Origin: Thermomonas beijingensis | GTDB taxonomy: Bacteria; Pseudomonadota; Gammaproteobacteria; Xanthomonadales; Xanthomonadaceae | Assembly: GCF_020034655.1 (NCBI RefSeq) | Contig: NZ_JAIQDJ010000004.1 | Coordinates: 62,001-126,000 of the forward strand | Reading direction: 5' to 3' | Length of the DNA: 64,000 nucleotides | Part shown: one piece after another, positions 1-64,000 of the stretch | How positions within the stretch are numbered: the first letter of the stretch is position 1 | How the letters are laid out: each line of letters begins with the position of its first letter | The notes under the pieces: generated by a model | Database searches by the model: none | Told to the model about the DNA's origin: nothing | What the model saw: the letters and a program-made list of their open reading frames with translations, nothing else | Position numbers and translations under genes: made by a program

Positions 1-533
1 GCACATCGCCGGAAATGGTGTTGCCAGTGGATGCGCACACGCCAGACCCCGCGCATGAAACCGATCCCGTCAAACAAGACGCGATCACCCGCGCGCTGCA
101 CTACATGGGCTTGCACGCCAATCAGCCGATCACCTCGATCCGGTTGGATCGTATTTTTATTGGCTCGTGTACCAATGCCCGCATCGAGGATTTGCGCGCC
201 GCCGCCGCCGTTGCCAATGGCCGCAAAGTGGCCGCGTCCATCAAACAAGCCTTGGTGGTGCCGGGCTCCGGTTTGGTGAAAGCGCAGGCCGAGCGCGAAG
301 GGCTGGATAAAATTTTTATCGATGCCGGGTTTGAATGGCGCGAGCCGGGGTGCTCGATGTGCTTGGCGATGAACCCCGACCGCCTGCAAGCCGGCGAGCA
401 CTGTGCGTCCACCTCCAACCGCAATTTCGAAGGCCGCCAAGGCAACGGCGGCCGCACCCATCTGGTCAGCCCGGCGATGGCCGCCGCCGCTGCGATTGCC
501 GGCCACTTCATCGACGTGCGAGCCCTGCAATGA
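1..533 (+). CDS. leuC: 3-isopropylmalate dehydratase large subunit, 3' part only
   Basis: This is the C-terminal part of the aconitase-family subunit that, with LeuD, isomerises 2-isopropylmalate to 3-isopropylmalate in leucine synthesis. The gene is cut by the left edge; the reading frame is open from base 3. All three cysteines that hold the catalytic [4Fe-4S] cluster are visible: one in FIGSCTNAR and two in [13 protein letters not shown]. The C-terminal [16 protein letters not shown] block is typical of the family. The stop codon overlaps the leuD start in an ATGA, so the two subunits are probably translationally coupled. The identification is secure; only the start is unknown. Confidence 0.97.
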
Positions 534-1171
534 CGCCTTTTACCCAACACACCGGCATGGTGGTGCCGCTGGATCGTGCCAATGTGGATACCGACCAGAT
601 CATCCCCAAACAATTTTTGAAGTCGATCAAACGCACGGGCTTTGGCCCCAACCTGTTCGACCCGTGGCGCTATCTGGATGAGGGCCAACCGGGGCAAGAT
701 TGCAGCACGCGCCCGCTGAACCCCGATTTTGTGCTGAATGCGCCGCGCTACCAGGGGGCCAGCGTATTACTGGCGCGGGAAAACTTTGGTTGCGGTTCCA
801 GCCGCGAACACGCCCCGTGGGCCTTGGCCGAGTATGGTTTTCGCGCCATCATCGCGCCCAGTTTTGCCGATATTTTTTATAACAATAGTTTCAAAAATGG
901 CCTGTTGCCCATCGTGCTGGACAAAGCCGCCATCGACACCCTGTTTACCCAATGCGACGCCAGCGAGGGCTATACGTTGCGCATTGATCTGGACGCACAA
1001 ACCGTCACCCGCCCGGAGGGTGTGGCGCATACCTTTGCCGTCGATGCCTTCCGCAAACATTGCCTACTCAATGGGCTGGACGATATCGGCCTGACCCTGC
1101 AAGACCAAGCCGCCATCGAGGCGTTTGAAACCCGCCACCGCACTGCGCGGCCGTGGTTGTTTGGGAGGTAG
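530..1171 (+). CDS. leuD: 3-isopropylmalate dehydratase small subunit
   Basis: Small subunit (213 aa, normal length) that carries the swivel domain and pairs with LeuC. Family blocks are easy to see: [13 protein letters not shown] near the N-terminus, [18 protein letters not shown] in the middle, and the [16 protein letters not shown] segment. Its ATG overlaps the leuC stop by four bases. The gene converges on leuB, which is unusual because leuCD and leuB are co-directional in many relatives. The TAG stop lies inside a GTAGGGGCG repeat arm that begins at 1168. Confidence 0.98.
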
Positions 1172-1213
1172 GGGCGACGGGCTTGCACGGACGGGTTTCA
1201 AACCCGCCCCTGC
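1168..1213. repeat. Imperfect inverted repeat between leuD and leuB
   Basis: Arms GTAGGGGCG (1168-1176) and CGCCCCTGC (1205-1213) pair with one mismatch. Inside them a second inverted repeat, CGGGTTT (1192-1198) and AAACCCG (1200-1206), surrounds a single base. The element fills the gap between the convergent leuD and leuB genes and supplies the leuD stop codon. It could form a bidirectional terminator-like hairpin, but it has no clear T-tract. It resembles short dispersed repeats of Xanthomonadaceae; that resemblance is from memory and not tested. Confidence 0.55.
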
Positions 1214-1229
1214 GGGTCACGCGATCTCC

Positions 1230-2315
1230 TCAATCCCGCAACGCCAACACCTGGCAGCCTTGCTGGCGTTCCAGCACGGCGGCGGTGGCGGTGTGGGTGC
1301 TGACGGCGTGACCTTGTGTGGCAAGGTCGGCGGTGAAGACGCCGGCTTCGAGAGCTTCGGCAACGGATGTTTCGACGCATTGCGCTTCTGCTTCCAGCCC
1401 CAGTGAATGCCGCAACAGCAAGGCGGCGCTGAGAATGGTGGCGTAGGGGTTGGCGATGCCTTTGCCGGCGATGTCGGGGGCGCTGCCGTGGATGGGTTCG
1501 TAGATGCCGACCTTGCCATCGCCCAGTGAAGCACTGGGCAGCAGGCCCAGTGAGCCGGCCAGCATCGACGCCTCGTCGGTAAGGATGTCGCCAAACATGT
1601 TTTCGGTGACGATCACGTCGTACTCGCGCGGGCGTGCCAGCAAATGCATCGCCATCGAATCGACCAGTTGATGCTCCAGCGTGACATCGGGAAATTCCTC
1701 GCGCACCACGCGGCTGGTGACGTCGCGCCATAGGCGTGAGGTTTCCAGCACATTGGCTTTATCCACCGAGGTCAGTTTGCCGCTGCGGCTGCGCGCCAAG
1801 GTGGCGGCGTGGCGCACCACGCGTTCGATTTCGACAACGCTGTAGCGACACAGGTCGGAGGCATCGGTGGCGCTGCGGGTTTTTTCGCCAAAATAAATGC
1901 CGCCGGTGAGTTCACGTACCACCATCACATCCACGCCTTGCAGCAGATGCGGTTTGATGGGCGATGCGCCCAGCGTGGCCGCGTGCGGTTTGACCGGGCG
2001 CAGGTTGGAATACAAGCCCAGTGCTTTGCGGATGGCCAGCAGGCCTTGCTCGGGGCGCACCTTGGCATTGGGGTCTGACCACTTGGGCCCGCCCACGGCA
2101 CCCAGCAACACCGCATCGGCGTGCTGTGCGGCGTGCAACGTCGCGTCGGGCAGCGGCGTGCCGGTGGCGTCGATGGCGGCACCGCCGATCAACTGTTCAT
2201 CAAACTGGAACTCATGGCCGAAGCGCTGGGCCACGCATTGCAACACTTCGACCGCAGCGGCGGTGACTTCCGGGCCGATGCCGTCACCTGGCAAGACAAG
2301 AATATGGGCTTTCAT
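1230..2315 (-). CDS. leuB: 3-isopropylmalate dehydrogenase
   Basis: NAD-dependent oxidative decarboxylase (361 aa) that makes 2-oxoisocaproate from 3-isopropylmalate, the third step of leucine synthesis. The chain opens with [13 protein letters not shown] and contains the substrate and metal signature [19 protein letters not shown] and the NAD-binding [14 protein letters not shown] segment. The ATG is preceded by AGGGAAC as ribosome binding site, 20 bases beyond the leuA stop, so it should be the last gene of the ilvC-ilvG-ilvM-ilvA-leuA-leuB operon. It converges with leuCD. Confidence 0.98.
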
Positions 2316-2335
2316 GGTGTTCCCTGGAAAATGGA

Positions 2336-3874
2336 TTAAGCGAAGGCCGGTACGCGCTGCATGGCATAGCTGCGCAGCAGGCGGTTGGCAACCTCCAGCC
2401 AGGCAATCGCGGAGGCTTCCAGCACGTCGCGGCTGGTGCCTTGACCGCTGAACGTTTCGCCGCCGATGCGTGCGCTGAGGTTGGCCTCGCCGCGGGCGTC
2501 GCGGCCGATGCCCATGCTGTGCACTTCATAGCTTTCCAGTTCGAAATCCACACCGGCAGCCTTGGCCAGTGCGGCAAACAGCGCCGCAATCGGGCCGTCG
2601 CCGCTGGCATCCTGCTTGACGCGGTGGCCATCGGGATCCGACAGTTCCACATGCGCACGGGTATGTTGGCCCTCGTCGATCAAACTCATCGAGGCGATGC
2701 GCCAGCCGGTATCACCGTGGTCGCCGGCCACCAGCCGCAGCAAGTCGGCATCACTCACCACATGCTGGGTGTGGGTCAGTGCCTTTGCCTGCGCGATGAC
2801 CAGATCCAGCTGTGCATCGTCCAATACATGCCCTAACGCGCGCAGACGGTCGGCCACCGCCGCACGGCCACTGTGGCGGCCCAGCACCAATTGCGATGCC
2901 GGCCAGCCCACATCTTGCGGGTGCATGATTTCGTAGGTGTCGCGGTTTTTCAGCATGCCGTGTTGATGGATGCCGGACTCATGCGCAAAGGCATTCAAGC
3001 CGACGATGGCTTTGTTGCGCTGCACTTGGATGCCGGTGATGCGCGACAGCAGGCGCGAGGTGTCCAGCAGTTTGGGGGTGGTGATGCCGGTGTCCACGCC
3101 GTACCACCCTTGGCGCACTTTCAGCGCCATCACCAATTCTTCCAGCGCGGCATTGCCGGCGCGTTCGCCGATGCCGTTGATGGTGCACTCCACTTGCCGC
3201 GCGCCGCCCTCAATGGCGGCCAGCGAGTTGGCCACCGCCAGTCCAAGATCGTTGTGGCAGTGCGCACTGAACACCACGCCATCGGCACCTTGTACATTGG
3301 CGCGCAGGTAGCGGAACAATTCGCGGATTTCATCGGGCGTGGCATAGCCCACGGTATCGGGCACATTCAAGGTAGTGGCACCGGTGGCCACCGCAGCATT
3401 GAAAAGTTCAACCAAAAAATCACGCTCGGTGCGAAACGCATCTTCGGCCGAAAACTCGACATCATCCACATGCTTGCGTGCCAGTGTGACGCCCATGATG
3501 GCGTGCTCGATCACTTGCTCGCGGCTCATGTTCAATTTGTATTGGCGATGCAGCGGGCTGCTGGAAATAAATACGTGGATGCGTGGGGATTCGGCACGCT
3601 CCAATGCGCGCGCGCAGGCTTCGATATCGCCTTCGTGGCAGCGTGCCAGTGCGGCAATCGACGCGCCGCGCACATCGCGGGCGATGGTCTGCACCGCGCT
3701 GTAGTCGGCCGGCGAGCTATTGGGAAAACCGGCTTCAATCACGTCCACGCCCAGCTCGGCCAAGGCGTGGGCGAAGGCGATTTTTTGCGCGCCGCTCATG
3801 GTGAAGCCGGGCGATTGTTCGCCGTCGCGCAGGCTGGTATCGAAAATGCGGATACGGTTGTTGGGACTGTTCAT
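2336..3874 (-). CDS. leuA: 2-isopropylmalate synthase
   Basis: First committed enzyme of leucine synthesis, condensing acetyl-CoA with 2-oxoisovalerate (512 aa). The N-terminal TIM barrel begins with [16 protein letters not shown]; the metal-binding HxH is in [16 protein letters not shown], followed by [13 protein letters not shown]. The last ~120 residues form the regulatory domain through which leucine inhibits the enzyme in this family. The start at 3874 was chosen because the protein begins just before the conserved block and its ATG forms an ATGA overlap with the ilvA stop. The longer open frame upstream lies inside ilvA. Confidence 0.98.
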
Positions 3875-4974
3875 GCGGGAAGCTCTTCTGTGCGGGAAAC
3901 GCGCGGCTTGCGCGGCGTTGGGAGGGTATGTGAAAGACTGGACAGCAAGCCGGCAGGCAGTGCGCTTGGCAGCGCTGCCGGCGGCATAAGTCGCTCCTGT
4001 TTGCGTTGGCGCGGTTTGCGCGGCGGCCGCGGGCGCACGTCTTGCAGCAGGCTGGCCAGCACGCCGGCATCCAGATTGCCGCCGGACACCACCGCGCATT
4101 TGCGCTTGGCGGCGATGCGCTTGCCGGCGGCCAGCGCCAGCGCACCCGCGCCTTCGGCAATTACATGTTCTTCCAGCGCCAAGCGCACCAGGGTTTCGCG
4201 TAGTTCGGCTTCGCGCACGATAACGACATCATCCAGCAGCTCACGCAGCACGCGCCGGGTCAGTTGTCCGGGTTCTTTCACTTTCACGCCATCGGCCAAG
4301 GTGGCCACCGGCTCAAGGATGCGGTCATCGCCACGCAATGCGCGCGCCATTGCATCCACGCCTTCCACTTGCGCGCCGATCACCCGCACACCTTGTGATT
4401 TCAGTGCCAGCACCACGCCCGCCGCCAGGCCGCCGCCGCCAATCGGCACGATCACCACATCCGGCGACAACACGCTGGCAATTTCCAGCCCCACCGTGCC
4501 TTGCCCGGCAATCACGTCGGGATCATCGAATGCCGACAGCAGGCGGTAGTCGTGCTGCGCGGCCAACTCGGCGGCAAATGCTTTGGCTTCGTCATAGCTC
4601 TCGCCATGCAAGCGCACGGTGGCGCCCCAATGCGCCACGCCGGCAATCTTGGTTTGCGGTGCGCAGCGCGGCATCACCGTGATCGCTTGCAGGCCAAGCC
4701 GGTACGCCGCCCATGCCAAACCTTGCGCGTGGTTGCCGGCCGAGGCGGCAATGGTAGGGCGGTTGTCGCCACGTTCGCGCGCGGCCAGCAGCGCGTTCAG
4801 CGCGCCGCGCACTTTGTACGAGCCGGTGCGCTGCAGGTTTTCCAGTTTCAACCAGCAGCCAAAACGTTCGGCGTAATGGGTGGGGGTAATGTCCAGATAG
4901 CGGCGCAAACGGGCCTGTGCTGCCAGGACATCACTGGCAGAAACAGCTGAGGCGATGGCTACGGAGGGCTCCAT
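3871..4974 (-). CDS. ilvA: Threonine dehydratase, short form without ACT domain
   Basis: PLP enzyme (367 aa) converting threonine to 2-oxobutyrate for isoleucine synthesis. The PLP lysine is in [12 protein letters not shown], the substrate loop in [14 protein letters not shown], and the phosphate-cupping glycine loop in [11 protein letters not shown]. The catalytic fold ends near [18 protein letters not shown]; about 45 basic, proline-rich residues follow with no recognisable domain. The C-terminal ACT-type regulatory domains of E. coli IlvA are absent. The chosen start (MEPSVAIAS) leaves 22 bases after ilvM. The stop overlaps leuA. It could equally be named a catabolic-type threonine ammonia-lyase; the operon says it is biosynthetic. 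Confidence 0.95.
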
Positions 4975-4996
4975 CAGCAGACTGCGCTGTGCATGG

Positions 4997-5233
4997 TTAC
5001 GCGCATGGTTGCACCTCGACCGCAAGGCAGTCGTAGAGCTTGGCCAGCTGGTGTTGCAGGCCTTCGGCTTCGCGTTCACCTTCCACCGTCATGCGCAACT
5101 GCCAGCGCTCGCCATCGGCATGCGCATGGCCATCCACCGACAGCGGTGCAAAACCGCGGCGTTCGGCTGTGCCCAGCACGCGGGTCAGTGCACCTTCGGC
5201 ACGACGCAAGGTCAACTCAAGCTGGTAGCGCAT
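4997..5233 (-). CDS. ilvM: Acetolactate synthase small subunit, IlvM type
   Basis: A 78-residue single ACT-domain protein of the IlvM type that activates the large catalytic subunit of acetohydroxyacid synthase. It starts MRYQLELTLRRAEGALTRVL, the usual beta strand and helix opening of an ACT fold. It overlaps the 3' end of ilvG by 17 bases, which favours equimolar synthesis. It is much shorter than IlvN/IlvH (about 160 aa), so valine feedback may be weak or absent, as with E. coli IlvM; this last point is inference. Confidence 0.9.
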   Translation of the reverse strand: MRYQLELTLRRAEGALTRVLGTAERRGFAPLSVDGHAHADGERWQLRMTVEGEREAEGLQHQLAKLYDCLAVEVQPCA

Positions 5234-6932
5234 GGGGGGTCTCTTTGGGTGAGGAAGCGTCGTCGATCATTTGCGCGTTATTGCGGTTGGGTGGCACCAG
5301 TGGCCACACATTGGCGGTGGTGTCGATGGCCACATGCAGCAGTGCCGGGCCTTTTGCAGCCAGCAGTGCGGCGATGGCGGTATCCACGTCTCCGGCGCGA
5401 TCCACATGCAGGGCTTCGATGCCGAAGGCGGTGGCCAAGGCGATGAAGTCGGGGTTGTCGGACAGGTCGATTTCCGAATAACGCTGTTCGAAAAATAGCT
5501 CCTGCCACTGCCGCACCATGCCCAGTGCCTGGTTGTCCAACAGCACGATCTTCACCGGCAGGTTGTAGCGGCGCAGGGTGGCCAGCTCCTGGATGTTCAT
5601 CTGGATCGAGCCATCGCCACTGACGCAGATCACTTGCGCAGTGCGGTCTTGCAGTTGCGCACCGATGGCGGCCGGCAGGCCAAAGCCCATCGCGCCGAGT
5701 GCGCCCGAAGTCAGGTGTTTGCGTGGGTGCTGCATTTGCCAGTGCTGTGCCACCCACATTTGATGCTGACCCACATCGCAGACCACGAATGCATCGGCGG
5801 CAGTTTCCGATAGCCGCTTCAACAAGGCTGGCGCATACACGGTGGCACCAGGGGCGTCGTAGCGCGGTGCAAATTGCAATGCACGTTGCTGGCATTGGCT
5901 GCGCCAGGCCTTGCGTGCTGGGCCGTTGCGGCCATGCAGATGCGCTGCACACGCCAAGGTCAGCTTGGCCAAGGTGGTACAAATATCGCCACGCACACCG
6001 GCATCGGCCACCCGCAATTTGCCGATTTCGCAGGCATCCACATCCATATGCACCACACGCGCATGTGGCGCGAACTCGGCCAGTTTGCCGGTGGCGCGGT
6101 CATCAAAGCGCGCACCCACCACAATCAGCAAATCGGCCTCTTGCACGGCCAGATTGGCCGCGCGCGAGCCGTGCATGCCCAGCATGCCCAAGTTCAACGG
6201 GTGCTTGGATGACAGTGCGCCCAAGCCTTTCAGGGTCAGCACGGTGGGGATTTGGGTGGCATCCACGAAGGTACGGAAGTCCTGCACGGCATCGCCCAGG
6301 GCAATGCCGCCACCGCCGTAGATCACCGGCCGCTGGGCCAATGAGATCAAGGCCAAGGCTTCGTGCAGCGAGGCATCCTTGGGCGCCTCGACATCGTCGA
6401 TGGGCTGCGGCACATGCGGTGGCAGATGGCTGGCATCGGCGTTTTGCACATCCTTGGGCAGGTCGATCAACACCGGCCCGGGGCGACCACTGCGGGCGAG
6501 GCGAAAGGCTTCACCAACAATGTTTGGCAATTCGTCCACGCTACGCGCCAGAAAGCTGTGCTTGACCATCGGGAAGCTCATCCCGAATACGTCGAGTTCT
6601 TGGAATGCATCGGTGCCCATCAAGCCGGTGGGCACCTGTCCGGTGATGGCCACCATCGGCACCGAGTCCACCAGTGCATCGGCAATGCCAGTGAACAGGT
6701 TGGTGGCACCCGGGCCGGAGGTGGCCACGCACACCCCCACGCGCCCGCTGGCACGCGCATAGCCATTGGCGGCAAACGCGGCACCTTGTTCGTGGCGAAC
6801 CAGCACGTGCTGGAGTTCGGGCACGTCGTACAGCGCATCGTAGAACGGCATGATCGCGCCACCCGGATACCCGAACAGCGTGTCCACCCCTTCTGCAACC
6901 AAGGCTTGCGCCAACCAGCGGGCACCGTTCAT
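5217..6932 (-). CDS. ilvG: Acetolactate synthase large subunit
   Basis: Thiamine diphosphate and FAD-dependent catalytic subunit (571 aa) making 2-acetolactate and 2-aceto-2-hydroxybutyrate, the first common step of valine/leucine and isoleucine synthesis. Visible motifs are the N-terminal FGYPGGAIMPFYDAL, the cofactor glutamate in VRHEQGAAFAANGYAR, and the ThDP/Mg motif SGDGSIQMNIQEL. The ATG at 6932 shares one base with the ilvC stop (TAATG), so the start is confident. The open frame continues upstream into ilvC but that part is not coding. Confidence 0.98.
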   Translation of the reverse strand: MNGARWLAQALVAEGVDTLFGYPGGAIMPFYDALYDVPELQHVLVRHEQGAAFAANGYARASGRVGVCVATSGPGATNLFTGIADALVDSVPMVAITGQVPTGLMGTDAFQELDVFGMSFPMVKHSFLARSVDELPNIVGEAFRLARSGRPGPVLIDLPKDVQNADASHLPPHVPQPIDDVEAPKDASLHEALALISLAQRPVIYGGGGIALGDAVQDFRTFVDATQIPTVLTLKGLGALSSKHPLNLGMLGMHGSRAANLAVQEADLLIVVGARFDDRATGKLAEFAPHARVVHMDVDACEIGKLRVADAGVRGDICTTLAKLTLACAAHLHGRNGPARKAWRSQCQQRALQFAPRYDAPGATVYAPALLKRLSETAADAFVVCDVGQHQMWVAQHWQMQHPRKHLTSGALGAMGFGLPAAIGAQLQDRTAQVICVSGDGSIQMNIQELATLRRYNLPVKIVLLDNQALGMVRQWQELFFEQRYSEIDLSDNPDFIALATAFGIEALHVDRAGDVDTAIAALLAAKGPALLHVAIDTTANVWPLVPPNRNNAQMIDDASSPKETPHALPA

Positions 6933-7930
6933 TACGCGGCCTCGCTCTGTTTGGCGGTGGTATTGGCGGCTTGCGAGGTGCTCAGCCATTGCATATTGGC
7001 GCGCAGTTGCTTGCCCACGGTTTCGATCGGATGATCCAGATCGGCCTGTTTCATCGCCTTGTAATTGGCATTGCCGGCGGCATATTCGGCGATCCATTGA
7101 CGTGCGAAGGTGCCGTCCTGGATTTCTGCCAGCACCTTGCGCATTTGCGCGCGGGTGTTGTCATCCACCACGTAATTGCCGCGAGTCAATGCGCCGTACT
7201 GCGCGGTTTCGCTGATGAATTCATGCATGCGCGTGACGCCACCTTCGTAGAACAAATCCACGATCAGCTTCAGCTCATGCAGGCATTCGTAGTAGGCGAC
7301 TTCGGGCTGATAGCCGGCTTCCACCAGGGTTTCCCAGCCGGCCTGCACCAGCTTGGTGGCACCGCCGCACAGCACGGCTTGTTCGCCAAACAGATCGGTT
7401 TCGGTTTCTTCCTTGAAGCTGGTCTTGATCGCGTTCTGGCGCGCACCACCAATGCCGGCGCAGTAGGTCAGCGCCAATTGTTCGGCCTTGCCGCTGGTGT
7501 CTTGGTGCACCGCATACACCGACGGCACGCCACGGCCGATTTCGTATTCGCGACGCACCAAGGCACCCGGGCCCTTGGGTGCCACCAGCACCACATCGAG
7601 GTCTGCGCGTGGGCTGATCTGGCCGTAATGCACGTTGAAGCCATGCGCAAACAGCAGGCACGCGCCCTTGGCCATATTCGGCTCCAGCACTTCGCCATAC
7701 AGCTGCGGCTGCACCATGTCGGGGGTCAGCACCGCCACGATGTCGGCGTCTTTCACCGCGTCGGCCGGCGTTTTCACGGTGAAGCCATCGGCCTTGGCTT
7801 TCAGCTCGGTGGGGCCGCCGGGGCGCAGGCCCACGGTGACATCGAAGCCGGAGTCACGCAGGTTGAGCGCATGTGCGCGGCCTTGGCTACCGTAGCCGAC
7901 GATGGTGATGCGGGGTTTGTTGCTGGTCAT
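6932..7930 (-). CDS. ilvC: Ketol-acid reductoisomerase
   Basis: NADPH-dependent isomeroreductase (332 aa, short class I form) acting on the acetohydroxy acids made by IlvG/IlvM. The Rossmann fingerprint [21 protein letters not shown] opens the protein, [18 protein letters not shown] marks the active site, and the metal-binding Asp/Glu pair is in [16 protein letters not shown]. The start MTSNKPRIT at 7930 has AGGA ten bases upstream; a longer frame from 7969 would overlap the attenuator side. It is the first structural gene of the reverse operon, 44 bases after the attenuator T-tract. Confidence 0.98.
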
Positions 7931-7973
7931 TGCGGTGGTTCCTGTTGGGAGAGGTTGGTAAAGACCCAAAACG

Positions 7974-8004
7974 AAAAACCCCGCACCTTGCGATGCGGGG
8001 TTTT
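7974..8004 (-). terminator. Attenuator terminator hairpin of the ilvC operon
   Basis: On the reverse strand the arms CCCCGCA (8000-7994) and TGCGGGG (7985-7979) enclose an eight-base loop and run straight into TTTTT (7978-7974). This intrinsic terminator lies between the leader peptide stop and the ilvC start. An upstream copy of the second arm, TGCGGG at 8052-8047 in the leader coding sequence, can pair with the first arm and form the competing antiterminator. Confidence 0.85.
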
Positions 8005-8030
8005 CGATTTTGGCGTTGTGCGTTTGTTGC

Positions 8031-8132
8031 TTACACGCCGGATCGTCCCGCAGATGTGGGCGGAATAATGAGTACGAGTACGAGCGCGCTTGCCGCCGAA
8101 AGGGCGGTCACGGAAGGTGTCGGCAGGGGCAT
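8031..8132 (-). CDS. ilv operon leader peptide (attenuation)
   Basis: A 33-residue open frame (a 38-residue version begins at 8147) whose second half reads [19 protein letters not shown]. Seven consecutive codons are Leu, Val, Leu, Val, Leu, Ile, Ile, exactly the three end products of the downstream ilv-leu operon. The peptide is followed by the terminator hairpin 7974-8004. Just after the control codons a small hairpin, CCGC (8063-8060) with GCGG (8051-8048), would hold the sequence that otherwise pairs with the terminator's first arm. Ribosome stalling at the control codons would free it. Neither candidate ATG has a strong ribosome binding site. Confidence 0.78.
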
Positions 8133-8213
8133 GTGGCGTTGCAACATAATTGCAGGAAAACACGCTAGGATCGGGTTTGTCAAGCCTCGCGCAAAAATAA
8201 TCCGGAGCCGCAA

Positions 8214-8235
8214 AACGATTTCATCTGAAATCGTT
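8214..8235. promoter_or_regulatory. Perfect 10+10 palindrome upstream of ilvD
   Basis: AACGATTTCA (8214-8223), two bases, then TGAAATCGTT (8226-8235). A second small palindrome, GAAAGCTTTC, follows directly at 8236-8245. The element lies in the 160-base gap between the ilvC leader and ilvD, 59 bases before the ilvD start. It could be a dimeric repressor or activator site, or an mRNA hairpin in the ilvD 5' leader. The factor is not recognisable from sequence. Confidence 0.5.
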
Positions 8236-8293
8236 GAAAGCTTTCTGCACCAAGGCTTTCATGATTCTTCCCCACTGGAATTGAGCACCCTTC

Positions 8294-10132
8294 ATGCCCG
8301 ACTATCGCTCCAAAACATCAACCCATGGGCGCAACATGGCTGGTGCCCGCGCCCTCTGGCGCGCCACCGGCATGCAAGATGCCGACTTCCACAAACCCAT
8401 CATCGCCATTGCCAATTCCTTCACCCAGTTCGTGCCCGGGCACGTGCATCTGAAGGACATGGGGCAGTTGGTGGCGCGTGAAATCGAGCGTGTCGGCGGC
8501 GTGGCCAAGGAGTTCAACACGATTGCGGTGGATGACGGGATCGCGATGGGCCACGACGGCATGTTGTATTCGCTGCCAAGCCGTGAACTCATTGCCGATG
8601 CGGTGGAATACATGGTCAATGCGCATTGCGCCGATGCGCTGGTGTGCATTTCCAATTGCGACAAGATCACTCCCGGCATGTTGATGGCGGCGCTGCGTTT
8701 GAACATCCCGGTGGTGTTTGTCTCGGGTGGGCCGATGGAAGCCGGCAAGACCGCGCTATCACCGCGCAAACTGGATTTGGTGGACGCCATCGTGCAGGCC
8801 ACCGATGTCAATGTCAGCGATGCGCAGTTGGACGCGGTGGAGCGCAGCGCATGCCCCACCTGTGGCAGTTGCAGTGGCATGTTCACAGCCAATTCGATGA
8901 ATTGTTTGACCGAGGCGCTGGGTCTCTCGCTGCCCGGCAACGGCACGATGCTGGCCACCCATGCCGACCGTGAAGCGCTGTTCAAGCAAGCCGGTGTGAC
9001 GGCGGTCGAGCTGTGTCATCGCTGGTATGGCGCGGAAGATGCCAGTGCATTGCCACGCAGCATTGCCAGCTTCTATGCGTTTGAAAACGCGATGATGCTG
9101 GACATCGCGATGGGCGGTTCCACCAATACCATTTTGCATCTGCTGGCCGCCGCGCAAGAGGCCGGCGTGGACTTCACGCTGCGTGATATCGACCGCTTGT
9201 CACGCAAGGTGCCGCAGTTGTGCAAGGTGGCACCCAATACCGAGAAGTACCATATCGAAGATGTGCATCGCGCCGGTGGCGTGATCGCGATCCTGGGTGA
9301 ATTGGCGCGCGCCGGATTACTCCACACGGATGTGCCGACGGTGCACGCCAGGACATTGGGCGAGGCGATTGCGCATTGGGATATCACCCAAACCGGCGAT
9401 GCCAAGGTGCATGAGTTTTTCCAAGCCGGGCCTGCCGGTATTCCCACCCAAGTGGCGTTCAGTCAAGCCACACGTTGGCCGTCGTTGGACATGGATCGCA
9501 GCACGGGTTGTATCCGTGATGTTGCGCATGCGTATTCGCAAGAAGGTGGCCTCGCGGTGTTGTACGGCAATCTGGCGAAAGATGGCTGCGTGGTGAAAAC
9601 GGCCGGCGTGGATGCATCCATCCATGTGTTTGAGGGGCGTGCGCGGGTGTATGAAAGTCAGGACGCAGCGGTGGCTGGCATCTTGGCCGACGCGGTGCGC
9701 GCCGCGGATGTGGTGGTGATTCGCTACGAAGGTCCGAAGGGCGGGCCGGGCATGCAGGAAATGCTGTATCCCACCAGCTATCTGAAATCCAAGGGCATGG
9801 GCAAAACCTGCGCATTGCTCACCGATGGCCGGTTTTCCGGTGGAACCTCGGGCTTGTCGATCGGCCATGTTTCACCGGAAGCGGCCGCCGGTGGCGCGAT
9901 CGGTTTGGTGCGCGAAGGTGACCGCATCCACATCGATATTCCTGCGCGCAGCATCACCTTGCTGGTGCCGGAGGCCGAGTTGGCCGCACGCCGCGCAGCG
10001 CAAGAGGCGCAAGGTTGGAAGCCTGCATTTCCGCGTGCGCGCAAGGTCTCCAGTGCACTCAAAGCGTATGCGCTGTTGGCCACCAGCGCGGACAAGGGCG
10101 CGGTGCGGAATCAGGCGTTGCTGGAGCAGTAG
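8294..10132 (+). CDS. ilvD: Dihydroxy-acid dehydratase
   Basis: Iron-sulfur dehydratase (612 aa) producing 2-oxoisovalerate and 2-oxo-3-methylvalerate, the penultimate step of valine and isoleucine synthesis. It matches the long E. coli-like form: [15 protein letters not shown] near the N-terminus, cluster cysteines in [10 protein letters not shown] and [16 protein letters not shown], and [21 protein letters not shown] near the C-terminus. It is transcribed away from the ilvC operon from its own promoter region, which contains the palindrome at 8214-8235. There is no obvious leader peptide of its own. Confidence 0.98.
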
Positions 10133-10143
10133 AGCGCACTGCC

Positions 10144-10221
10144 GCAGGAGCGCACCGCAGGGGCGCGATGCATTTCCAGGGATTTCGCGAAAGCGTTCGC
10201 ACCCCTGTGGTGTGCTCCTGC
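10144..10221. repeat. Large imperfect palindrome between ilvD and rpiA
   Basis: A 24-base arm at 10144-10167 (beginning GCAGGAGCGCACC) is the inverse of 10198-10221 (ending GGTGTGCTCCTGC) with three mismatches, around a 30-base loop. It occupies most of the 98 bases between the convergent ilvD and rpiA genes. It looks like a dispersed palindromic unit or MITE-like remnant and may end transcription from both sides. Copies elsewhere in the genome cannot be judged from this window. Confidence 0.6.
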
Positions 10222-10230
10222 GAGTATCGT

Positions 10231-10878
10231 TCAAAGCACCAGCGGTGGCTGCCCGCCGACAATCACCACATCGGCGGGGCGGCGTGCAAACAGACCCACC
10301 GAGACGACGCCTGGGATTTGATTGATGGCGCGCTCCATCGCCACCGGGTCGGTGATGGCCAGATTGTGGATGTCGAGGATCACATTGCCGTTGTCGGTGA
10401 TGACGCCATCGCGCCACACTGGTTGGCCACCGGTCAGTTCCAGCAGTTTGCGAGCCACCAGACTGCGCGCCATCGGGATCACTTCCACCGGCAGCGGGAA
10501 TTTGCCCAGCACCGGTACCTGCTTGGATGGATCGACGATGCAGATAAAGCGTTCGCTGGCTTCGGCAATGATTTTCTCGCGGGTGAGTGCGGCACCGCCA
10601 CCCTTGATCAGGCATTTGTCGGGGTCGCATTCGTCGGCACCATCCACATACAGGGATAACGGGCCAGCGGCATTGAGGTCGATGACGTCGATACCATGCG
10701 CCTGCAGGCGTGCGGTGCTTTGCTCGGAGCTGGACACCGCACCTTGGATGCGATCTTTCCAGGCGGCCAGCGCGTCGATGAAATAGGCCACGGTGGAGCC
10801 GGTGCCTACGCCCACGATCATGTTGTCTTCAACGTATTGAATGGCTTTTTCTGCGGCGAGTTTTTTGGCTTCAGACAT
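10231..10878 (-). CDS. rpiA: Ribose-5-phosphate isomerase A
   Basis: Interconverts ribose-5-phosphate and ribulose-5-phosphate in the pentose phosphate pathway (215 aa, near the usual 219). Family motifs include [50 protein letters not shown] with the catalytic acid and lysine region, and [12 protein letters not shown]. The ATG at 10878 was chosen because it fits the family N-terminus ([12 protein letters not shown]); a TTG six codons upstream is possible. It is the last gene of the reverse housekeeping run. Confidence 0.96.
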
Positions 10879-10906
10879 GGGGTGCACCAAGTTCAAGGGG
10901 AGAAGG

Positions 10907-11383
10907 TCAGGGCTTTTCCAGGCCCAGCAATAGTTTCCACTGCGCGGTGGTTACCGGAAACACCGACAGCCGGCTGCCACGTGCGGTGAGTGCAAAGCCT
11001 TCGCCCAATGCATCGGCGTGCTGGCGAATGTCTTCCAGCGCAATGACCTGCTTGAACTTGCGCTCGAATGCCACGTCCACCAAAAACCAGCGTGGGGCTT
11101 CGGGGGTGGCTTTGGGGTCGAAATAGTGGGACTTCGGGTCGAACTGGGTGCTATCGGGATAAGCATGACTGGCCACGCGGGCCAGCCCGGCGATGCCCGG
11201 CACTTTGCAATTGGAGTGGTAGAACATCACGCCGTCGCCCACCTGCATGCCGTCGCGCATGAAATTGCGCGCTTGGTAATTGCGCACCCCATTCCACGGC
11301 TCAGTGCCAACGCGGGCAAGGTCATCAATCGAAAATGCATCCGGCTCCGATTTCATCATCCAATAGCGTTTGCGTGGGCTCAT
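10907..11383 (-). CDS. EVE domain-containing protein
   Basis: A 158-residue protein consisting of a single EVE (PUA-like) domain. It begins with [17 protein letters not shown] and contains [28 protein letters not shown], the typical opening of this family. EVE domains are proposed to read modified bases in DNA or RNA; the substrate here is unknown. Its ATG overlaps the ygfA stop (ATGA), so it is translated from the ygfA message downstream of 6S RNA. Stand-alone EVE genes in this position are housekeeping-like rather than defence-associated. Confidence 0.93.
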
Positions 11384-12000
11384 GCGTGATCCTCGCGGAA
11401 GTAGGTGGCGCTTTCGCAGCAAATGGCATCCATCCGGATATCCCAATATTCGTGGGCAATCGCGTCGGTTTGCTGCGCGGCAAAGCCTACGCCGACCAGC
11501 CAGGGTGGGGCCGGTTGGGTGTTGCGGAATGCAAAGCTGCGGTCGTACCAACCGCCGCCCATCCCCAAGCGGTGGCAGTGCGCATCAAACCCGACCAAGG
11601 GCAGCAGCACCAGCGTCATTGCGTCGGCGCGCAATGCCGCGTCGGGGCTGATGTCGGGTTCGGGGATGCCGTAGCGGTTGGTCACCAACGAATCGCCCGG
11701 GTGCCACGGCGCAAAGCGCAGCGTACCATCGGGGTGCAGGATCGGCAGGCAATAGATCCAGCCCTTGGGCAGGCCTAATTGCAAGGCGTGCAAGCCGATT
11801 TCGCCATCCATTGCCCAATAGCCGGCCACATAACCACCGGCCGACCGGTCTGTTTGCGCCAGCATCGGCAGCGCCAGCAAGCGTTGGGCGAGGGCATCGG
11901 CGGCGGCAATGCGCTGCGCGGCCGGCAGGCTGCGGCGCACTTCACGCAATTGGGCACGCAGGGTTTTGCGCAGCATGGCGCGGTTGGAAGGCGGGCTCAC
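11380..12000 (-). CDS. ygfA: 5-formyltetrahydrofolate cyclo-ligase
   Basis: ATP-dependent enzyme converting 5-formyl-THF to 5,10-methenyl-THF (206 aa from a GTG at 12000; an ATG at 11976 would give 198 aa). The signature LPLVGFDAHCHRLGMGGGWYDRS is clear, and RFAPWHPGDSLVTNRYGIPEP precedes it. It lies immediately downstream of the 6S RNA gene and is probably processed from the same transcript, as in many gammaproteobacteria. In E. coli this gene is linked to persister formation. Confidence 0.95.
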   Translation of the reverse strand: MSPPSNRAMLRKTLRAQLREVRRSLPAAQRIAAADALAQRLLALPMLAQTDRSAGGYVAGYWAMDGEIGLHALQLGLPKGWIYCLPILHPDGTLRFAPWHPGDSLVTNRYGIPEPDISPDAALRADAMTLVLLPLVGFDAHCHRLGMGGGWYDRSFAFRNTQPAPPWLVGVGFAAQQTDAIAHEYWDIRMDAICCESATYFREDHA

Positions 12001-12028
12001 GCGGCAAACGCCTGCAGCAAAAGGGGGG

Positions 12029-12213
12029 AATGTCTCCGCTGTGGCGATGCGAGCGAAACGACCTTGAACCCGGGGTTCAAGTGGGAACGCGTGGCGGCCA
12101 TTGGGCTTTCCGCATGAAGCGGACTTGCACTCCCGGCAACCAATGCGTCCCCGTGGTCGTCATTAAGGGACAAGGCGAATGTTGCGCGCGCCGTCGCTCA
12201 CAGCAGAGGACAT
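12029..12213 (-). ncRNA. ssrS: 6S RNA
   Basis: About 185 bases between zapA and ygfA, the canonical location. The two ends are complementary (5' ATGTCCTCTGCTGTG with 3' CACAGCGGAGACAT, one bulge). The conserved internal hairpin CTTGAACCCCGGGTTCAAG is at 12063-12081. 6S RNA mimics an open promoter and sequesters sigma-70 RNA polymerase in stationary phase. A promoter with TATACT at 12223-12218 and TTCACT at 12245-12240 (16-base spacer) precedes the 5' end. The ends are estimated from the stem and may be off by a few bases. Confidence 0.9.
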
Positions 12214-12217
12214 CGCC

Positions 12218-12245
12218 AGTATAGCTGGCGATGCCGATTAGTGAA
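12218..12245 (-). promoter_or_regulatory. Sigma-70 promoter of 6S RNA
   Basis: TTCACT (12245-12240), a 16-base spacer and TATACT (12223-12218) on the reverse strand, about five bases before the predicted 6S RNA start. The hexamers differ from consensus at two and one positions respectively. Confidence 0.65.
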
Positions 12246-12275
12246 GCAGAAAGGTGGGCTGCGGACTTGAGTGGT

Positions 12276-12566
12276 TCAGCTTGCCGCCAGCAGCGCATCC
12301 AGTTTGCGATTGGCATCATCCAGCAGGGCGAAGGGATCGCCGCTGCGCGCTGTTGCCGGCGTTTGGCTTTGTTGCAATTCGTGCGCCAAATTGAGCGCGG
12401 TCAGCACCGCCAGCCGGTCGGGGGCCACCATCTTGTTGCCGCCGCGCAGCTCGCGCATGCGCGCATCCAGCATGCGTGCCGCTGCGGTGAGCGAATCGCG
12501 TTCATCATCGCTCACGCCCACGGTGTATTCGCGGTCCAGAATACGGACGGTGACCGGCTCGCTCAT
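12276..12566 (-). CDS. zapA: Cell division protein ZapA
   Basis: A 96-residue FtsZ-ring accessory protein that bundles FtsZ filaments at mid-cell. It has the ZapA opening (VTVRILDREYTVGVSDDERDSL), the ARMLDARMREL helix and the long C-terminal coiled coil with NLAHELQ. The ATG overlaps the stop of the upstream zapB-like gene (ATGA). The pairing with 6S RNA and ygfA downstream is conserved in gammaproteobacteria. Confidence 0.95.
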   Translation of the reverse strand: MSEPVTVRILDREYTVGVSDDERDSLTAAARMLDARMRELRGGNKMVAPDRLAVLTALNLAHELQQSQTPATARSGDPFALLDDANRKLDALLAAS

Positions 12567-12784
12567 GTGTGTTGCTCCAGCGATTTCAAGCGGCCAATCA
12601 TCGCTTCCACCCGGCTGCGTGCTTGTTCCTGCTTGCTGAGTAGTTGCGCACGCTCGCCGCTCATTTGCTCCACTTGCTGGCGCAGGCTGCGGTTCTCGTC
12701 GTGCAGACGTTGCGTGCGCACGGCAAGCAGGTCGATGCGTGCCAGCAGTTTGTGCAATTCAGCATGCAGGTCGCGGTTTGTCAT
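12563..12784 (-). CDS. ZapB-like coiled-coil protein (TIGR02449 type)
   Basis: A 73-residue protein that is one continuous amphipathic helix with heptad leucines (LHAELHKLLARIDLLAVRTQRL, then RSLRQQVEQM). Small coiled-coil proteins of this kind regularly precede zapA in Xanthomonadaceae and pseudomonads and are thought to act at the division ring together with ZapA. The direct overlap with zapA supports this. The exact function is inferred from size, structure and position only. Confidence 0.8.
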   Translation of the reverse strand: MTNRDLHAELHKLLARIDLLAVRTQRLHDENRSLRQQVEQMSGERAQLLSKQEQARSRVEAMIGRLKSLEQHT

Positions 12785-12793
12785 CTGCCCACA

Positions 12794-15124
12794 TTAGGCA
12801 GGTGGCAGTGCTTGGTCAAGATGCGTGGTGGGCTGTGCCAACGCGTGCCGAGCAGTGTGCTGCTGAACATCAAGAATAAAGCGCAGGCAGGCGTCGGCCT
12901 CCAATGGAGGAGAAATCAGATAGCCCTGCGCAAGATCACAGTGTTGTTGTTGCAAGAAGGTGAGTTGCTCGGGGGTTTCCACGCCCTCAGCGACCACAAG
13001 CAAGCCCAGTGAACGGGCCATTGCGATGATGGTGGTGGTGATGGTGGTGTCTTCGCTGTCGCCGGACAATTGCAGACCGTCGACGAACGCTTTGTCGATC
13101 TTCAGGGTATTGATCGGCAGGCGATGCAGATAGGCCAGCGACGAATAGCCGGTACCGAAATCATCCACCGCAATCGACACCCCCATCTCCCGAAAGGCTT
13201 GCAACCGCTCGGTAGCCACATCGGCATTTGCCATCAGCACGCTCTCGGTCAACTCCAATTCCAATGCACTGGGCGGCAAATGACTTTGTGTGAGCGCGGC
13301 GTGGACGGTTTGCGTCAGATCGCTGCGCAGAAACTGAAGCGCCGATACGTTGACCGACACCGAGAGCTGCGTGCTGACACCGGCACGCTGCCAGGCGGCT
13401 AGTGTGCGACACGCTTCTTGCAACACCCATTCGCCAATGGGAAGAATGGCACCGCAGTCTTCTGCCAACGGGATGAATTGATCGGGTTGGATCGAGCCAT
13501 GTTCAGGGCTATCCCAACGTAGCAATGCTTCCACTGCATCGATGCGGCCGTCGGCCAGCACTTGCTGCGGTTGAAATACCAATCGCAATTCGCCGCGTTC
13601 CACCACGCGCCGCAGCGAGCTGATCAGATGTGCGCGTCTGCGCAGATCCACGGCCATGCTGTCGGTGTAGCACATGCAGGTGCGTTTGCCGGCAGCCTTG
13701 GCGTGATACATCGCGGTATCGGCGTATTTAAGTAGATCGGTGGGCACCTGCGCATGCTCGGGGAACAGGCTGATGCCGATCGAGGGCGTGATGGTGAATT
13801 CGAAGCGGTCATCCAGCCGCAGCGGCGCATCAAATGCAGTCAGAATGCGTTGTGCACATGCTTCAGCCTCGGAAGCATCGTGCAGATCTTCCAGCAGTGC
13901 GGTGAATTCATCGCCGCTGACCCGTGCAACTGTGCGCTCCGCACCCACGACGTCCTGCAAACGCTGTGCGGCTGCGCGCAACACGCGGTCACCAGTGGCG
14001 TGGCCCAGCGAATCGTTGACGTCCTTGAAGTTATCCAAATCAAGAAACAGCAGCGCCAATTTGTTGCCCTTGCGGCGTGCGTTGACGATGGCGCGCGACA
14101 GGCGTTCGGCCAGCAAGGTGCGATTGGGAAGGCCGGTCAGGGTGTCGAAATTGGCCAGGTAGCGCAGCTCTTGCTCAATCCGGTGGCGCTCGGTGATGTC
14201 ATTGGCCACCAGCACATACAGCGGGGCGGCAGCGCCCGATTGCTCGATCTGGTTGCACTGCATTGCGCACAGCACCACGCTACCGTCCTTGCGTTGCTGC
14301 CACATGTTGCCCACCCAGCTGCCGTTGTTGCGTACGGCATTGCGGACATCTGCATAGAATTGGGGGTCATGGCGGGTGGAGTTGATCAGCGCTGCATCTT
14401 CACCCACCACGTCTTCAGCGGTATAGCCTGTCATTTGACTGAACGCCGGGTTGACGGTCACGAAGTGAAATTGCGCATCCAGCACGGCGACTGACTCGGC
14501 CATGCTGTGCATCACCTTGGCGGCAATTTGGCGTTGGCTTTCCAACTCTCTGAGTGATTCGACATTGCGCGCCGTGCCGGCGATACGTACCACCCGGCCA
14601 TCATCAGAATACTCAACTGCGCGGCCGCGCAGCAGCATCCATTGCCACTGCCCGGCGTCCCCTAGCATGCGATGTTCGGAGAGGAAAATCGCAGACTTGC
14701 CCTGCAAATACTCGCGCAAGCGCTGCAGTACATCCTGCAGATCGTCAGGATGGATTTGTGGGTTGGTGTCGAGGATGCTGTACACCACCAAGTCGTTGGC
14801 TTGGTCTGGCAGTACCCGAGTGGTTTCCAGTTCTCGTGAGCGCAAGTCGTACTGCCAGTACAACTCGTTGGACGCCCACAGTGACAGGCGCAGGCGCTGT
14901 TCACGTTCATGGGTCTCCGATAGATGTTCGCGTTGCACGCGTTCGCGGCGACGGTAATTGATTAGCGTTGTGCCGGCCAGCACCAGCACCAGAGCGACCA
15001 AGACCAACAACAAATAGTGGCTGCCCGGCAAGTTGCCAGAAACCGCAACCGCAGGCACTGTCGCCAGCGTACGCTGTGCGCTGCCAAGGATTGTTCCTGC
15101 CGCTGAAAACAGCTCTTTCCCCAT
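12794..15124 (-). CDS. PAS-PAS-GGDEF-EAL cyclic-di-GMP protein
   Basis: Membrane-anchored signalling protein (776 aa). A transmembrane helix at about residues 36-56 is followed by two PAS-like sensor regions (about 80-190 and 205-315), a GGDEF domain (about 325-485) and an EAL domain (about 510-760). The GGDEF active-site motif reads SGDEF (403-407); the EAL domain keeps its catalytic set: EALLRW (532), VNVSAL (591), ELTES (624), DDFGTGYSS (654), LKIDK (674) and EGVET (713). So phosphodiesterase activity on c-di-GMP is likely, and cyclase activity uncertain. The start MGKELF at 15124 was chosen because the frame upstream overlaps the divergent ygfB-like gene. Confidence 0.93.
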   Translation of the reverse strand: MGKELFSAAGTILGSAQRTLATVPAVAVSGNLPGSHYLLLVLVALVLVLAGTTLINYRRRERVQREHLSETHEREQRLRLSLWASNELYWQYDLRSRELETTRVLPDQANDLVVYSILDTNPQIHPDDLQDVLQRLREYLQGKSAIFLSEHRMLGDAGQWQWMLLRGRAVEYSDDGRVVRIAGTARNVESLRELESQRQIAAKVMHSMAESVAVLDAQFHFVTVNPAFSQMTGYTAEDVVGEDAALINSTRHDPQFYADVRNAVRNNGSWVGNMWQQRKDGSVVLCAMQCNQIEQSGAAAPLYVLVANDITERHRIEQELRYLANFDTLTGLPNRTLLAERLSRAIVNARRKGNKLALLFLDLDNFKDVNDSLGHATGDRVLRAAAQRLQDVVGAERTVARVSGDEFTALLEDLHDASEAEACAQRILTAFDAPLRLDDRFEFTITPSIGISLFPEHAQVPTDLLKYADTAMYHAKAAGKRTCMCYTDSMAVDLRRRAHLISSLRRVVERGELRLVFQPQQVLADGRIDAVEALLRWDSPEHGSIQPDQFIPLAEDCGAILPIGEWVLQEACRTLAAWQRAGVSTQLSVSVNVSALQFLRSDLTQTVHAALTQSHLPPSALELELTESVLMANADVATERLQAFREMGVSIAVDDFGTGYSSLAYLHRLPINTLKIDKAFVDGLQLSGDSEDTTITTTIIAMARSLGLLVVAEGVETPEQLTFLQQQHCDLAQGYLISPPLEADACLRFILDVQQHTARHALAQPTTHLDQALPPA

Positions 15125-15212
15125 GTGTCGAGTGTAGACCAAGGCAACCGGAAGACAACAAGCCGGGGCGGCGATTGCTACACTCGCATCTCCCTTCGCC
15201 GAGATTGTGTGC

Positions 15213-15755
15213 GTGAGCGAGAACGAGTTGCCGGGCTGGACCGAAGTGGCGCAAGCCGCAAATCGACTGGCGTTGGCCAGCAGCCCTGCCGAATTGCATG
15301 GCAGCCTGTGTGGTTGGCTGGCGGCGGGCGGTGCGGATGTGGCCGATTGGCCAGCACAGGTGATGGTGGATTCGGCCTTGTCCACACCGGTGGCTGGGGA
15401 TGCGCTGGATCGCTTGCGCAGGGCCAGCGTTGAGCAGTTGCGGGATCCGGACTTCGGCTTCCAAATGCTGCTGCCAGAGGACGCTGCCGTCAGTGTGCGT
15501 GCGATGGAGTTGTTTGCGTGGTGCCGTGCCTTTTTGGGCGGGTTCGGGCTGGCTTTGGGCCAAGCCACCTTGTCCGAGGAAGCGCAGGAGGCCTTGTCCG
15601 ATCTGGCCAATCTGGGCGGCGCGCAGCTGGATGAGGGTGAGCAGGACGATGACGAGGAGGCCTTGGCCGAAATCGAGGAATACCTGCGCATGGCGGTGTT
15701 GTTGCTGCACGCAGATTGCGTACTGGGTAGCCAGCAACGGCAGCGTCTGCACTGA
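15213..15755 (+). CDS. UPF0149 family protein (YgfB)
   Basis: A 180-residue acidic, helical protein of the UPF0149/YgfB family. The family signature LHGSLCGWLAAGG is at the N-terminus and WCRAFLGGFGLALG in the middle, with a strongly acidic loop DEGEQDDDEEALAE before the last helix. It lies nine bases upstream of pepP, the same order as in E. coli. In Pseudomonas aeruginosa a YgfB protein modulates amidase expression and beta-lactam tolerance; whether that holds here is unknown. The GTG at 15213 has GAGA eight bases upstream; another GTG two codons earlier is too close to it. Confidence 0.9.
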   Translation: MSENELPGWTEVAQAANRLALASSPAELHGSLCGWLAAGGADVADWPAQVMVDSALSTPVAGDALDRLRRASVEQLRDPDFGFQMLLPEDAAVSVRAMELFAWCRAFLGGFGLALGQATLSEEAQEALSDLANLGGAQLDEGEQDDDEEALAEIEEYLRMAVLLLHADCVLGSQQRQRLH

Positions 15756-15764
15756 TGGAGTAGC

Positions 15765-17078
15765 TTGCCGGTGAGTGATCGCAAGCATTTTGCACGGCGA
15801 CGCCAACAGCTGATGCAGGCGGCAGGGGAGGGGTCGATCCTGATTTTGCCGGCTGCACCGGAACGTGTGCGCAGTCGGGACACGTATTATCCGTATCGGC
15901 AGGATTCCGATTTTTGGTATCTGACCGGCTGTGATGAGCCCGAGGCGGTACTGGCCTTGGTGCCGGGGCGCAAGCATGGCGAGGCGATTTTGTTTTGCCG
16001 CGAGCGCGACCTTGAGCGCGAAGCCTGGGATGGCGCACGCATGGGGCCGGAGCGTGCGATTGCGGTATTGGGTTTGGATGATGCCTATCCGATTGCGGAT
16101 ATCGACGACATCCTGCCCGGTTTGCTGGAAGGCCGCCGGCGCGTGCATTACCACCTTGGCCGCGATCCCGACTTTGACCTGAAATTGATCGGCTGGATCA
16201 ACCGTGTGCGCGCCCAGGTGCGACAGGGCGCGCAGCCGCCGCAGGAATTCCTTGAGCTGGGACATTTGCTGGACGAGCTGCGTTTGTTCAAATCGGCAGA
16301 TGAGATCCGCATGATGCAGAAAGCAGCCGATATCAGTATCGAAGCGCATCGTGCGGCGATGCGTGCCAGCCGCGTTGGCATGCATGAGTTTGAATTGCAG
16401 GCAGAGTTGGAATACGTATTCCGCAAGCATGGCGCACAACCGGCGTATGCCAGCATCGTGGGCAGCGGTGCCAATGCTTGTGTACTGCACTATCGCGATA
16501 ATGCGGCGAAATGCCGCGACGGCGAGTTGGTGCTAATCGACGCCGGTGCCGAATACGCTGGCTATGCGGCGGACATCACGCGCACGTTTCCGGCCAATGG
16601 ACGTTTCAGCAAGCCGCAGCGTGCGCTGCATACGCTGGTGTGCGCGGCACAAGCGGCTGCATTGGCACAGGCGCGTCCGGGTGTGCCTTACGAGGCTGGT
16701 CACGACGCGGCAGTGGCCACGCTGGCAGAGGGTTTGCTGTCGCTGGGCTTGCTCAAGGGCAGGCTGGAAAAGGTGATTGCCAATGGCGATTACAAGCGAT
16801 TTTATCGGCACAAGACCGGGCACTGGCTGGGGCTGGATGTGCACGATGTGGGCGAGTACCGCATCGATGGCGCATCGCGCCTGTTGGAGCCGGGAATGGT
16901 GTTCACCATCGAGCCTGGCGTGTATATCCCGCCCGACGACACGTCGGTTGCGGCGCAGTGGCGCGGGATTGGTATCCGTATTGAAGATGACGTGTTGATT
17001 ACCCGCGAGGGTCACCGGGTGTTGACCGCTGCGCTGGAACGCAGCGCAGAGGATGTAGAGGGGTTGATGGCGGGCTGA
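15765..17078 (+). CDS. pepP: Xaa-Pro aminopeptidase
   Basis: Metallopeptidase (437 aa) that removes an N-terminal residue preceding proline. The creatinase N-terminal domain spans about residues 1-170 (TYYPYRQDSDFWYLTG). The pita-bread catalytic domain follows with all five metal ligands: two Asp in LIDAGAEYAGYAADITRTF, His in KTGHWLGLDVHDVGEY, Glu in TIEPGVY and Glu in GIRIEDDVLIT. The start is TTG at 15765 or GTG at 15771; GGAG at 15757-15760 serves either. It is coupled to the ygfB-like gene and converges with pepQ. Confidence 0.95.
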   Translation: MPVSDRKHFARRRQQLMQAAGEGSILILPAAPERVRSRDTYYPYRQDSDFWYLTGCDEPEAVLALVPGRKHGEAILFCRERDLEREAWDGARMGPERAIAVLGLDDAYPIADIDDILPGLLEGRRRVHYHLGRDPDFDLKLIGWINRVRAQVRQGAQPPQEFLELGHLLDELRLFKSADEIRMMQKAADISIEAHRAAMRASRVGMHEFELQAELEYVFRKHGAQPAYASIVGSGANACVLHYRDNAAKCRDGELVLIDAGAEYAGYAADITRTFPANGRFSKPQRALHTLVCAAQAAALAQARPGVPYEAGHDAAVATLAEGLLSLGLLKGRLEKVIANGDYKRFYRHKTGHWLGLDVHDVGEYRIDGASRLLEPGMVFTIEPGVYIPPDDTSVAAQWRGIGIRIEDDVLITREGHRVLTAALERSAEDVEGLMAG

Positions 17079-17101
17079 TCTCGCGGCGGGAGAATGAAGT
17101 C

Positions 17102-18421
17102 TTAGGCTGCAAACGCCTCACGCGTCAGGTTGATCGGTACATCCTCGGTGCACACCACATCGTCCTCGATGCGGATGCCGCCAAATGGCTTGAACGCGTC
17201 CACGCGTGACCAATCGACCGCATCGCCCAGCCCCTTGGCTTTGACTTCGTCCAGCAGCATGTCGATGAAATAGATCCCCGGTTCAATCGTCACCACCATG
17301 CCGGGGGCCAGCGTGCGGGTGAGGCGCAGATAGGGGTGGCCGTCGGGCTTGGCAATCCGGCCGCCACTGTCCGATTCGGCAAAGCCAGCCACATCGTGCA
17401 CCTGCAAGCCAATCCCGTGGCCAATCCCGTGCGGGAAGAACGCGCTGGACACGCCACTGGCCAGGGCGTCTTCCGGTGACACGTTCAAGACCCCGAATTC
17501 ACGCAGTACACCGGCCAGCAGCAGGTGCGCCTGCAGATGGATGTGTGCGTAATCGGTGCCGGCGCGCACGCGATCGCAAAGTTCGAGCTGTGCGGCGTCA
17601 ACCGCGCGGATCATCGCGGCGAATTCGTCCTCCGCGGCGGAATAGGTGCGGGTGATGTCGCTGGCGTAGCCGCCGAAGCTGGCCCCGGCGTCGATCAGGA
17701 AGCTGCGCACTGGCTTGGGCGGCACACGGTCACGGTCGGTGTAGTGCAGCACGGCGCCGTGTTCATTGAGCGCCACGATGTTGCCGTAGGGCAAGTCGTT
17801 GGCGTCCTGGCCGGCGGCTTGGCAATAGGCCAGATGGATGCCGAACTCGCTGGCCCCGGCGCGGAAGGCGCGCTCGGCGGCGCGGTGCGCACGTACGCCG
17901 ATGCGGTTGGCTTGCCGCATCATCTCGATTTCATATGCGGTTTTGAACGCGCGGTGATACTCCAGATAGTGCACGACGGCGGCCGGATTGTTCGGGGTGC
18001 AATCACCCAGTGCACTGTGCGGCTCACCCACGATCGCGCAGCTGGCGAGGTCTTGCGGCAGATGCATCAACGCTTCGTCTGCTGTGCGAATGGTGAGGAT
18101 GTCGAAGTGCTCTACCCAGTAGCCACTGGGTGCATCCGGCACCACATGCCAATAATCATGCGGCTGCAAGAACAGCAGCTTGGGGCGCTGGCCGGGGCTG
18201 ATCAGCAGCCAACTGCCGGGCGCACGGGTCAGCGGCAGCCACGCTTTGAATTGCGGATTGACCGCGTACGGGTAATCACGGTCATCGAAGGCTTGGTAGT
18301 GCAGCGTGCCGCTGGGAATCAACAGGTGGTCGAAGCCGCCGCGTTGCAAGGCTTCGGCGCTGCGTGCCAGCAGGGTGTCAATGTGCTGCGGGTACAGCGA
18401 GGCAAGCGTAGCTGAGGACAT
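17102..18421 (-). CDS. pepQ: Xaa-Pro dipeptidase (prolidase)
   Basis: M24 metallopeptidase (439 aa) that splits Xaa-Pro dipeptides. Metal ligands are visible in LIDAGASFGGYASDITRTY, FPHGIGHGIGLQVHDV, VTIEPGIYFID and GIRIEDDVVCTED. The N-terminal half matches the PepQ type (YFAFDDRD-like region, PHDYWHVVPDAPSGYW). It faces its paralogue pepP tail to tail with only 23 bases between, so the end of proline-peptide breakdown is encoded here as a pair. The ATG at 18421 begins the family N-terminus; the longer frame overlaps the PilZ gene. Confidence 0.95.
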   Translation of the reverse strand: MSSATLASLYPQHIDTLLARSAEALQRGGFDHLLIPSGTLHYQAFDDRDYPYAVNPQFKAWLPLTRAPGSWLLISPGQRPKLLFLQPHDYWHVVPDAPSGYWVEHFDILTIRTADEALMHLPQDLASCAIVGEPHSALGDCTPNNPAAVVHYLEYHRAFKTAYEIEMMRQANRIGVRAHRAAERAFRAGASEFGIHLAYCQAAGQDANDLPYGNIVALNEHGAVLHYTDRDRVPPKPVRSFLIDAGASFGGYASDITRTYSAAEDEFAAMIRAVDAAQLELCDRVRAGTDYAHIHLQAHLLLAGVLREFGVLNVSPEDALASGVSSAFFPHGIGHGIGLQVHDVAGFAESDSGGRIAKPDGHPYLRLTRTLAPGMVVTIEPGIYFIDMLLDEVKAKGLGDAVDWSRVDAFKPFGGIRIEDDVVCTEDVPINLTREAFAA

Positions 18422-18485
18422 GAGCAGAGTGCCGCGAGGAAAATGCGATTGTCGCGCATTGATCGTTGCGCTGCAGCTGACGCAC

Positions 18486-18827
18486 TCAACTGGCCGGTTG
18501 CGTGGACCAGATGCGCAACCGGTGCCCGGCATCGCGTGACAACCCCAAAAATCGCATGCCGACCCAATATTGCCCCGGTGCATGCCCACGTGCCTGCCAC
18601 AGCACATGCCCGCCAGTAATAATCGGTTGGGCTGCGTCGATCTCGTCGGGCAGGTTGAAACGCAGCTGAAACAATGCATCCTCGGGTAGATCGCGGTTGG
18701 CAATCAGCAACATGCCGCCAGACGATAGATTGCCGAGATGGCCCACGACTTCATCGGTCATGGTGTCGATGACCTCCACGATGCCGGACACAGCACGGCG
18801 CGGTTGGCGGCGCGATTCAATCCCCAT
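18486..18827 (-). CDS. PilZ domain protein
   Basis: A 113-residue single PilZ domain. The c-di-GMP-binding arginine motif is present (ESRRQPRRAVSG near the N-terminus) as is the second motif, LGNLSSGGMLL, in which Asn replaces the usual Asp. The start at 18827 is supported by GGAGG seven bases upstream, and it lies eleven bases inside the end of the DUF1631 gene. The protein probably reports c-di-GMP to a partner; the overlapping DUF1631 product is the obvious candidate. Confidence 0.92.
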   Translation of the reverse strand: MGIESRRQPRRAVSGIVEVIDTMTDEVVGHLGNLSSGGMLLIANRDLPEDALFQLRFNLPDEIDAAQPIITGGHVLWQARGHAPGQYWVGMRFLGLSRDAGHRLRIWSTQPAS

Positions 18828-21090
18828 GGCGAGCCTCCGGATCTTGCTGGTCGGCGTCATGCCCAAATCGCTTCAAACTATCCAAAGTGGCGCTCCATGC
18901 GGCTTCGGTGGGTGAGGCATCGTCGACCAACAAACGCATTTGGCCGGCTGCCAGTTTGCGCGATAGCGAATCCAGATCGTCATTGGCGATGCGCTGGCCA
19001 CGACGATTGACAACCAGGATTTGTCCGGTCTGTGCACTGACCCATGCCAGCCTGAAGCGATGGCTCTGGCCATGTTCGTTCTGGACTTCCATCCAAACGG
19101 GTTCCTGCAGGCCGCGCAGTGCTTGCTGTGCCAATTGCTCTTGATCGGACAGCTGCGTTTCGGGGGGGGCTGCGGCAGCCACCTGGCCCTCACCCAAACG
19201 CGATTGGTTGCCGTATTTCGACAGCAATTCCTGGCAGGAATCGGCGGTTGCCGCATGGCCATTGATCAGATGCTGAGTAATGACTTCGGCGCCTTCGGCG
19301 TGATAGCCCACTTGTTCCAGCGAGCTGCGCATGCATTCGATATCGGCCTGCGGCAGCGCGCCCTGGCTGCCATCGGTGCAGGTGTCGATGATGCGGGTGG
19401 TGACTTCCAGCAATTGGTGCCACGCATCGGAGTGGTCACCACTGCGCAGATGTGCCAGTGACAGCACGTCAACCCACGCTTGTTCCAACAATGCAGTTTG
19501 AAACTCCGGCAAATTACGGCCTTGGGTGCGACGGGCAATTTCAATCTGTGCACGGCTGCGTGCCACTTCCAATTTTTCACGCCCGCGCGCGGCTTCGACT
19601 TGCCTGCGTTCGGCCATTTCTGCTTTGCGGGTCATCGCCTGCAGGCCCGACTGCAGGGTTCGATTGGCCTCAATGAATGTATCAACCGTGCAGTCGGGTT
19701 CTTGCTGGATAGTCAGCACCGCACGTTGCAGCAATCCCAACCACTGTGGATCCAGATCCTCTTCCGGCAGCCATTTGGCACCGGCTTGCGATACCGAATT
19801 CAATAATTGGCGGGCGGGATGATTGGCATCCACGAAGAAGCTTTGATCACGCAGTGCCATTTGCAGTAGCGGCAGTTTCAAGCGATCGACCAATGCATCT
19901 CCAATACTGGATTTACGCAGATTGCCCTGCAGCTGGTTGACGAACATCACCAGCAAGTCGAAGGTGTCATGGTCGGCTTGCGACAACGTCACGCCATGCC
20001 CATGCAGTTGGCGCGCCTGAGCCAGCAGGATTTGCCGGTATTCATTCACCGAATCGGCACTGACATTGCCGGCGCGCATCCGCTGCAGCCCAGTCAGCAC
20101 GTCGTCATGCTGCAAGAGTTGGCGGACGCGCTCGTCACGCGCACCCGGGCGCAACTTGCTAAGCAGGCTGCGACGTTGATCCAATAGCGTTTGCAGCATG
20201 CTGAAACCGGGGTCGGTTGCGGTGGTCGATGGTTCGGGCGGAACCTGCACAATCGGCGGCGGCGCAAACTCGCCGGGATCGGAGCTGCGCAAGGGGACGG
20301 TTTCAAACATCGCGGGTGGCGGTGTGGAGGGGGCGGTGCTTTCGGCTGTGGCACTCCTTGCAGCGGAGCCAGGACGTACACGCACCGGCACGAAGCTCAA
20401 ATGCGGCAAGATTCCGTCTTCAATCAGCCGGGCGTTGAACGCTTCCAGTAATGTCGGATAAAACTCCACCATGCTGCGTTCAAACTGCTGGAACAGTTGC
20501 AGTCTGGCGTAACGCGACAGGGTCAACGCAGCGGCCGCTTCCGCCAAGGCATAGCACAACGTGTGCGGTCCTAACGGCAGGTATTCACCTTGCAATGCCG
20601 GGGTACCTGCCAGCACACCAAATCGCAGGCCCATCAGCTGCAGGCCAAGACTGTTACGTGCCTCCATGCGGCTGGCCATATTGTCCAGCGTGGCATCGTC
20701 GCTGACCTCATCATCGTCCAGCAAGCTCAGCTCGACGGGGGGGGGCTCGGCATCCGCAGTCGATGCCGCAGTGGCCAACCGGTTGCTGCCCACGCTGGCC
20801 ATGGCCGACTCGATATGCGCCAAGAAAATCCGCACAAAGGTTCTGGAGCCGGCGCCCAGGCTGCGAATCGATGTCAGGCGTGCATCTTCCTGTTTGGCGT
20901 CGCTACCGATGGGCGTGCGCGCGAGTACCAGCTCGGCCTCGTGCAAGATAAAAGGCAATTGCTCATCGAATGCATTGCGCGCCACACCCAGCAAGTGTTC
21001 CAGCACTTGTTTCGGATAGCGCGGCAGGCGCGCTTTGGCAAGCGTATTCGATGCAGTGCCCGTGGATGTGATAAAGGTGGCGTTGGCCAT
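18817..21090 (-). CDS. DUF1631 family protein
   Basis: A 757-residue soluble protein of the DUF1631 family. The N-terminal ~190 residues are helical (LGVARNAFDEQLPFILHEAEL, LMGLRFGVLAGTPALQGEYLPLGP). A proline-rich linker spans about 250-290, a helical core with a charged coiled coil follows at 470-540, and the C-terminus (about 665-735) resembles a PilZ-like beta barrel (VWMEVQNEHGQSHRFRLAWV, ILVVNRRGQRIA). The role is not known; some databases call such proteins thymidine phosphorylase-like without support. The PilZ gene overlaps its end. Confidence 0.9.
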   Translation of the reverse strand: MANATFITSTGTASNTLAKARLPRYPKQVLEHLLGVARNAFDEQLPFILHEAELVLARTPIGSDAKQEDARLTSIRSLGAGSRTFVRIFLAHIESAMASVGSNRLATAASTADAEPPPVELSLLDDDEVSDDATLDNMASRMEARNSLGLQLMGLRFGVLAGTPALQGEYLPLGPHTLCYALAEAAAALTLSRYARLQLFQQFERSMVEFYPTLLEAFNARLIEDGILPHLSFVPVRVRPGSAARSATAESTAPSTPPPAMFETVPLRSSDPGEFAPPPIVQVPPEPSTTATDPGFSMLQTLLDQRRSLLSKLRPGARDERVRQLLQHDDVLTGLQRMRAGNVSADSVNEYRQILLAQARQLHGHGVTLSQADHDTFDLLVMFVNQLQGNLRKSSIGDALVDRLKLPLLQMALRDQSFFVDANHPARQLLNSVSQAGAKWLPEEDLDPQWLGLLQRAVLTIQQEPDCTVDTFIEANRTLQSGLQAMTRKAEMAERRQVEAARGREKLEVARSRAQIEIARRTQGRNLPEFQTALLEQAWVDVLSLAHLRSGDHSDAWHQLLEVTTRIIDTCTDGSQGALPQADIECMRSSLEQVGYHAEGAEVITQHLINGHAATADSCQELLSKYGNQSRLGEGQVAAAAPPETQLSDQEQLAQQALRGLQEPVWMEVQNEHGQSHRFRLAWVSAQTGQILVVNRRGQRIANDDLDSLSRKLAAGQMRLLVDDASPTEAAWSATLDSLKRFGHDADQQDPEARHGD

Positions 21091-21183
21091 CTGCGCCCCC
21101 GATGCGCGGACAAGATGTGCATGGTATGCGCGAACCGGCGTTGCCTCAATCCGTGCCGATCGTCACCATCGCTGACACGCAAT

Positions 21184-22335
21184 TCAGTCTAGGAACAGGC
21201 CAATCACGTCATTGGCAAACCGGCGACCCAATTCGGTGGGGCGCAGCCAGTCCGGATCGGGTTCCAGCCAGCCATTGGCGCGGGCCTTGGCAAGCCGGGT
21301 GGCGATGACATCCCTCGGCAGCCCGGTGCGCGCTTCAAACAGGGAGAGCGGCACGCCCTCGTTCAGGCGCAAGGCATTGAGCATGAAGTCGAATGGCAGC
21401 CGCTGCGCACTCAGGTATTCATCGCCGCCCACGGCGTCGGCGGTACCGGCTTTTTCGCGATACAGCTCCGGGTGACGGAGTTTCCAGCGTCGCAAGACTT
21501 GCTGGCTGGCCCCCAAGGTCAGCTTGCCGTGGGCGCCGGCACCAATACCCAGGTAGTCGCCAAAGCGCCAATAGTTGAGGTTGTGCGCGCATTGCCGGCC
21601 GGGTCTGGCGTAGGCGCTGGTTTCGTATTGGTCGTAGCCGGCAGTCGCCAGTTGCGCCTGGCAGGCCTCCTGCATGTCCCAGGCACTGTCGAGATCAGGG
21701 ATCCCGGCGGGTGGGCGCGCGGCAAACTGGGTGCCGGTTTCCAGCGTCAATTGGTAATGGCTGATATGGGTGGGGGCAAGGGCAATCGCGCGTTCGACAT
21801 CGTGCCGGGCCATCGCCAAGGTCTGCTGTGGCAGCGCATACATCAGGTCAAGGTTGACATTGTCGAAGCCGGCATCCTGCGCGGACTGGATGGCGCGCTC
21901 GGCGTCGCGGCTGGAGTGGATGCGGCCCAGACGCTGCAAGCAACCGTCGTCGAAACTCTGCACGCCAAAGCTCAGGCGGTTGACGCCCGCGGCGCGGTAG
22001 CCGGCAAACGGGCCATGTTCCACCGTGCCGGGGTTGGTTTCCAACGTGATTTCCGCGTCGGGGGCAAACCGCAGGCGCGCGCAGGCTTGCTGCAAAAAAC
22101 GATCAATCGCCTCCGGTGGGAACAGGGAAGGCGTGCCGCCACCAAAGAACACGCTATGCACCACTCGGCCCCACACCAGCGGCAGATCAAAATCCAGATC
22201 GGCCAGCAGCGCATCAACATAGGCCTCGATGGGCAGCGTGCCCTTGGCCGTGTGCGAATTGAAATCGCAATACGGGCATTTGCGTACGCACCACGGCAGG
22301 TGGACGTAAAGCGATAGTGCTGGGGGAGTCAGCAT
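21184..22335 (-). CDS. hemW: Radical SAM haem chaperone HemW
   Basis: Radical SAM protein (383 aa) of the HemN-like group that inserts haem into respiratory enzymes rather than oxidising coproporphyrinogen. The cluster motif is [10 protein letters not shown] at the N-terminus, followed by [10 protein letters not shown] and [10 protein letters not shown]. Sequence around the cluster matches HemW, and the HemN N-terminal extension is missing. Its start overlaps the end of rdgB by seven bases, the usual rph-rdgB-hemW arrangement. A haem chaperone is relevant to the bd oxidase encoded at 46-49 kb, but the linkage is coincidental. Confidence 0.93.
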
Positions 22336-22916
22336 GGTTGCAGCAGGTTTCGCAACTGGATAAGCGCCATCCCGCGATGGCTGTCGCGGTGCTTGATCTC
22401 GGCGGGCAGGTCTGCCGCACTGCAGCCGTGCGCGGGCGAGAAAAACACCGGGTCATAGCCAAACCCATTGCTACCTTGGCGGGCATGCAAAATGCGCCCT
22501 TCCCACACGCCCTGTGCAAGCAGCGGCAGTGGGTCGTCGGCGTGTTGCAGCAGCGCCAGCACGCACACAAAACGCGCGCTGCGCCGGGAGTCTTCCACAC
22601 CGGCAAGTGCGCCCAGCAATTTTTCGATATTGGCGTTGCTATCGCCATGTGTGCCGGCATAGCGTGCCGAATACAAGCCCGGCCCACCGTGCAGGGCATC
22701 CACGCACAGGCCGGAATCATCGGCCAATGCTGGCAGGCCACTGGCGCGTGCGGCGTGGCGTGCTTTCAGGAGTGCGTTTTCGACGAAGGACAGCCCGGTT
22801 TCATCAATATCGGCAATCCCGAATTCAGATTGCGCATGCAGGGTAAAGCCGTCACCCAGCAGGGCGCGCAACTCGGCCAACTTGCCGGCATTGCCGCTGG
22901 CCAACACCAATTTCAT
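22329..22916 (-). CDS. rdgB: XTP/dITP diphosphatase
   Basis: House-cleaning pyrophosphatase (195 aa) that removes dITP, ITP and XTP from the nucleotide pool. Signature residues are in [17 protein letters not shown] at the N-terminus, [13 protein letters not shown] in the middle and [12 protein letters not shown] near the end. The ATG overlaps the rph stop (ATGA) and the 3' end overlaps hemW, so the three genes are a tightly coupled operon. Confidence 0.97.
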
Positions 22917-23638
22917 TCGGCCAACGCGGCTTGCTGTGCGGCAAACAGCTCGGTACAGCCTTGCTCGGCCAGCACCAGCAGGGCGTCGAGCTCATTGCGC
23001 CGGAACGCATGGCCTTCGGCGGTGCCTTGTACTTCGATGAAACCGCCGCCGTCGTTCATCACCACGTTCATGTCGGTGTCGCAATCGCTGTCTTCGGCGT
23101 AATCCAGATCCAGCACCGGCACGCCGCGATAGATGCCCACCGAGATTGCGGCCACTGCGCCAAAGATCGGACTGCGCTTGATGTCGCCTTTTTTCAGCAG
23201 CCCATTGACCGCATCCACCAAGGCCACATAGGCGCCGGTAATGGCGGCGGTACGGGTGCCGCCATCGGCCTGCAACACATCGCAATCCAGCGTGATGGTG
23301 CGTTCGCCCAACAGGCTGCGATCCACGCAGGCGCGCAGGCTGCGGCCAATCAGGCGCTGGATTTCCAGTGTGCGTCCGCCTTGCTTGCCGCGCGCGGCTT
23401 CGCGATCGCTGCGGGTGTGGGTGGCGCGCGGCAGCATGCCGTATTCGGCGGTCACCCAGCCCTCGCCCTTGCCGCGCAAAAACCCCGGCACCTTGTTATC
23501 CACGCTGGCAGTGCACAGCACGCGGGTATCGCCAAAGCTCACCAGCACCGAGCCTTCGGCATGGCGGGTAAAGCTGCGTTGGATGGACACATGGCGCAAC
23601 TGGCTGGCGCTGCGGCCACTGGGACGGGAGAGAGACAT
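22913..23638 (-). CDS. rph: Ribonuclease PH
   Basis: Phosphorolytic 3'-5' exoribonuclease (241 aa) that trims tRNA 3' ends. Family blocks visible are [13 protein letters not shown] at the start, [36 protein letters not shown] and the C-terminal [21 protein letters not shown]. It is full length, unlike the frameshifted gene of E. coli K-12. It is the first gene of the rph-rdgB-hemW operon and diverges from yicC with 66 bases between the starts. Confidence 0.97.
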
Positions 23639-23704
23639 TGCTGAAAGCCGACAATCTACGGGGCGCTAGATTACCATTGCCTCTTTGTAGGCTTTGGATT
23701 GCCC

Positions 23705-24568
23705 ATGATCCGCAGCATGACCGCGTTTGCCGCCGGCGAACGCAGCACCGAATGGGGTGTGCTTTCCGGCGAATTGCGGGCGGTGAATCACCGTTTCCTT
23801 GAACTTGGCTTGCGCCTGCCCGATGAGTTGCGTGCATTCGAAGCGCAATTGCGTGAGCGGGTGGCGGCCAGGGTGTCGCGTGGCAAGCTGGATCTGGTGC
23901 TGCGCTTGCGCAGTACCGGTGGTGGCGATGCGCTGCAAGTGGACGAGGCGTTGCTGGCGCGGCTGGGGGATCTGGCGCAGCGCCTGGATACCCGCTTCCC
24001 GCGCTTGCAGGTGCAGTTCACCGAGTTGCTGCAATTTCCGGGTGTGGTGCAAGCGCGTGGTGTGGATGCCGATGTCTTGCAGCGGGAAGTGTTGGTCTTG
24101 CTGGATGGGATGTTGGACGATTTTGTTCGCGCCCGCGAACGCGAGGGTGGCAAGTTGGCGCAGGTGATTGCCGAACGCGCCGATGCCATCGGCAAGATCG
24201 CTGCCGAAGTGCGTGGCCTGGTGCCGCAGATTCGCGTCGGGCAGCGACAAAAGCTGGAAGCGCGCTTGCATGATCTGGGCACCGCGTTGGACCCCGGCCG
24301 CCTGGAGCAGGAACTGGTGATCTGGCTGCAAAAACTCGATGTGGATGAAGAGCTGGACCGGCTGGATAGTCACCTTGCCGAATTGCGCCGTATTCTCAAC
24401 GGTGGCAAGGACGCGGTGGGGCGGCGCCTGGACTTTTTGCTGCAGGAGTTCAATCGCGAAGCCAATACCCTGGGCAGTAAATCGGTCGATGCCCGCACCA
24501 GTAACGCCGCGGTGGAACTGAAAGTGTTGATCGACCAGATTCGCGAGCAAATCCAGAACATCGAGTGA
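23705..24568 (+). CDS. yicC: YicC family endoribonuclease
   Basis: A 287-residue protein with the YicC N-terminal domain (IRSMTAFAAGER, ELRAVNHRFLELGLRLP) and the C-terminal DUF1732 domain ending in TLGSKSVDARTSNAAVELKVLIDQIREQIQNIE. E. coli YicC is a ribonuclease that helps degrade the small RNA RyhB; the target here is unknown. The ATG at 23705 begins the conserved N-terminus. The stop overlaps the GTG start of gmk, and the yicC-gmk-rpoZ-spoT order is conserved in gammaproteobacteria. Confidence 0.94.
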   Translation: MIRSMTAFAAGERSTEWGVLSGELRAVNHRFLELGLRLPDELRAFEAQLRERVAARVSRGKLDLVLRLRSTGGGDALQVDEALLARLGDLAQRLDTRFPRLQVQFTELLQFPGVVQARGVDADVLQREVLVLLDGMLDDFVRAREREGGKLAQVIAERADAIGKIAAEVRGLVPQIRVGQRQKLEARLHDLGTALDPGRLEQELVIWLQKLDVDEELDRLDSHLAELRRILNGGKDAVGRRLDFLLQEFNREANTLGSKSVDARTSNAAVELKVLIDQIREQIQNIE

Positions 24569-25203
24569 CAGGCAGTCAGCAGCCCATGCGCGGAACCCTC
24601 TACATCGTCGCGGCGCCCTCGGGTGCCGGCAAATCCAGCATCGTCAATGCCGTGTTGGCACGTGACGCCAATATCCGGCTGTCGATTTCGTTTACCTCAC
24701 GGCCGCCGCGCCCGGGCGAACGCCACGCCGAGCATTACAACTTCGTCACTGCGCAGGAATTCGAGGCGATGGTGGCCGCCGGGGATTTTTTCGAACATGC
24801 CCGGGTGCATGGCGATTGGAAAGGCACCGCGCGGCAATCGGTGGAGCCACACCTGGCGCAGGGCCGCGATGTGTTGCTGGAAATCGACTGGCAGGGCGCA
24901 CGCCAAGTGCGGGCCATGATCCCAGATGCGGTCAGCGTGTTTATCCTGCCGCCCTCGAAAGCGGCGCTGGAAGAGCGCATGCGCAAGCGCGGGCAGGATT
25001 CGGAGGCGGTCATCGCGCAGCGTCTTGCCGCTGCACGCGAGGAAATGAGCCATTACGGCGAGTTCGATTATGTCATCGTCAATGAAGTGTTCGAGCTGGC
25101 GGTGGCCGAAATGTGCAGCATCTTCACCGCCAGCCGGCTGCGCAAAGATGCGCAGGTGGCGCGGCATGCGCGCTTGCTCACCTCGCTGCTGGTGGACCCG
25201 TGA
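24565..25203 (+). CDS. gmk: Guanylate kinase
   Basis: Phosphorylates GMP to GDP with ATP (212 aa from the GTG at 24565, 205 aa from the ATG at 24586). The P-loop APSGAGKSSI is near the N-terminus, followed by the GMP-binding SFTSRPPRPGE and VTAQEFEAMVAAGDFFEHARVHG. The GTG overlaps the yicC stop (GTGA), which suggests coupling, but MRGTLYIVAAPSG from the ATG is closer to the usual family start; either is possible. Confidence 0.96.
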   Translation: MTGSQQPMRGTLYIVAAPSGAGKSSIVNAVLARDANIRLSISFTSRPPRPGERHAEHYNFVTAQEFEAMVAAGDFFEHARVHGDWKGTARQSVEPHLAQGRDVLLEIDWQGARQVRAMIPDAVSVFILPPSKAALEERMRKRGQDSEAVIAQRLAAAREEMSHYGEFDYVIVNEVFELAVAEMCSIFTASRLRKDAQVARHARLLTSLLVDP

Positions 25204-25248
25204 TACAGAAGTTGCTTCGGCTATGTGCTTGATTTTCAAGACATGAGC

Positions 25249-25277
25249 TTGCCAGTTGTGTTGTGCCAAGCTATACT
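25249..25277 (+). promoter_or_regulatory. Sigma-70 promoter of rpoZ
   Basis: TTGCCA (25249-25254), a 17-base spacer and TATACT (25272-25277), 48 bases before the rpoZ ATG. Both hexamers match consensus at five or four of six positions. This would allow rpoZ to be expressed independently of gmk. Confidence 0.7.
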
Positions 25278-25324
25278 TGCCAACCCCTCGTATCACTTGC
25301 GCGGCCTATCGCCGCAGGACAGAC

Positions 25325-25624
25325 ATGGCCCGTATTACCGTTGAAGATTGCCTGCAGGTTGTCGATAACCGTTTCGAACTCGTGATGATGGCGTCCAAGC
25401 GTGCGCGCCAATTGGCGGGTGGCGTGGAGTCGAAGCTGGACAACAGCGAAGCGCAGGACAAGCCCACTGTGCTGGCGCTGCGTGAAATCGCAGCGCGTGC
25501 CATCGACACCGGTTTCATTGATGCCGTCGAAAAGGCCGAGCGCGAGCGCAAAGAGCGCGAGGCGCTGGAATGGGCTGCTGCTGAGGTTGTTGCTGCCGAC
25601 GACGACATGAAGGGCGACGACTGA
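25325..25624 (+). CDS. rpoZ: RNA polymerase omega subunit
   Basis: The 99-residue omega subunit that helps assemble RNA polymerase and forms part of a ppGpp-binding site. It begins [29 protein letters not shown], the classical omega sequence, and has [11 protein letters not shown] in the second half. The C-terminal tail is acidic. It has its own promoter and an intrinsic terminator directly downstream, then spoT. Confidence 0.97.
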
Positions 25625-25652
25625 GCACCCACGCACTGAGTGGTGTGCCACG

Positions 25653-25680
25653 GCGGCCCCTCGGGGCCGCTTTTGTTTTT
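25653..25680 (+). terminator. Intrinsic terminator after rpoZ
   Basis: Arms GCGGCC and GGCCGC (extending to eight pairs with a very small loop) at 25653-25670, followed by TTTTGTTTTT at 25671-25680. It separates rpoZ from spoT. Confidence 0.85.
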
Positions 25681-25693
25681 GGTGGTTGCCAAT

Positions 25694-25711
25694 GAATTTC
25701 GAATGAAATTC
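25694..25711. promoter_or_regulatory. Inverted repeat upstream of spoT
   Basis: GAATTTC (25694-25700), four bases, then GAAATTC (25705-25711), 37 bases before the spoT start and just after the rpoZ terminator. It may be an operator or part of the spoT promoter region. No factor can be named. Confidence 0.4.
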
Positions 25712-25748
25712 GTTTGCGGCTGCGCGGCGGCAAGGTTAGGCTCCACAC

Positions 25749-27938
25749 ATGACCCCAGGAGATCCTGCGCTCGCCATGCTCGTAGCCGTGCCCGCAGGGG
25801 ACGCGGTGCCAGGTTATGTGCACGCATTGGAGCGCGCCGCCAGCTATCTGAGCGAAGCGCAGCGGGGCCTGTTGCGTCAGGCATGGGCGGTGGGCGCAGC
25901 CGCACATGAGGGGCAGACCCGCAAATCCGGGGAACCCTACATCACGCATCCGGTGGCGGTTGCGCAGGTGTTGGCCGAACAAGGGTTGGATGTGGAGACC
26001 TTGGTGGCGGCAATTCTGCACGACACCATCGAAGACACCCCACTCACACGTGCCGATATCGCCCGACAATTTGGCGAGACCGTGGCTGAATTGGTGGATG
26101 GCGTCACCAAGCTGGACAAGCTCAGTTTCAGTAGCCGGCAGGAAGCGGCCGCTGAAAGTTTCCGCAAGATGCTGTTGGCGATGTCGCGTGACTTGCGCGT
26201 GATTTTGATCAAGCTGGCCGATCGTCTGCACAATATGCGCACATTGGGCGCACAGTCACCCGAAGCGCGCCGGCGGATCGCCATCGAAACCCTGGAGATT
26301 TTTGCCCCGATTGCGCAGCGGCTGGGCATGAATCTGATCAAGGCCGAATTGCAGGATCTGGGGTTTCGCGCGTTGCATCCGTGGCGGCATACGATCATTG
26401 ACAAGCGCATTCATAGCCAACCGCTGGTGCGGCGCGAGGCCTTGACCCAGATCGAAGCGAAATTGGCGCAGCGGTTGGCGCTGGAAAAGCTGGACCACCA
26501 ATTGGTGGGGCGGATCAAAACACCGTGGAGCGTCTATACCAAGATGCGTTCGCAAGGGCGTAGTTTTGACCAGGTCATGGATGTGTTCGGCTTCCGGGTG
26601 GTGGTGGCGAGCGTGCCCGATTGCTATCACGCGTTGGGCGTGGTGCATGCGGTGTACAAGCCGCTGGATGGGCGGTTTCGTGACTTCATCGCGATTCCCA
26701 AGGCCAATGGCTACCAGTCGTTGCACACGGTGTTGTTCGGGCCGTATGGCTCGCCGATCGAGGTGCAGATCCGCACCCTCGAGATGAACTTGATCGCCGA
26801 GCGCGGGGTGGCAGCGCACTGGGCCTACAAGATGGGGATCGAAACCGGCGGCAATAGCGCGCAAACCCGGGCTGCCAACTGGATTGCCAATCTGGTGGAA
26901 AGTCAGCGTGGCACCGGTTCCTCGCTGGAGTTTCTGGAAAACGTCAAGGTCGATCTGTTCCCGGACGAAGTGTATTTGTTCAGCCCGAAAGGCGATATCC
27001 TGTCGTTACCACGCAATGCCACCGCGCTGGACTTTGCCTATGCGGTGCATACCGATGTGGGCAATCATGCGGTCACCGCGCGCGTGGACAAGAAATTGGC
27101 ACCACTGCGTACCAAGCTGGTCAGTGGGCAAACCGTGCAAATCATTACGGCGAAATCCGCTGCGCCCAGCACCCAATGGCTGGAGTTTGTGGCCACCAGC
27201 AAGGCGCGTACTGCCATCCGCCAGCAGCTCAAACAGCTCGAGCATGAAGACGCGGTGCAGTTGGGCCACTACATGCTGGATCGTGCGTTGGGCGCGCAAG
27301 GCACGGCACTCGATCGGATTCCAATGCCGCGGTTGGACGCCTACCTTGCCGATAACCGTTACTCGCGGTTGGAGGCACTGCTGGCTGATATTGCGTTGGG
27401 CAACCGTATGCCCGTGCAAGTGGCGCAGGCCTTGGCCCAAGAGCAACCGCAAAGCCCCGCCAAGCCGGGTGCACGCAACCCGGCTGCCACCCTGTCGCAG
27501 GAGCGCATTCTGATCACCGGTGCCGAGCGCGGCGTGATCAGTTTCGCGCAATGTTGTTTGCCGATCCCGCGTGATGAGATCATGGGTTATCACAGTGCCG
27601 GCAAAGGCATCGTGGTGCATCGACTGGAATGCCCGAATGTGGCCGAGTACCGCAAATCGCCGGACCGTTGGGTGGCGATTGGTTGGGATCGCGAGGTGGC
27701 GGGCGACTTCAGCGTAGCCATTCGGATCGAAGTGGAAAACCGTCCCGGCGTATTGGCGCAAGTGGCAGCCGCGATTGCTCAGGCCGAATCCAATATCGAC
27801 CGTGTGGAATATCTGGAGCGCGACAGCAATATCGCGGTATTGCGGTTTGGTATCGACGTGACCGATAGCCGGCATTTGGATGAAGTGATTCGTGGTGTGC
27901 GTCGGTTGCATGTGGTGCAGGACGTGCAGCGCTGTTGA
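25749..27938 (+). CDS. spoT: Bifunctional (p)ppGpp synthetase/hydrolase
   Basis: Long RelA/SpoT homologue (729 aa) that makes and degrades the stringent-response alarmone. The HD hydrolase domain is intact (His53, THPVA at 66-70, HD at 91-92 in LHDTIEDT). The synthetase domain lies at about 250-360 (QVMDVFGFRVVV, FRDFIAIPKANGYQSLHT), TGS at about 405-465 (VYLFSPKGDILSLP), and a C-terminal ACT domain from about 655 (FSVAIRIEVENRPGVLAQVAAAIA). The intact HD residues show that it can hydrolyse ppGpp. It follows rpoZ as in E. coli. Confidence 0.96.
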   Translation: MTPGDPALAMLVAVPAGDAVPGYVHALERAASYLSEAQRGLLRQAWAVGAAAHEGQTRKSGEPYITHPVAVAQVLAEQGLDVETLVAAILHDTIEDTPLTRADIARQFGETVAELVDGVTKLDKLSFSSRQEAAAESFRKMLLAMSRDLRVILIKLADRLHNMRTLGAQSPEARRRIAIETLEIFAPIAQRLGMNLIKAELQDLGFRALHPWRHTIIDKRIHSQPLVRREALTQIEAKLAQRLALEKLDHQLVGRIKTPWSVYTKMRSQGRSFDQVMDVFGFRVVVASVPDCYHALGVVHAVYKPLDGRFRDFIAIPKANGYQSLHTVLFGPYGSPIEVQIRTLEMNLIAERGVAAHWAYKMGIETGGNSAQTRAANWIANLVESQRGTGSSLEFLENVKVDLFPDEVYLFSPKGDILSLPRNATALDFAYAVHTDVGNHAVTARVDKKLAPLRTKLVSGQTVQIITAKSAAPSTQWLEFVATSKARTAIRQQLKQLEHEDAVQLGHYMLDRALGAQGTALDRIPMPRLDAYLADNRYSRLEALLADIALGNRMPVQVAQALAQEQPQSPAKPGARNPAATLSQERILITGAERGVISFAQCCLPIPRDEIMGYHSAGKGIVVHRLECPNVAEYRKSPDRWVAIGWDREVAGDFSVAIRIEVENRPGVLAQVAAAIAQAESNIDRVEYLERDSNIAVLRFGIDVTDSRHLDEVIRGVRRLHVVQDVQRC

Positions 27939-28026
27939 AATTGGAGCGCGCTTGACGTGCGGGCAATGAGCTATCGAGCAGTGGCGCTCTACAATAGGCC
28001 GATTTCCCACGTGCAAGGACTTCAGC

Positions 28027-28410
28027 ATGCCTCGTAACGCCATTCATACCGACGCCGCCCCCGCCGCCATTGGCCCGTACTCGCAGGCCACCCGCGCTGG
28101 CCATCAGGTGTTCTTCAGTGGACAGATTCCGCTGGATCCTGTCACTGGTACGCTAGTGGACGGTGGTATCGAAGCGCAGGCACGGCGCGCATTCGATAAC
28201 TTGAAAGCGGTGTGTACGGCTGCTGGCGGCACGATGGACGACATCGTGCGGGTCGGTCTGTACCTCACCGATTTGTCGCAATTTGGCACCGTCAATGCGG
28301 TGATGGGCGAATATTTTGCGCAGCCGTATCCGGCGCGTTCCACCATTGAAGTGTCGGCTCTGCCCAAGGGCGCGGCATTCGAAGTGGATGCCATCATGGT
28401 GTTGGGTTAA
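28027..28410 (+). CDS. ridA: 2-iminobutanoate/2-iminopropanoate deaminase
   Basis: Rid-family protein (127 aa) that hydrolyses reactive imine intermediates released by PLP enzymes, notably by threonine/serine dehydratase. The active-site arginine is in YPARSTIEVSALPKGAAFEVDAI, and GPYSQATRAGHQVFFSGQIP is the usual opening block. In the cell it would protect against the product of the ilvA gene at 3.9-5.0 kb. It sits between spoT and recG, 24 bases before recG. Confidence 0.95.
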   Translation: MPRNAIHTDAAPAAIGPYSQATRAGHQVFFSGQIPLDPVTGTLVDGGIEAQARRAFDNLKAVCTAAGGTMDDIVRVGLYLTDLSQFGTVNAVMGEYFAQPYPARSTIEVSALPKGAAFEVDAIMVLG

Positions 28411-28434
28411 GTCTTTCGCTTGACCGCTTGACGC

Positions 28435-30528
<2,094 letters not shown>

Positions 30529-30578
30529 CGGTGTAAAACCCGTGCGCTTGCCCTTGGTAGCCCCGCAGCGCACAATCC

Positions 30579-30597
30579 AATGGCAAACTTTGCCATT
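30579..30597. promoter_or_regulatory. Palindromic operator of the parDE pair
   Basis: AATGGCAAA (30579-30587), one central base, then TTTGCCATT (30589-30597): a perfect nine-base inverted repeat 14 bases before the antitoxin start. Ribbon-helix-helix antitoxins autoregulate by binding such sites; binding here is inferred from position and symmetry. Confidence 0.7.
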
Positions 30598-30611
30598 ACT
30601 GGAGCTGCGCC

Positions 30612-30869
30612 ATGGCGACGATGAATATTTCCCTGACCGATCCGCTCAAGCAATTCGTCGATGAAGAAGTGCGCGAAGGCGGGTTTTCCAGCACGTCCGA
30701 CTACATGCGCGACCTGATCCGCCAGCGCCAACGCGCCAAAGCGGCAGAGTTTTTGCGTCAACTGATTGCGGAAGGCATGGCGTCGGGCCCTGCTACACCG
30801 CAGGAACCAGATTTTTTCGACAACTTGCGCCAGCGTGCACACCAGCGTGCCGAGCAAGGTAAGCGCTAA
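30612..30869 (+). CDS. parD: Antitoxin, ParD family
   Basis: An 85-residue antitoxin with an N-terminal ribbon-helix-helix DNA-binding domain (MNISLTDPLKQFVDEEVREGGFSSTSDYMRDLIR) and a C-terminal toxin-wrapping tail ending in PDFFDNLRQRAHQRAEQGKR. The operator palindrome 30579-30597 lies just upstream, and GGAG at 30601-30604 provides the ribosome binding site. The stop is directly followed by the GTG start of the toxin. It sits between recG and the mod gene, at the left edge of a defence island. Confidence 0.92.
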   Translation: MATMNISLTDPLKQFVDEEVREGGFSSTSDYMRDLIRQRQRAKAAEFLRQLIAEGMASGPATPQEPDFFDNLRQRAHQRAEQGKR

Positions 30870-31196
30870 GTGAAGCCCATTCATTGGCGCGATCCCGCAC
30901 GCCATGATTTAGAGGATGCTGCCAGCTGGTACGCACAACAAGGCGGGTTTCTGCTGGAAACGCGCTTCATTGCAGCGGTGGAATCCACATCCCTGCTTAT
31001 CCGGCAGCATCCCGCCGTAGGCTCAGCGCGGCACGCCAACGCAGTGACGGGCTTGCCTGCGCCGTTGCGCTATTTCTTGATCAAGCACTTCGAACGTTAT
31101 CTGCTTTACTACCTCGACCTTCCCACCCACGTTGAAGTGCTGCGTATCTGGAACAGCGCACGCGGGCTTGCAGCCTTGATGGAAGAAGACGCATGA
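30870..31196 (+). CDS. parE: Toxin, ParE/RelE superfamily
   Basis: A 108-residue toxin with the ParE fold: WRDPARHDLEDAASWYAQQ at the start, AVGSARHANAVTGLPAPLRYF in the middle, and YLLYYLDLPTHVEVLRIWNSARG near the end. ParE proteins poison DNA gyrase, whereas other superfamily members cut mRNA; the sequence fits ParE better. It begins with GTG with no gap after parD, so its translation depends on the antitoxin. It seems intact. Confidence 0.9.
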   Translation: MKPIHWRDPARHDLEDAASWYAQQGGFLLETRFIAAVESTSLLIRQHPAVGSARHANAVTGLPAPLRYFLIKHFERYLLYYLDLPTHVEVLRIWNSARGLAALMEEDA

Positions 31197-31263
31197 CCGC
31201 CGTCGCAACCGCTGCGACGTGCATCCGCACACTGTCTGCAATTCTCTTTGGAACACATCCCGC

Positions 31264-32904
31264 ATGCCCAGCCTGAACTGGATCGGCAAAGCCGCCGTCG
31301 TCAACCACCACCAGGACGTGCCGTTCCGCCTGCTGGAGCCGGCGCAATCGTTGTCCTGCGGGGATACCGAAACCGGCAACCTGATCGTGCAAGGCGACAA
31401 CCTGCTGGCGCTCAAGGCCTTGCTGCCGCGCTACGCCGGGCAGGTGAAGTGCATCTATATCGACCCGCCGTACAACACCGGCAACGAGGGCTGGGTCTAT
31501 AACGACAACGTCAACTCGCCGGAGATCCGCCGCTGGTTGGGCGAGGTGGTGGGCAAGGAAGGCGAGACCCTGGACCGGCACGACCGCTGGCTGTGCATGA
31601 TGTATCCGCGGTTGATGCTGCTGAAGCAGTTTCTGCGGGAGGATGGGGCGATCTTCGTGTCGATTGATGATAACGAAGTGGCGAGTTTGCGACTGTTGAT
31701 GAACGAGGTGTTTGGATCTGAAAATTTCGTTGCGACCGTCATCTGGCAGAAGAAGTACGCCGCTTCCAACGACCACAAAACGATCGCACCGATGCATGAT
31801 TTCGTGCTGCTGTATCAACGAACGGAAAGTTGGCGTCGCAATCTTTTGCCGCGAGGTGAAGAAAAGGATTCGCAGTACAAGTTTGAGGATGATGCGGGTG
31901 TGTTTCGAAGTAGCGATTACACCTGCGCCAAGACGGTTGAAGAGCGTCCCAACCTGTACTACTCGGTTATCAATCCCAACACCGGCGAAGAAATCTGGCC
32001 AAAGCGCACCCGCGTCTGGGCGTATTCTCAGGAAGAGCATCAGCGCCATGTGACAGAAGGGTTGATCTATTGGGGCAAGGATGGGAGGGGCAAAGTCCCG
32101 GCGTACAAACGCTACAAACATGCACTTCGTAATGATGGAATCATTCCGCAAACGCTGTGGCCGCATGAGTTTGCTGGGCATACGGACGGTTCGCGCAAAG
32201 AGTTGCGTGAAGTGCTGCATGACGTGCCTTCAGTGTCTGACTTTGCAACTCCCAAGCCTTCACTATTGATCCAACGCATTTTGCAAATCGCCAGCGACAA
32301 AGATTCGATCATCCTCGACAGCTTCGCCGGCTCCGGCACCACCGCCCACGCCGTGCTGAAACAGAACGCCGAAGACGGCGGCAACCGCCGCTTCATCCTG
32401 GTTGAAATGGACGAAGGCATCGCCCGCGACGTGACGGCCGAGCGCGTCAAGCGCGTCGCGCAGGGCTACACCAACGGCAAAGGCCAACCGGTCGAAGGCC
32501 TTGGCGGCGGTTTCCAATTCTGCACACTCGGCAAACCGCTGTTCGACGCCCGCGGCCATATCAGCAATGACGTGCGCTTTGCCGAGCTGGCGCGCTTCGT
32601 CTGGTTCGTGGAAACCGGCATGGGCCTGCCCGCCAAACGCGCCAGCCGCAATACCGCCGATACCGCAAGCCCCTTGCTGGGTATGCACGAAGGCCGCGCC
32701 GTCTATCTGCTCTACAACGGCATCCTGAAAGACCGCAGCATCGACGGCGGCAACGTACTCACCTCCCTGCTGCTAGAGCACCTGCCCGCCCACGACGGCC
32801 CCAAGGTGGTGTACGCCGCCCGCTGCGCCATCGGTGCCGAGCGCCTGCGCAAACTCGGCATCACCTTCAAGCAATTGCCCTACCACCTGCGGGTAGCGCC
32901 GTGA
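31264..32904 (+). CDS. mod: Type III-like DNA methyltransferase (Mod)
   Basis: Site-specific adenine (or cytosine-N4) methyltransferase of the beta class (546 aa). The catalytic motif DPPYNTG is at 67-73 and the SAM-binding DSFAGSGTTAHAVL at 352-365, so motif IV precedes motif I as in beta enzymes. The central ~170-340 region is the target-recognition part. Base composition falls there: I count 29 G+C of 60 at 31681-31740 against 41 of 60 at 32401-32460. The start MPSLNW at 31264 was preferred over an upstream in-frame ATG at 31219. Its restriction partner is at 33974. Confidence 0.92.
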   Translation: MPSLNWIGKAAVVNHHQDVPFRLLEPAQSLSCGDTETGNLIVQGDNLLALKALLPRYAGQVKCIYIDPPYNTGNEGWVYNDNVNSPEIRRWLGEVVGKEGETLDRHDRWLCMMYPRLMLLKQFLREDGAIFVSIDDNEVASLRLLMNEVFGSENFVATVIWQKKYAASNDHKTIAPMHDFVLLYQRTESWRRNLLPRGEEKDSQYKFEDDAGVFRSSDYTCAKTVEERPNLYYSVINPNTGEEIWPKRTRVWAYSQEEHQRHVTEGLIYWGKDGRGKVPAYKRYKHALRNDGIIPQTLWPHEFAGHTDGSRKELREVLHDVPSVSDFATPKPSLLIQRILQIASDKDSIILDSFAGSGTTAHAVLKQNAEDGGNRRFILVEMDEGIARDVTAERVKRVAQGYTNGKGQPVEGLGGGFQFCTLGKPLFDARGHISNDVRFAELARFVWFVETGMGLPAKRASRNTADTASPLLGMHEGRAVYLLYNGILKDRSIDGGNVLTSLLLEHLPAHDGPKVVYAARCAIGAERLRKLGITFKQLPYHLRVAP

Positions 32905-33244
32905 TCGCGCATCTACGCAATCCCTCCGTAGGTTGGGTTGAGCGAAGCGAAGCCCAACGCCCGCCATGCCACAAGGCCACCCCCGTAGGTTGGGCTGAGC
33001 GCAGCGAAGCCCAACGTCATCCGCGTTACCCGTTGGGCTTCCTTGCGTCAGCCCAACCTACGTTTGGTGACGCGGATGCACTTGAACCTGAACGAACCAT
33101 TCGGAAATTTCGAATAGTTCAGACAGAAAGTGTATTTGAGTTGGGTTTCCTGCCGTTAGCCCAACCTACGCAATGTTTCAATGCCACCCCCGTAGGTTGG
33201 GCTGAGCGCAGCGAAGCCCAACGTCAAGCACCGGGCCGGTTGTC
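32905..33244. repeat. Gene-free stretch with five REP hairpins
   Basis: This 340-base gap between mod and the REP transposase holds five copies of one REP hairpin, each starting GTAGGTTGGG on one strand: forward copies at 32928-32959, 32985-33016 and 33192-33223, inverted copies at 33031-33062 and 33141-33170. Each is GTAG followed by a stem (GTTGGGCT with AGCCCAAC). Between copies four and three lies an AT-rich inverted repeat at about 33098-33122 (AACCATTCG with CGAATAGTT) that may be promoter-related. No gene is visible. Confidence 0.9.
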
Positions 33245-33772
33245 ATGAGGTACCGGCGCGCCAACGTAGAAGGCGGGACGTACTTCTTCACGGTGAACCT
33301 TGCCGACCGGCAGGCAGACACGTTGGTCAGGCACATCGACGCTTTGCGTGAAAGCTTGCACACGATGAAAGCGGCACATCCGTTTGCACTTGTTGCAATG
33401 GCGGTATTGCCAGAGCACTTGCACGCCATCTGGCGGCTTCCGGCTGGTGATGCGGACTATTCCACGCGTTGGGCTTTACTCAAAGCGGGGTTCTCGCGCC
33501 GCGTGCAGGCAGGGGAATCCATCAGTCAGAGTCGCGCAGCAAAGCGCGAGCGTGGGCTATGGCAACGCCGCTATTGGGAGCACCAAATTCGTGACGAGGA
33601 CGACCTTGCGCGGCATGTGGACTACACCCATTTCAATCCAGTCAAGCATGGTTGGGTTTCAGCCGCCGCAGACTGGCCGCACTCGACGTTGCATGCATAT
33701 GCTGCGCGTGGATTGGTTTCGCCTGATTGGGGCGTGGTGAACAATGATGATGCGCATTGCTATGGCGAATGA
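33245..33772 (+). mobile_element. REP-associated tyrosine transposase (RAYT)
   Basis: A 175-residue Y1 transposase-like protein that is related to IS200/IS605 enzymes and handles REP sequences. It opens YRRANVEGGTYFFTVNLADR, carries the metal-binding HLH in VLPEHLHAIWRLP, and the tyrosine region DYTHFNPVKHGWV. GLWQRRYWEHQIRDEDD is another family block. It is flanked on both sides by REP hairpins that start with GTAG, the tetranucleotide recognised by this family. The gene is complete and appears intact. It separates mod from res. Confidence 0.93.
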
Positions 33773-33798
33773 CATACGAGTAATGCTCAAGTCCGGGT

Positions 33799-33939
33799 GT
33801 TGGGCTTCGCGGCGCTCAGCCCAAGCTACGGGAACAAGCCCGAGTTATTGCGTAGGTTGGGTTGAGCGCAGCGAAGCCCAACACCCGCCATGCCACACGA
33901 CCAACCGAGTAGGTTGGGTTGAGCACCGCGAAGCCCAAC
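33799..33939. repeat. Three REP hairpins downstream of the RAYT gene
   Basis: REP copies at 33799-33830 (inverted), 33852-33882 and 33909-33939 (forward). The last two and their spacer repeat the arrangement at 32928-33016: both spacers contain CCCGCCATGCCACA (32960-32973 and 33884-33897). So paired REPs flank the RAYT cassette as direct repeats of about 88 bases. The array ends 34 bases before the res start. Confidence 0.88.
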
Positions 33940-33973
33940 ACCAACCACCGCGATCAACCAAGGACACGGGCGC

Positions 33974-36607
33974 ATGAGCCTGAAGGACTACCAGAGCGAA
34001 GTGCTGGATCGCTACGAGGCCTTCCTGCACGCATGGCGTGCGCAGGCCGAGGCCAACCCCGGCACCCGGCAGGCCAGCCGGTTGGCGTTCGAGCAATGCA
34101 CGCAGGCCAATTTCGGCTTCCGCATTCCCTACCACGCGCCTGAAGCATTGGCTGCGGACGATGTGCCGGTGGTCTGCCTGCGCGTGCCCACCGGTGGTGG
34201 CAAAACGGTGATTGGCGGCCATGCCATCGCCCGCGCCAAGCGCGCATTGCCGCTGGGCGAGCGCAGCCTGACCGTGTGGCTGGTGCCTACCGATGCTATC
34301 CGCACGCAAACCTTGCGCGTGCTGAAAACCCCCGGCGAGTTGCTCTACCGCGAGTTGCGCACATTGTTTGGTGAGGTGGCGGTGCTGGATATCGACGAGG
34401 CGCTGGCGGTGCCGCCCTCGGTGCTGGATGGCCACGACACCATCATCGTGGCCACCATGCAGGCGTTCAAACAGGCCGATACCGAACGCTTGGCGGTGTA
34501 TCGCGCCAATGGCGCGCTGATGGAGCATTTTCGCGGTATCGAAGGCAGCGGCTGGTCGCTGGTGGAAGCGCTGGCGCTGCGCCGCCCGTTCATCGTGGTG
34601 GATGAGGCGCACAACCAAGGCAGCGAACTGGCCTTCGATACCTTGGCTCGGCTGGCCCCCAGTGCGGTGCTGGAATTGACCGCCACCCCGGACCGCCTGC
34701 ATCAACCGTCCAATGTGCTGGTGTCGATTTCCGCCTCCACCCTGCAAAGCGAGGACATGATCAAGCTGCCGGTGGATATGGCCGTACACCCGGACTGGCG
34801 CATTGCCCTGCGTGAGGCCATCGCCCAGTTGGGTGCGCTGCAACGCGAGGCCGATGCCGAATGCGTGGCCACCGGCGAAGTGCTGCGGCCGATCATGCTG
34901 TTGCAGGCCGAGCGCCAGCAGAAAGACAACCCGGACGCGATGACCGTGGACCGCGTGCGTGCGGCGTTGATCGATGAATTCGGCATCCCCGCCGCGCAGA
35001 TCGCACGTTCCGCCACCGGCGTGGATGAGCTGGTGGATGTGGATGCGGCCGCGCTGCGCTTTGTCATCACCTCGGACAAATTGCGCGAAGGTTGGGACTG
35101 GCCAGCGGCGTATGTGTTGATGAGCTTTCGCGGCAGCAGCACGCAGATGGCGCTGGAACAGGTGCTGGGCCGCGTGCTGCGCATGCCGCAGGTGACCCGC
35201 AAGCAGCACGAGGCGCTTAACCGCGCCTATGCCTTCGCGGTGTCCAGCAATATCGCCGAGGTGGCCGCCACCCTGCGTGATGGTTTGGTGCAGGCCGGGT
35301 TTGAACGGCAAGACATCAATGATCTGGTGCGTACCGTCATGCCGCAGGCAGATGGCGCGGAAGACCTGTTACGGCAGAACGCCAGTGTATCGTTGTCATT
35401 GCCGATGGCTGGCGATGCGGTGGTGTTGCCGGATTTCAGCCAAATGCCGGACGCCACCCGCAAGCGGATCGAAGGCAAGCTGGATATTTCGCCGGAAACC
35501 GGCAGCATGACCTTGCGCGGGCAGTGGAAGCCTGCGGAACAGAAAGCACTGCAGGACGCATTCGCCGGTACCACGGCGGCGGCGGGCCTTGAGCGGGCGT
35601 TCAACCGCTTGGCCGCACCCGTCGAATTGCCCGTGCAGACACCTTCAGAGCGTGGCGAGGCGTTCAGCCTGCCGCTGTTGGCGTGGTCGCAGGGTGATTG
35701 GCTGGTGGACCTGGGCGACGCGCCGCCACTGGAAGGCACGCTGGCGCTGGGCGAGATCGATCCTTTGCTGGATGAGGCGGCCTATCCGCGTGAACTGGAA
35801 ACCCTGCAACGCCGGCGCCTGCAAATGAATGACGCCGGCAGGCTGCACCTTGATCCGCTGGAAAAGCTCGACGTGCAGATGGGCCTGTTCGGCGTGCGCG
35901 ACACCGCCAGCGTGGAAGATCTGCTGTGGACGTTGGAGCAGCATCTTTCGGCAGCGGATCTGGAACCGGATGAGCTTTCGGCGTGGCTGTCCGGTGTGCT
36001 GCGGCACTTGCAGGAAGCACGCGGTTTTTCCATCGACGAGCTGGCCTATCGCCGGCCACGCCTGCGCGAGGCGCTGGGTGAACGGATTGCGGCGGCACGG
36101 CGCATGGGACATCGCCAGCGCTTTCTCGATTTGCTGGGCGATGAGACGCAGATGAGCGCGGATGCGCGCCTGCAATGCGTGTTCAAAAGCGGCCGTTATG
36201 CCTGGGACTCGCTGTACAACGGCTTCATCACCCTGCCCAAGCACTTCTTCCCGCAGATCGGCAACCTGAAATCGCAAGGCGAAGAGTTCGAGTGCGCGGA
36301 TTTCATCGCCAATCGTCTGGACGGCGTGCGCGACTGGGTGCGCAATATCGAACGCAAGCACGGCGCGTTCTCGTTGCCGACCTCGAAACAGCGTTTCTAT
36401 CCCGACTTCCTGCTGCGCATGCAGGACGGCCGCATGCTGGTGGTCGAGTACAAAGGCGCGCATCTGTACAACGACCCCGATCAGGTGGAAAAGCGCCGTA
36501 TCGGTGCGCTGTGGGCCAGGCGCGCGGGCAAGGGTTTTGGCTTCGTGATGCCCAAGCAGAAAGAGTGGTCGGCGATCCAGCAGGCGTTGGACGACATGCG
36601 CGCATGA
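33974..36607 (+). CDS. res: Type III-like restriction enzyme subunit (Res)
   Basis: Superfamily 2 helicase/nuclease (877 aa). Walker A PTGGGKT is at 72-78, DEAH at 210-213, TATPDRLHQ shortly after, and the late helicase motif SDKLREGWDWPAAYVL. The C-terminal nuclease domain has PDFLLRMQDGRMLVVEYK at 810-827, a PD...EXK-type catalytic signature. Together with the Mod protein it would cut unmethylated DNA after ATP-driven scanning. It lies 1.07 kb downstream of mod because the REP/RAYT cassette is between them. It appears intact; whether its promoter is within the REP region is unknown. Confidence 0.92.
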   Translation: MSLKDYQSEVLDRYEAFLHAWRAQAEANPGTRQASRLAFEQCTQANFGFRIPYHAPEALAADDVPVVCLRVPTGGGKTVIGGHAIARAKRALPLGERSLTVWLVPTDAIRTQTLRVLKTPGELLYRELRTLFGEVAVLDIDEALAVPPSVLDGHDTIIVATMQAFKQADTERLAVYRANGALMEHFRGIEGSGWSLVEALALRRPFIVVDEAHNQGSELAFDTLARLAPSAVLELTATPDRLHQPSNVLVSISASTLQSEDMIKLPVDMAVHPDWRIALREAIAQLGALQREADAECVATGEVLRPIMLLQAERQQKDNPDAMTVDRVRAALIDEFGIPAAQIARSATGVDELVDVDAAALRFVITSDKLREGWDWPAAYVLMSFRGSSTQMALEQVLGRVLRMPQVTRKQHEALNRAYAFAVSSNIAEVAATLRDGLVQAGFERQDINDLVRTVMPQADGAEDLLRQNASVSLSLPMAGDAVVLPDFSQMPDATRKRIEGKLDISPETGSMTLRGQWKPAEQKALQDAFAGTTAAAGLERAFNRLAAPVELPVQTPSERGEAFSLPLLAWSQGDWLVDLGDAPPLEGTLALGEIDPLLDEAAYPRELETLQRRRLQMNDAGRLHLDPLEKLDVQMGLFGVRDTASVEDLLWTLEQHLSAADLEPDELSAWLSGVLRHLQEARGFSIDELAYRRPRLREALGERIAAARRMGHRQRFLDLLGDETQMSADARLQCVFKSGRYAWDSLYNGFITLPKHFFPQIGNLKSQGEEFECADFIANRLDGVRDWVRNIERKHGAFSLPTSKQRFYPDFLLRMQDGRMLVVEYKGAHLYNDPDQVEKRRIGALWARRAGKGFGFVMPKQKEWSAIQQALDDMRA

Positions 36608-36629
36608 CGCCCGATGCTATCGGGCTGAT

Positions 36630-36962
36630 TCAGGTCGCGCAGGCGGGTGTGCCGCAATAAATCCCGTGCAGGGTTTCGATGATGCGCTGCGCCGGGCCTT
36701 TGGCCAGCGTGTAGTAAATCGTCTGTGCTTCGCGCCGCGTCGTCACCAAGCCGTCGTTGCGCAACACCGCCAAGTGCTGTGACAGCGCCGATTGGCTGAG
36801 ATCCACCCGGGCGTTGAGCTCGCCGACCGAGCGTTCGCCTTCCACCAGCAGGCACAACAGCATCAGGCGCTTGTCATTGGCCAGTGCGCGCAGCAGTTGC
36901 GCGGCATCGGCGGCGTGTGCGCGCATGGCTTCTGGATCTATTGGGGAGTCCTTTTTTGTCAT
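36630..36962 (-). CDS. bigR: ArsR-family repressor, BigR/SqrR-like
   Basis: A 110-residue winged-helix repressor. The DNA-binding helix is VDLSQSALSQHLAVLRNDGLV. Cys37, in LMLLCLLVEGERSVGEL, and Cys103, in HGIYCGTPAC, occupy the same places as the two redox cysteines of Xylella BigR, which sense persulfide by forming a disulfide/tetrasulfide; an extra Cys108 follows. It diverges from the sulfide:quinone oxidoreductase gene, consistent with repression of sulfide oxidation when sulfide is absent. The gene name rests on motif and context. The start at 36962 lacks a good ribosome binding site; 36926 is an alternative. Confidence 0.85.
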   Translation of the reverse strand: MTKKDSPIDPEAMRAHAADAAQLLRALANDKRLMLLCLLVEGERSVGELNARVDLSQSALSQHLAVLRNDGLVTTRREAQTIYYTLAKGPAQRIIETLHGIYCGTPACAT

Positions 36963-36978
36963 CGCGGCAAAATATCAC

Positions 36979-37007
36979 TTGACTCTAATATAAGCAAGTA
37001 CTAATGT
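36979..37007 (+). promoter_or_regulatory. sqr promoter with candidate repressor site
   Basis: TTGACT (36979-36984), a 17-base spacer and TAATGT (37002-37007), 39 bases before the sqr ATG. The spacer contains TCTAATATAA (36984-36993), which recurs at 49201-49210 in front of the cyd operon, and inverted ACTTG/CAAGT arms surround it. A repressor bound here would block RNA polymerase; the ArsR protein encoded alongside is the likely ligand. Confidence 0.7.
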
Positions 37008-37045
37008 ATGGTTGTTGCCGAAGTGGCATGACTTGGGGCATTGCA

Positions 37046-38335
37046 ATGGCGAAGTTTGTGGTGGTGGGCGCGGGGCTGGGCGGCATGAGTGCGGCGTACG
37101 AGCTGCGCGAAACCCTCGGCAAGGGGCATGACATTGTGTTGGTTGGGGTGGGCGAGAGTTTCGGCTTCACGCCCTCCAATCCGTGGCTGGCGGTGGGTTG
37201 GCGCAAGCAGGACGACATCACCTTGCCGGTGGGCGAGCACGTGGGCAAACACGGCATTCGTTATGACAGTAGCGGGGTGGCGCAGATCGATGCGGCAGGC
37301 AATGCGGTGGTGACGGGCAAAGGTGACCGTATTGATTACGACTACTTGTTGATTTGCACCGGTCCCAAACTCGCCTTTGAAGAAGTGCCCGGTACCGGGC
37401 CGCACGGTGGATTCACCCAGTCGATCTGCACCACACCGCATGCCGCGCAGGCATGGGAGGCGTATCAGGAATTTGTGAAGAACCCCGGCCCGGTGGTCAT
37501 TGGCGCGGTAGCCGGGGCCAGCTGTTTTGGCCCCGCATATGAGTTCGCGATGATTGTCGATGCCGATCTGCGCAAGCGCAAATTGCGCGACAAGGTGCCG
37601 ATGACGTTCGTCACCAGCGAACCCTATATCGGGCATATGGGGTTGGGCGGTGTGGGTGATTCCAAAGGCTTGATGGAATCGGAAATGCGCCAGCGTCATA
37701 TCCACTGGGTGGTCAATAGCAAAGTGACGGAAGTGCGCGATGGCGAAATGACCGTACTGGAGCACGATGCCAAGGGCCAGCCAGCAGATACACGCACACT
37801 GCCGTTCAAGTTTTCGATGCTGCTGCCCGCCTTCAAAGGCGTGGATGCGGTGGCTGCAGTGGAAGGGCTGTGCAATCCACGCGGGTTTGTGATCGTGGAT
37901 AAGCAGCAGCGCAGCCCCAAATACCCCAAGATTTTTTCAGCCGGCGTGTGCGTGGCCATTCCGCCCGTAGAAGCGACGCCAGTGCCCACTGGTGCGCCGA
38001 AAACGGGGTTCATGATTGAGTCGATGGTTACCACCATCGTGAAAAACATCCAAGCCGAACTCAAAGGCGAGGTAGCAAATTTCGAAGGCACGTGGAACGC
38101 GGTGTGCTTGGCTGATATGGGCGATACCGGCGCGGCGTTCGTGGCGCTGCCACAGATTCCGCCGCGCAACGTCACCTGGACCAAAATCGGCAAATGGGTG
38201 CATCTGGCCAAAATCGGGTTCGAAAAATATTTCCTCTACAAGATGCGCAACGGTACCAGCGAGCCCATCTATGAAAAACACATCTTGAGCCTGCTTGGCA
38301 TCGAGCGGCTGAAAGACGTAAAGCGTTCTTCCTGA
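37046..38335 (+). CDS. sqr: Sulfide:quinone oxidoreductase
   Basis: Membrane-associated flavoprotein (429 aa) that oxidises sulfide to polysulfide/sulfane sulfur and passes electrons to quinone. It aligns without difficulty to the Acidithiobacillus ferrooxidans enzyme: FVVVGAGLGGMSAAYEL binds FAD, and the three catalytic cysteines are at 128 (QSICTT), 160 (GASCFGPAYE) and 354 (WNAVCLADMGD), matching Cys128, 160 and 356. The quinone-side segment PVPTGAPKTGFMIESM is present. The start MAKFVVVG is the ATG at 37046. It is controlled from the divergent promoter shared with the BigR-like gene. Confidence 0.95.
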   Translation: MAKFVVVGAGLGGMSAAYELRETLGKGHDIVLVGVGESFGFTPSNPWLAVGWRKQDDITLPVGEHVGKHGIRYDSSGVAQIDAAGNAVVTGKGDRIDYDYLLICTGPKLAFEEVPGTGPHGGFTQSICTTPHAAQAWEAYQEFVKNPGPVVIGAVAGASCFGPAYEFAMIVDADLRKRKLRDKVPMTFVTSEPYIGHMGLGGVGDSKGLMESEMRQRHIHWVVNSKVTEVRDGEMTVLEHDAKGQPADTRTLPFKFSMLLPAFKGVDAVAAVEGLCNPRGFVIVDKQQRSPKYPKIFSAGVCVAIPPVEATPVPTGAPKTGFMIESMVTTIVKNIQAELKGEVANFEGTWNAVCLADMGDTGAAFVALPQIPPRNVTWTKIGKWVHLAKIGFEKYFLYKMRNGTSEPIYEKHILSLLGIERLKDVKRSS

Positions 38336-38363
38336 TTTCGACCACTACACAAGGAGATTCCCC

Positions 38364-38579
38364 ATGAGCCTCGACCGTGCCGTACAAGCCTTTGCCGGCG
38401 TGATGGTGTTGATCAGCGTGTTGCTGACCCAATTCGTCCATCCTTATTTCTTCTGGATGACCGTGTTTATCGGTTTCAATTTGTTCCAGTCCGCGTTCAC
38501 CGGCTTTTGCCCTGCCGCCAAAGTGATGAAGAAACTTGGCATCGGGCGTGGTCAAGAGTCGTCTTGCAACCGCTGTTGA
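38364..38579 (+). CDS. DUF2892 membrane protein
   Basis: A 71-residue protein with two membrane helices (AVQAFAGVMVLISVLLTQF and FFWMTVFIGFNLFQSAFTGF) followed by CPAAKVMKKLG. The Cys-Pro after the second helix is the family hallmark and occurs in the membrane part of rhodanese-type sulfur carriers such as YgaP. GGAG lies seven bases upstream of the ATG. It follows sqr by 28 bases, so a role in membrane sulfur trafficking is plausible but unproven. Two further cysteines (CNRC) are at the C-terminus. Confidence 0.88.
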   Translation: MSLDRAVQAFAGVMVLISVLLTQFVHPYFFWMTVFIGFNLFQSAFTGFCPAAKVMKKLGIGRGQESSCNRC

Positions 38580-38607
38580 TCCACTGCATCCAATCCAGAG
38601 AAACGCC

Positions 38608-39702
38608 ATGTCCAAGACTTCACTGACCCTATTGCCGCTGCTGCTGGCACTGTCCGCGTGCAGCCACGACAAGCCGGTCGCCACGCCGGCATTACCCAAA
38701 GACCTTGCCACGTTCGCGGTGGATGCCGGGGCGGGCTTGCCCGGGCGTGGTTGGGATGGTGTGGTAGAGGCGGTACAGCGCGCAGATTTGGCCGCGCAAA
38801 CCGCAGGCCGGGTGGCGGCGGTCTTGGTGGATGTGAATCAGCCGGTAAAGGCGGGTGATGTGCTGCTGCGTATTACGGCGGTGGAGCAAGACGCCGGGGC
38901 CAATGCCGCACGCGCGCAACTGCGTGCGGCAGACGCATCAGCGGCGGAAGCGGAACAAAATTACAAGCGTTTTGCCGCGCTGGCCGATGCGCAATATGTC
39001 TCCAAAGCGCAGATCGACCAAGCGCGTGCGGCGCGTGATTCTGCCGTGGCGGCGCGCAATGCCGCTGCCGCAATCGCGGCGCAGGCGGCGCAACAAGCGG
39101 CGTACACGGTGGTGCGTGCGCCGTATGCCGGTGTGATATCGGCACGCACTGTGGAACCGGGTGAAACCGTAGCCCCCGGCATGCCGCTGATGCGCATGTA
39201 CGCGCCGAATGCGTTGCGGATTGAAGTGGCGGTACCGCAAACCCGCGCCGATGCCATCCGCAAGCAGACGCAAGCACAGGTGTTGCTGGCCGATGGGCGT
39301 AGTGTGGTGCCTGCCGAGGTTATCGTGTTTCCGGCCGCAGATCCGGCGACGCATAGCGTCAATGTGCGGGTGAATTTGCCCAAGTTGGCGGTGCCGCCTG
39401 CGCCGGGGACCACCGCGAAAGTGGTGTTCGCTGCAGACACGCAAGCCGCCAATACGGAGGCAGGCAAAGGCGCTGTGCGCATTCCCGCAAGCAGCATCAC
39501 CCAGCGCGGTGAACTTAGTGCGGTGTATGTGGTGCAAGACGGCCGCCTGCTGTTGCGGCAATTGCGTTTGGGTGCACGCAGCGGTGACCGCGTTGAGGTG
39601 ATTGCTGGTTTGAACCCGGGAGATGTGGTGGCCAAAGACCCGGTTGCGGCCACGCAAGCACTGGCCCAGCAGCGCAAAGCGATGGAGTCTGGCCGTGACT
39701 GA
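38608..39702 (+). CDS. RND efflux adaptor lipoprotein (membrane fusion protein)
   Basis: Periplasmic adaptor (364 aa) linking an inner-membrane RND pump to an outer-membrane channel. It has a lipoprotein signal (LLLALSAC, Cys18), a lipoyl half (AQTAGRVAAVLVDVNQPVKAGDVLL), an alanine-rich alpha-hairpin around 95-150, and the returning lipoyl strand TVVRAPYAGVISARTVEPGETVAPG. No metal-binding histidine cluster is visible. It is 28 bases after the DUF2892 gene and overlaps the RND pump gene. An outer-membrane channel is not encoded here. Confidence 0.93.
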   Translation: MSKTSLTLLPLLLALSACSHDKPVATPALPKDLATFAVDAGAGLPGRGWDGVVEAVQRADLAAQTAGRVAAVLVDVNQPVKAGDVLLRITAVEQDAGANAARAQLRAADASAAEAEQNYKRFAALADAQYVSKAQIDQARAARDSAVAARNAAAAIAAQAAQQAAYTVVRAPYAGVISARTVEPGETVAPGMPLMRMYAPNALRIEVAVPQTRADAIRKQTQAQVLLADGRSVVPAEVIVFPAADPATHSVNVRVNLPKLAVPPAPGTTAKVVFAADTQAANTEAGKGAVRIPASSITQRGELSAVYVVQDGRLLLRQLRLGARSGDRVEVIAGLNPGDVVAKDPVAATQALAQQRKAMESGRD

Positions 39703-42700
39703 GCTCCCGCGCATGGGCATTTCCGGGCGCCTGGCCGCAGCCTTCCAAAACAATCCGCTCACGCCCATTTTGTTGATCGTGGGATTGTTGCTGGGCCTGC
39801 TGGCGGTGATCGTCACCCCGCGCGAAGAAGAGCCGCAGATCGATGTCACCATGGCCAATGTCATGGTGCCGTTTGATGGCGCCAGCGCGCGTGACGTCGA
39901 GCAATGGGTGGCAACGCCACTGGAGCAAAAGTTATCTGAAATCGAAGGTGTCAAACACGTCTATTCGATCAGCCGTCCCGGCATGGCGGTGCTCACGGTG
40001 GAGTTTGAAGTGGGTGTGGCGCGGCAGCCGGCACTGGTGCGCCTGTATAACCAGGTGTTTTCCAACGGTGATTTTCTGCCGCAAGGTGTGGGTGTGGGGC
40101 AACCCATCGTCAAACCCAAAGGGATTGATGATGTGCCGGTGATGGCGCTAACCCTATGGAGTGATGACGCGCGGGTGGACGCCACTGCGCTGGCCGAAGT
40201 GGCCCATTCCTTGGAGGCGGATCTTAAACGCATCCCCGGCACACGCGATATCTACACCATCGGCGCACCTAATCGCAGTGTCTTGGTGACGCTGGATGCT
40301 GCCAAGCTTGCCGCTTACGGCATGGCCAGTAATGACCTGGCGCAAGCGTTGCAAGCGGCCAATGTTGTGCATCAGGCAGGGGAACGTATCGATGCTGGCA
40401 CCGGTGCGGTACCGGTGACGGCGGGCCGCTATTTGGCCAATGCGGAAGATGTGGCCAATCTGGTGATTGGTAGCCAAGGCGGTAAACCACTGTTGCTATC
40501 GGATGTCGCCCACATCCAAGCGCGTGGCGATATCGCATCGCAATATGTTTGGTACGGCGCACCTGCCGGGCGCGCAGGCCCCAAAGCGGGCACCGCGCCC
40601 GCAGTGACTATTGCCATTGCCAAAAAACCAGGCAGTAATGCCGCAGATATCACCACCGCCGTTAGCAAGCGCATTGCGCAGCTGCGCGGCGAGTTGATTC
40701 CTGCAAACGTGCATGTGGATATCACCCGCGACTATGGCGCCACTGCCAGCGATAAAGCGCAAAAACTCATTCAAAAATTGATCTTCGCGACCGGCAGCGT
40801 GGTGCTGTTGGTGCTGTTCGCACTCGGCTGGCGCGAAGCGGTTGTGGTCGGCACGGCGGTGGTACTCACGCTGGCTGTCACCTTGTTTGCATCGAAGATG
40901 ATGGGCTTCACCCTTAATCGGGTGTCTTTGTTCGCGTTGATTTTTTCCATCGGCATTTTGGTGGACGATGCGATCGTGGTGGTGGAAAACATCCACCGGC
41001 ATATGGCACGCGATGGCAAATCGCTGATCGAAGCCATCCCGCCCGCCGTGGATGAAGTCGGCGGTCCCACCATTTTGGCGACATTCACCGTGATTGCCGC
41101 GCTGATGCCAATGGCATTTGTGTCGGGCTTGATGGGCCCGTATATGCGGCCCATTCCGGTGAATGCGTCGGTGGGGATGCTGCTGTCGCTGGCGATTGCG
41201 CTGATCGTCACCCCATGGTTGTCGTTGAAGCTGCTGGCGCGGCATGGGCAAAGCGAACATGCCGAACAGTCCCACGAAGCGCAACAAGCGGGCTGGCTGC
41301 ACCGTCTGTTCGAACGGGTGATGTCGCCGTTTTTGAAAGGCGAGCAAGCAGGCAAAAAACGGGCATTGCTATTTGCGTCGATGTTGGGCTTGGTCTTGCT
41401 GTCGGCGTCGCTAGCCGTCTTCAAGCTGGTGGTGTTGAAGATGCTGCCGTTGGATAACAAGTCTGAAGTACAAGTGGTGGTGGATATGCCCGAAGGCAGC
41501 ACCTTGGAGCAAACGAATGCGCTGCTGACCGAGCTTGCCGCCAAGCTTGATGGCGTGCCAGAAGTGCTGAACTACCAAGGCTATGCAGGCACCGCAGCAC
41601 CGATCAATTTCAATGGCTTGGTGCGCCAATATTTCCTGCGCAGCGGCAATAACGTGGGGGATCTGCAAGTCAACTTGGTGGACAAACATCACCGCAAACG
41701 GCAGAGTCATGCCATCGCACTGGCGGTGCGTCCCGCACTTGCCAAGCTGGGTGAAAAATACGGCGCATCCGTCAAAGTGGTGGAAGTGCCGCCCGGCCCG
41801 CCGGTGCTCTCGCCCCTAGTGGCGGAAGTCTATGGCCCCGATTACGCCGGGCAACGCAAGATTGCCAAAGCTTTGGAGCAAGACCACTTCGTCCGCACAG
41901 AAGGTATTGTCGATATCGATACCAGCGTAGAAGCCAATGCCCCGCGCGAGCAGATTGTGGTGGATCGCGAGCGCGCTGCACGGCTAGGTGTGCCGCAATC
42001 GGCGATTACCGATGCCATTGCGATGGGTGTTGCCGGGTTGGCCGCAACGTATGTGCACGATGGCGTTTCAAAATATCCACGCCCGGTGCGGCTGCGCTTG
42101 CCTGCGCAAGATCAAGCCGCTCTGGAGGGGGTTTTGGCGATCAAGGTGCGCGCGATGCAGGGCCAACTGGTGCCGCTGTCGGAGCTGGTGCGCGTAGAAA
42201 AAACCACATGGGATGGTGCGATCTATCACAAAGACGGCTTGCCCGTGGTGTATGTGATGGCCGATGAAGCCGGTAAATTGGATAGCCCGCTGTACGGCAT
42301 GTTCAATATCGTGTCGCAACTCAATGACCACAAGGTCGCAGGGCAAACGCTGGCGCAAACCTTCATCAGCCAACCTGCCGATACCAGCAGCTATGCGATC
42401 AAATGGGATGGCGAATGGCAGATCACCTATGAAACGTTCCGTGACATGGGCATTGCCTATGCCGCCGGCATGGTGCTGATCTATCTTCTGGTGGTCGCGC
42501 AGTTCCGCAGCTACTTGGTGCCACTGGTGATCATGGCGCCGATCCCGCTGACCGTGATTGGCGTCATGCCGGGGCATGCACTGCTGGGCAAGCAGTTCAC
42601 CGCCACCAGCATGATCGGCATGATCGCGCTGGCCGGCATCATCGTGCGCAATTCCATTTTGCTGGTGGACTTCATCAACCAGGAAACCGCGCGTGGCGTG

Positions 42701-42955
42701 CCGTTGGTGGATGCCGTGATCGATGCCTGCGCGGTGCGTGCCAAGCCCATTGTCCTCACTGGTGTGGCGGCGATGCTGGGTGCATTCTTCATTCTCGATG
42801 ACCCGATCTTCAACGGGCTGGCGATCTCGCTGATCTTCGGCATCCTGGTCAGCACCGTCCTCACGCTGGTGGTGATCCCGTTGTTGTATTACGTGCTCAA
42901 GCGCAGGACAGCGGATGCCGGCCATGCCGAGCAAACAAATGGAGGAGCAAGATGA
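39695..42955 (+). CDS. RND efflux transporter permease
   Basis: Proton-driven RND pump (1086 aa). The first helix (LTPILLIVGLLLGLLAVIV) is followed by TPREEEPQIDVTMANV and ARDVEQWVATPLEQKLSEIEGV, a block typical of this subgroup. The proton-relay aspartates are in SIGILVDDAIVVVENIH, and a second membrane half begins near RDMGIAYAAGMVLIYLLVV. The substrate is not evident; the cluster suggests a thiol- or sulfide-related compound, but that is inference. The GTG at 39695 has GGAG eight bases upstream and overlaps the adaptor stop. Its own stop overlaps the osmC-like gene (ATGA). Confidence 0.94.
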   Translation: MTELPRMGISGRLAAAFQNNPLTPILLIVGLLLGLLAVIVTPREEEPQIDVTMANVMVPFDGASARDVEQWVATPLEQKLSEIEGVKHVYSISRPGMAVLTVEFEVGVARQPALVRLYNQVFSNGDFLPQGVGVGQPIVKPKGIDDVPVMALTLWSDDARVDATALAEVAHSLEADLKRIPGTRDIYTIGAPNRSVLVTLDAAKLAAYGMASNDLAQALQAANVVHQAGERIDAGTGAVPVTAGRYLANAEDVANLVIGSQGGKPLLLSDVAHIQARGDIASQYVWYGAPAGRAGPKAGTAPAVTIAIAKKPGSNAADITTAVSKRIAQLRGELIPANVHVDITRDYGATASDKAQKLIQKLIFATGSVVLLVLFALGWREAVVVGTAVVLTLAVTLFASKMMGFTLNRVSLFALIFSIGILVDDAIVVVENIHRHMARDGKSLIEAIPPAVDEVGGPTILATFTVIAALMPMAFVSGLMGPYMRPIPVNASVGMLLSLAIALIVTPWLSLKLLARHGQSEHAEQSHEAQQAGWLHRLFERVMSPFLKGEQAGKKRALLFASMLGLVLLSASLAVFKLVVLKMLPLDNKSEVQVVVDMPEGSTLEQTNALLTELAAKLDGVPEVLNYQGYAGTAAPINFNGLVRQYFLRSGNNVGDLQVNLVDKHHRKRQSHAIALAVRPALAKLGEKYGASVKVVEVPPGPPVLSPLVAEVYGPDYAGQRKIAKALEQDHFVRTEGIVDIDTSVEANAPREQIVVDRERAARLGVPQSAITDAIAMGVAGLAATYVHDGVSKYPRPVRLRLPAQDQAALEGVLAIKVRAMQGQLVPLSELVRVEKTTWDGAIYHKDGLPVVYVMADEAGKLDSPLYGMFNIVSQLNDHKVAGQTLAQTFISQPADTSSYAIKWDGEWQITYETFRDMGIAYAAGMVLIYLLVVAQFRSYLVPLVIMAPIPLTVIGVMPGHALLGKQFTATSMIGMIALAGIIVRNSILLVDFINQETARGVPLVDAVIDACAVRAKPIVLTGVAAMLGAFFILDDPIFNGLAISLIFGILVSTVLTLVVIPLLYYVLKRRTADAGHAEQTNGGAR

Positions 42956-43428
42956 GTGGCGAAGACGGCATCCGGCTGCTGCTGGAACAGGACGGGCCTT
43001 ACGCGTTCCGGATCAGTTTCGAAGGCGCCGGCCTGGACGCCTTGCACACCGATGAAAGCACGCCGCTGGGCGCGGGTGCGGGCCCTACTCCGTCGCACCT
43101 GCTGCTGGCGGGTATTGCCAACTGTCTATCGGCCAGCCTGCTGTTCGCGCTGCGCAAGTTCAAGAATGCGCCGGGCCTGATCCGCACCGAGATCGTCGCC
43201 GACAAGGTGCGCAACGCCGCCGGCCGCTGGCGCATCCCACGCGCTGAGGTGGTGATCCGGTTGTCGGATGCCGCGACCGGGCTGGAGCATTTCGACCGCG
43301 TGCTGGGCCAGTTCGAGGAGTTCTGCATCGTCACCCAGAGCGTGCGCGAGGGCATGCAGGTGGACGTCCGCATCATCGACGCCGATGGCACCGAATACGT
43401 GCCCGGCGGCGCGGGGAAGGCCGCATGA
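42952..43428 (+). CDS. OsmC-family peroxidase-like protein
   Basis: A 158-residue OsmC/Ohr-fold protein. The two family cysteines are in GIANCLSASLLFAL and FEEFCIVTQSVREG; in OsmC and Ohr these form the peroxidatic pair that reduces organic hydroperoxides with lipoyl or thiol donors. GAGAGPTPSHLLLAG is the usual opening block. It overlaps the RND gene at its start and the thioredoxin gene at its end, each in an ATGA. Many related proteins in sulfur clusters have unknown substrates, so peroxide reduction is probable rather than proven. Confidence 0.9.
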   Translation: MSGEDGIRLLLEQDGPYAFRISFEGAGLDALHTDESTPLGAGAGPTPSHLLLAGIANCLSASLLFALRKFKNAPGLIRTEIVADKVRNAAGRWRIPRAEVVIRLSDAATGLEHFDRVLGQFEEFCIVTQSVREGMQVDVRIIDADGTEYVPGGAGKAA

Positions 43429-43865
43429 GCGCCGCCCCATCCACTATCATCGCTTGCCCGGCCTGCAACGGCCTGAACCGCGTGCCCGATGCGCGGCTGG
43501 CGGAGGCCCCCAAGTGCGGCAAGTGTGGCGCTGCGCTGTTCACCGGCCATCCGCTGGCGCTGGATGGTGCCGGCTTCCATGCCCACGTCGAGCGTGCGGA
43601 CTTGCCGCTGTTGGTGGATTTCTGGGCACCATGGTGCGGGCCGTGCCGGATGATGGCCCCACAATTCGAGGCGGCGGCCAGGCAATTGGAGCCGCGGCTG
43701 CGGCTGACCAAGGTGGATACCGAAGCGCAGCCTGCGCTGGGCAGCCGCTTCGGTATCCGCAGTATTCCCACCTTGGTATTGTTTCGCCAGGGCCATGAGC
43801 TTGCGCGGCAGTCGGGTGCCATGGGTACTGCCGATATCGTGCGCTGGACGCACCAGTTTCTTTGA
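43425..43865 (+). CDS. trxC: Thioredoxin 2 (zinc-ribbon thioredoxin)
   Basis: A 146-residue thioredoxin of the TrxC type. The N-terminal zinc ribbon has CPACN and CGKCG, and the thioredoxin domain carries the active site FWAPWCGPCRMM and the cis-proline region IRSIPTLVLFRQG. TrxC proteins reduce disulfides under oxidative stress; here it could recycle the OsmC-like protein or carry persulfides released by SQR. The ATG overlaps the osmC-like stop. Confidence 0.95.
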   Translation: MSAAPSTIIACPACNGLNRVPDARLAEAPKCGKCGAALFTGHPLALDGAGFHAHVERADLPLLVDFWAPWCGPCRMMAPQFEAAARQLEPRLRLTKVDTEAQPALGSRFGIRSIPTLVLFRQGHELARQSGAMGTADIVRWTHQFL

Positions 43866-43880
43866 TCGAAGGAGTGTTAC

Positions 43881-44240
43881 ATGAGCCAGTCGTTTCCGGA
43901 TTTGATCGATGATCTCAACGCCGCCATTGGCAAGTTCCGGGAGGGCGCGCCCGAGCCGATGCGGGGGTTTTCCATGCTTGCGCGCGAAGCGCTGAAGCCC
44001 GGCGCGCTGGACGTGAAGACCAAGGAATTGATCGCCATGGGCATTGCAGTCGCGGTGCGCTGCGATGGTTGCATCGGCTTCCATGCCAAGGCGGCCATCG
44101 GTGCCGGCGCCAGCCGGCAGGAAATCCTGGAAACCTTGTCGATGGCGATCTACATGGGCGCAGGGCCCTCGATGATTTATGCCGCCGAAGCACTGCGCGC
44201 CTATGATGAGCTTTCGCCGGCACCGGAAGCCAGTACATGA
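43881..44240 (+). CDS. Carboxymuconolactone decarboxylase/AhpD-like protein
   Basis: A 119-residue CMD-domain protein with the AhpD-type redox motif CDGCIGFHAKAAIGAGAS (C-x2-C-x3-H). AhpD-like proteins reduce thiol peroxidases through this dithiol. GAAGGAG lies seven to thirteen bases before the ATG. Its stop overlaps the following gene (ATGA). With OsmC and TrxC it gives three consecutive thiol-redox proteins; no ring-cleavage pathway genes are nearby, so decarboxylase activity is unlikely. Confidence 0.93.
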   Translation: MSQSFPDLIDDLNAAIGKFREGAPEPMRGFSMLAREALKPGALDVKTKELIAMGIAVAVRCDGCIGFHAKAAIGAGASRQEILETLSMAIYMGAGPSMIYAAEALRAYDELSPAPEAST

Positions 44241-44758
44241 ACACGCTGCATCGCATCGCCTGTGGCACAGCACTGGCGGCGCTGGTGAGCGGCTGCGCAC
44301 ACGCGCCGATGACCACCACCATCGGTACGCAAACCCCGCTGATGCAGCCGTTGCCGGGTTTGTTTACCGCCGGCCAACCGGCGGCGAATGACTGGGTGCT
44401 GATCAAAGCCGACGGCATTCGTACCGTCATCAATCTGCGTGCAGCGGGGGAACTGAAAGACCGCAACGAGGCCGCCGAGGTCAAGGCAGCGGGCCTGCAC
44501 TACCTGGAAATCCCGGTGCCAGGTGGCGAAGGCATCAATCTGGCCAATGCGCGCTTGTTGCATGTGGCGTTGGCCCCCAGGCACGGTGGCGGCGTGCTGG
44601 TGCATTGCGCCAGCGGTAATCGCGCGGGGGCGTTGTTGGCACTGGAGCAAAAAGACTTTGATGGCGCGTCTGCGCAGTCGGCCTTGGAGTTGGGCCGCAA
44701 AGCGGGTGTCACCCACATCGAACCCGTATTGAAAAAAGCGCTGGGAATCGGCGAATAA
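44237..44758 (+). CDS. BLH/DUF442 phosphatase-like lipoprotein
   Basis: A 173-residue protein with a lipoprotein signal (ALVSGC, Cys20) and a dual-specificity-phosphatase-like domain of the DUF442/beta-lactamase-hydrolase-like family (LPGLFTAGQPAANDW, RTVINLRAAGEL). The active-site loop reads HCASGNRAG: only four residues separate the cysteine and arginine, against five in true PTPs. That six-residue loop is the length seen in rhodaneses, so sulfur transfer is as likely as phosphate hydrolysis. A related domain (Blh) belongs to the BigR operon of Xylella. It overlaps the AhpD-like gene. Confidence 0.85.
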   Translation: MNTLHRIACGTALAALVSGCAHAPMTTTIGTQTPLMQPLPGLFTAGQPAANDWVLIKADGIRTVINLRAAGELKDRNEAAEVKAAGLHYLEIPVPGGEGINLANARLLHVALAPRHGGGVLVHCASGNRAGALLALEQKDFDGASAQSALELGRKAGVTHIEPVLKKALGIGE

Positions 44759-44768
44759 GGGGCGCGAG

Positions 44769-45899
44769 ATGACCACACGCATCACCGTGGTGGGCGCTGG
44801 CTTCGCCGGCCTCACCGCGCTGCGCACCCTGCGCCGGCACGCGCCGGACGCCGAACTCACCCTGGTGGCACCGGAGGCGGCGCTGCACTACCTGCCCGGT
44901 ACCATCTGGATTCCCTCGGGCCTGCGCAGCCGCACCGACTTGGTGGTGCCGCTGGACGCCTTCCTGCGCCGCGAGCGCATCGCCTTCCATCGCGCCCGCG
45001 CCACCGGGCTGTCGGCGGATGCGCGCACCCTGCACACCGACGCGGGCGACATGGCGAGCGACGGCCTGATCGTCGCCACCGGCGCGCGCTTCATCCGCAA
45101 GTTGCCGGGCATCGAGCACGCCATCATCCCTTGCGAGGGCGTGGACGCCGGCGAGGCGATCCGCGACCGGCTGGCCGCGCTGGAGGGCGGCACGCTCTGC
45201 TTCGGCTTCGGCAGCAACCCGAACGAGCCCATCGCCATGCGCGGCGGCCCGGTGTTCGAGTTCGTGTTCGGCATCGACACCCTGCTGCGCAAGCAGCGCC
45301 GCCGCGACCGCTTCCGGCTGGCGTTCTTCAGTCCGTCGGAGAAACCCGGGCAGCGCCTGGGCGAGAAGGCGGTCGGCCTGATCCTGGGCGAGATGCGCAA
45401 GCGCGGCATCGACACCGTGCTGGGCGAGAAACCGCAGCGCTTCGAGGCTGACGCCGTGCAGCTGGAGCGCACCCGCCTGGACAGTGCGATGACCGTGTTC
45501 ATGCCCGGGCTGACCGGGCAGGCGTGGCTGGACGCCACGGCGTTGCCGCGGTCGCCCGGTGGCTTCGTGCAGGGCGATGCGCAGTGCCGCGTGCCCGGCG
45601 TGGCCTGCACCTACGTGGCCGGCGACGGCGGCAGCTATCCCGGTCCCGACTGGCTGCCCAAGCAGGCCCACCAGGCCGATCTGCAGGCCGAGGTGGCCGC
45701 ACGCAACCTGCTGCGCACCCTGCGCGGTGAGCCGGCGGAGGAAGCGTTCACCGCCGAGCTGGTGTGCATCGTGGACACGCTCGATCGCGGCCTGCTGGTG
45801 ACCCGTAAGGGTGCCGGCGGTCGCGCGCTGCCGCCGCTGCGCATGATGCACTGGGCCAAGGCGGCGTTCGAGAAGCGCTACCTGCGCCGCTACCGCTGA
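44769..45899 (+). CDS. FAD-dependent pyridine nucleotide-disulfide family oxidoreductase
   Basis: A 376-residue flavoprotein (ITVVGAGFAGLTALRTL binds FAD; LIVATGARF and TYVAGDGGSYPG are further nucleotide-binding blocks). It is related to NDH-2 and sulfide:quinone oxidoreductases, and its C-terminal amphipathic segment MMHWAKAAFEKRYLRRYR resembles the membrane anchor of SQR. Cysteines occur at IIPCEG, TLCFGFG and GVACTY, but the SQR set seen in the gene at 37046 is not conserved. It could be a second SQR type or a quinone reductase with another donor. GGGG lies upstream of the ATG. G+C is high: 46 of 60 at 45001-45060. Confidence 0.82.
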   Translation: MTTRITVVGAGFAGLTALRTLRRHAPDAELTLVAPEAALHYLPGTIWIPSGLRSRTDLVVPLDAFLRRERIAFHRARATGLSADARTLHTDAGDMASDGLIVATGARFIRKLPGIEHAIIPCEGVDAGEAIRDRLAALEGGTLCFGFGSNPNEPIAMRGGPVFEFVFGIDTLLRKQRRRDRFRLAFFSPSEKPGQRLGEKAVGLILGEMRKRGIDTVLGEKPQRFEADAVQLERTRLDSAMTVFMPGLTGQAWLDATALPRSPGGFVQGDAQCRVPGVACTYVAGDGGSYPGPDWLPKQAHQADLQAEVAARNLLRTLRGEPAEEAFTAELVCIVDTLDRGLLVTRKGAGGRALPPLRMMHWAKAAFEKRYLRRYR

Positions 45900-45908
45900 G
45901 CCAACAGA

Positions 45909-46160
45909 TCAGGCGGTCCAGAACAGACCGGCGGTCACGGCTGCCGCGGGCCAAAGCACCCATGGCGAAAACAGGTGCGTGGCCCAGCGCGCATGGAAGC
46001 GGAACCCGCTGCCGTGCACGAACAGCGCGCAGATCGCCAGCAGCACCAGCGTCATCCGCCCGTGTTCGGACGCCGTGAGTGCCTGCCCGCGAGCTGCGGG
46101 CAGGAACAGCAGGGCCAGCGCCAGACCGGTCCCGCCCAGCAGCGACAGCAACCGGGCCAA
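45909..46160 (-). CDS. ybgE: cyd operon protein, YbgE family
   Basis: An 83-residue membrane protein with about three hydrophobic helices. The central VHGSGFRFHARWATHLFSPW matches the YbgE family block (HGxGFR...W...F.P). It begins with TTG at 46160 preceded by GAGG. It is the last gene of the cyd operon, eleven bases after cydX. YbgE function is unknown; it accompanies cydAB in many gammaproteobacteria. Confidence 0.75.
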   Translation of the reverse strand: MARLLSLLGGTGLALALLFLPAARGQALTASEHGRMTLVLLAICALFVHGSGFRFHARWATHLFSPWVLWPAAAVTAGLFWTA

Positions 46161-46170
46161 CGCGGCGCCC

Positions 46171-46296
46171 TCAGGGGGCTTCGAACGGCCGCTTCACGCC
46201 GCGCGCGCGGTCGCTGTGCAGCTCGTACCACATGGCATTGAGGATCGCGAACGCGGCGGCGAACGCGATGCCGAGGATCCAGGTGAAGTACCACAT
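46171..46296 (-). CDS. cydX: Cytochrome bd oxidase small subunit CydX
   Basis: A 41-residue single-helix protein starting MWYFTWILGIAFAAAFAILN, nearly identical in pattern to E. coli CydX (MWYFAWILG). CydX stabilises the haems of CydAB and is required for activity. Its ATG overlaps the cydB stop in an ATGA. The C-terminal tail (ELHSDRARGVKRPFEAP) is somewhat longer and more basic than in E. coli. It is too short for most gene finders. Confidence 0.92.
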   Translation of the reverse strand: MWYFTWILGIAFAAAFAILNAMWYELHSDRARGVKRPFEAP

Positions 46297-47429
46297 CAGT
46301 AACCACCTCCGTTGCGTGCTTGTTCTTCGACGTGGGCGCGGGTCACCTTGCCGCGCATGATCCGGAACGCCCAGGTGCTATAGGCGAGCACCAGCGGCAG
46401 GAACACCGCGGTGGCGAACAGCATGATCCCGAGCGTGCGCTGGCTGGACGAGGCGTCCCAGACCGTGAGGCCATGGCCGGGATCGGTGGCCGATGGCAGC
46501 AGGAAGGGAAACAGCGCGACGCCGGCGGTCAGGATGACGGTGGCCACCGCCACGGCGCTGGCGACGAAGGCGATCACGCGTTGGCGCACCACCGCCACCG
46601 CCAGCATCGACAGGGCGGCCAGTCCCGGCACCAGCCACAGCACCGGGTGGGCCCGCGGGTTGCCCAGCCAGGCGCCGGCTTCCACCACGACTTGCTTGCC
46701 CAGCGGATTCGACGGGCCGTCCGCCATGGCGCCAGCGACGATGGCGTGGCCCGGCAGGAACGCGAGCCAGGCGCCGGCTGCCGCGAAGGCGGCCAGCGTG
46801 ATCACCGCGGCCACGCGTGCCACGCGGTGCGCACGGTCGCCGACCGGGCCTTCGACCTTCATCGCACCAAAGGTGGCACCGTGCATCACCAGCATGGCCA
46901 GGCTGACCACGCCCGCGACAAGCGCGAACGGATGGAACAAGCCGAAGAACCGGCCGTCGTAGACCGGCAGCAGGTTGTCGGTGAAGTGGAAGGGCACGCC
47001 CAGGAACAGGTTGCCAAATGCCACGCCGAACACCAGCGATGGCACCGCGCCGGCCACCATCAGCGCCCAGTCCCAGCCATTGCGCCATGCCGGGTGCTGG
47101 ACCTTGTTGCGGAAGTTGAAGCCGACGGGCCGCAGGATGAGTGCCAGCAGTACCAGCAGCATCGCGAAATAGAAGCCGGAAAACGAGGCCGCGTAGAGCA
47201 TCGGCCACGCCGCGAATACCGCGCCACCGCCAAGGATGAACCAGACCTGGTGGCCCTCCCAATGGGGTTCGATGGCCTCCAGAGCCATCCGGCGCTCGGT
47301 GTCGTCGCGGGCGATGAACCGGTAGATCGCGCCCAGGCCCAGGTCGTAGCCATCGGTGACGGCGAAGCCGATCAGCAGGATGCCCAGCAGCAGCCACCAG
47401 ATCTCGCGCAGGGTGCCGTAGTCAAACAT
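46296..47429 (-). CDS. cydB: Cytochrome bd ubiquinol oxidase subunit II
   Basis: Membrane subunit II (377 aa, about eight to nine helices) of the bd quinol oxidase. It opens FDYGTLREIWWLLLGILLIGFAVTDGYDLG and contains EPHWEGHQVWFILGGGAVFAAWP, both characteristic of proteobacterial CydB. The gene overlaps cydA by eight bases and cydX by four. The length is that of the standard bd form, not of the short cyanide-insensitive oxidase CioB. Confidence 0.96.
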   Translation of the reverse strand: MFDYGTLREIWWLLLGILLIGFAVTDGYDLGLGAIYRFIARDDTERRMALEAIEPHWEGHQVWFILGGGAVFAAWPMLYAASFSGFYFAMLLVLLALILRPVGFNFRNKVQHPAWRNGWDWALMVAGAVPSLVFGVAFGNLFLGVPFHFTDNLLPVYDGRFFGLFHPFALVAGVVSLAMLVMHGATFGAMKVEGPVGDRAHRVARVAAVITLAAFAAAGAWLAFLPGHAIVAGAMADGPSNPLGKQVVVEAGAWLGNPRAHPVLWLVPGLAALSMLAVAVVRQRVIAFVASAVAVATVILTAGVALFPFLLPSATDPGHGLTVWDASSSQRTLGIMLFATAVFLPLVLAYSTWAFRIMRGKVTRAHVEEQARNGGGY

Positions 47430-49011
47430 GGCCGTTCTCCTTGGCGGTGGCGTGGGTCTCGTGCGCCTGCTGCGCGTCCGGTAGTGGCCACAGCCTCAGG
47501 CCCTCGGGGCCGGCCTTGACCATGCGCCGCATCAGGAACACGTCGAACACGGCCAGCGTGGTGTACAGCAGGACGAAGCCGATCAGGCTGCCGGTGACCT
47601 GTGCGCTGCTGGTGGACGAGACACCGAGGAAGGTCGGCAACACGCCGTCGATCGCCCAGGGTTGGCGGCCGTACTCGGCCACGATCCAGCCGAGTTCCGC
47701 TGCGATCCATGGCAGCGGCAGGCTCCACAGCGCGATGCGCAGGAAGCGCGGGTTCTCCAGCTTGCGCTTGCTCGCCAGCAAGAAGGCCCAGGTGAACAGC
47801 GCGATGAAGAAGAAGCCCAGCGCCACCATGATCCGGAACGAGAAGAACAGCACCGGTACGTTCGGCACGGTCGACCAGGCAGCCTGGTCGATCACGCGTT
47901 CGTCGGCCTTGGCCGGATCGTCCACGTACTTCAGGGTCAGCAGGCCGAAGCCCAGGTCCTCGCGCTTGGCCAGGAACGCCTGCTGTTTCGCCGGATTGGT
48001 CCGGTCCGCGCGCACGGCGGCCAACGCCGCGTGCGCCTCGATCCCGTTGCGGATGCGCTGCTTGTTCTGCTCCACCAGGTCATGGATGCCCGGCACCTGC
48101 TCGTCCAGCGAGCGGGTGGCGATCATGCCCAGCGCCCACGGGATCCGCACCGCCGCCTTGGTCTCGCGCTCCTCCATGCTGGGCAGGCCGAACAGGGTGA
48201 ACGACGCCGGTGCCGGGGCCGTATGCCACTCGGCCTCGATCGCCGCCACCTTCATGTGCTGGTTCTCCGAGGCGGTGTAGCCGCTCTCGTCGCCCAGCAC
48301 CACCACCGACAGCGCGGAGGCGAGGCCGAAGCTGGCCGCCACCGTGATGGAGCGCTTCGCGAACTGCAGGTTGCGCCCCTTCAGCAGGTAGTAGGCGCTG
48401 ATCGACAGCACGAACATCGCGCCGGTCACGTAGCCCGCGCTCACCGTGTGCACGAACTTCGACTGCGCCACCGGATTGAACAGCACGGCGGCGAAGTCGG
48501 TCACTTCCATCCGCATGGTCTCGAAGTTGAACTCGGCACCCACCGGATTCTGCATCCAGCCGTTCGCGATCAGGATCCACAGGGCCGAGAAATTCGCACC
48601 CAGCGCCATCAACCAGGTCACCACCATGTGTTGCAGCCGGCTCATGCGGTCCCAGCCGAAGAAGAACAGGCCGACGAAGGTGCTCTCCAGGAAGAACGCC
48701 ATCAGGCCTTCGATGGCCAGCGGCGCGCCGAAGATGTCACCGACGTAGTGCGAGTAGTAGGCCCAGTTGGTGCCGAACTGGAATTCCATGGTGATGCCGG
48801 TGGCCACGCCCATGGCGAAGTTGATGCCGAACAGCACGCCCCAGAACTTCACCATCTGCTTCCAGATGACGCGCCCGGTCATCACGTAGACGCTTTCCAT
48901 GATCGCCAACAGCAGCGCCAAGCCCAGCGTCAGCGGGACGAACAGGAAGTGGTACAGGGCAGTGATCGCGAACTGGAGCCGCGACAGATCGACGACGTGC
49001 AGGTCAGGCAT
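47422..49011 (-). CDS. cydA: Cytochrome bd ubiquinol oxidase subunit I
   Basis: Haem-bearing subunit (529 aa) that oxidises quinol and reduces oxygen. Haem ligands are visible: His21 in TALYHFLFVPLTLG (E. coli His19), the His in QSKFVHTVSAGYVTG and the Met in FFSFRIMVALGFFF. GRQPW is in VAEYGRQPWAIDG. A Q-loop of bd-I length lies between about 250 and 380. It is preceded by cydP with five bases between (GAGG as ribosome binding site). bd oxidases resist sulfide, cyanide and nitric oxide, which fits the SQR gene 10 kb away. Confidence 0.97.
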   Translation of the reverse strand: MPDLHVVDLSRLQFAITALYHFLFVPLTLGLALLLAIMESVYVMTGRVIWKQMVKFWGVLFGINFAMGVATGITMEFQFGTNWAYYSHYVGDIFGAPLAIEGLMAFFLESTFVGLFFFGWDRMSRLQHMVVTWLMALGANFSALWILIANGWMQNPVGAEFNFETMRMEVTDFAAVLFNPVAQSKFVHTVSAGYVTGAMFVLSISAYYLLKGRNLQFAKRSITVAASFGLASALSVVVLGDESGYTASENQHMKVAAIEAEWHTAPAPASFTLFGLPSMEERETKAAVRIPWALGMIATRSLDEQVPGIHDLVEQNKQRIRNGIEAHAALAAVRADRTNPAKQQAFLAKREDLGFGLLTLKYVDDPAKADERVIDQAAWSTVPNVPVLFFSFRIMVALGFFFIALFTWAFLLASKRKLENPRFLRIALWSLPLPWIAAELGWIVAEYGRQPWAIDGVLPTFLGVSSTSSAQVTGSLIGFVLLYTTLAVFDVFLMRRMVKAGPEGLRLWPLPDAQQAHETHATAKENGHV

Positions 49012-49016
49012 GACAC

Positions 49017-49175
49017 TTACCTCGGGGGGGATTCAAGGCGGCGGCCCACGGCGTCTGCGTCGACGTCCGGGCGATGTGCAGGAGTGAAGAACAGGGCGTA
49101 AAGCAGTGCCAGCACGATCACCTTGGCGATGACCACGAAGACTAAGTGGACGACGGTGCTGCGCAGGAGCTTCAT
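49017..49175 (-). CDS. cydP: Cytochrome oxidase putative small subunit CydP
   Basis: A 52-residue protein with one hydrophobic helix (VVHLVFVVIAKVIVLALLYALFF) and a polar tail, MKLLRST at the start. Size, position directly before cydA and the K-x-x-x-LALLYALFF pattern match the CydP family, a helper of bd oxidases in several proteobacteria. It is the first gene of the cyd operon. The ribosome binding site is GGA seven bases upstream. Assignment is by pattern; no close experimental homologue is claimed. Confidence 0.75.
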   Translation of the reverse strand: MKLLRSTVVHLVFVVIAKVIVLALLYALFFTPAHRPDVDADAVGRRLESPPR

Positions 49176-49260
49176 GAGGATCCGTAATAATTAAGATAAT
49201 TCTAATATAAATATCGGACTGCACAATCCCCTGAGTCCGGGCGTAGGCCATAATCGGGTG
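49176..49260 (-). promoter_or_regulatory. cyd operon promoter region with shared AT-rich motif
   Basis: The stretch before cydP is strikingly AT-rich at 49185-49215. It contains TCTAATATAA (49201-49210), the same ten bases found in the sqr promoter spacer (36984-36993). Relative to the reverse genes the motif begins 26 bases before the cydP start and 22 before the bigR-like start. The region also serves the divergent nucleoside hydrolase gene. Promoter hexamers for the cyd side are not unambiguous. Confidence 0.55.
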
Positions 49261-50208
49261 ATGAAGACATCCCGTATTCCTCTGTTGATTGATACCGACC
49301 CCGGCGTGGACGACGCGCTGGCCCTGCTGATGGCCTTCAACGACCTGCAGCATGAGGTGGTGGGCTTGACCATTGCCGCCGGCAATGTGGGCCTTGCGCA
49401 CACCGTCGCCAATGCATTGAAACTGTGCGAAGTCTGCGCAGTGCGGGTGCCGGTATTTGCCGGCACCGATGCACCGCTGGTGTTCCCCGCGCGTGATGCC
49501 GCTTATGTGCACGGGCGCGATGGGTTTGGCGATACCGGCTATGCGCCTGCAGCCCGCCATGCCGAGGCCGAACACGCGGCGCTGGCGATCTTGCGGCTGT
49601 CGCACGAGCACGCCGGCAACTTGCTGCTAGTGGCGTTGGGCCCGCTGACCAATCTGGCGTTGGCGCTCAAACTGGACCCCAGCTTGCCATCGCGAATTGC
49701 GCGCTGCGTGGTGATGGGCGCGGCGGTCAGCGCGCACGGCAATATCACCGCAGCGGCCGAGTTCAATATCGCCTTTGATCCAGAGGCGGCGCATATCGTG
49801 TTTTCCGCATTCCCGAAGATCGAGCTGGCCGACTGGGAAGCGGTGCTGGCACACGGCTTCCGCCATGACGATGCCGAGCGCTGGCTGGCGGCGGACTCGC
49901 CGCGGGCGCGTTTTTATGCCGGCATCTCCGCCCATACCCGCGCCTGGGCCAAGGCCGGCCGCGGCGAGCGCTGGCATGCCGCCGACGCGCTGGCGATGGC
50001 GCTGGCCTTGCAGCCGGAGGGTGCGCTGGAGCTGCGGGAGCGGCCGCTGGTGGTGGAAACCGCCGGTCAGCACGCACGCGGAGCCACGATTGTCGATTGG
50101 AACCGGCAAACCGGCGCAGCAGATAATGTGGCGATCCTGATGCGCTATGACCAGGCACGTTTCGAGGCCATGATCGAGGCCGCGTTGGCGGCCCCTGGCG
50201 GGGCCTGA
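49261..50208 (+). CDS. Nucleoside hydrolase (inosine-uridine type)
   Basis: A 315-residue N-ribohydrolase that splits nucleosides into base and ribose for salvage. The calcium-binding signature LLIDTDPGVDDALAL is at the N-terminus, with VALGPLTNLALAL and the asparagine in AAAEFNIAFDPEAA further on, and the C-terminal aspartate in MRYDQ... region. The ATG at 49261 was chosen over a GTG one codon earlier. It diverges from cydP and lies upstream of the L31 gene. Substrate preference cannot be told. Confidence 0.93.
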   Translation: MKTSRIPLLIDTDPGVDDALALLMAFNDLQHEVVGLTIAAGNVGLAHTVANALKLCEVCAVRVPVFAGTDAPLVFPARDAAYVHGRDGFGDTGYAPAARHAEAEHAALAILRLSHEHAGNLLLVALGPLTNLALALKLDPSLPSRIARCVVMGAAVSAHGNITAAAEFNIAFDPEAAHIVFSAFPKIELADWEAVLAHGFRHDDAERWLAADSPRARFYAGISAHTRAWAKAGRGERWHAADALAMALALQPEGALELRERPLVVETAGQHARGATIVDWNRQTGAADNVAILMRYDQARFEAMIEAALAAPGGA

Positions 50209-50219
50209 ATTCGGTACAG

Positions 50220-50249
50220 TTGCACGCCCGGCCACGGCGCGTCTATAAT
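50220..50249 (+). promoter_or_regulatory. Sigma-70 promoter of the L31 gene
   Basis: TTGCAC (50220-50225), an 18-base spacer and a perfect TATAAT (50244-50249), 39 bases before the ATG. It follows the nucleoside hydrolase stop directly. Confidence 0.75.
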
Positions 50250-50288
50250 GCGCGGCTCACAATCCGTTCCACTTCCTAGAGTTTGCTC

Positions 50289-50531
50289 ATGAAAGCCGGC
50301 ATCCATCCCGAATACCGCGACGTCGTCTTCCAGGACGTGACCTCGGACTTCAAGATTCTGACCCGTTCCACCCTCGCCAGCAAAGAAACGGTGAAGTGGG
50401 AAGACGGCAATGAATATCCGCTGATCAAAGTGGAAGTCTCGTCGTCTTCGCACCCGTTCTACACCGGTCAAAACAAGATCATGGACACCAGTGGTCGCGT
50501 GGATCGGTTTCGCAAGCGCTACCAGAAATAA
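50289..50531 (+). CDS. rpmE2: Ribosomal protein bL31, type B
   Basis: An 80-residue L31 protein ([41 protein letters not shown]). It has no cysteines, so it is the zinc-independent C-minus paralogue, which in many bacteria replaces zinc-containing L31 under zinc limitation. It has its own strong promoter and terminator. A zinc-type copy may exist outside this window; in many Xanthomonadaceae the type B form is the main one. No Zur-type operator is recognised upstream. Confidence 0.96.
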
Positions 50532-50553
50532 GCACCTGGCGCTTGTTGTTGCA

Positions 50554-50578
50554 ACGGCCGCCTTTAGGCGGCCGTTTT
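50554..50578 (+). terminator. Intrinsic terminator after rpmE2
   Basis: ACGGCCGCC (50554-50562), loop TTTA, GGCGGCCGT (50567-50575), then TTT. A nine-pair stem with perfect complementarity. Confidence 0.85.
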
Positions 50579-50718
50579 GCTGTGCGTGGCAGGCTCACAT
50601 CAGGCGATTGTGACGTTAGTCCAAGGTCGAGCTCGGCAAGCGTATGCGATAATTCGGGTTTCCCCATGCGCAGGCGCATGGCCAATGGCCGTTGCCGCGC
50701 TCCCCACTGGAGGTTCTT

Positions 50719-52008
50719 GTGTCCAACCTTGACCAGATCACCCTGAATGCAGGTGACAAATCGATCGCCATGCCGGTGCTGCACCCGACGCTGGGCCAGC
50801 CCTGCGTGGATATTGCGAAGTTGCCAAAAGAAACCGGCTGCTTCACCTATGACCCGGGCTTTGGCGCCACCGCCAGCTGCAAGTCGGCGATTACCTACAT
50901 TGATGGCGATGCTGGCGTGTTGCTGTATCGCGGCTATCCCATCGAGCAACTGGCTGAGAAGTCCAGCTTCACTGAAGTTGCCTATCTGCTGATGCACGGC
51001 GAGCTGCCCAACGCGCTGCAGTTGTCCGGCTTCGAGCACGAGGTGACTCACCACTCGATGATGCATGAGGCGTTTCGTACTTTCCTGTATGGCTTCCGCC
51101 ACGATGCGCACCCGATGGCGATGCTCACCGGGATGCTGGGTTCTCTGGCCAGCTTCTACCACAATGATCTGAACATCGAAGACCCGGAACAGCGGCGTTT
51201 GGCGGCGATCCGCCTGATCGCCAAAATCCCGACGATTGCCGCTGCTTGCCATCGCTATTCGATCGGCTGGCCGATCCGCTACCCGCGTAACAATCTGGAA
51301 TACACCACCCGCTTCCTGCACATGATGATGGAAGTGCCCAGCGAGCCGCTGGAGCTGAACCCGGTGGCGGCCAAGGCGCTGGATTTGCTGTTCATCCTGC
51401 ACGCCGATCACGAACAAAACGCATCAACCTCCACCGTGCGTTTGGTCGGCTCCACCGGTGCCAATCCGTATGTCAGCGTCGCCGCAGGCGTTGCCGCACT
51501 GTGGGGCCCGGCACATGGTGGTGCCAATGAGGCGGTGCTGAAAATGCTGGGCGAAATCGGTCGTCCGGAGAATGTGCAGTCGGCGGTGGACAAGGCCAAG
51601 GACAAGGAATCCGGCTTCCGCCTGATGGGCTTTGGCCATCGCGTCTATAAGAACTTCGATCCACGCGCCAAGATCATCCGCGAGATGACCTACAAAGTGC
51701 TGGGCGAGCTTGGCGTCAACGATCCGCTGCTGGACGTGGCGATGAAGTTGGAAGAAGCGGCGCTGAAGGATGATTACTTCGTACAGCGCAAGCTCTACCC
51801 GAATGTTGATTTCTACAGTGGCATCATCTACAAGGCGCTGGGGATCCCGGTGGAAATGTTCACCGTGATGTTTGCGATCGCGCGTACTGCCGGCTGGGTC
51901 AGCCACTGGCTGGAGCAGCAGAACGACCCGGAAAACCGGATCGGGCGTCCGCGTCAGGTCTATACCGGCGCCCCGACCCGCGACTATGTCGGAATCGCGC
52001 AGCGCTGA
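50719..52008 (+). CDS. gltA: Citrate synthase
   Basis: Type II (NADH-sensitive, hexameric type) citrate synthase (429 aa), first enzyme of the TCA cycle. Catalytic residues lie in [28 protein letters not shown] and [14 protein letters not shown], with the C-terminal arginine in [12 protein letters not shown]. The GTG at 50719 is preceded by a strong GGAGG (50709-50713), which settles the start. It is a single-gene unit with its own terminator. Confidence 0.98.
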
Positions 52009-52038
52009 GTCAGGCAGCACCACCGCGACACGCTCAGG

Positions 52039-52060
52039 CGCCCCGCAGTGCGGGGCGTTT
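52039..52060 (+). terminator. Intrinsic terminator after gltA
   Basis: CGCCCCGC (52039-52046), three-base loop, GCGGGGCG (52050-52057), then TTT. It separates gltA from the convergent gene at 52088. Confidence 0.8.
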
Positions 52061-52087
52061 GTCTGGGTGGGCTGCTTTCTGGGTGGG

Positions 52088-52762
52088 CTACTTCAAGTCC
52101 GCAATATTGCCGGTGATCCCAGGCTCTGCCAATAGCAGGCGGAGTTGGTTAAGTGAGAGGCGTCGCATCGGTTTGCCATCAACCCCTGAAAGCGGCGCTT
52201 GCCGCAAGCTGTCCTGTGGCAACACCGTCACGTCAAATTCCAGGCCTTCGGCACTGAATAACCACGCCGGCGCATCGATGTTGCGCTCGTGATCCAGCCG
52301 TAACCGATGGCTGCGGGCACTTGCGGGAATGCGGTGCTCTTCCAGCCAGCGGGGCACGGCATCGGCATCGTCGCTGTGCAGGTGCAAACTCACCGGGGAG
52401 TGGGCATCGGCGGTGCCGTCCAGCACTGGCCCCACCAGCCGTGGCTGGAAGTGCTGGAAGAATTCCAGCGCCGGCAAGGCCGCTTCGCGCCGGCGTTGCA
52501 ATTCGGCCTGCCGGTGATCCCCCAGGAACAGGCGTTGATGCTCGCGCAGGGCGTCCTCGATTTCGCGATTGCGCGGCAGGGATGCATCATCAAGGATGCC
52601 AAGTCGCTGCGCCGCCTTGCGTTTGGCCAAGTGGAAATCACGGATGCCGCCTTCCGCCATCAGCCGGGCCGCTTCGGTGGCCAGCTGGTGTCGGCGCTCA
52701 CGCACGCGGGTCTGGGCGTGGATATGCGCGTGCGGTTTGGCGTGTGGATGGCTGGTCGACAT
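52088..52762 (-). CDS. Conserved protein of unknown function
   Basis: A 224-residue protein I do not recognise. It starts with a histidine-rich stretch (MSTSHPHAKPHAHIHAQT), followed by a charged helical part (RLMAEGGIRDFHLAKRKAAQRLGI, RNREIEDALREHQRLF) and a more beta-like C-terminal half that contains HLHSDDADAVPRWLEEHRIPA and LLLAEPGITGNIADLK. There is no signal peptide, membrane helix or obvious catalytic motif. GGGGA precedes the ATG at 52762. It lies between gltA (convergent) and the PBP1A gene (same strand), 67 bases after the latter. The similarity to nucleotidyltransferase-adjacent families is too vague to use. Confidence 0.8.
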   Translation of the reverse strand: MSTSHPHAKPHAHIHAQTRVRERRHQLATEAARLMAEGGIRDFHLAKRKAAQRLGILDDASLPRNREIEDALREHQRLFLGDHRQAELQRRREAALPALEFFQHFQPRLVGPVLDGTADAHSPVSLHLHSDDADAVPRWLEEHRIPASARSHRLRLDHERNIDAPAWLFSAEGLEFDVTVLPQDSLRQAPLSGVDGKPMRRLSLNQLRLLLAEPGITGNIADLK

Positions 52763-52829
52763 CGTTGATCCCCGCACAACGGCCTGCCCCGACTGTACCC
52801 GAGCCAGGGCAGGTCGTCATCTTCGAGTA

Positions 52830-55361
52830 TCAGAAAATGTCGAAAGATTCCTCGGAGGGCTGAGTATCGGTGTCGGGTATGGCCAGGGTGTCTTCTTCCA
52901 TCCGCTGCAAATCTTCTGCCTTCACCCACTCGGTGATGCCGCCTTCCACCCCCGGCAACAGCCGGCCGCTGGCGCTGACGCTGACCTTGACCATGCCTTC
53001 CGGTGGATCGGGTAGGCGCAGCGGTTGGTCTTTCAGGGCCACTGCCATGTAGCTGATCCAGATCGGCAGGGCTGCTTTGCCGCCGTATTCACGATAGCCC
53101 AGTGACTGGAAGTCATCCCGGCCCACCCACACGGTGGTGACGTACGGGCCGCCAAAACCGGAAAACCACGCGTCGCGGTGGTCATTGGTGGAACCAGTCT
53201 TGCCGCCTACGTCATCACGGTTCAGTACTCGTGCGGCGGTGGCGGTGCCACGCTTGACTACATCCCGCATCATCGAGGCCAACTGCCACGCTACCCGTGA
53301 ATCAATCGCACGTGGCGCAACTTTCGAGCTGGAATCAGCCGGGGTGCTGGACGTTAGGGTATTTGCAGGCATGCTGGCCGTGGCTGCTTTGCCGGTGCTC
53401 GCCTGCGCCGGCGCCGCGCTGGCCGCAGCAGTACCGGCGGGGCCCAGGTCAAAGCCATCCACTTTGCCTGATGGTGCAGGTGCAGCAGCTTGCCCGGGTG
53501 TGGCGGCGACTGTGCAGCTGGGACAGGCGATGGCGGGGCTTTCCTTGAACAGTTCCTTGCCGTCGCGATCGCGCACACTGTCAATGAACCAAGGTGTGGT
53601 CAGGAAGCCGCCGTTAGCGAATACGGTGTAGCCACGCGCCACCGAGATCGGGGTCAACGAGGCGGTCCCCAATGACATCGACAGATTGGGCGGCAGGCTG
53701 GCTTCATCGAACCCGAAATGGCTGATATAGCGCCGTGCATAATCCACGCCGATGGTGTCCAGCAGGCGCACCGAAACCAGGTTGCGGGACTGCACCAGCG
53801 CCTCGCGCAAGCGCATCGGGCCGGCGAAGTTGCCGCCATCGTTTTGTGGCCGCCATTCATGGCCTTTGCGATCCTTGAACACCACCGGCGCGTCCAGCAC
53901 GATCGAGGCGGGGTTGAAGCCGCGTTCCATCGCCGCCGCATACAGGAATGGCTTGAAACTGGAGCCCGGCTGGCGACGCGCCTGCACTGCGCGATTGAAC
54001 TTGTTGCCGGCAAAGCTATATCCACCCACCAACGCCCGCAGCGCGCCGTTGTCGGCATCCAGTGATACCAGGGCCACTTGGGCCAGCGGCAATTGATCCA
54101 ACTCCCATTGCGGCGGAGTATTGGGCTTGTCGGCAGGCACTGGCAGGCGGCGCACGCGCACCACATCACCACGTTGGGCCAACGCAGCGGCGGGTTTGCC
54201 GGTCCAGGACAGGGCGCTTCCGGCGAGCGTCAAAGTTTGGCCATCGGCAAGCACCAGCTGCAATTGGCTCGATTCGTTGGCCGTCACCACCGCGGGCAGC
54301 AGGCCGCCTTGCACGGGGATGTCGTGCAACAGGTGCCCAATCGCCTTGGCATCAGCGCCTGCTGGAATTTGCACGGTTTTGTTTGGCTTGCGCCAGCCGT
54401 GGCGACGGTCATACACCCGCAGACCATCCACCACTGCGCGATCGGCGGCCGCTTGCAGGGTGGGGTCGATGGTGGTGGTGACGTGGTAGCCCTTGTTGAG
54501 GACGTCGCCGCCATAGCGTTCCACCATTTGCTGGCGCACCATTTCGGCCACGTACGGGGCGTATACCTCGATCTGACGCTCATGCGGCGCAGCGTGCATG
54601 GGTACCTGGCGTGCGGCATCGACTTCGACACGGCTGGCAAAGCCGAGCTCTGCCATGCGCGGCAGGATGTAATTGTCACGCCGGATTCGGGCGCGATCGG
54701 GGTTGCTGATCGGGTTGCCACTGGACGGGAACTTGGGGATGCCGGCAAGCGTGGCGGCTTCATCCAGGTTCAGCTGATCCAGGGTTTTGCCGTAGTAGTA
54801 CTCGGCGGCAGCGGCCACCCCATACGCGCGATTGCCGAAGAAGCTTTTGTTCAGGTACAGCTCAAAAATCTCGTCCTTGCTCAGCTCTCGCTCCATCTTC
54901 ATCGCCAGCAGCATCTCAGCGAACTTGCGACGGAAACTGTATTCGGAGCTCAGAAAAAATTGCTTGGCAACTTGTTGGGTGATGGTGGAGCCGCCGGCCA
55001 CCCGTTCTTGTCCGCCGGTCTTGGCCAGCAGCCAGATCGCACGCGCCACGCCGGTGAAGTCAACCCCGTGGTGTTCGTAAAAATTGGCATCTTCGGCAGC
55101 AATAAACGCCTGCTTGACCCGCGCCGGCACCTTGCGGATATCGATCGGATAGCGGCGCATTTCGCCGAACAAACCAATCAGCCGGCCGTCGCGTGCATAC
55201 ACGTACATCGGCTCCTGCAGCTCGATATGGCGCAGGCTCTGGACATCCGGCAGGCGTGAGTTGATGGCATACACCAAGGCCCCGACAACCAGCGCTCCGA
55301 TCAGGCAAATTGCGACGGAACCCAGCAAAAACCAGCGCAGCAGGCGAGAAAAACGGGGCAT
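52830..55361 (-). CDS. mrcA: Penicillin-binding protein 1A
   Basis: Bifunctional class A PBP (843 aa) that polymerises and cross-links peptidoglycan. One N-terminal membrane helix (about 10-33) precedes the GT51 glycosyltransferase domain with [12 protein letters not shown] (Glu90) and [15 protein letters not shown]. An OB-like insert follows, then the transpeptidase domain with SSFK (acylated Ser), SRN and KTGSTND. A low-complexity Ala/Ser/Pro stretch interrupts the transpeptidase domain between SxN and KTG. The start [10 protein letters not shown] is the ATG at 55361. It diverges from pilMNOPQ, the usual arrangement in gammaproteobacteria. Confidence 0.97.
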
Positions 55362-55567
55362 TGGCGCAAATTCCGATTGCAGTAAACAAGATCGCGGAGT
55401 ATATGATGATGCGCCGGCAATCACCGGCCCACGGGGGTGGCCGGTTCAGATCTGCGCTTGCGTTGATCGAGCCGAGCGGGACGGAAAATGGGGTTTTCGG
55501 CGGGTGGGCTTTATGTTTGGCTTGCCTTGCGGTAAAAAGTCCGTTATTCATGTACTACAGCACCTAG

Positions 55568-56658
<1,091 letters not shown>

Positions 56659-56659
<1 letters not shown>

Positions 56660-57366
56660 TGGCACGGATCAATCTCCTCCCGTGGCGTGAAGAACGCCGC
56701 AAAGCACGGCAGAAGGAATTCGTCGGGATGCTGGGGCTGGCCGTGTTGGCCGGTATCCTGCTCTCCATCCTGATCTACAGCTTCTATACCGGGCGCGTTT
56801 CCAATCAGGCTGCACGCAACGATTTCCTGCGCGGTGAAATCACCAAGGTTGACGGTGAGATCAAGGAAATCGAAGCGCTTGACCAGAAAAAGGCCAAGTT
56901 GCTGGCGCGTAAGGAAGTCATTGAGCAGCTGCAAGCCAATCGTTCACAAATGGTGCATCTGTTTGACTCGCTGGTGCGCACCATTCCCGATGGTGTGGCA
57001 CTGACCGCGATCAAGCAAGAGGGCGACATCCTCACCTTGAGTGGACGTTCGCAGTCCAATGCGCGGGTGTCGACCTATATGCGGCAACTGGAAAGCTCCG
57101 GCTGGATGACCAAGCCCGACCTCAATATCATTGAGGCGAAGGAGGGTAACCCGGGTCTGCCGTACGAGTTCACCCTGAAAGTCAAGTTGTCCGATCCCAG
57201 CAAGACCAAGGGCACGGACGCCACTGCACCCGCGGATGCGGCAGCTGCTCCGGCTGCAGCTCCGGCAGCTCCGGCAGCTCCGGCAGCCCCGGCAACGGCC
57301 GCTCCAGCCGCAGTGCAGCCAGCCTCACCTGCCTCTGCACCTGCCGCAGGAGGGAGCAAGTCGTGA
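56659..57366 (+). CDS. pilN: Type IV pilus assembly protein PilN
   Basis: Inner-membrane protein (235 aa). The N-terminal MARINLLPWREERR is the PilM-binding motif; one membrane helix follows (about 25-45), a coiled coil (about 55-95) and a ferredoxin-like periplasmic domain. The last ~50 residues are an Ala/Pro tail (APAAAPAAPAAPAAPATAAP) that is longer than in Pseudomonas. The start is coupled to pilM and the stop to pilO. Confidence 0.96.
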
Positions 57367-58052
57367 ACGAAAAGAAAAAAATCAAACTCAACGAGTTGCA
57401 GCTCAACAACATCGGTGGCTGGCCACGCGAAGCGCAGCTGGGCTTTTGCGGGCTGGTGGCGTTGTTCATCGTAGTGCTGGCCTGGTTTTTGATGGTGAAA
57501 GGCAAGCAGGACGAATTGAAGTCGCTGGAAGCGCAAGAGTCCGATCTGAAAACAGAGTTCGAGACCAAGCAGGGCAAGGCCGCCAACCTGGAGCCACTCA
57601 AACAGCAATTGGTGCAGATGGAACAGCAGCTGCAGCAAATGCTGCGCCAGCTGCCCAGCAAGACCGAAATGCCTGACTTGATTGTGGATATCTCGCAGAC
57701 GGCACTGGCCACCGGCATCCAGAATGACTTGTTCCAGCCGGGTCCGGAAACCAAGCAAGAGTTCTATGCTGAAAAGCCAATCATGTTGCGCATGGTGGGT
57801 ACCTACCACCAGTTCGGGGCATTCGTCAGTGGTGTGGCCTCATTGCCACGGGTGGTCATCATGACCATGCACGACATCTCGCTGCAGCCCAAGAATGCCA
57901 AGAACAATCCAAATGCCCGCATTGGTCCCAACAGTGCGCTGGAGTTGGCAGGCACCGTGAAGACCTATCGCTATCTGGATGAAGAAGAATCGGCAGAATC
58001 CGAGGCAGCGGCCAAGGCTGCACCGGCTGTCGACAAGAAGGGGGGCAAGTGA
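57363..58052 (+). CDS. pilO: Type IV pilus assembly protein PilO
   Basis: Partner of PilN (229 aa) with a cytoplasmic N-terminus (NEKKKIKLNELQLNNIGGWP), one membrane helix (LGFCGLVALFIVVLAWFLMV), a coiled coil and a periplasmic domain with LPSKTEMPDLIVDISQ. It begins with GTG in a GTGA overlap with pilN and ends in a similar overlap with pilP. Confidence 0.96.
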   Translation: MNEKKKIKLNELQLNNIGGWPREAQLGFCGLVALFIVVLAWFLMVKGKQDELKSLEAQESDLKTEFETKQGKAANLEPLKQQLVQMEQQLQQMLRQLPSKTEMPDLIVDISQTALATGIQNDLFQPGPETKQEFYAEKPIMLRMVGTYHQFGAFVSGVASLPRVVIMTMHDISLQPKNAKNNPNARIGPNSALELAGTVKTYRYLDEEESAESEAAAKAAPAVDKKGGK

Positions 58053-58573
58053 GCATGCGTATGTCATTGTCCAATCGCCTGCCTTGGCTGCTGCTCCTGC
58101 TGCTCTGCGCCGCACTCACCGCTTGTGGCGGCGGGCGTGGGGAGCTGGAGAAGTGGGTTGCCGAGGTGAAGGCCAAGCCGGCCCCGCCGCTGGAGCCGTT
58201 GCCGGTGATGCAGCAGTTTGAAACCTTTGAATACACCGCCCAGAACCTGCGCGATCCGTTCGATCAGAGCTTCACTGGCGAAGGTGGCAATGGGCCGCGT
58301 CCGGATCCTGGTCGGCGCAAGCAGACCTTGGAAATGTTTTCTCTGGACGGCATGAAAATGGTCGGTACGTTGGGTACCGGGAAGGCGCTGGTGGCACTGG
58401 TGATGGCACCTGACAAGGTGACCTATCGCGTGCAGCCAGGCACCTACATGGGGCAAAGCGACGGTCGCGTGACCGCCGTGTACGAAGACCGGATTGAACT
58501 GGTCGAACTGGTTCCGGATGGCGCGGGCGGCTGGCTTGAACGCCCCGCCAAGATGGCGCTCGAAGACAATTGA
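58049..58573 (+). CDS. pilP: Type IV pilus assembly lipoprotein PilP
   Basis: Inner-membrane lipoprotein (174 aa) that links PilNO to the secretin PilQ. The lipobox is LTAC after a leucine-rich helix. ENLRDPF-like AQNLRDPFDQSF, LEMFSLDGMKMVGTL and YRVQPGTYMGQSDGRVTAVYEDRIELVELV are the family blocks. It starts with GTG overlapping pilO. The C-terminal beta domain ends four residues after ERPAKMAL. Confidence 0.96.
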   Translation: MSMRMSLSNRLPWLLLLLLCAALTACGGGRGELEKWVAEVKAKPAPPLEPLPVMQQFETFEYTAQNLRDPFDQSFTGEGGNGPRPDPGRRKQTLEMFSLDGMKMVGTLGTGKALVALVMAPDKVTYRVQPGTYMGQSDGRVTAVYEDRIELVELVPDGAGGWLERPAKMALEDN

Positions 58574-58588
58574 TTGGGGAATAAACCG

Positions 58589-60715
58589 ATGACCTTCAAC
58601 AACGCCACGCAAACGCAGCCGATCCGGCGCTCCTTGCCTCTGGGCCTGCTCACCGCCGCCGTCATGGTGGGGCTGTCTGCCAGCGGCGCAAGCGCAACGC
58701 CTGCTTTATCTATCACCGCCGTTGGTATCGGGCAGTCTGCAACCGGTGCACTGGCCGACCCGGCCAAGCGTACCCCCGATGCAGTGACTGTTTCCGCGAT
58801 TGACTTCAAGCGCGGAGATGGTGGATCAGGCAAGCTGATCCTGAAATTCTCGGGTAACGGTGCTGCGCCTGATCTGCGCAACATGGGCTCAAACGTCATT
58901 GTCGATGTCGGCAATGCACAGCTGCCAGCGGCATTGCAGCGGCCGATGAATGTGACGGACTTCGCCACCCCGGTGCAGCGCATCGAGGCACGAGCAACCA
59001 GCAGCGGCACGCAGCTGGTGTTGGGTACACAGGGCAATTTCGAGTCCATGGCCTATCAGAGTGGCAACGAGTACATCGTTGAAATCGTGCCGCGTGCTGC
59101 CGCAGCCAGTGTGGCCAAGACCTCAGGCAAAGCGCCCGCAATGGGCGCGGTCAAGAGCAACGCGGCCAGTAGCGATGCCGGTACCCGCTATAGCGGCAAG
59201 TCTGTCACCTTCAACTTCCAGGACGTCCCCGTCCGCACGGTCTTGCAGCTGATTGCCGAAGAGTCCGGGCTCAACATTGTGGCCGCCGATAATGTGCAGG
59301 GTAATGTCACCTTGCGCCTGATGAATGTGCCTTGGGATCAGGCCTTGGATCTGGTGCTGCAAGCCAAGTCGCTGGACAAGCGTCGTAACGGCAACGTGGT
59401 GTGGGTGGCCCCGCAGAAGGAAATCGCCGATTTCGAACAGGCCAAGGAAGATGCGCGCATCAACCTGGAAGAGCGTTCGGAAAAAGTGACCGAATACATC
59501 CCGGTGAATTATGCCAGCGCGGAAGATATCGCCAAATTGCTGACCGAAGAGAGCAAGGGCAACCAAGGCGGCGGTGGCGGCGGTGGTGGTGGCGGTAGTC
59601 AAGGTGGGCAAAATTCACAAGATCGTGGTTTCTTGTCCAGCCGTGGCAGCTTGAGTTACGACAAGCGGACCAATACGTTGCTGGTCGTGGATATCGCAAA
59701 GAAAGTAGATGCCATCAAGAAGTTGGTGCAGGAACTCGACAAGCCGGTTGATCAGGTAGTGATTGAAGCCCGCATCGTGATCGCCAACGAAAATGTGGCG
59801 CGCGAGCTGGGTGCGCGATTTGGTATCAGTGGCAATCGTGATAATGCCTATTTCAGTGGAAATTTGGAAACAAACACCACGAATAATCAATCAATTGTCA
59901 GTACCGATCTGGCAAATCGCAATGAAATCGCACGTGTCAATGCTGCAAATAGCAAGATATTGAATCAGTATCAGTCGGATACAAAGGCGTACCAGAATAG
60001 TTTGGCAGCATGGCAGGCAAAGGGTGATCCCACTACGGCAGCACCAACCCCACCGACACAGCCTACGCTGGAGACTGCCAAGTTCCTGACCAACACCATT
60101 ACCCGTGGCTTGATGACCAATTTGCCGGCTGCGCTTAGTGGGACAAGCCCGGGCTCATTGGCCTTGTCTATTCTCAATGCCGGGTATTTATTGGACGTCG
60201 AGCTGTCCGCAATTCAGACGCAAGGCCGTGGTGAAGTCATTTCCAACCCGCGTATCGTGACCAGCAACCAGAAGGAAGCGGTGATCCGCCAAGGCAAGGA
60301 AATCGGCTACCTGACTGTATCTGGTGGTCAGGGTGGCAATGTGCCAACGGTACAATTCAAGGAAGCACTGCTGGAATTGAAGGTCACGCCCACCATCACC
60401 AATGATGGTCGCGTGTTCCTGAATATGGGGGTGAAGAAAGATGAGCTGGATGGCATGGTCAGCTTGGGCAGCTTCGGTTCAGTGCCTCAGATTGCCAAGC
60501 GCGAAGTGAATACGGCGGTGCTGGTGGAAGATGGCCAAACCGTGGTGATCGGCGGGGTGTATGAGTTCAGTGACACCACCGAGCTGTCCAAGGTGCCTTT
60601 CTTGGGCGATATCCCGGTGCTCGGGAATCTGTTCCGTAACAAGAATCGCAGCAAGAGCAAGGCTGAATTGCTGGTGTTCGTGACCCCGAAGGTGATGCGC
60701 GTCAGTCAGCGTTGA
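58589..60715 (+). CDS. pilQ: Type IV pilus secretin PilQ
   Basis: Outer-membrane secretin (708 aa) through which the pilus exits. It has a signal peptide, one AMIN domain (about 65-170), an STN/N0 domain (FNFQDVPVRTVLQLIAEESGLNIV), an N1 domain with a run of ten glycines (around 330-345) and the C-terminal secretin core (GRGEVISNPRIVTSNQKEAVI, VPFLGDIPVLGNLFR). Between YFSGNLET and AALSGTSPGSLAL lies an Asn/Gln/Thr-rich insert of about 90 residues coded by lower-GC DNA. GGGGA at 58576-58580 supports the ATG at 58589. Confidence 0.96.
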   Translation: MTFNNATQTQPIRRSLPLGLLTAAVMVGLSASGASATPALSITAVGIGQSATGALADPAKRTPDAVTVSAIDFKRGDGGSGKLILKFSGNGAAPDLRNMGSNVIVDVGNAQLPAALQRPMNVTDFATPVQRIEARATSSGTQLVLGTQGNFESMAYQSGNEYIVEIVPRAAAASVAKTSGKAPAMGAVKSNAASSDAGTRYSGKSVTFNFQDVPVRTVLQLIAEESGLNIVAADNVQGNVTLRLMNVPWDQALDLVLQAKSLDKRRNGNVVWVAPQKEIADFEQAKEDARINLEERSEKVTEYIPVNYASAEDIAKLLTEESKGNQGGGGGGGGGGSQGGQNSQDRGFLSSRGSLSYDKRTNTLLVVDIAKKVDAIKKLVQELDKPVDQVVIEARIVIANENVARELGARFGISGNRDNAYFSGNLETNTTNNQSIVSTDLANRNEIARVNAANSKILNQYQSDTKAYQNSLAAWQAKGDPTTAAPTPPTQPTLETAKFLTNTITRGLMTNLPAALSGTSPGSLALSILNAGYLLDVELSAIQTQGRGEVISNPRIVTSNQKEAVIRQGKEIGYLTVSGGQGGNVPTVQFKEALLELKVTPTITNDGRVFLNMGVKKDELDGMVSLGSFGSVPQIAKREVNTAVLVEDGQTVVIGGVYEFSDTTELSKVPFLGDIPVLGNLFRNKNRSKSKAELLVFVTPKVMRVSQR

Positions 60716-60741
60716 TTGCGGGCAATCGCCCCAGTTGTGCA

Positions 60742-60770
60742 ACGGGAGCCGCAAGGCTCCCGTTGTCGTT
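60742..60770 (+). terminator. Terminator after pilQ
   Basis: ACGGGAGCC (60742-60750), loop GCAA, GGCTCCCGT (60755-60763), followed by TGTCGTTT. The T-tract is poor but the nine-pair stem with a GNRA-like loop is strong. Confidence 0.7.
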
Positions 60771-60848
60771 TCGGGCCACCGCAAACCGGTGAGCGAACCA
60801 TTTTGGCGTGTCGTGGTCGAACCCGCTGCAGAGCAATCAGGAGTGACG

Positions 60849-61841
60849 ATGGAGAGTCAGGCAACCGTTAGCAGTCATTTGCACCACACCTTTCGTCGGC
60901 TTGGCGAGGAACTGGCCGGAGAAATCGTCGGGCAGGCCATGCTGATCGAGCGCTTGATGATTGCCTTGCTGGCCGACGGCCATCTATTGGTGGAGGGCGC
61001 ACCCGGCTTGGCTAAGACCAATGCAGTGCGGGCCTTGGCGGCACGCTTGGATGCTGACTTTGCGCGCGTGCAATTTACCCCCGATTTGCTACCTGCTGAC
61101 CTGACCGGAACCGAAGTGTGGCGACCGCAGCAGGGGCAATTCGAGTTCCAGTCAGGCCCGATTTTTCATTCAATTCTGCTCGCGGATGAGATCAACCGCG
61201 CACCAGCCAAGGTACAGTCTGCCTTGCTGGAGGCGATGGGCGAGCGCCAGGTCACAGTGGGTAGGCAAACTTATCCGTTGCCAGCGTTGTTCATGGTGAT
61301 GGCAACGCAAAATCCAATTGAGCAAGAGGGTACGTTTCCATTACCCGAGGCGCAGTTGGATCGCTTCCTGATGCACGTGCGTATCGGCTACCCGCAGGTG
61401 GAAGCGGAAACCGAAATCCTGCGCTTGGCACGCGAGCGCGCACGCGAAGCGATGCAGCCACAACCGCGTACTACGGTTCGTATTTCACAGGGAGATGTGT
61501 TTGCCGCACGTCGGGCGGTGCTTGATCTGCACATGGCGCCGACATTGGAGCGTTACCTGATCGAGCTGGTGTTGGCTTCGCGTGATCCTGCGCGGTATGA
61601 CGCTGGCTTGGCAAGACGTATTGCGTGGGGTGCCAGTCCACGTGGCTCGATTGCACTCGAGCGCTGTGCGCGTGCCCGTGCATGGCTGGCCGGGCGTGAT
61701 TTTGTGACACCCGAGGATGTGCGTGCGGTTGCGGTCGATGTCTTGCGCCATCGTGTGCTGCCTAGTTTCGAGGCAACCGCCGAGGGTTGGGATGGCGAGC
61801 GCTTGGTGAACGAGCTAGTGCGGCTGGTGCCGTTGCCGTGA
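60849..61841 (+). CDS. MoxR-family AAA ATPase
   Basis: AAA+ ATPase of the MoxR type (330 aa). Walker A is EGAPGLAKTNAVRAL, Walker B LLADEINRAPAKVQSALLEAMGE, and sensor 1 VMATQNPIEQEGTFPLPEAQLDRFL. MoxR proteins act as chaperones for VWA-domain partners, which are encoded just downstream. The ATG at 60849 has AGGAG five bases upstream; the longer frame is rejected. It starts an operon with DUF58, DUF4381 and VWA genes. Confidence 0.95.
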   Translation: MESQATVSSHLHHTFRRLGEELAGEIVGQAMLIERLMIALLADGHLLVEGAPGLAKTNAVRALAARLDADFARVQFTPDLLPADLTGTEVWRPQQGQFEFQSGPIFHSILLADEINRAPAKVQSALLEAMGERQVTVGRQTYPLPALFMVMATQNPIEQEGTFPLPEAQLDRFLMHVRIGYPQVEAETEILRLARERAREAMQPQPRTTVRISQGDVFAARRAVLDLHMAPTLERYLIELVLASRDPARYDAGLARRIAWGASPRGSIALERCARARAWLAGRDFVTPEDVRAVAVDVLRHRVLPSFEATAEGWDGERLVNELVRLVPLP

Positions 61842-61853
61842 GTTGGCATCGTT

Positions 61854-62756
61854 ATGCATGAAGGCATCATTCCGACACTCGCCGAGCTCATCGCCCTGCG
61901 CACGCAGGTTGCGGGGCGGCGGGTGGCGCGGCGCGGAAGTTCAGGTGTGCAGGGCCACGCGCAATCAAATCTTCGTGGGCGCGGGATGGAGTACGCCGAG
62001 TCGCGGGAATATGCGATGGGTGACGACGCCCGGCATATCGATTGGCGGCTGACCGCACGTAGTGGAAAGCCGCATACCAAGCTGTATCAAGCCGAGCGAG
62101 AACGGCTAACTTTACTGGTGGCCGATACCGCGCCGGCGCTGTATTTCGGTACACGCGTGCGCTTCAAATCGGTGCAGGCCGCCCGTGCGGGTGCGCTGGC
62201 AGCATGGTTGGCGGCTGCAGACGGTGATCGTATTGCTGCTTTGCGCGGCACTTCAAAAGAGGCTCCCGTTGCACCAGCCTCTGGTTCACGTGGAGCGCTG
62301 CGGGTGTTGGATGCATTGGTGCGCTGGTATGCCCATCCGCCAACGGATGATCTCGGCTTGGTGCAGGCACTGAAGCAGGCGCAGCGCTTGCTGCGGCCTG
62401 GCTCGCGATTGCTGGTGTTGGCCGATCCTGCCAGCCTGCCATCCGTTCCCGACGCACTATGGCCTGCCTTGGCGCAACATCATGAATTGCTGGTGGTGGT
62501 GTTGACCGATCCGTTGGAATGCCGGCCACCGGTTGCACGATTGCCGTTTCGCACTCGCAATGCTGCGCGTATTGCGCTGGATTTGGACAGTGCCGCTGTT
62601 CGGCAGCGTTGGAAACATGTATTTGCAGACCCCGTTGAGCAGACAGTCGCCAAGTTGCAAGCGCAGGGTGCCCGTGTGATGCGAGTGTCCAGCGAGGATG
62701 CGAGTGATGTCTGGTTGTCGCTGCTGCAGCGCGCACCTGCGGGGCAGCGGCGATGA
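61854..62756 (+). CDS. DUF58 domain protein
   Basis: A 300-residue protein with the DUF58 signature (GMEYAESREYAMGDDARHIDWRLTARSGKPHTKLY), a divergent VWA-like fold. It is always encoded next to MoxR ATPases. The role is unproven; in the Bat-type clusters it is linked to envelope stress or aerotolerance. It begins 13 bases after the MoxR stop and overlaps the next gene (ATGA). Confidence 0.92.
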   Translation: MHEGIIPTLAELIALRTQVAGRRVARRGSSGVQGHAQSNLRGRGMEYAESREYAMGDDARHIDWRLTARSGKPHTKLYQAERERLTLLVADTAPALYFGTRVRFKSVQAARAGALAAWLAAADGDRIAALRGTSKEAPVAPASGSRGALRVLDALVRWYAHPPTDDLGLVQALKQAQRLLRPGSRLLVLADPASLPSVPDALWPALAQHHELLVVVLTDPLECRPPVARLPFRTRNAARIALDLDSAAVRQRWKHVFADPVEQTVAKLQAQGARVMRVSSEDASDVWLSLLQRAPAGQRR

Positions 62757-63241
62757 CGCCGGCCTCGGTTCCCGCGCTGCCAGCACTGCCACTCAAGGCG
62801 ATGCATCCTGGGCTTTCACCCGCGTGGTGGCCACCGGCACCGGGTTGGTGGCTGGTGCTGCTGGTGGTGGTGTTACTGGCGGGTGGAGTCGTCTGCTGGC
62901 TGCATGGAAAGCGGAAACGCACTAACGCGCTAATGCATTATTTCGATCATGCATTAGCGCAGGCGATCACACCGGCGGCACAGGTGGCCGCGATGTCGGA
63001 ATTACTGCGGCGCGCAGCGCGCAGTGTTGATCCGTTGGCGGATCGATTGGCGGGGCTTGCTTGGCTGCAATTTCTCGATGCTGGCTTGCCGCACCCGGTA
63101 TTTACATCAAATCAAGGTACTTCAGACATCGGCGCCACGTTATTGGAGGGTGCATTTCGGCCGCAAGTTGAGGTGCACGCCGTGGATGCCTTGCGCCAAC
63201 ATGCGCGGCAGCGCTATGTGCTGTGGATGCGTGGCATATGA
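62753..63241 (+). CDS. DUF4381 membrane protein
   Basis: A 162-residue protein with one membrane helix (WWLVLLVVVLLAGGVVCWL, about 32-50) after a short proline-rich stretch (SPAWWPPAPG) and a cytoplasmic helical domain (LLRRAARSVDPLADRLAGLAWLQFLD). This is the DUF4381 pattern found between DUF58 and VWA genes. The start overlaps the DUF58 stop; the stop overlaps the VWA start. Confidence 0.88.
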   Translation: MTPASVPALPALPLKAMHPGLSPAWWPPAPGWWLVLLVVVLLAGGVVCWLHGKRKRTNALMHYFDHALAQAITPAAQVAAMSELLRRAARSVDPLADRLAGLAWLQFLDAGLPHPVFTSNQGTSDIGATLLEGAFRPQVEVHAVDALRQHARQRYVLWMRGI

Positions 63242-64000
63242 GTCTGTTACCAGCCTGGCTTGCCTTTGACGGATTTGCATGGCCGTGGTGTTTGCTGTTG
63301 TGCCTGTTGCCATGGCTGGTGCGCTTGTTGCCGCCGATCATCGGGGATCAGCAGCCGGCATTGCAGGTGCCGTGGGCAAACAGGTTGCAGCAGGTGGCTG
63401 CGGGCAACCGCGGTCTAGTCAGCCCGCACAAGTTTCCATGGCTGGCTTGGCTGGCGTGGTGCCTTGTGTGTGTGGCCGTCGCAAGGCCACAGCAATTGGG
63501 CCCAGCGGTGGCACCGCCACAGGCCGGGCGCGAGATGATGTTGGCGGTCGATCTGTCGGGCAGCATGGGCGAGGAGGACATGGCGCTGGGCGGGCGTGCC
63601 GTGGATCGGCTGACGGCGATCAAGGCCGTGGTGTCGGATTTTCTGGATCGACGCGACGGTGACCGCATCGGCCTGATCGTGTTCGGAGATCGTGCGTTTG
63701 CACTCACCCCGCTGACGCAAGATCGCGCCAGTGTGCGTCAGCAACTACAGACAATGGTGGTGGGCTTGGCGGGAAGATCCACTGCAATGGGCGATGCCAT
63801 TGCGCTTGCCACCAAGCGTTTGCAACAACAACCGAATCCAGAAAAAGTGCTGATTTTACTTACCGACGGCGTCAATACTGCCGGGACATTGGATCCGCAA
63901 AAAGCGGCGCAGATCGCAAAACAGGCAGGTGTACGGATCCATGCCATTGCCTTTGGCGGTGATGGTGCTGCGGTGTCGCTACTGGGGTTTCAGTTGCCGC
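63238..64000 (+). CDS. VWA domain membrane protein (BatA-like), 5' part
   Basis: Open to the right edge of the window (254 codons visible). Two N-terminal membrane helices (about 10-35 and 65-80) precede a von Willebrand A domain with a complete metal-ion-dependent adhesion site: DLSGSMGEED, the threonine in GRSTAMGDAI and LTDGVNTAG. The gene overlaps the DUF4381 stop (ATGA). It is the expected client of the MoxR ATPase; a second VWA gene with TPR repeats (BatB-like) would be expected beyond the edge. Confidence 0.92.
   Translation, partial: MSLLPAWLAFDGFAWPWCLLLCLLPWLVRLLPPIIGDQQPALQVPWANRLQQVAAGNRGLVSPHKFPWLAWLAWCLVCVAVARPQQLGPAVAPPQAGREMMLAVDLSGSMGEEDMALGGRAVDRLTAIKAVVSDFLDRRDGDRIGLIVFGDRAFALTPLTQDRASVRQQLQTMVVGLAGRSTAMGDAIALATKRLQQQPNPEKVLILLTDGVNTAGTLDPQKAAQIAKQAGVRIHAIAFGGDGAAVSLLGFQLP

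Follow-up and report, generated by a model that had tools for sequence, protein, structure and literature searches.

Organization of the locus

The window analysed here (the whole 64,000-nt stretch of Thermomonas beijingensis DNA) carries a type III-like restriction-modification (R-M) locus on its + strand. A ParD-like antitoxin gene, parD (30612..30869, +; PF03693, TIGR02606), and a ParE-like toxin gene, parE (30870..31196, +; PF05016, E value 2.8e-9), lie upstream of mod, and matches to parD- and parE-like genes were also found upstream of mod in three relatives (L044, L045 and L209). The mod gene (31264..32904, +; 546 aa) encodes a type III-like beta-class DNA methyltransferase (PF01555, E value 2.9e-36; PADLOC MTase_III, E value 9.6e-211), in which DPPY precedes FAGSG (FxGxG), the motif order of the beta class and of a type III Mod. 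The product of res (33974..36607, +; 877 aa) is a type III-like restriction subunit (PF04851, E value 5.9e-11; PADLOC REase_III, E value 1.2e-100) with the motifs of a type III Res, namely PTGGGKT (Walker A), DEAH and PD...EYK (PD-(D/E)xK nuclease). Type III enzymes cleave DNA in an ATP-dependent manner at two inversely oriented sites. Judged by dN/dS (for res, 0.089 against L043, 0.219 against L045 and 0.212 against L044; for mod, 0.100 against L045), both frames look to be under constraint.

In type III systems mod and res are usually adjacent; in the window they are 1,069 bp apart (32905-33973). The first-pass annotation had described intact type III-like mod and res genes parted by about 1.07 kb of REP hairpins and a transposase-like gene, a description that is borne out here. 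The latter gene (33245..33772, +; 175 aa) is intact and encodes a REP-associated tyrosine transposase (RAYT), matching NCBIfam NF047646 with 194 bits (cut-off 80; E value 8e-58); its HLH and YTHFNPV motifs place it with the Y1-HUH transposases. Eight REP-like copies were read in the gap, five in the + and three in the - orientation: three at 32927..33062 (+ 32927, + 32984 and - 33032-33062), two at 33140..33222 (- 33140-33170 and + 33191-33222) and three at 33794..33942 (- 33799-33830, + 33851 and + 33909). The middle two were found by repeat search and the outer groups by repeat search together with a genome scan, which in the first group gave the + copies. GTAG-bearing REP hairpins thus flank the RAYT gene, the arrangement of a REP unit. 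The genome scan, made with one consensus and up to 3 mismatches, found six REPs, all six inside the mod-res gap and none elsewhere in the 2.79 Mb genome, so that no dispersed REPs were seen. The RAYT start codon (ATG) overlaps the stop codon of a frame at 32901-33248. This frame has no Pfam or NCBIfam match and amounts to REP sequence and a rhuM relic (see below) read through; it was rejected as a protein.

The closest RAYT relatives found are 71% identical and come from other families of the class, and no close RAYT was present in 24 other genomes sampled from the genus. Among 27 loci (L023-L049) the only RAYT match was in L023, the window's own locus, and there was no match in L209 or in the initial 3 kb of L043, which is the nearest relative. 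The REP/RAYT unit is, to judge from these sequence relationships, foreign and horizontally acquired.

Replacement of a third gene, rhuM

In L045-L048 the slot between mod and res holds an intact frame of approximately 352 aa that overlaps both genes. The two such frames tested belong to the RhuM family, PF13310 (E values 5e-110 for L045 and 2.9e-111 for L046). The relatives' slot frames also match PADLOC PDC-S05, the PDC-S23 models covering the N-terminal part only. In L043 and L044, rhuM is cut down or broken; the deletion in L043 adjoins a contig break. The first-pass annotation had proposed looking in relatives for an empty site. Genes that touch or nearly touch do exist: mod and res are so arranged in L027, whose res is 71% identical (as near as L047), and in L028-L042 and L049, which are more distant, the gap being near zero in L031, L038, L027, L029 and L030 (minus strand, late-starting res match), but in L045-L048 the slot is filled by rhuM. 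L027 is about as near to the window as L046-L048 and yet has no rhuM, so the gene is not universal in the clade.

No intact RhuM frame is present in the window, which holds two relics only. The internal relic of 41 nt (33081..33121, +) is 93% identical to the intact rhuM of L046 and L048 and to L043, and 83% identical to L047; against L045 the alignment spans 33069-33121 at 85%. A relic of the rhuM 3'-end, about 19 nt long, lies over the res start codon (33958..33976, +; 89% over 19 nt to L048, E value 0.046), and against L045 it reaches 90% over 29 nt, continuing into res (E value 1e-4). The rhuM relics in the gap had been missed in the first-pass annotation. PF13310 had no match in the window genome or in the L043 genome; the L044 genome has one match, which carries a different site.

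Because relatives have rhuM in the slot and the window has rhuM relics, the cassette appears to have replaced rhuM, and a plain insertion into an adjoining mod-res pair was rejected on the same grounds. The earlier proposal that the cassette inserted without destroying function therefore stands in one part, as mod and res are open, constrained and keep their motifs, but not in the other, as no adjacent pair was split. Caution is suggested more generally: where a cassette seems simply to have been inserted between two genes, it may have replaced a third one.

Of 397 genomes sampled from the phylum, 80 gave a RhuM-family score over the cut-off. Fifteen plasmid loci were also examined, picked for phylum spread among the matches listed (60 of the 124 matching plasmid records); rhuM is annotated beside R-M genes in seven of these 15 regions (L189-L193, L195 and L199).

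A palindrome within the rhuM coding sequence

Within the internal relic lies a 27-bp palindrome (33094..33120, +), identified from the sequence and from per-pair constraint, which is the predicted binding site of RhuM itself. It is also kept in L043 and L044. Across 115 distinct sequences of the rhuM family, a palindrome occupies the same codon positions, beyond those of the helix-turn-helix; the letters are very different and the arms are matched. This set was derived from 147 ORFs, which gave 130 gapless rows and 115 distinct 31-mers. Two of the 147 (L127 and one L125 frame) were uncovered; of the 145 covered, 144 had at least 9 of 13 pairs at the best centre, the remaining one, L128, having 6 of 13. 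The 17 rows omitted, in which the aligned segment was not exactly 63 nt, were L127, the L125 frame, L128 and 14 with 10-13 pairs. The site is absent from fragment L128 and from plasmid member L203 (161-aa frame), and in L180 and L183 the best palindrome is 8 nt further on.

The 115 distinct 31-mers have a mean of 11.39 of 13 positions paired, compared with 8.26 (sd 0.10) after synonymous-codon resampling and 6.73 (sd 0.18) when the arms were re-dealt at random. At least 11 of 13 positions are paired in 86 of the 115 sites; three of the 123,245 other centres within these frames reach that level. Eight positions are paired in 109-115 of the 115 sequences with almost no G-T, the G-T count being 0-1 at t3-t7 and t10-t12. 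At t3 and t6, where a third codon position in one arm faces a third codon position in the other, the bases match in 112 and 114 of the 115 sequences, respectively. The near-absence of G-T points to recognition as duplex DNA rather than as an RNA stem. In the window, t3 (G-T) is the sole strongly constrained pair that is broken, and the tolerant pair t9 is broken too; as rhuM is gone the site has no partner there, and the palindrome appears to be at an early stage of decay.

A second copy of the site was not enriched in the flanks of 127 genes (up to 1.5 kb on each side). Ten of 127 loci scored at least 12/16 with their own arms, versus about nine when foreign arms were used; 61 of 130 rows had the whole 1.5 kb of flank on either side, and 82 of 130 had about 500 nt before the start. 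There is thus nothing promoter-proximal to favour classical repression. Same-genome paralogues gave no significant sign of selection for orthogonality: the core was shared by 0 of 25 pairs (genomes paired by hand) against a background of 45 of 755. A search of open-licence PMC, a collection outside which preprints and subscription journals lie, found no title or abstract about a rhuM palindrome.

Co-variation of the palindrome and the DNA-binding domain

The palindrome was compared with the protein encoded by the same gene. The columns most informative on the half-site, ranked with the palindrome codons left out, were 55, 51, 50, 52, 54, 48, 88 and 49 (L045 RhuM numbering; 125 sequences), and among 175 nine-codon blocks the top partner of the recognition helix was the palindrome. 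In 60 sister pairs, the associations 55-t4 (p 8.7e-11), 50-t7 (p 3.2e-10) and 88-t11 (p 4e-9) were each the best of 183 columns, so that wing residue 88 as well as recognition-helix residues changes together with the corresponding base pairs; 51-t5 was weak in this test (p 1.4e-3, fifth of 183). At residue 51, Q goes with A in 31 of 31 cases and R with C in 19 of 19; at residue 55, E goes with G in 40 of 41 and R with C in 10 of 11. These pairings make plausible chemical sense. P and S at residue 51 go with mixed bases, and the code is incomplete. When learned on one set, it gave 60 of 67 bases correctly, and seven wrongly, in the held-out plasmid genes, which span five phyla; two of the 60 correct calls, both at residue 88 of L198, depend on counting an alignment gap as a class. 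In each held-out gene the centre with the best palindrome from nt 100 to nt 300 served as the site, and L203, having no site, was outside the tally.

An AlphaFold2 model places a helix at residues 50-62 and a hairpin at 72-81/84-93. The nearest solved fold is DdrC (Foldseek E value 1.5e-3; VIA Z 7.1-7.6; rmsd 7.2-8.4 over 197-211 residues), at a Z level where the two may share no more than a common arrangement; other structure matches include the pSK1 Par DNA-binding domain (Z 6.0, 53 residues, rmsd 2.2). A PDB sequence search with the L045 RhuM as query gave weak matches only to ribosomal S9 (best E value 0.025), which were taken as chance. The RhuM-type DNA-binding domain is fused to Fic/DOC in five of 10 scanned proteins and to the RhuM C-domain in the rest. 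Taken together, these data indicate that RhuM, like its relatives fused to Fic, most likely recognizes a site within its own gene.

Proposed history and alternative explanations

On the comparative sequence data, it is likely that rhuM in the window was replaced by a foreign REP/RAYT unit, that the surviving internal relic is the RhuM self-recognition site, and that binding within the gene would serve autoregulation. The ancestral operon would have been parD-parE-mod-rhuM-res, in which a horizontally acquired REP/RAYT unit took over most of rhuM while mod and res stayed open, leaving the self-recognition site of the rhuM family as the internal relic. The N-terminal winged helix-turn-helix of RhuM, probably as a dimer, would bind the palindrome of approximately 25 bp within its own gene, which would double as codons for the first strand of the wing. 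RhuM bound about 200 nt into rhuM may block RNA polymerase, a roadblock amounting to negative autoregulation, and in a mod-rhuM-res operon this would also lower res relative to mod.

The relic in the window, L043 and L044 may have been retained by chance or through shared history. That it was instead kept for a reason independent of RhuM, for example by another host factor, is possible but on balance unlikely. The internal fragments, of 41 nt (window) and 59 nt (L044) out of approximately 1,060 nt, both surround the site, and the chance that a random fragment of such length contains it whole is about 1.5% and 3%, respectively, if the events are assumed to be independent. Against this, independence of the events is open to doubt, and hairpin elements may insert preferentially into such DNA. 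A constrained pair is broken in the window copy, PF13310 is matched neither in the window genome nor in that of L043, and the match in the L044 genome carries a different site.

It is also unlikely, though worth considering, that RhuM is a toxin-like protein for which in-gene binding is chiefly a tether to its own gene and not a means of transcriptional control, such that loss of the gene or destruction of the chromosome by phage would free it and punish the cell. The position of the site within the gene and the lack of enrichment of a second copy in the flanks examined fit such a tether, as do the fusions of the same DNA-binding domain to Fic/DOC or the RhuM C-domain. The available portions of two papers place RhuM in R-M operons and fused to DOC, propose it as a toxin (PMC3710099), and note RhuM-DOC fusions without an upstream antitoxin (PMC1626090). 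A single site per gene copy could, however, retain no more than a dimer, so that protein numbers would have to be very low. The still broader idea that RhuM and Fic proteins are toxins leashed by their own gene, freed on gene loss or phage degradation, with the same binding restraining res, is speculative and rather doubtful.

The first-pass suggestion that the cassette now sets the mod:res ratio finds little encouragement and is improbable. The cassette does lie between two constrained frames, and REPs can affect transcripts in general. The slot, however, belonged to rhuM, the RAYT gene is confined to one of the 27 loci and is unmatched in the L209 and L043 sequences searched, the REPs of the genome scan lie at a single locus, and no promoter-like or terminator-like site scored above shuffles in 30500-34100. 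As a roadblock at the in-gene site would affect rhuM and res, and not mod, the ratio idea may suit the lost rhuM better. It is highly improbable that mobile elements use the palindrome for integration or as a target: two different REP-like hairpins adjoin it, one in the window and one in L044, but its letters change together with the helix-turn-helix of the same gene, which would not be expected of a foreign target, and the genes collected are mostly open through the site. An RNA hairpin in the rhuM mRNA (attenuator, cleavage or translation signal) is scarcely credible and was rejected on the scarcity of G-T, since matched arms with short centres would fold but an RNA stem would tolerate G-T at the constrained positions, and base identity is tied to recognition-helix residues.

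RhuM is widespread, in R-M operons and other islands; self-recognition by RhuM at an in-codon site would provide the family with a testable molecular function. It would explain the strong variability of one stretch of RhuM and would amount to a protein-DNA recognition code of a kind rarely met in nature, tried out independently many times. It also hints at how rhuM-bearing R-M operons may balance R against M. If it is correct, there would be a two-way code in which residues 50, 51, 55 and 88 specify t7, t5, t4 and t10/t11, respectively, and the sites of many family members could be read from sequence. If the leash idea also held, gene, specificity and leash would form one inseparable cassette, because the palindrome read by the domain also encodes its wing, and restriction would be linked to self-killing.

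Comparison with known systems

The lost gene is a member of the RhuM family (PF13310; PADLOC PDC-S05), with its Fic/DOC fusions; the window retains relics only, and the passages of published accounts consulted mention neither a palindrome inside the gene nor its joint change with the helix-turn-helix. CccR is a FIC toxin whose helix-turn-helix represses its own promoter (PMC9755527). As far as the available part of that report goes, it resembles the RhuM model in joining a toxin-type domain to a DNA-binding domain, in binding a palindrome as a dimer and in autoregulation, but its helix-turn-helix is C-terminal, its promoter site has 10-bp arms and a 26-bp spacer, and no family-wide in-gene site is described (PMC9755527).

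Like other REP/RAYT units (NF047646), that in the window has a gene for a HUH transposase-like protein with inverted pairs of GTAG-type REP hairpins on its flanks; at comparable offsets, the related units L204 and L205 show REP-like copies (5-6 mismatches of 31). The window unit departs from the REP/RAYT pattern in that its REPs were found at this one locus of the genome and that it occupies a gene slot in an R-M operon.

The C (controller) proteins of type II R-M systems are small helix-turn-helix regulators within the R-M locus that set R relative to M, and their C-boxes lie upstream of the C gene. RhuM would likewise be a helix-turn-helix regulator in an R-M locus, but its predicted site is within the coding sequence and encodes the wing. 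Repressor sites inside coding sequence are known in gal OI and lac O2. Those sites, however, are in a target gene and do not diversify with their reader across phyla, in contrast to the RhuM site, which lies in codons of the very DNA-binding domain predicted to read it.

Replacement of rhuM by a REP/RAYT cassette

Loci in other genomes with res genes 71–78% identical to that of the window (L045–L048) were found to have a mod–res spacing of approximately 1.06 kb, occupied by a single open frame of about 352 aa that overlaps mod as well as res. The slot frames of L045 and L046, the two tested, encode RhuM (PF13310), and the L045 protein also matches the PADLOC phage-defence candidate PDC-S05. 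In L027 (71%) and in the more distant L028–L042 and L049, mod and res touch or almost touch, so that the presence of rhuM varies.

Among the named genome contigs found, the closest match to the window res is from a Thermomonas MAG (92% identity). In L043, the closest relative (res 92% identical), the gene order is parDE-mod-rhuM-res, as in the near relatives; the operon is split across two contigs (the second being L209) that overlap by 141 nt, and its rhuM carries an internal deletion. No RAYT match was present in L209 or in the first 3 kb of L043. The same 141 nt (positions 1–141 of each) end these two contigs of one MAG and cover the rhuM palindrome, which suggests a branch there, for example from a mixture of intact and deleted rhuM. 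In L044, rhuM is nearly all deleted, and another, different REP-like hairpin adjoins the remainder.

In the window itself, intact type III-like mod (31264–32904) and res (33974–36607) genes are set apart by 1,069 bp containing eight REP-like hairpins and a RAYT gene (33245–33772), as the first-pass annotation had described. That annotation offered, as one of two alternatives, that the cassette had inserted with function preserved; the frames are indeed intact, but the slot formerly held rhuM. Since the window keeps rhuM relics and near relatives (L045–L048) hold rhuM in the slot, this lineage once had rhuM, and the cassette took its place. No RhuM match was detected in the window genome (2.79 Mb in 60 contigs).

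A whole-genome scan allowing up to three mismatches detected no REPs in the rest of that genome; the copies found (32927–33942) all surround their own RAYT gene, with no spread to other loci. No close RAYT homologue was found in 24 other genomes of the genus, which gave two weak matches (29 and 36% identity), and the best match among 274 genomes of the class outside its own was 71%. These data point to horizontal arrival of the cassette. At 32901–33248 the rhuM relic and REP sequence happen to form an ORF that overlaps mod at the stop codon of the latter (GTGA) and RAYT at its start codon (ATGA), a layout under which translation of all three could be coupled.

A ParDE-like pair (30612–31196) lies immediately 5′ of mod, and because it is also kept in L044, L045 and L209, the full unit may be parDE-mod-rhuM-res. 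The window mod is 88, 72 and 59% identical to those of L045, L209 and L044, respectively, and its nucleotide alignment with L209 is interrupted in mid-gene, as might result from an exchange of the target-recognition part. Both mod and res look constrained, with dN/dS of 0.089–0.219 in four comparisons, values that average in pre-cassette time; the operon may well, therefore, be working without RhuM in this strain.

A conserved palindrome within rhuM

RhuM-domain genes were gathered from the order, the phylum, viral contigs and the stretches around further matches, giving 147 ORFs at 143 loci. A palindrome with at least 9 of 13 arm pairs (t1–t13) at its best centre was present in 144 of the 145 covered rows, nearly always at the same codons, the median distance between its centre and the presumed start being 204 nt. 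Over 115 distinct gapless rows, with one fixed centre, the mean was 11.39 pairs of 13, compared with 8.26 after synonymous-codon resampling and 6.73 when arms were dealt anew. The arms vary widely and the amino acids with them (TIRKFRIV, VVAKFATT, TCKEFLQV, TTEESSVV, VVSILETT). Eight pairs, t3–t7 and t10–t12, were matched in 109–115 of the 115 rows; t3 and t6, matched in 112 and 114, link third codon positions of both arms. G-T is nearly missing at these eight pairs, which argues that the constraint acts on duplex DNA.

In 5 of 10 proteins scanned (L129, L130, L133, L144 and L146) the N-domain is joined to Fic/DOC, and the genes of these fusions likewise carry the palindrome (9–13 of 13 pairs). 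Three RhuM members (L096, L172, L173) have another palindrome type and wing sequence and were excluded from the code described below (gapped windows). In a further class (L180, L183), KFGNSEF replaces the usual wing strand and the best palindrome is displaced downstream by 8 nt.

The internal rhuM fragment of the window (33081–33121) is 93% identical to the intact rhuM of L046 and L048 and contains a 27-bp palindrome (33094–33120). The palindrome is also kept in L044, in a 59-nt internal piece, and in L043, in a longer one; its retention in three rhuM-broken loci is at most suggestive. Pairs t1, t2, t4–t8 and t10–t13 are intact in the window. Two pairs have been lost, the constrained t3, present in 112 of the 115 family members, and t9, a tolerant one, so the site seems to be at an early stage of decay.

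Co-variation of RhuM and its palindrome

In a ranking computed without the palindrome codons (125 sequences), the columns most informative on the half-site were residues 55, 51, 50, 52, 54, 48, 88 and 49 of L045 RhuM. Residues 48–56 were coupled more strongly to the palindrome than to any other of 175 nine-codon blocks (0.120; median −0.010, SD 0.032). An AlphaFold2 model (mean pLDDT 84) has an HTH whose second helix includes residues 50–62, and a hairpin formed by 72–81/84–93; by this model the palindrome encodes the first strand of the wing.

To allow for relatedness, 60 independent sister pairs were used. Base pair t4 was unchanged in all 35 sister pairs with the same residue 55 and had changed in 19 of the 25 with a different one (P=8.7e–11). 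Residue 50 and t7 were unchanged together in 34 of 34 pairs and changed together in 19 of 26; for residue 88 and t11 the figures were 44/45 and 12/15. The best of 183 columns fell within 50–55 for every one of t3–t8 and was residue 88 for t10 and t11. Residue 51 was weaker in this test (P=1.4e–3 for t5), and P and S at this residue accompany mixed bases. The pairings Q-A, R-C (G opposite) and E-G (C opposite) are chemically plausible.

With the code fixed on the collected sequences, 60 of 67 bases were predicted correctly in held-out plasmid genes from Campylobacterota, Pseudomonadota, Actinomycetota, Bacillota and Bacteroidota; guessing the commonest base is right for 39–66% of training sequences, depending on position. 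The site was found in 14 of the 15 plasmid genes, with 8/8 core pairs in 13 and 7/8 in one.

Proposed function and comparison with known systems

The evidence throughout is comparative; the co-evolution indicates that the RhuM N-domain likely binds a predicted site within its own gene. A second copy of the site was not enriched in the flanks of rhuM-family genes, incomplete as these flanks are; autoregulation, if that is the purpose, would for this reason act from a point approximately 200 nt inside the gene, an elongation block being the simplest means. The gene order is mod-rhuM-res in L045–L048 and L193 and hsdM-rhuM-hsdS in L189–L192, and in either arrangement such a block would lower the genes after rhuM while sparing the methyltransferase before it. 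On a Monoglobus plasmid (L195) the order is helicase (res-like), rhuM, methyltransferase, with rhuM still central and its flanks swapped.

The fold likeness of RhuM to DdrC is weak. A precedent is CccR, described as a FIC toxin that represses its own gene through an HTH (PMC9755527); the CccR site is reported to lie in the promoter. For RhuM–DOC fusions, the absence of an upstream antitoxin was noted in 2006 (PMC1626090), which fits with the N-domain having taken over control.
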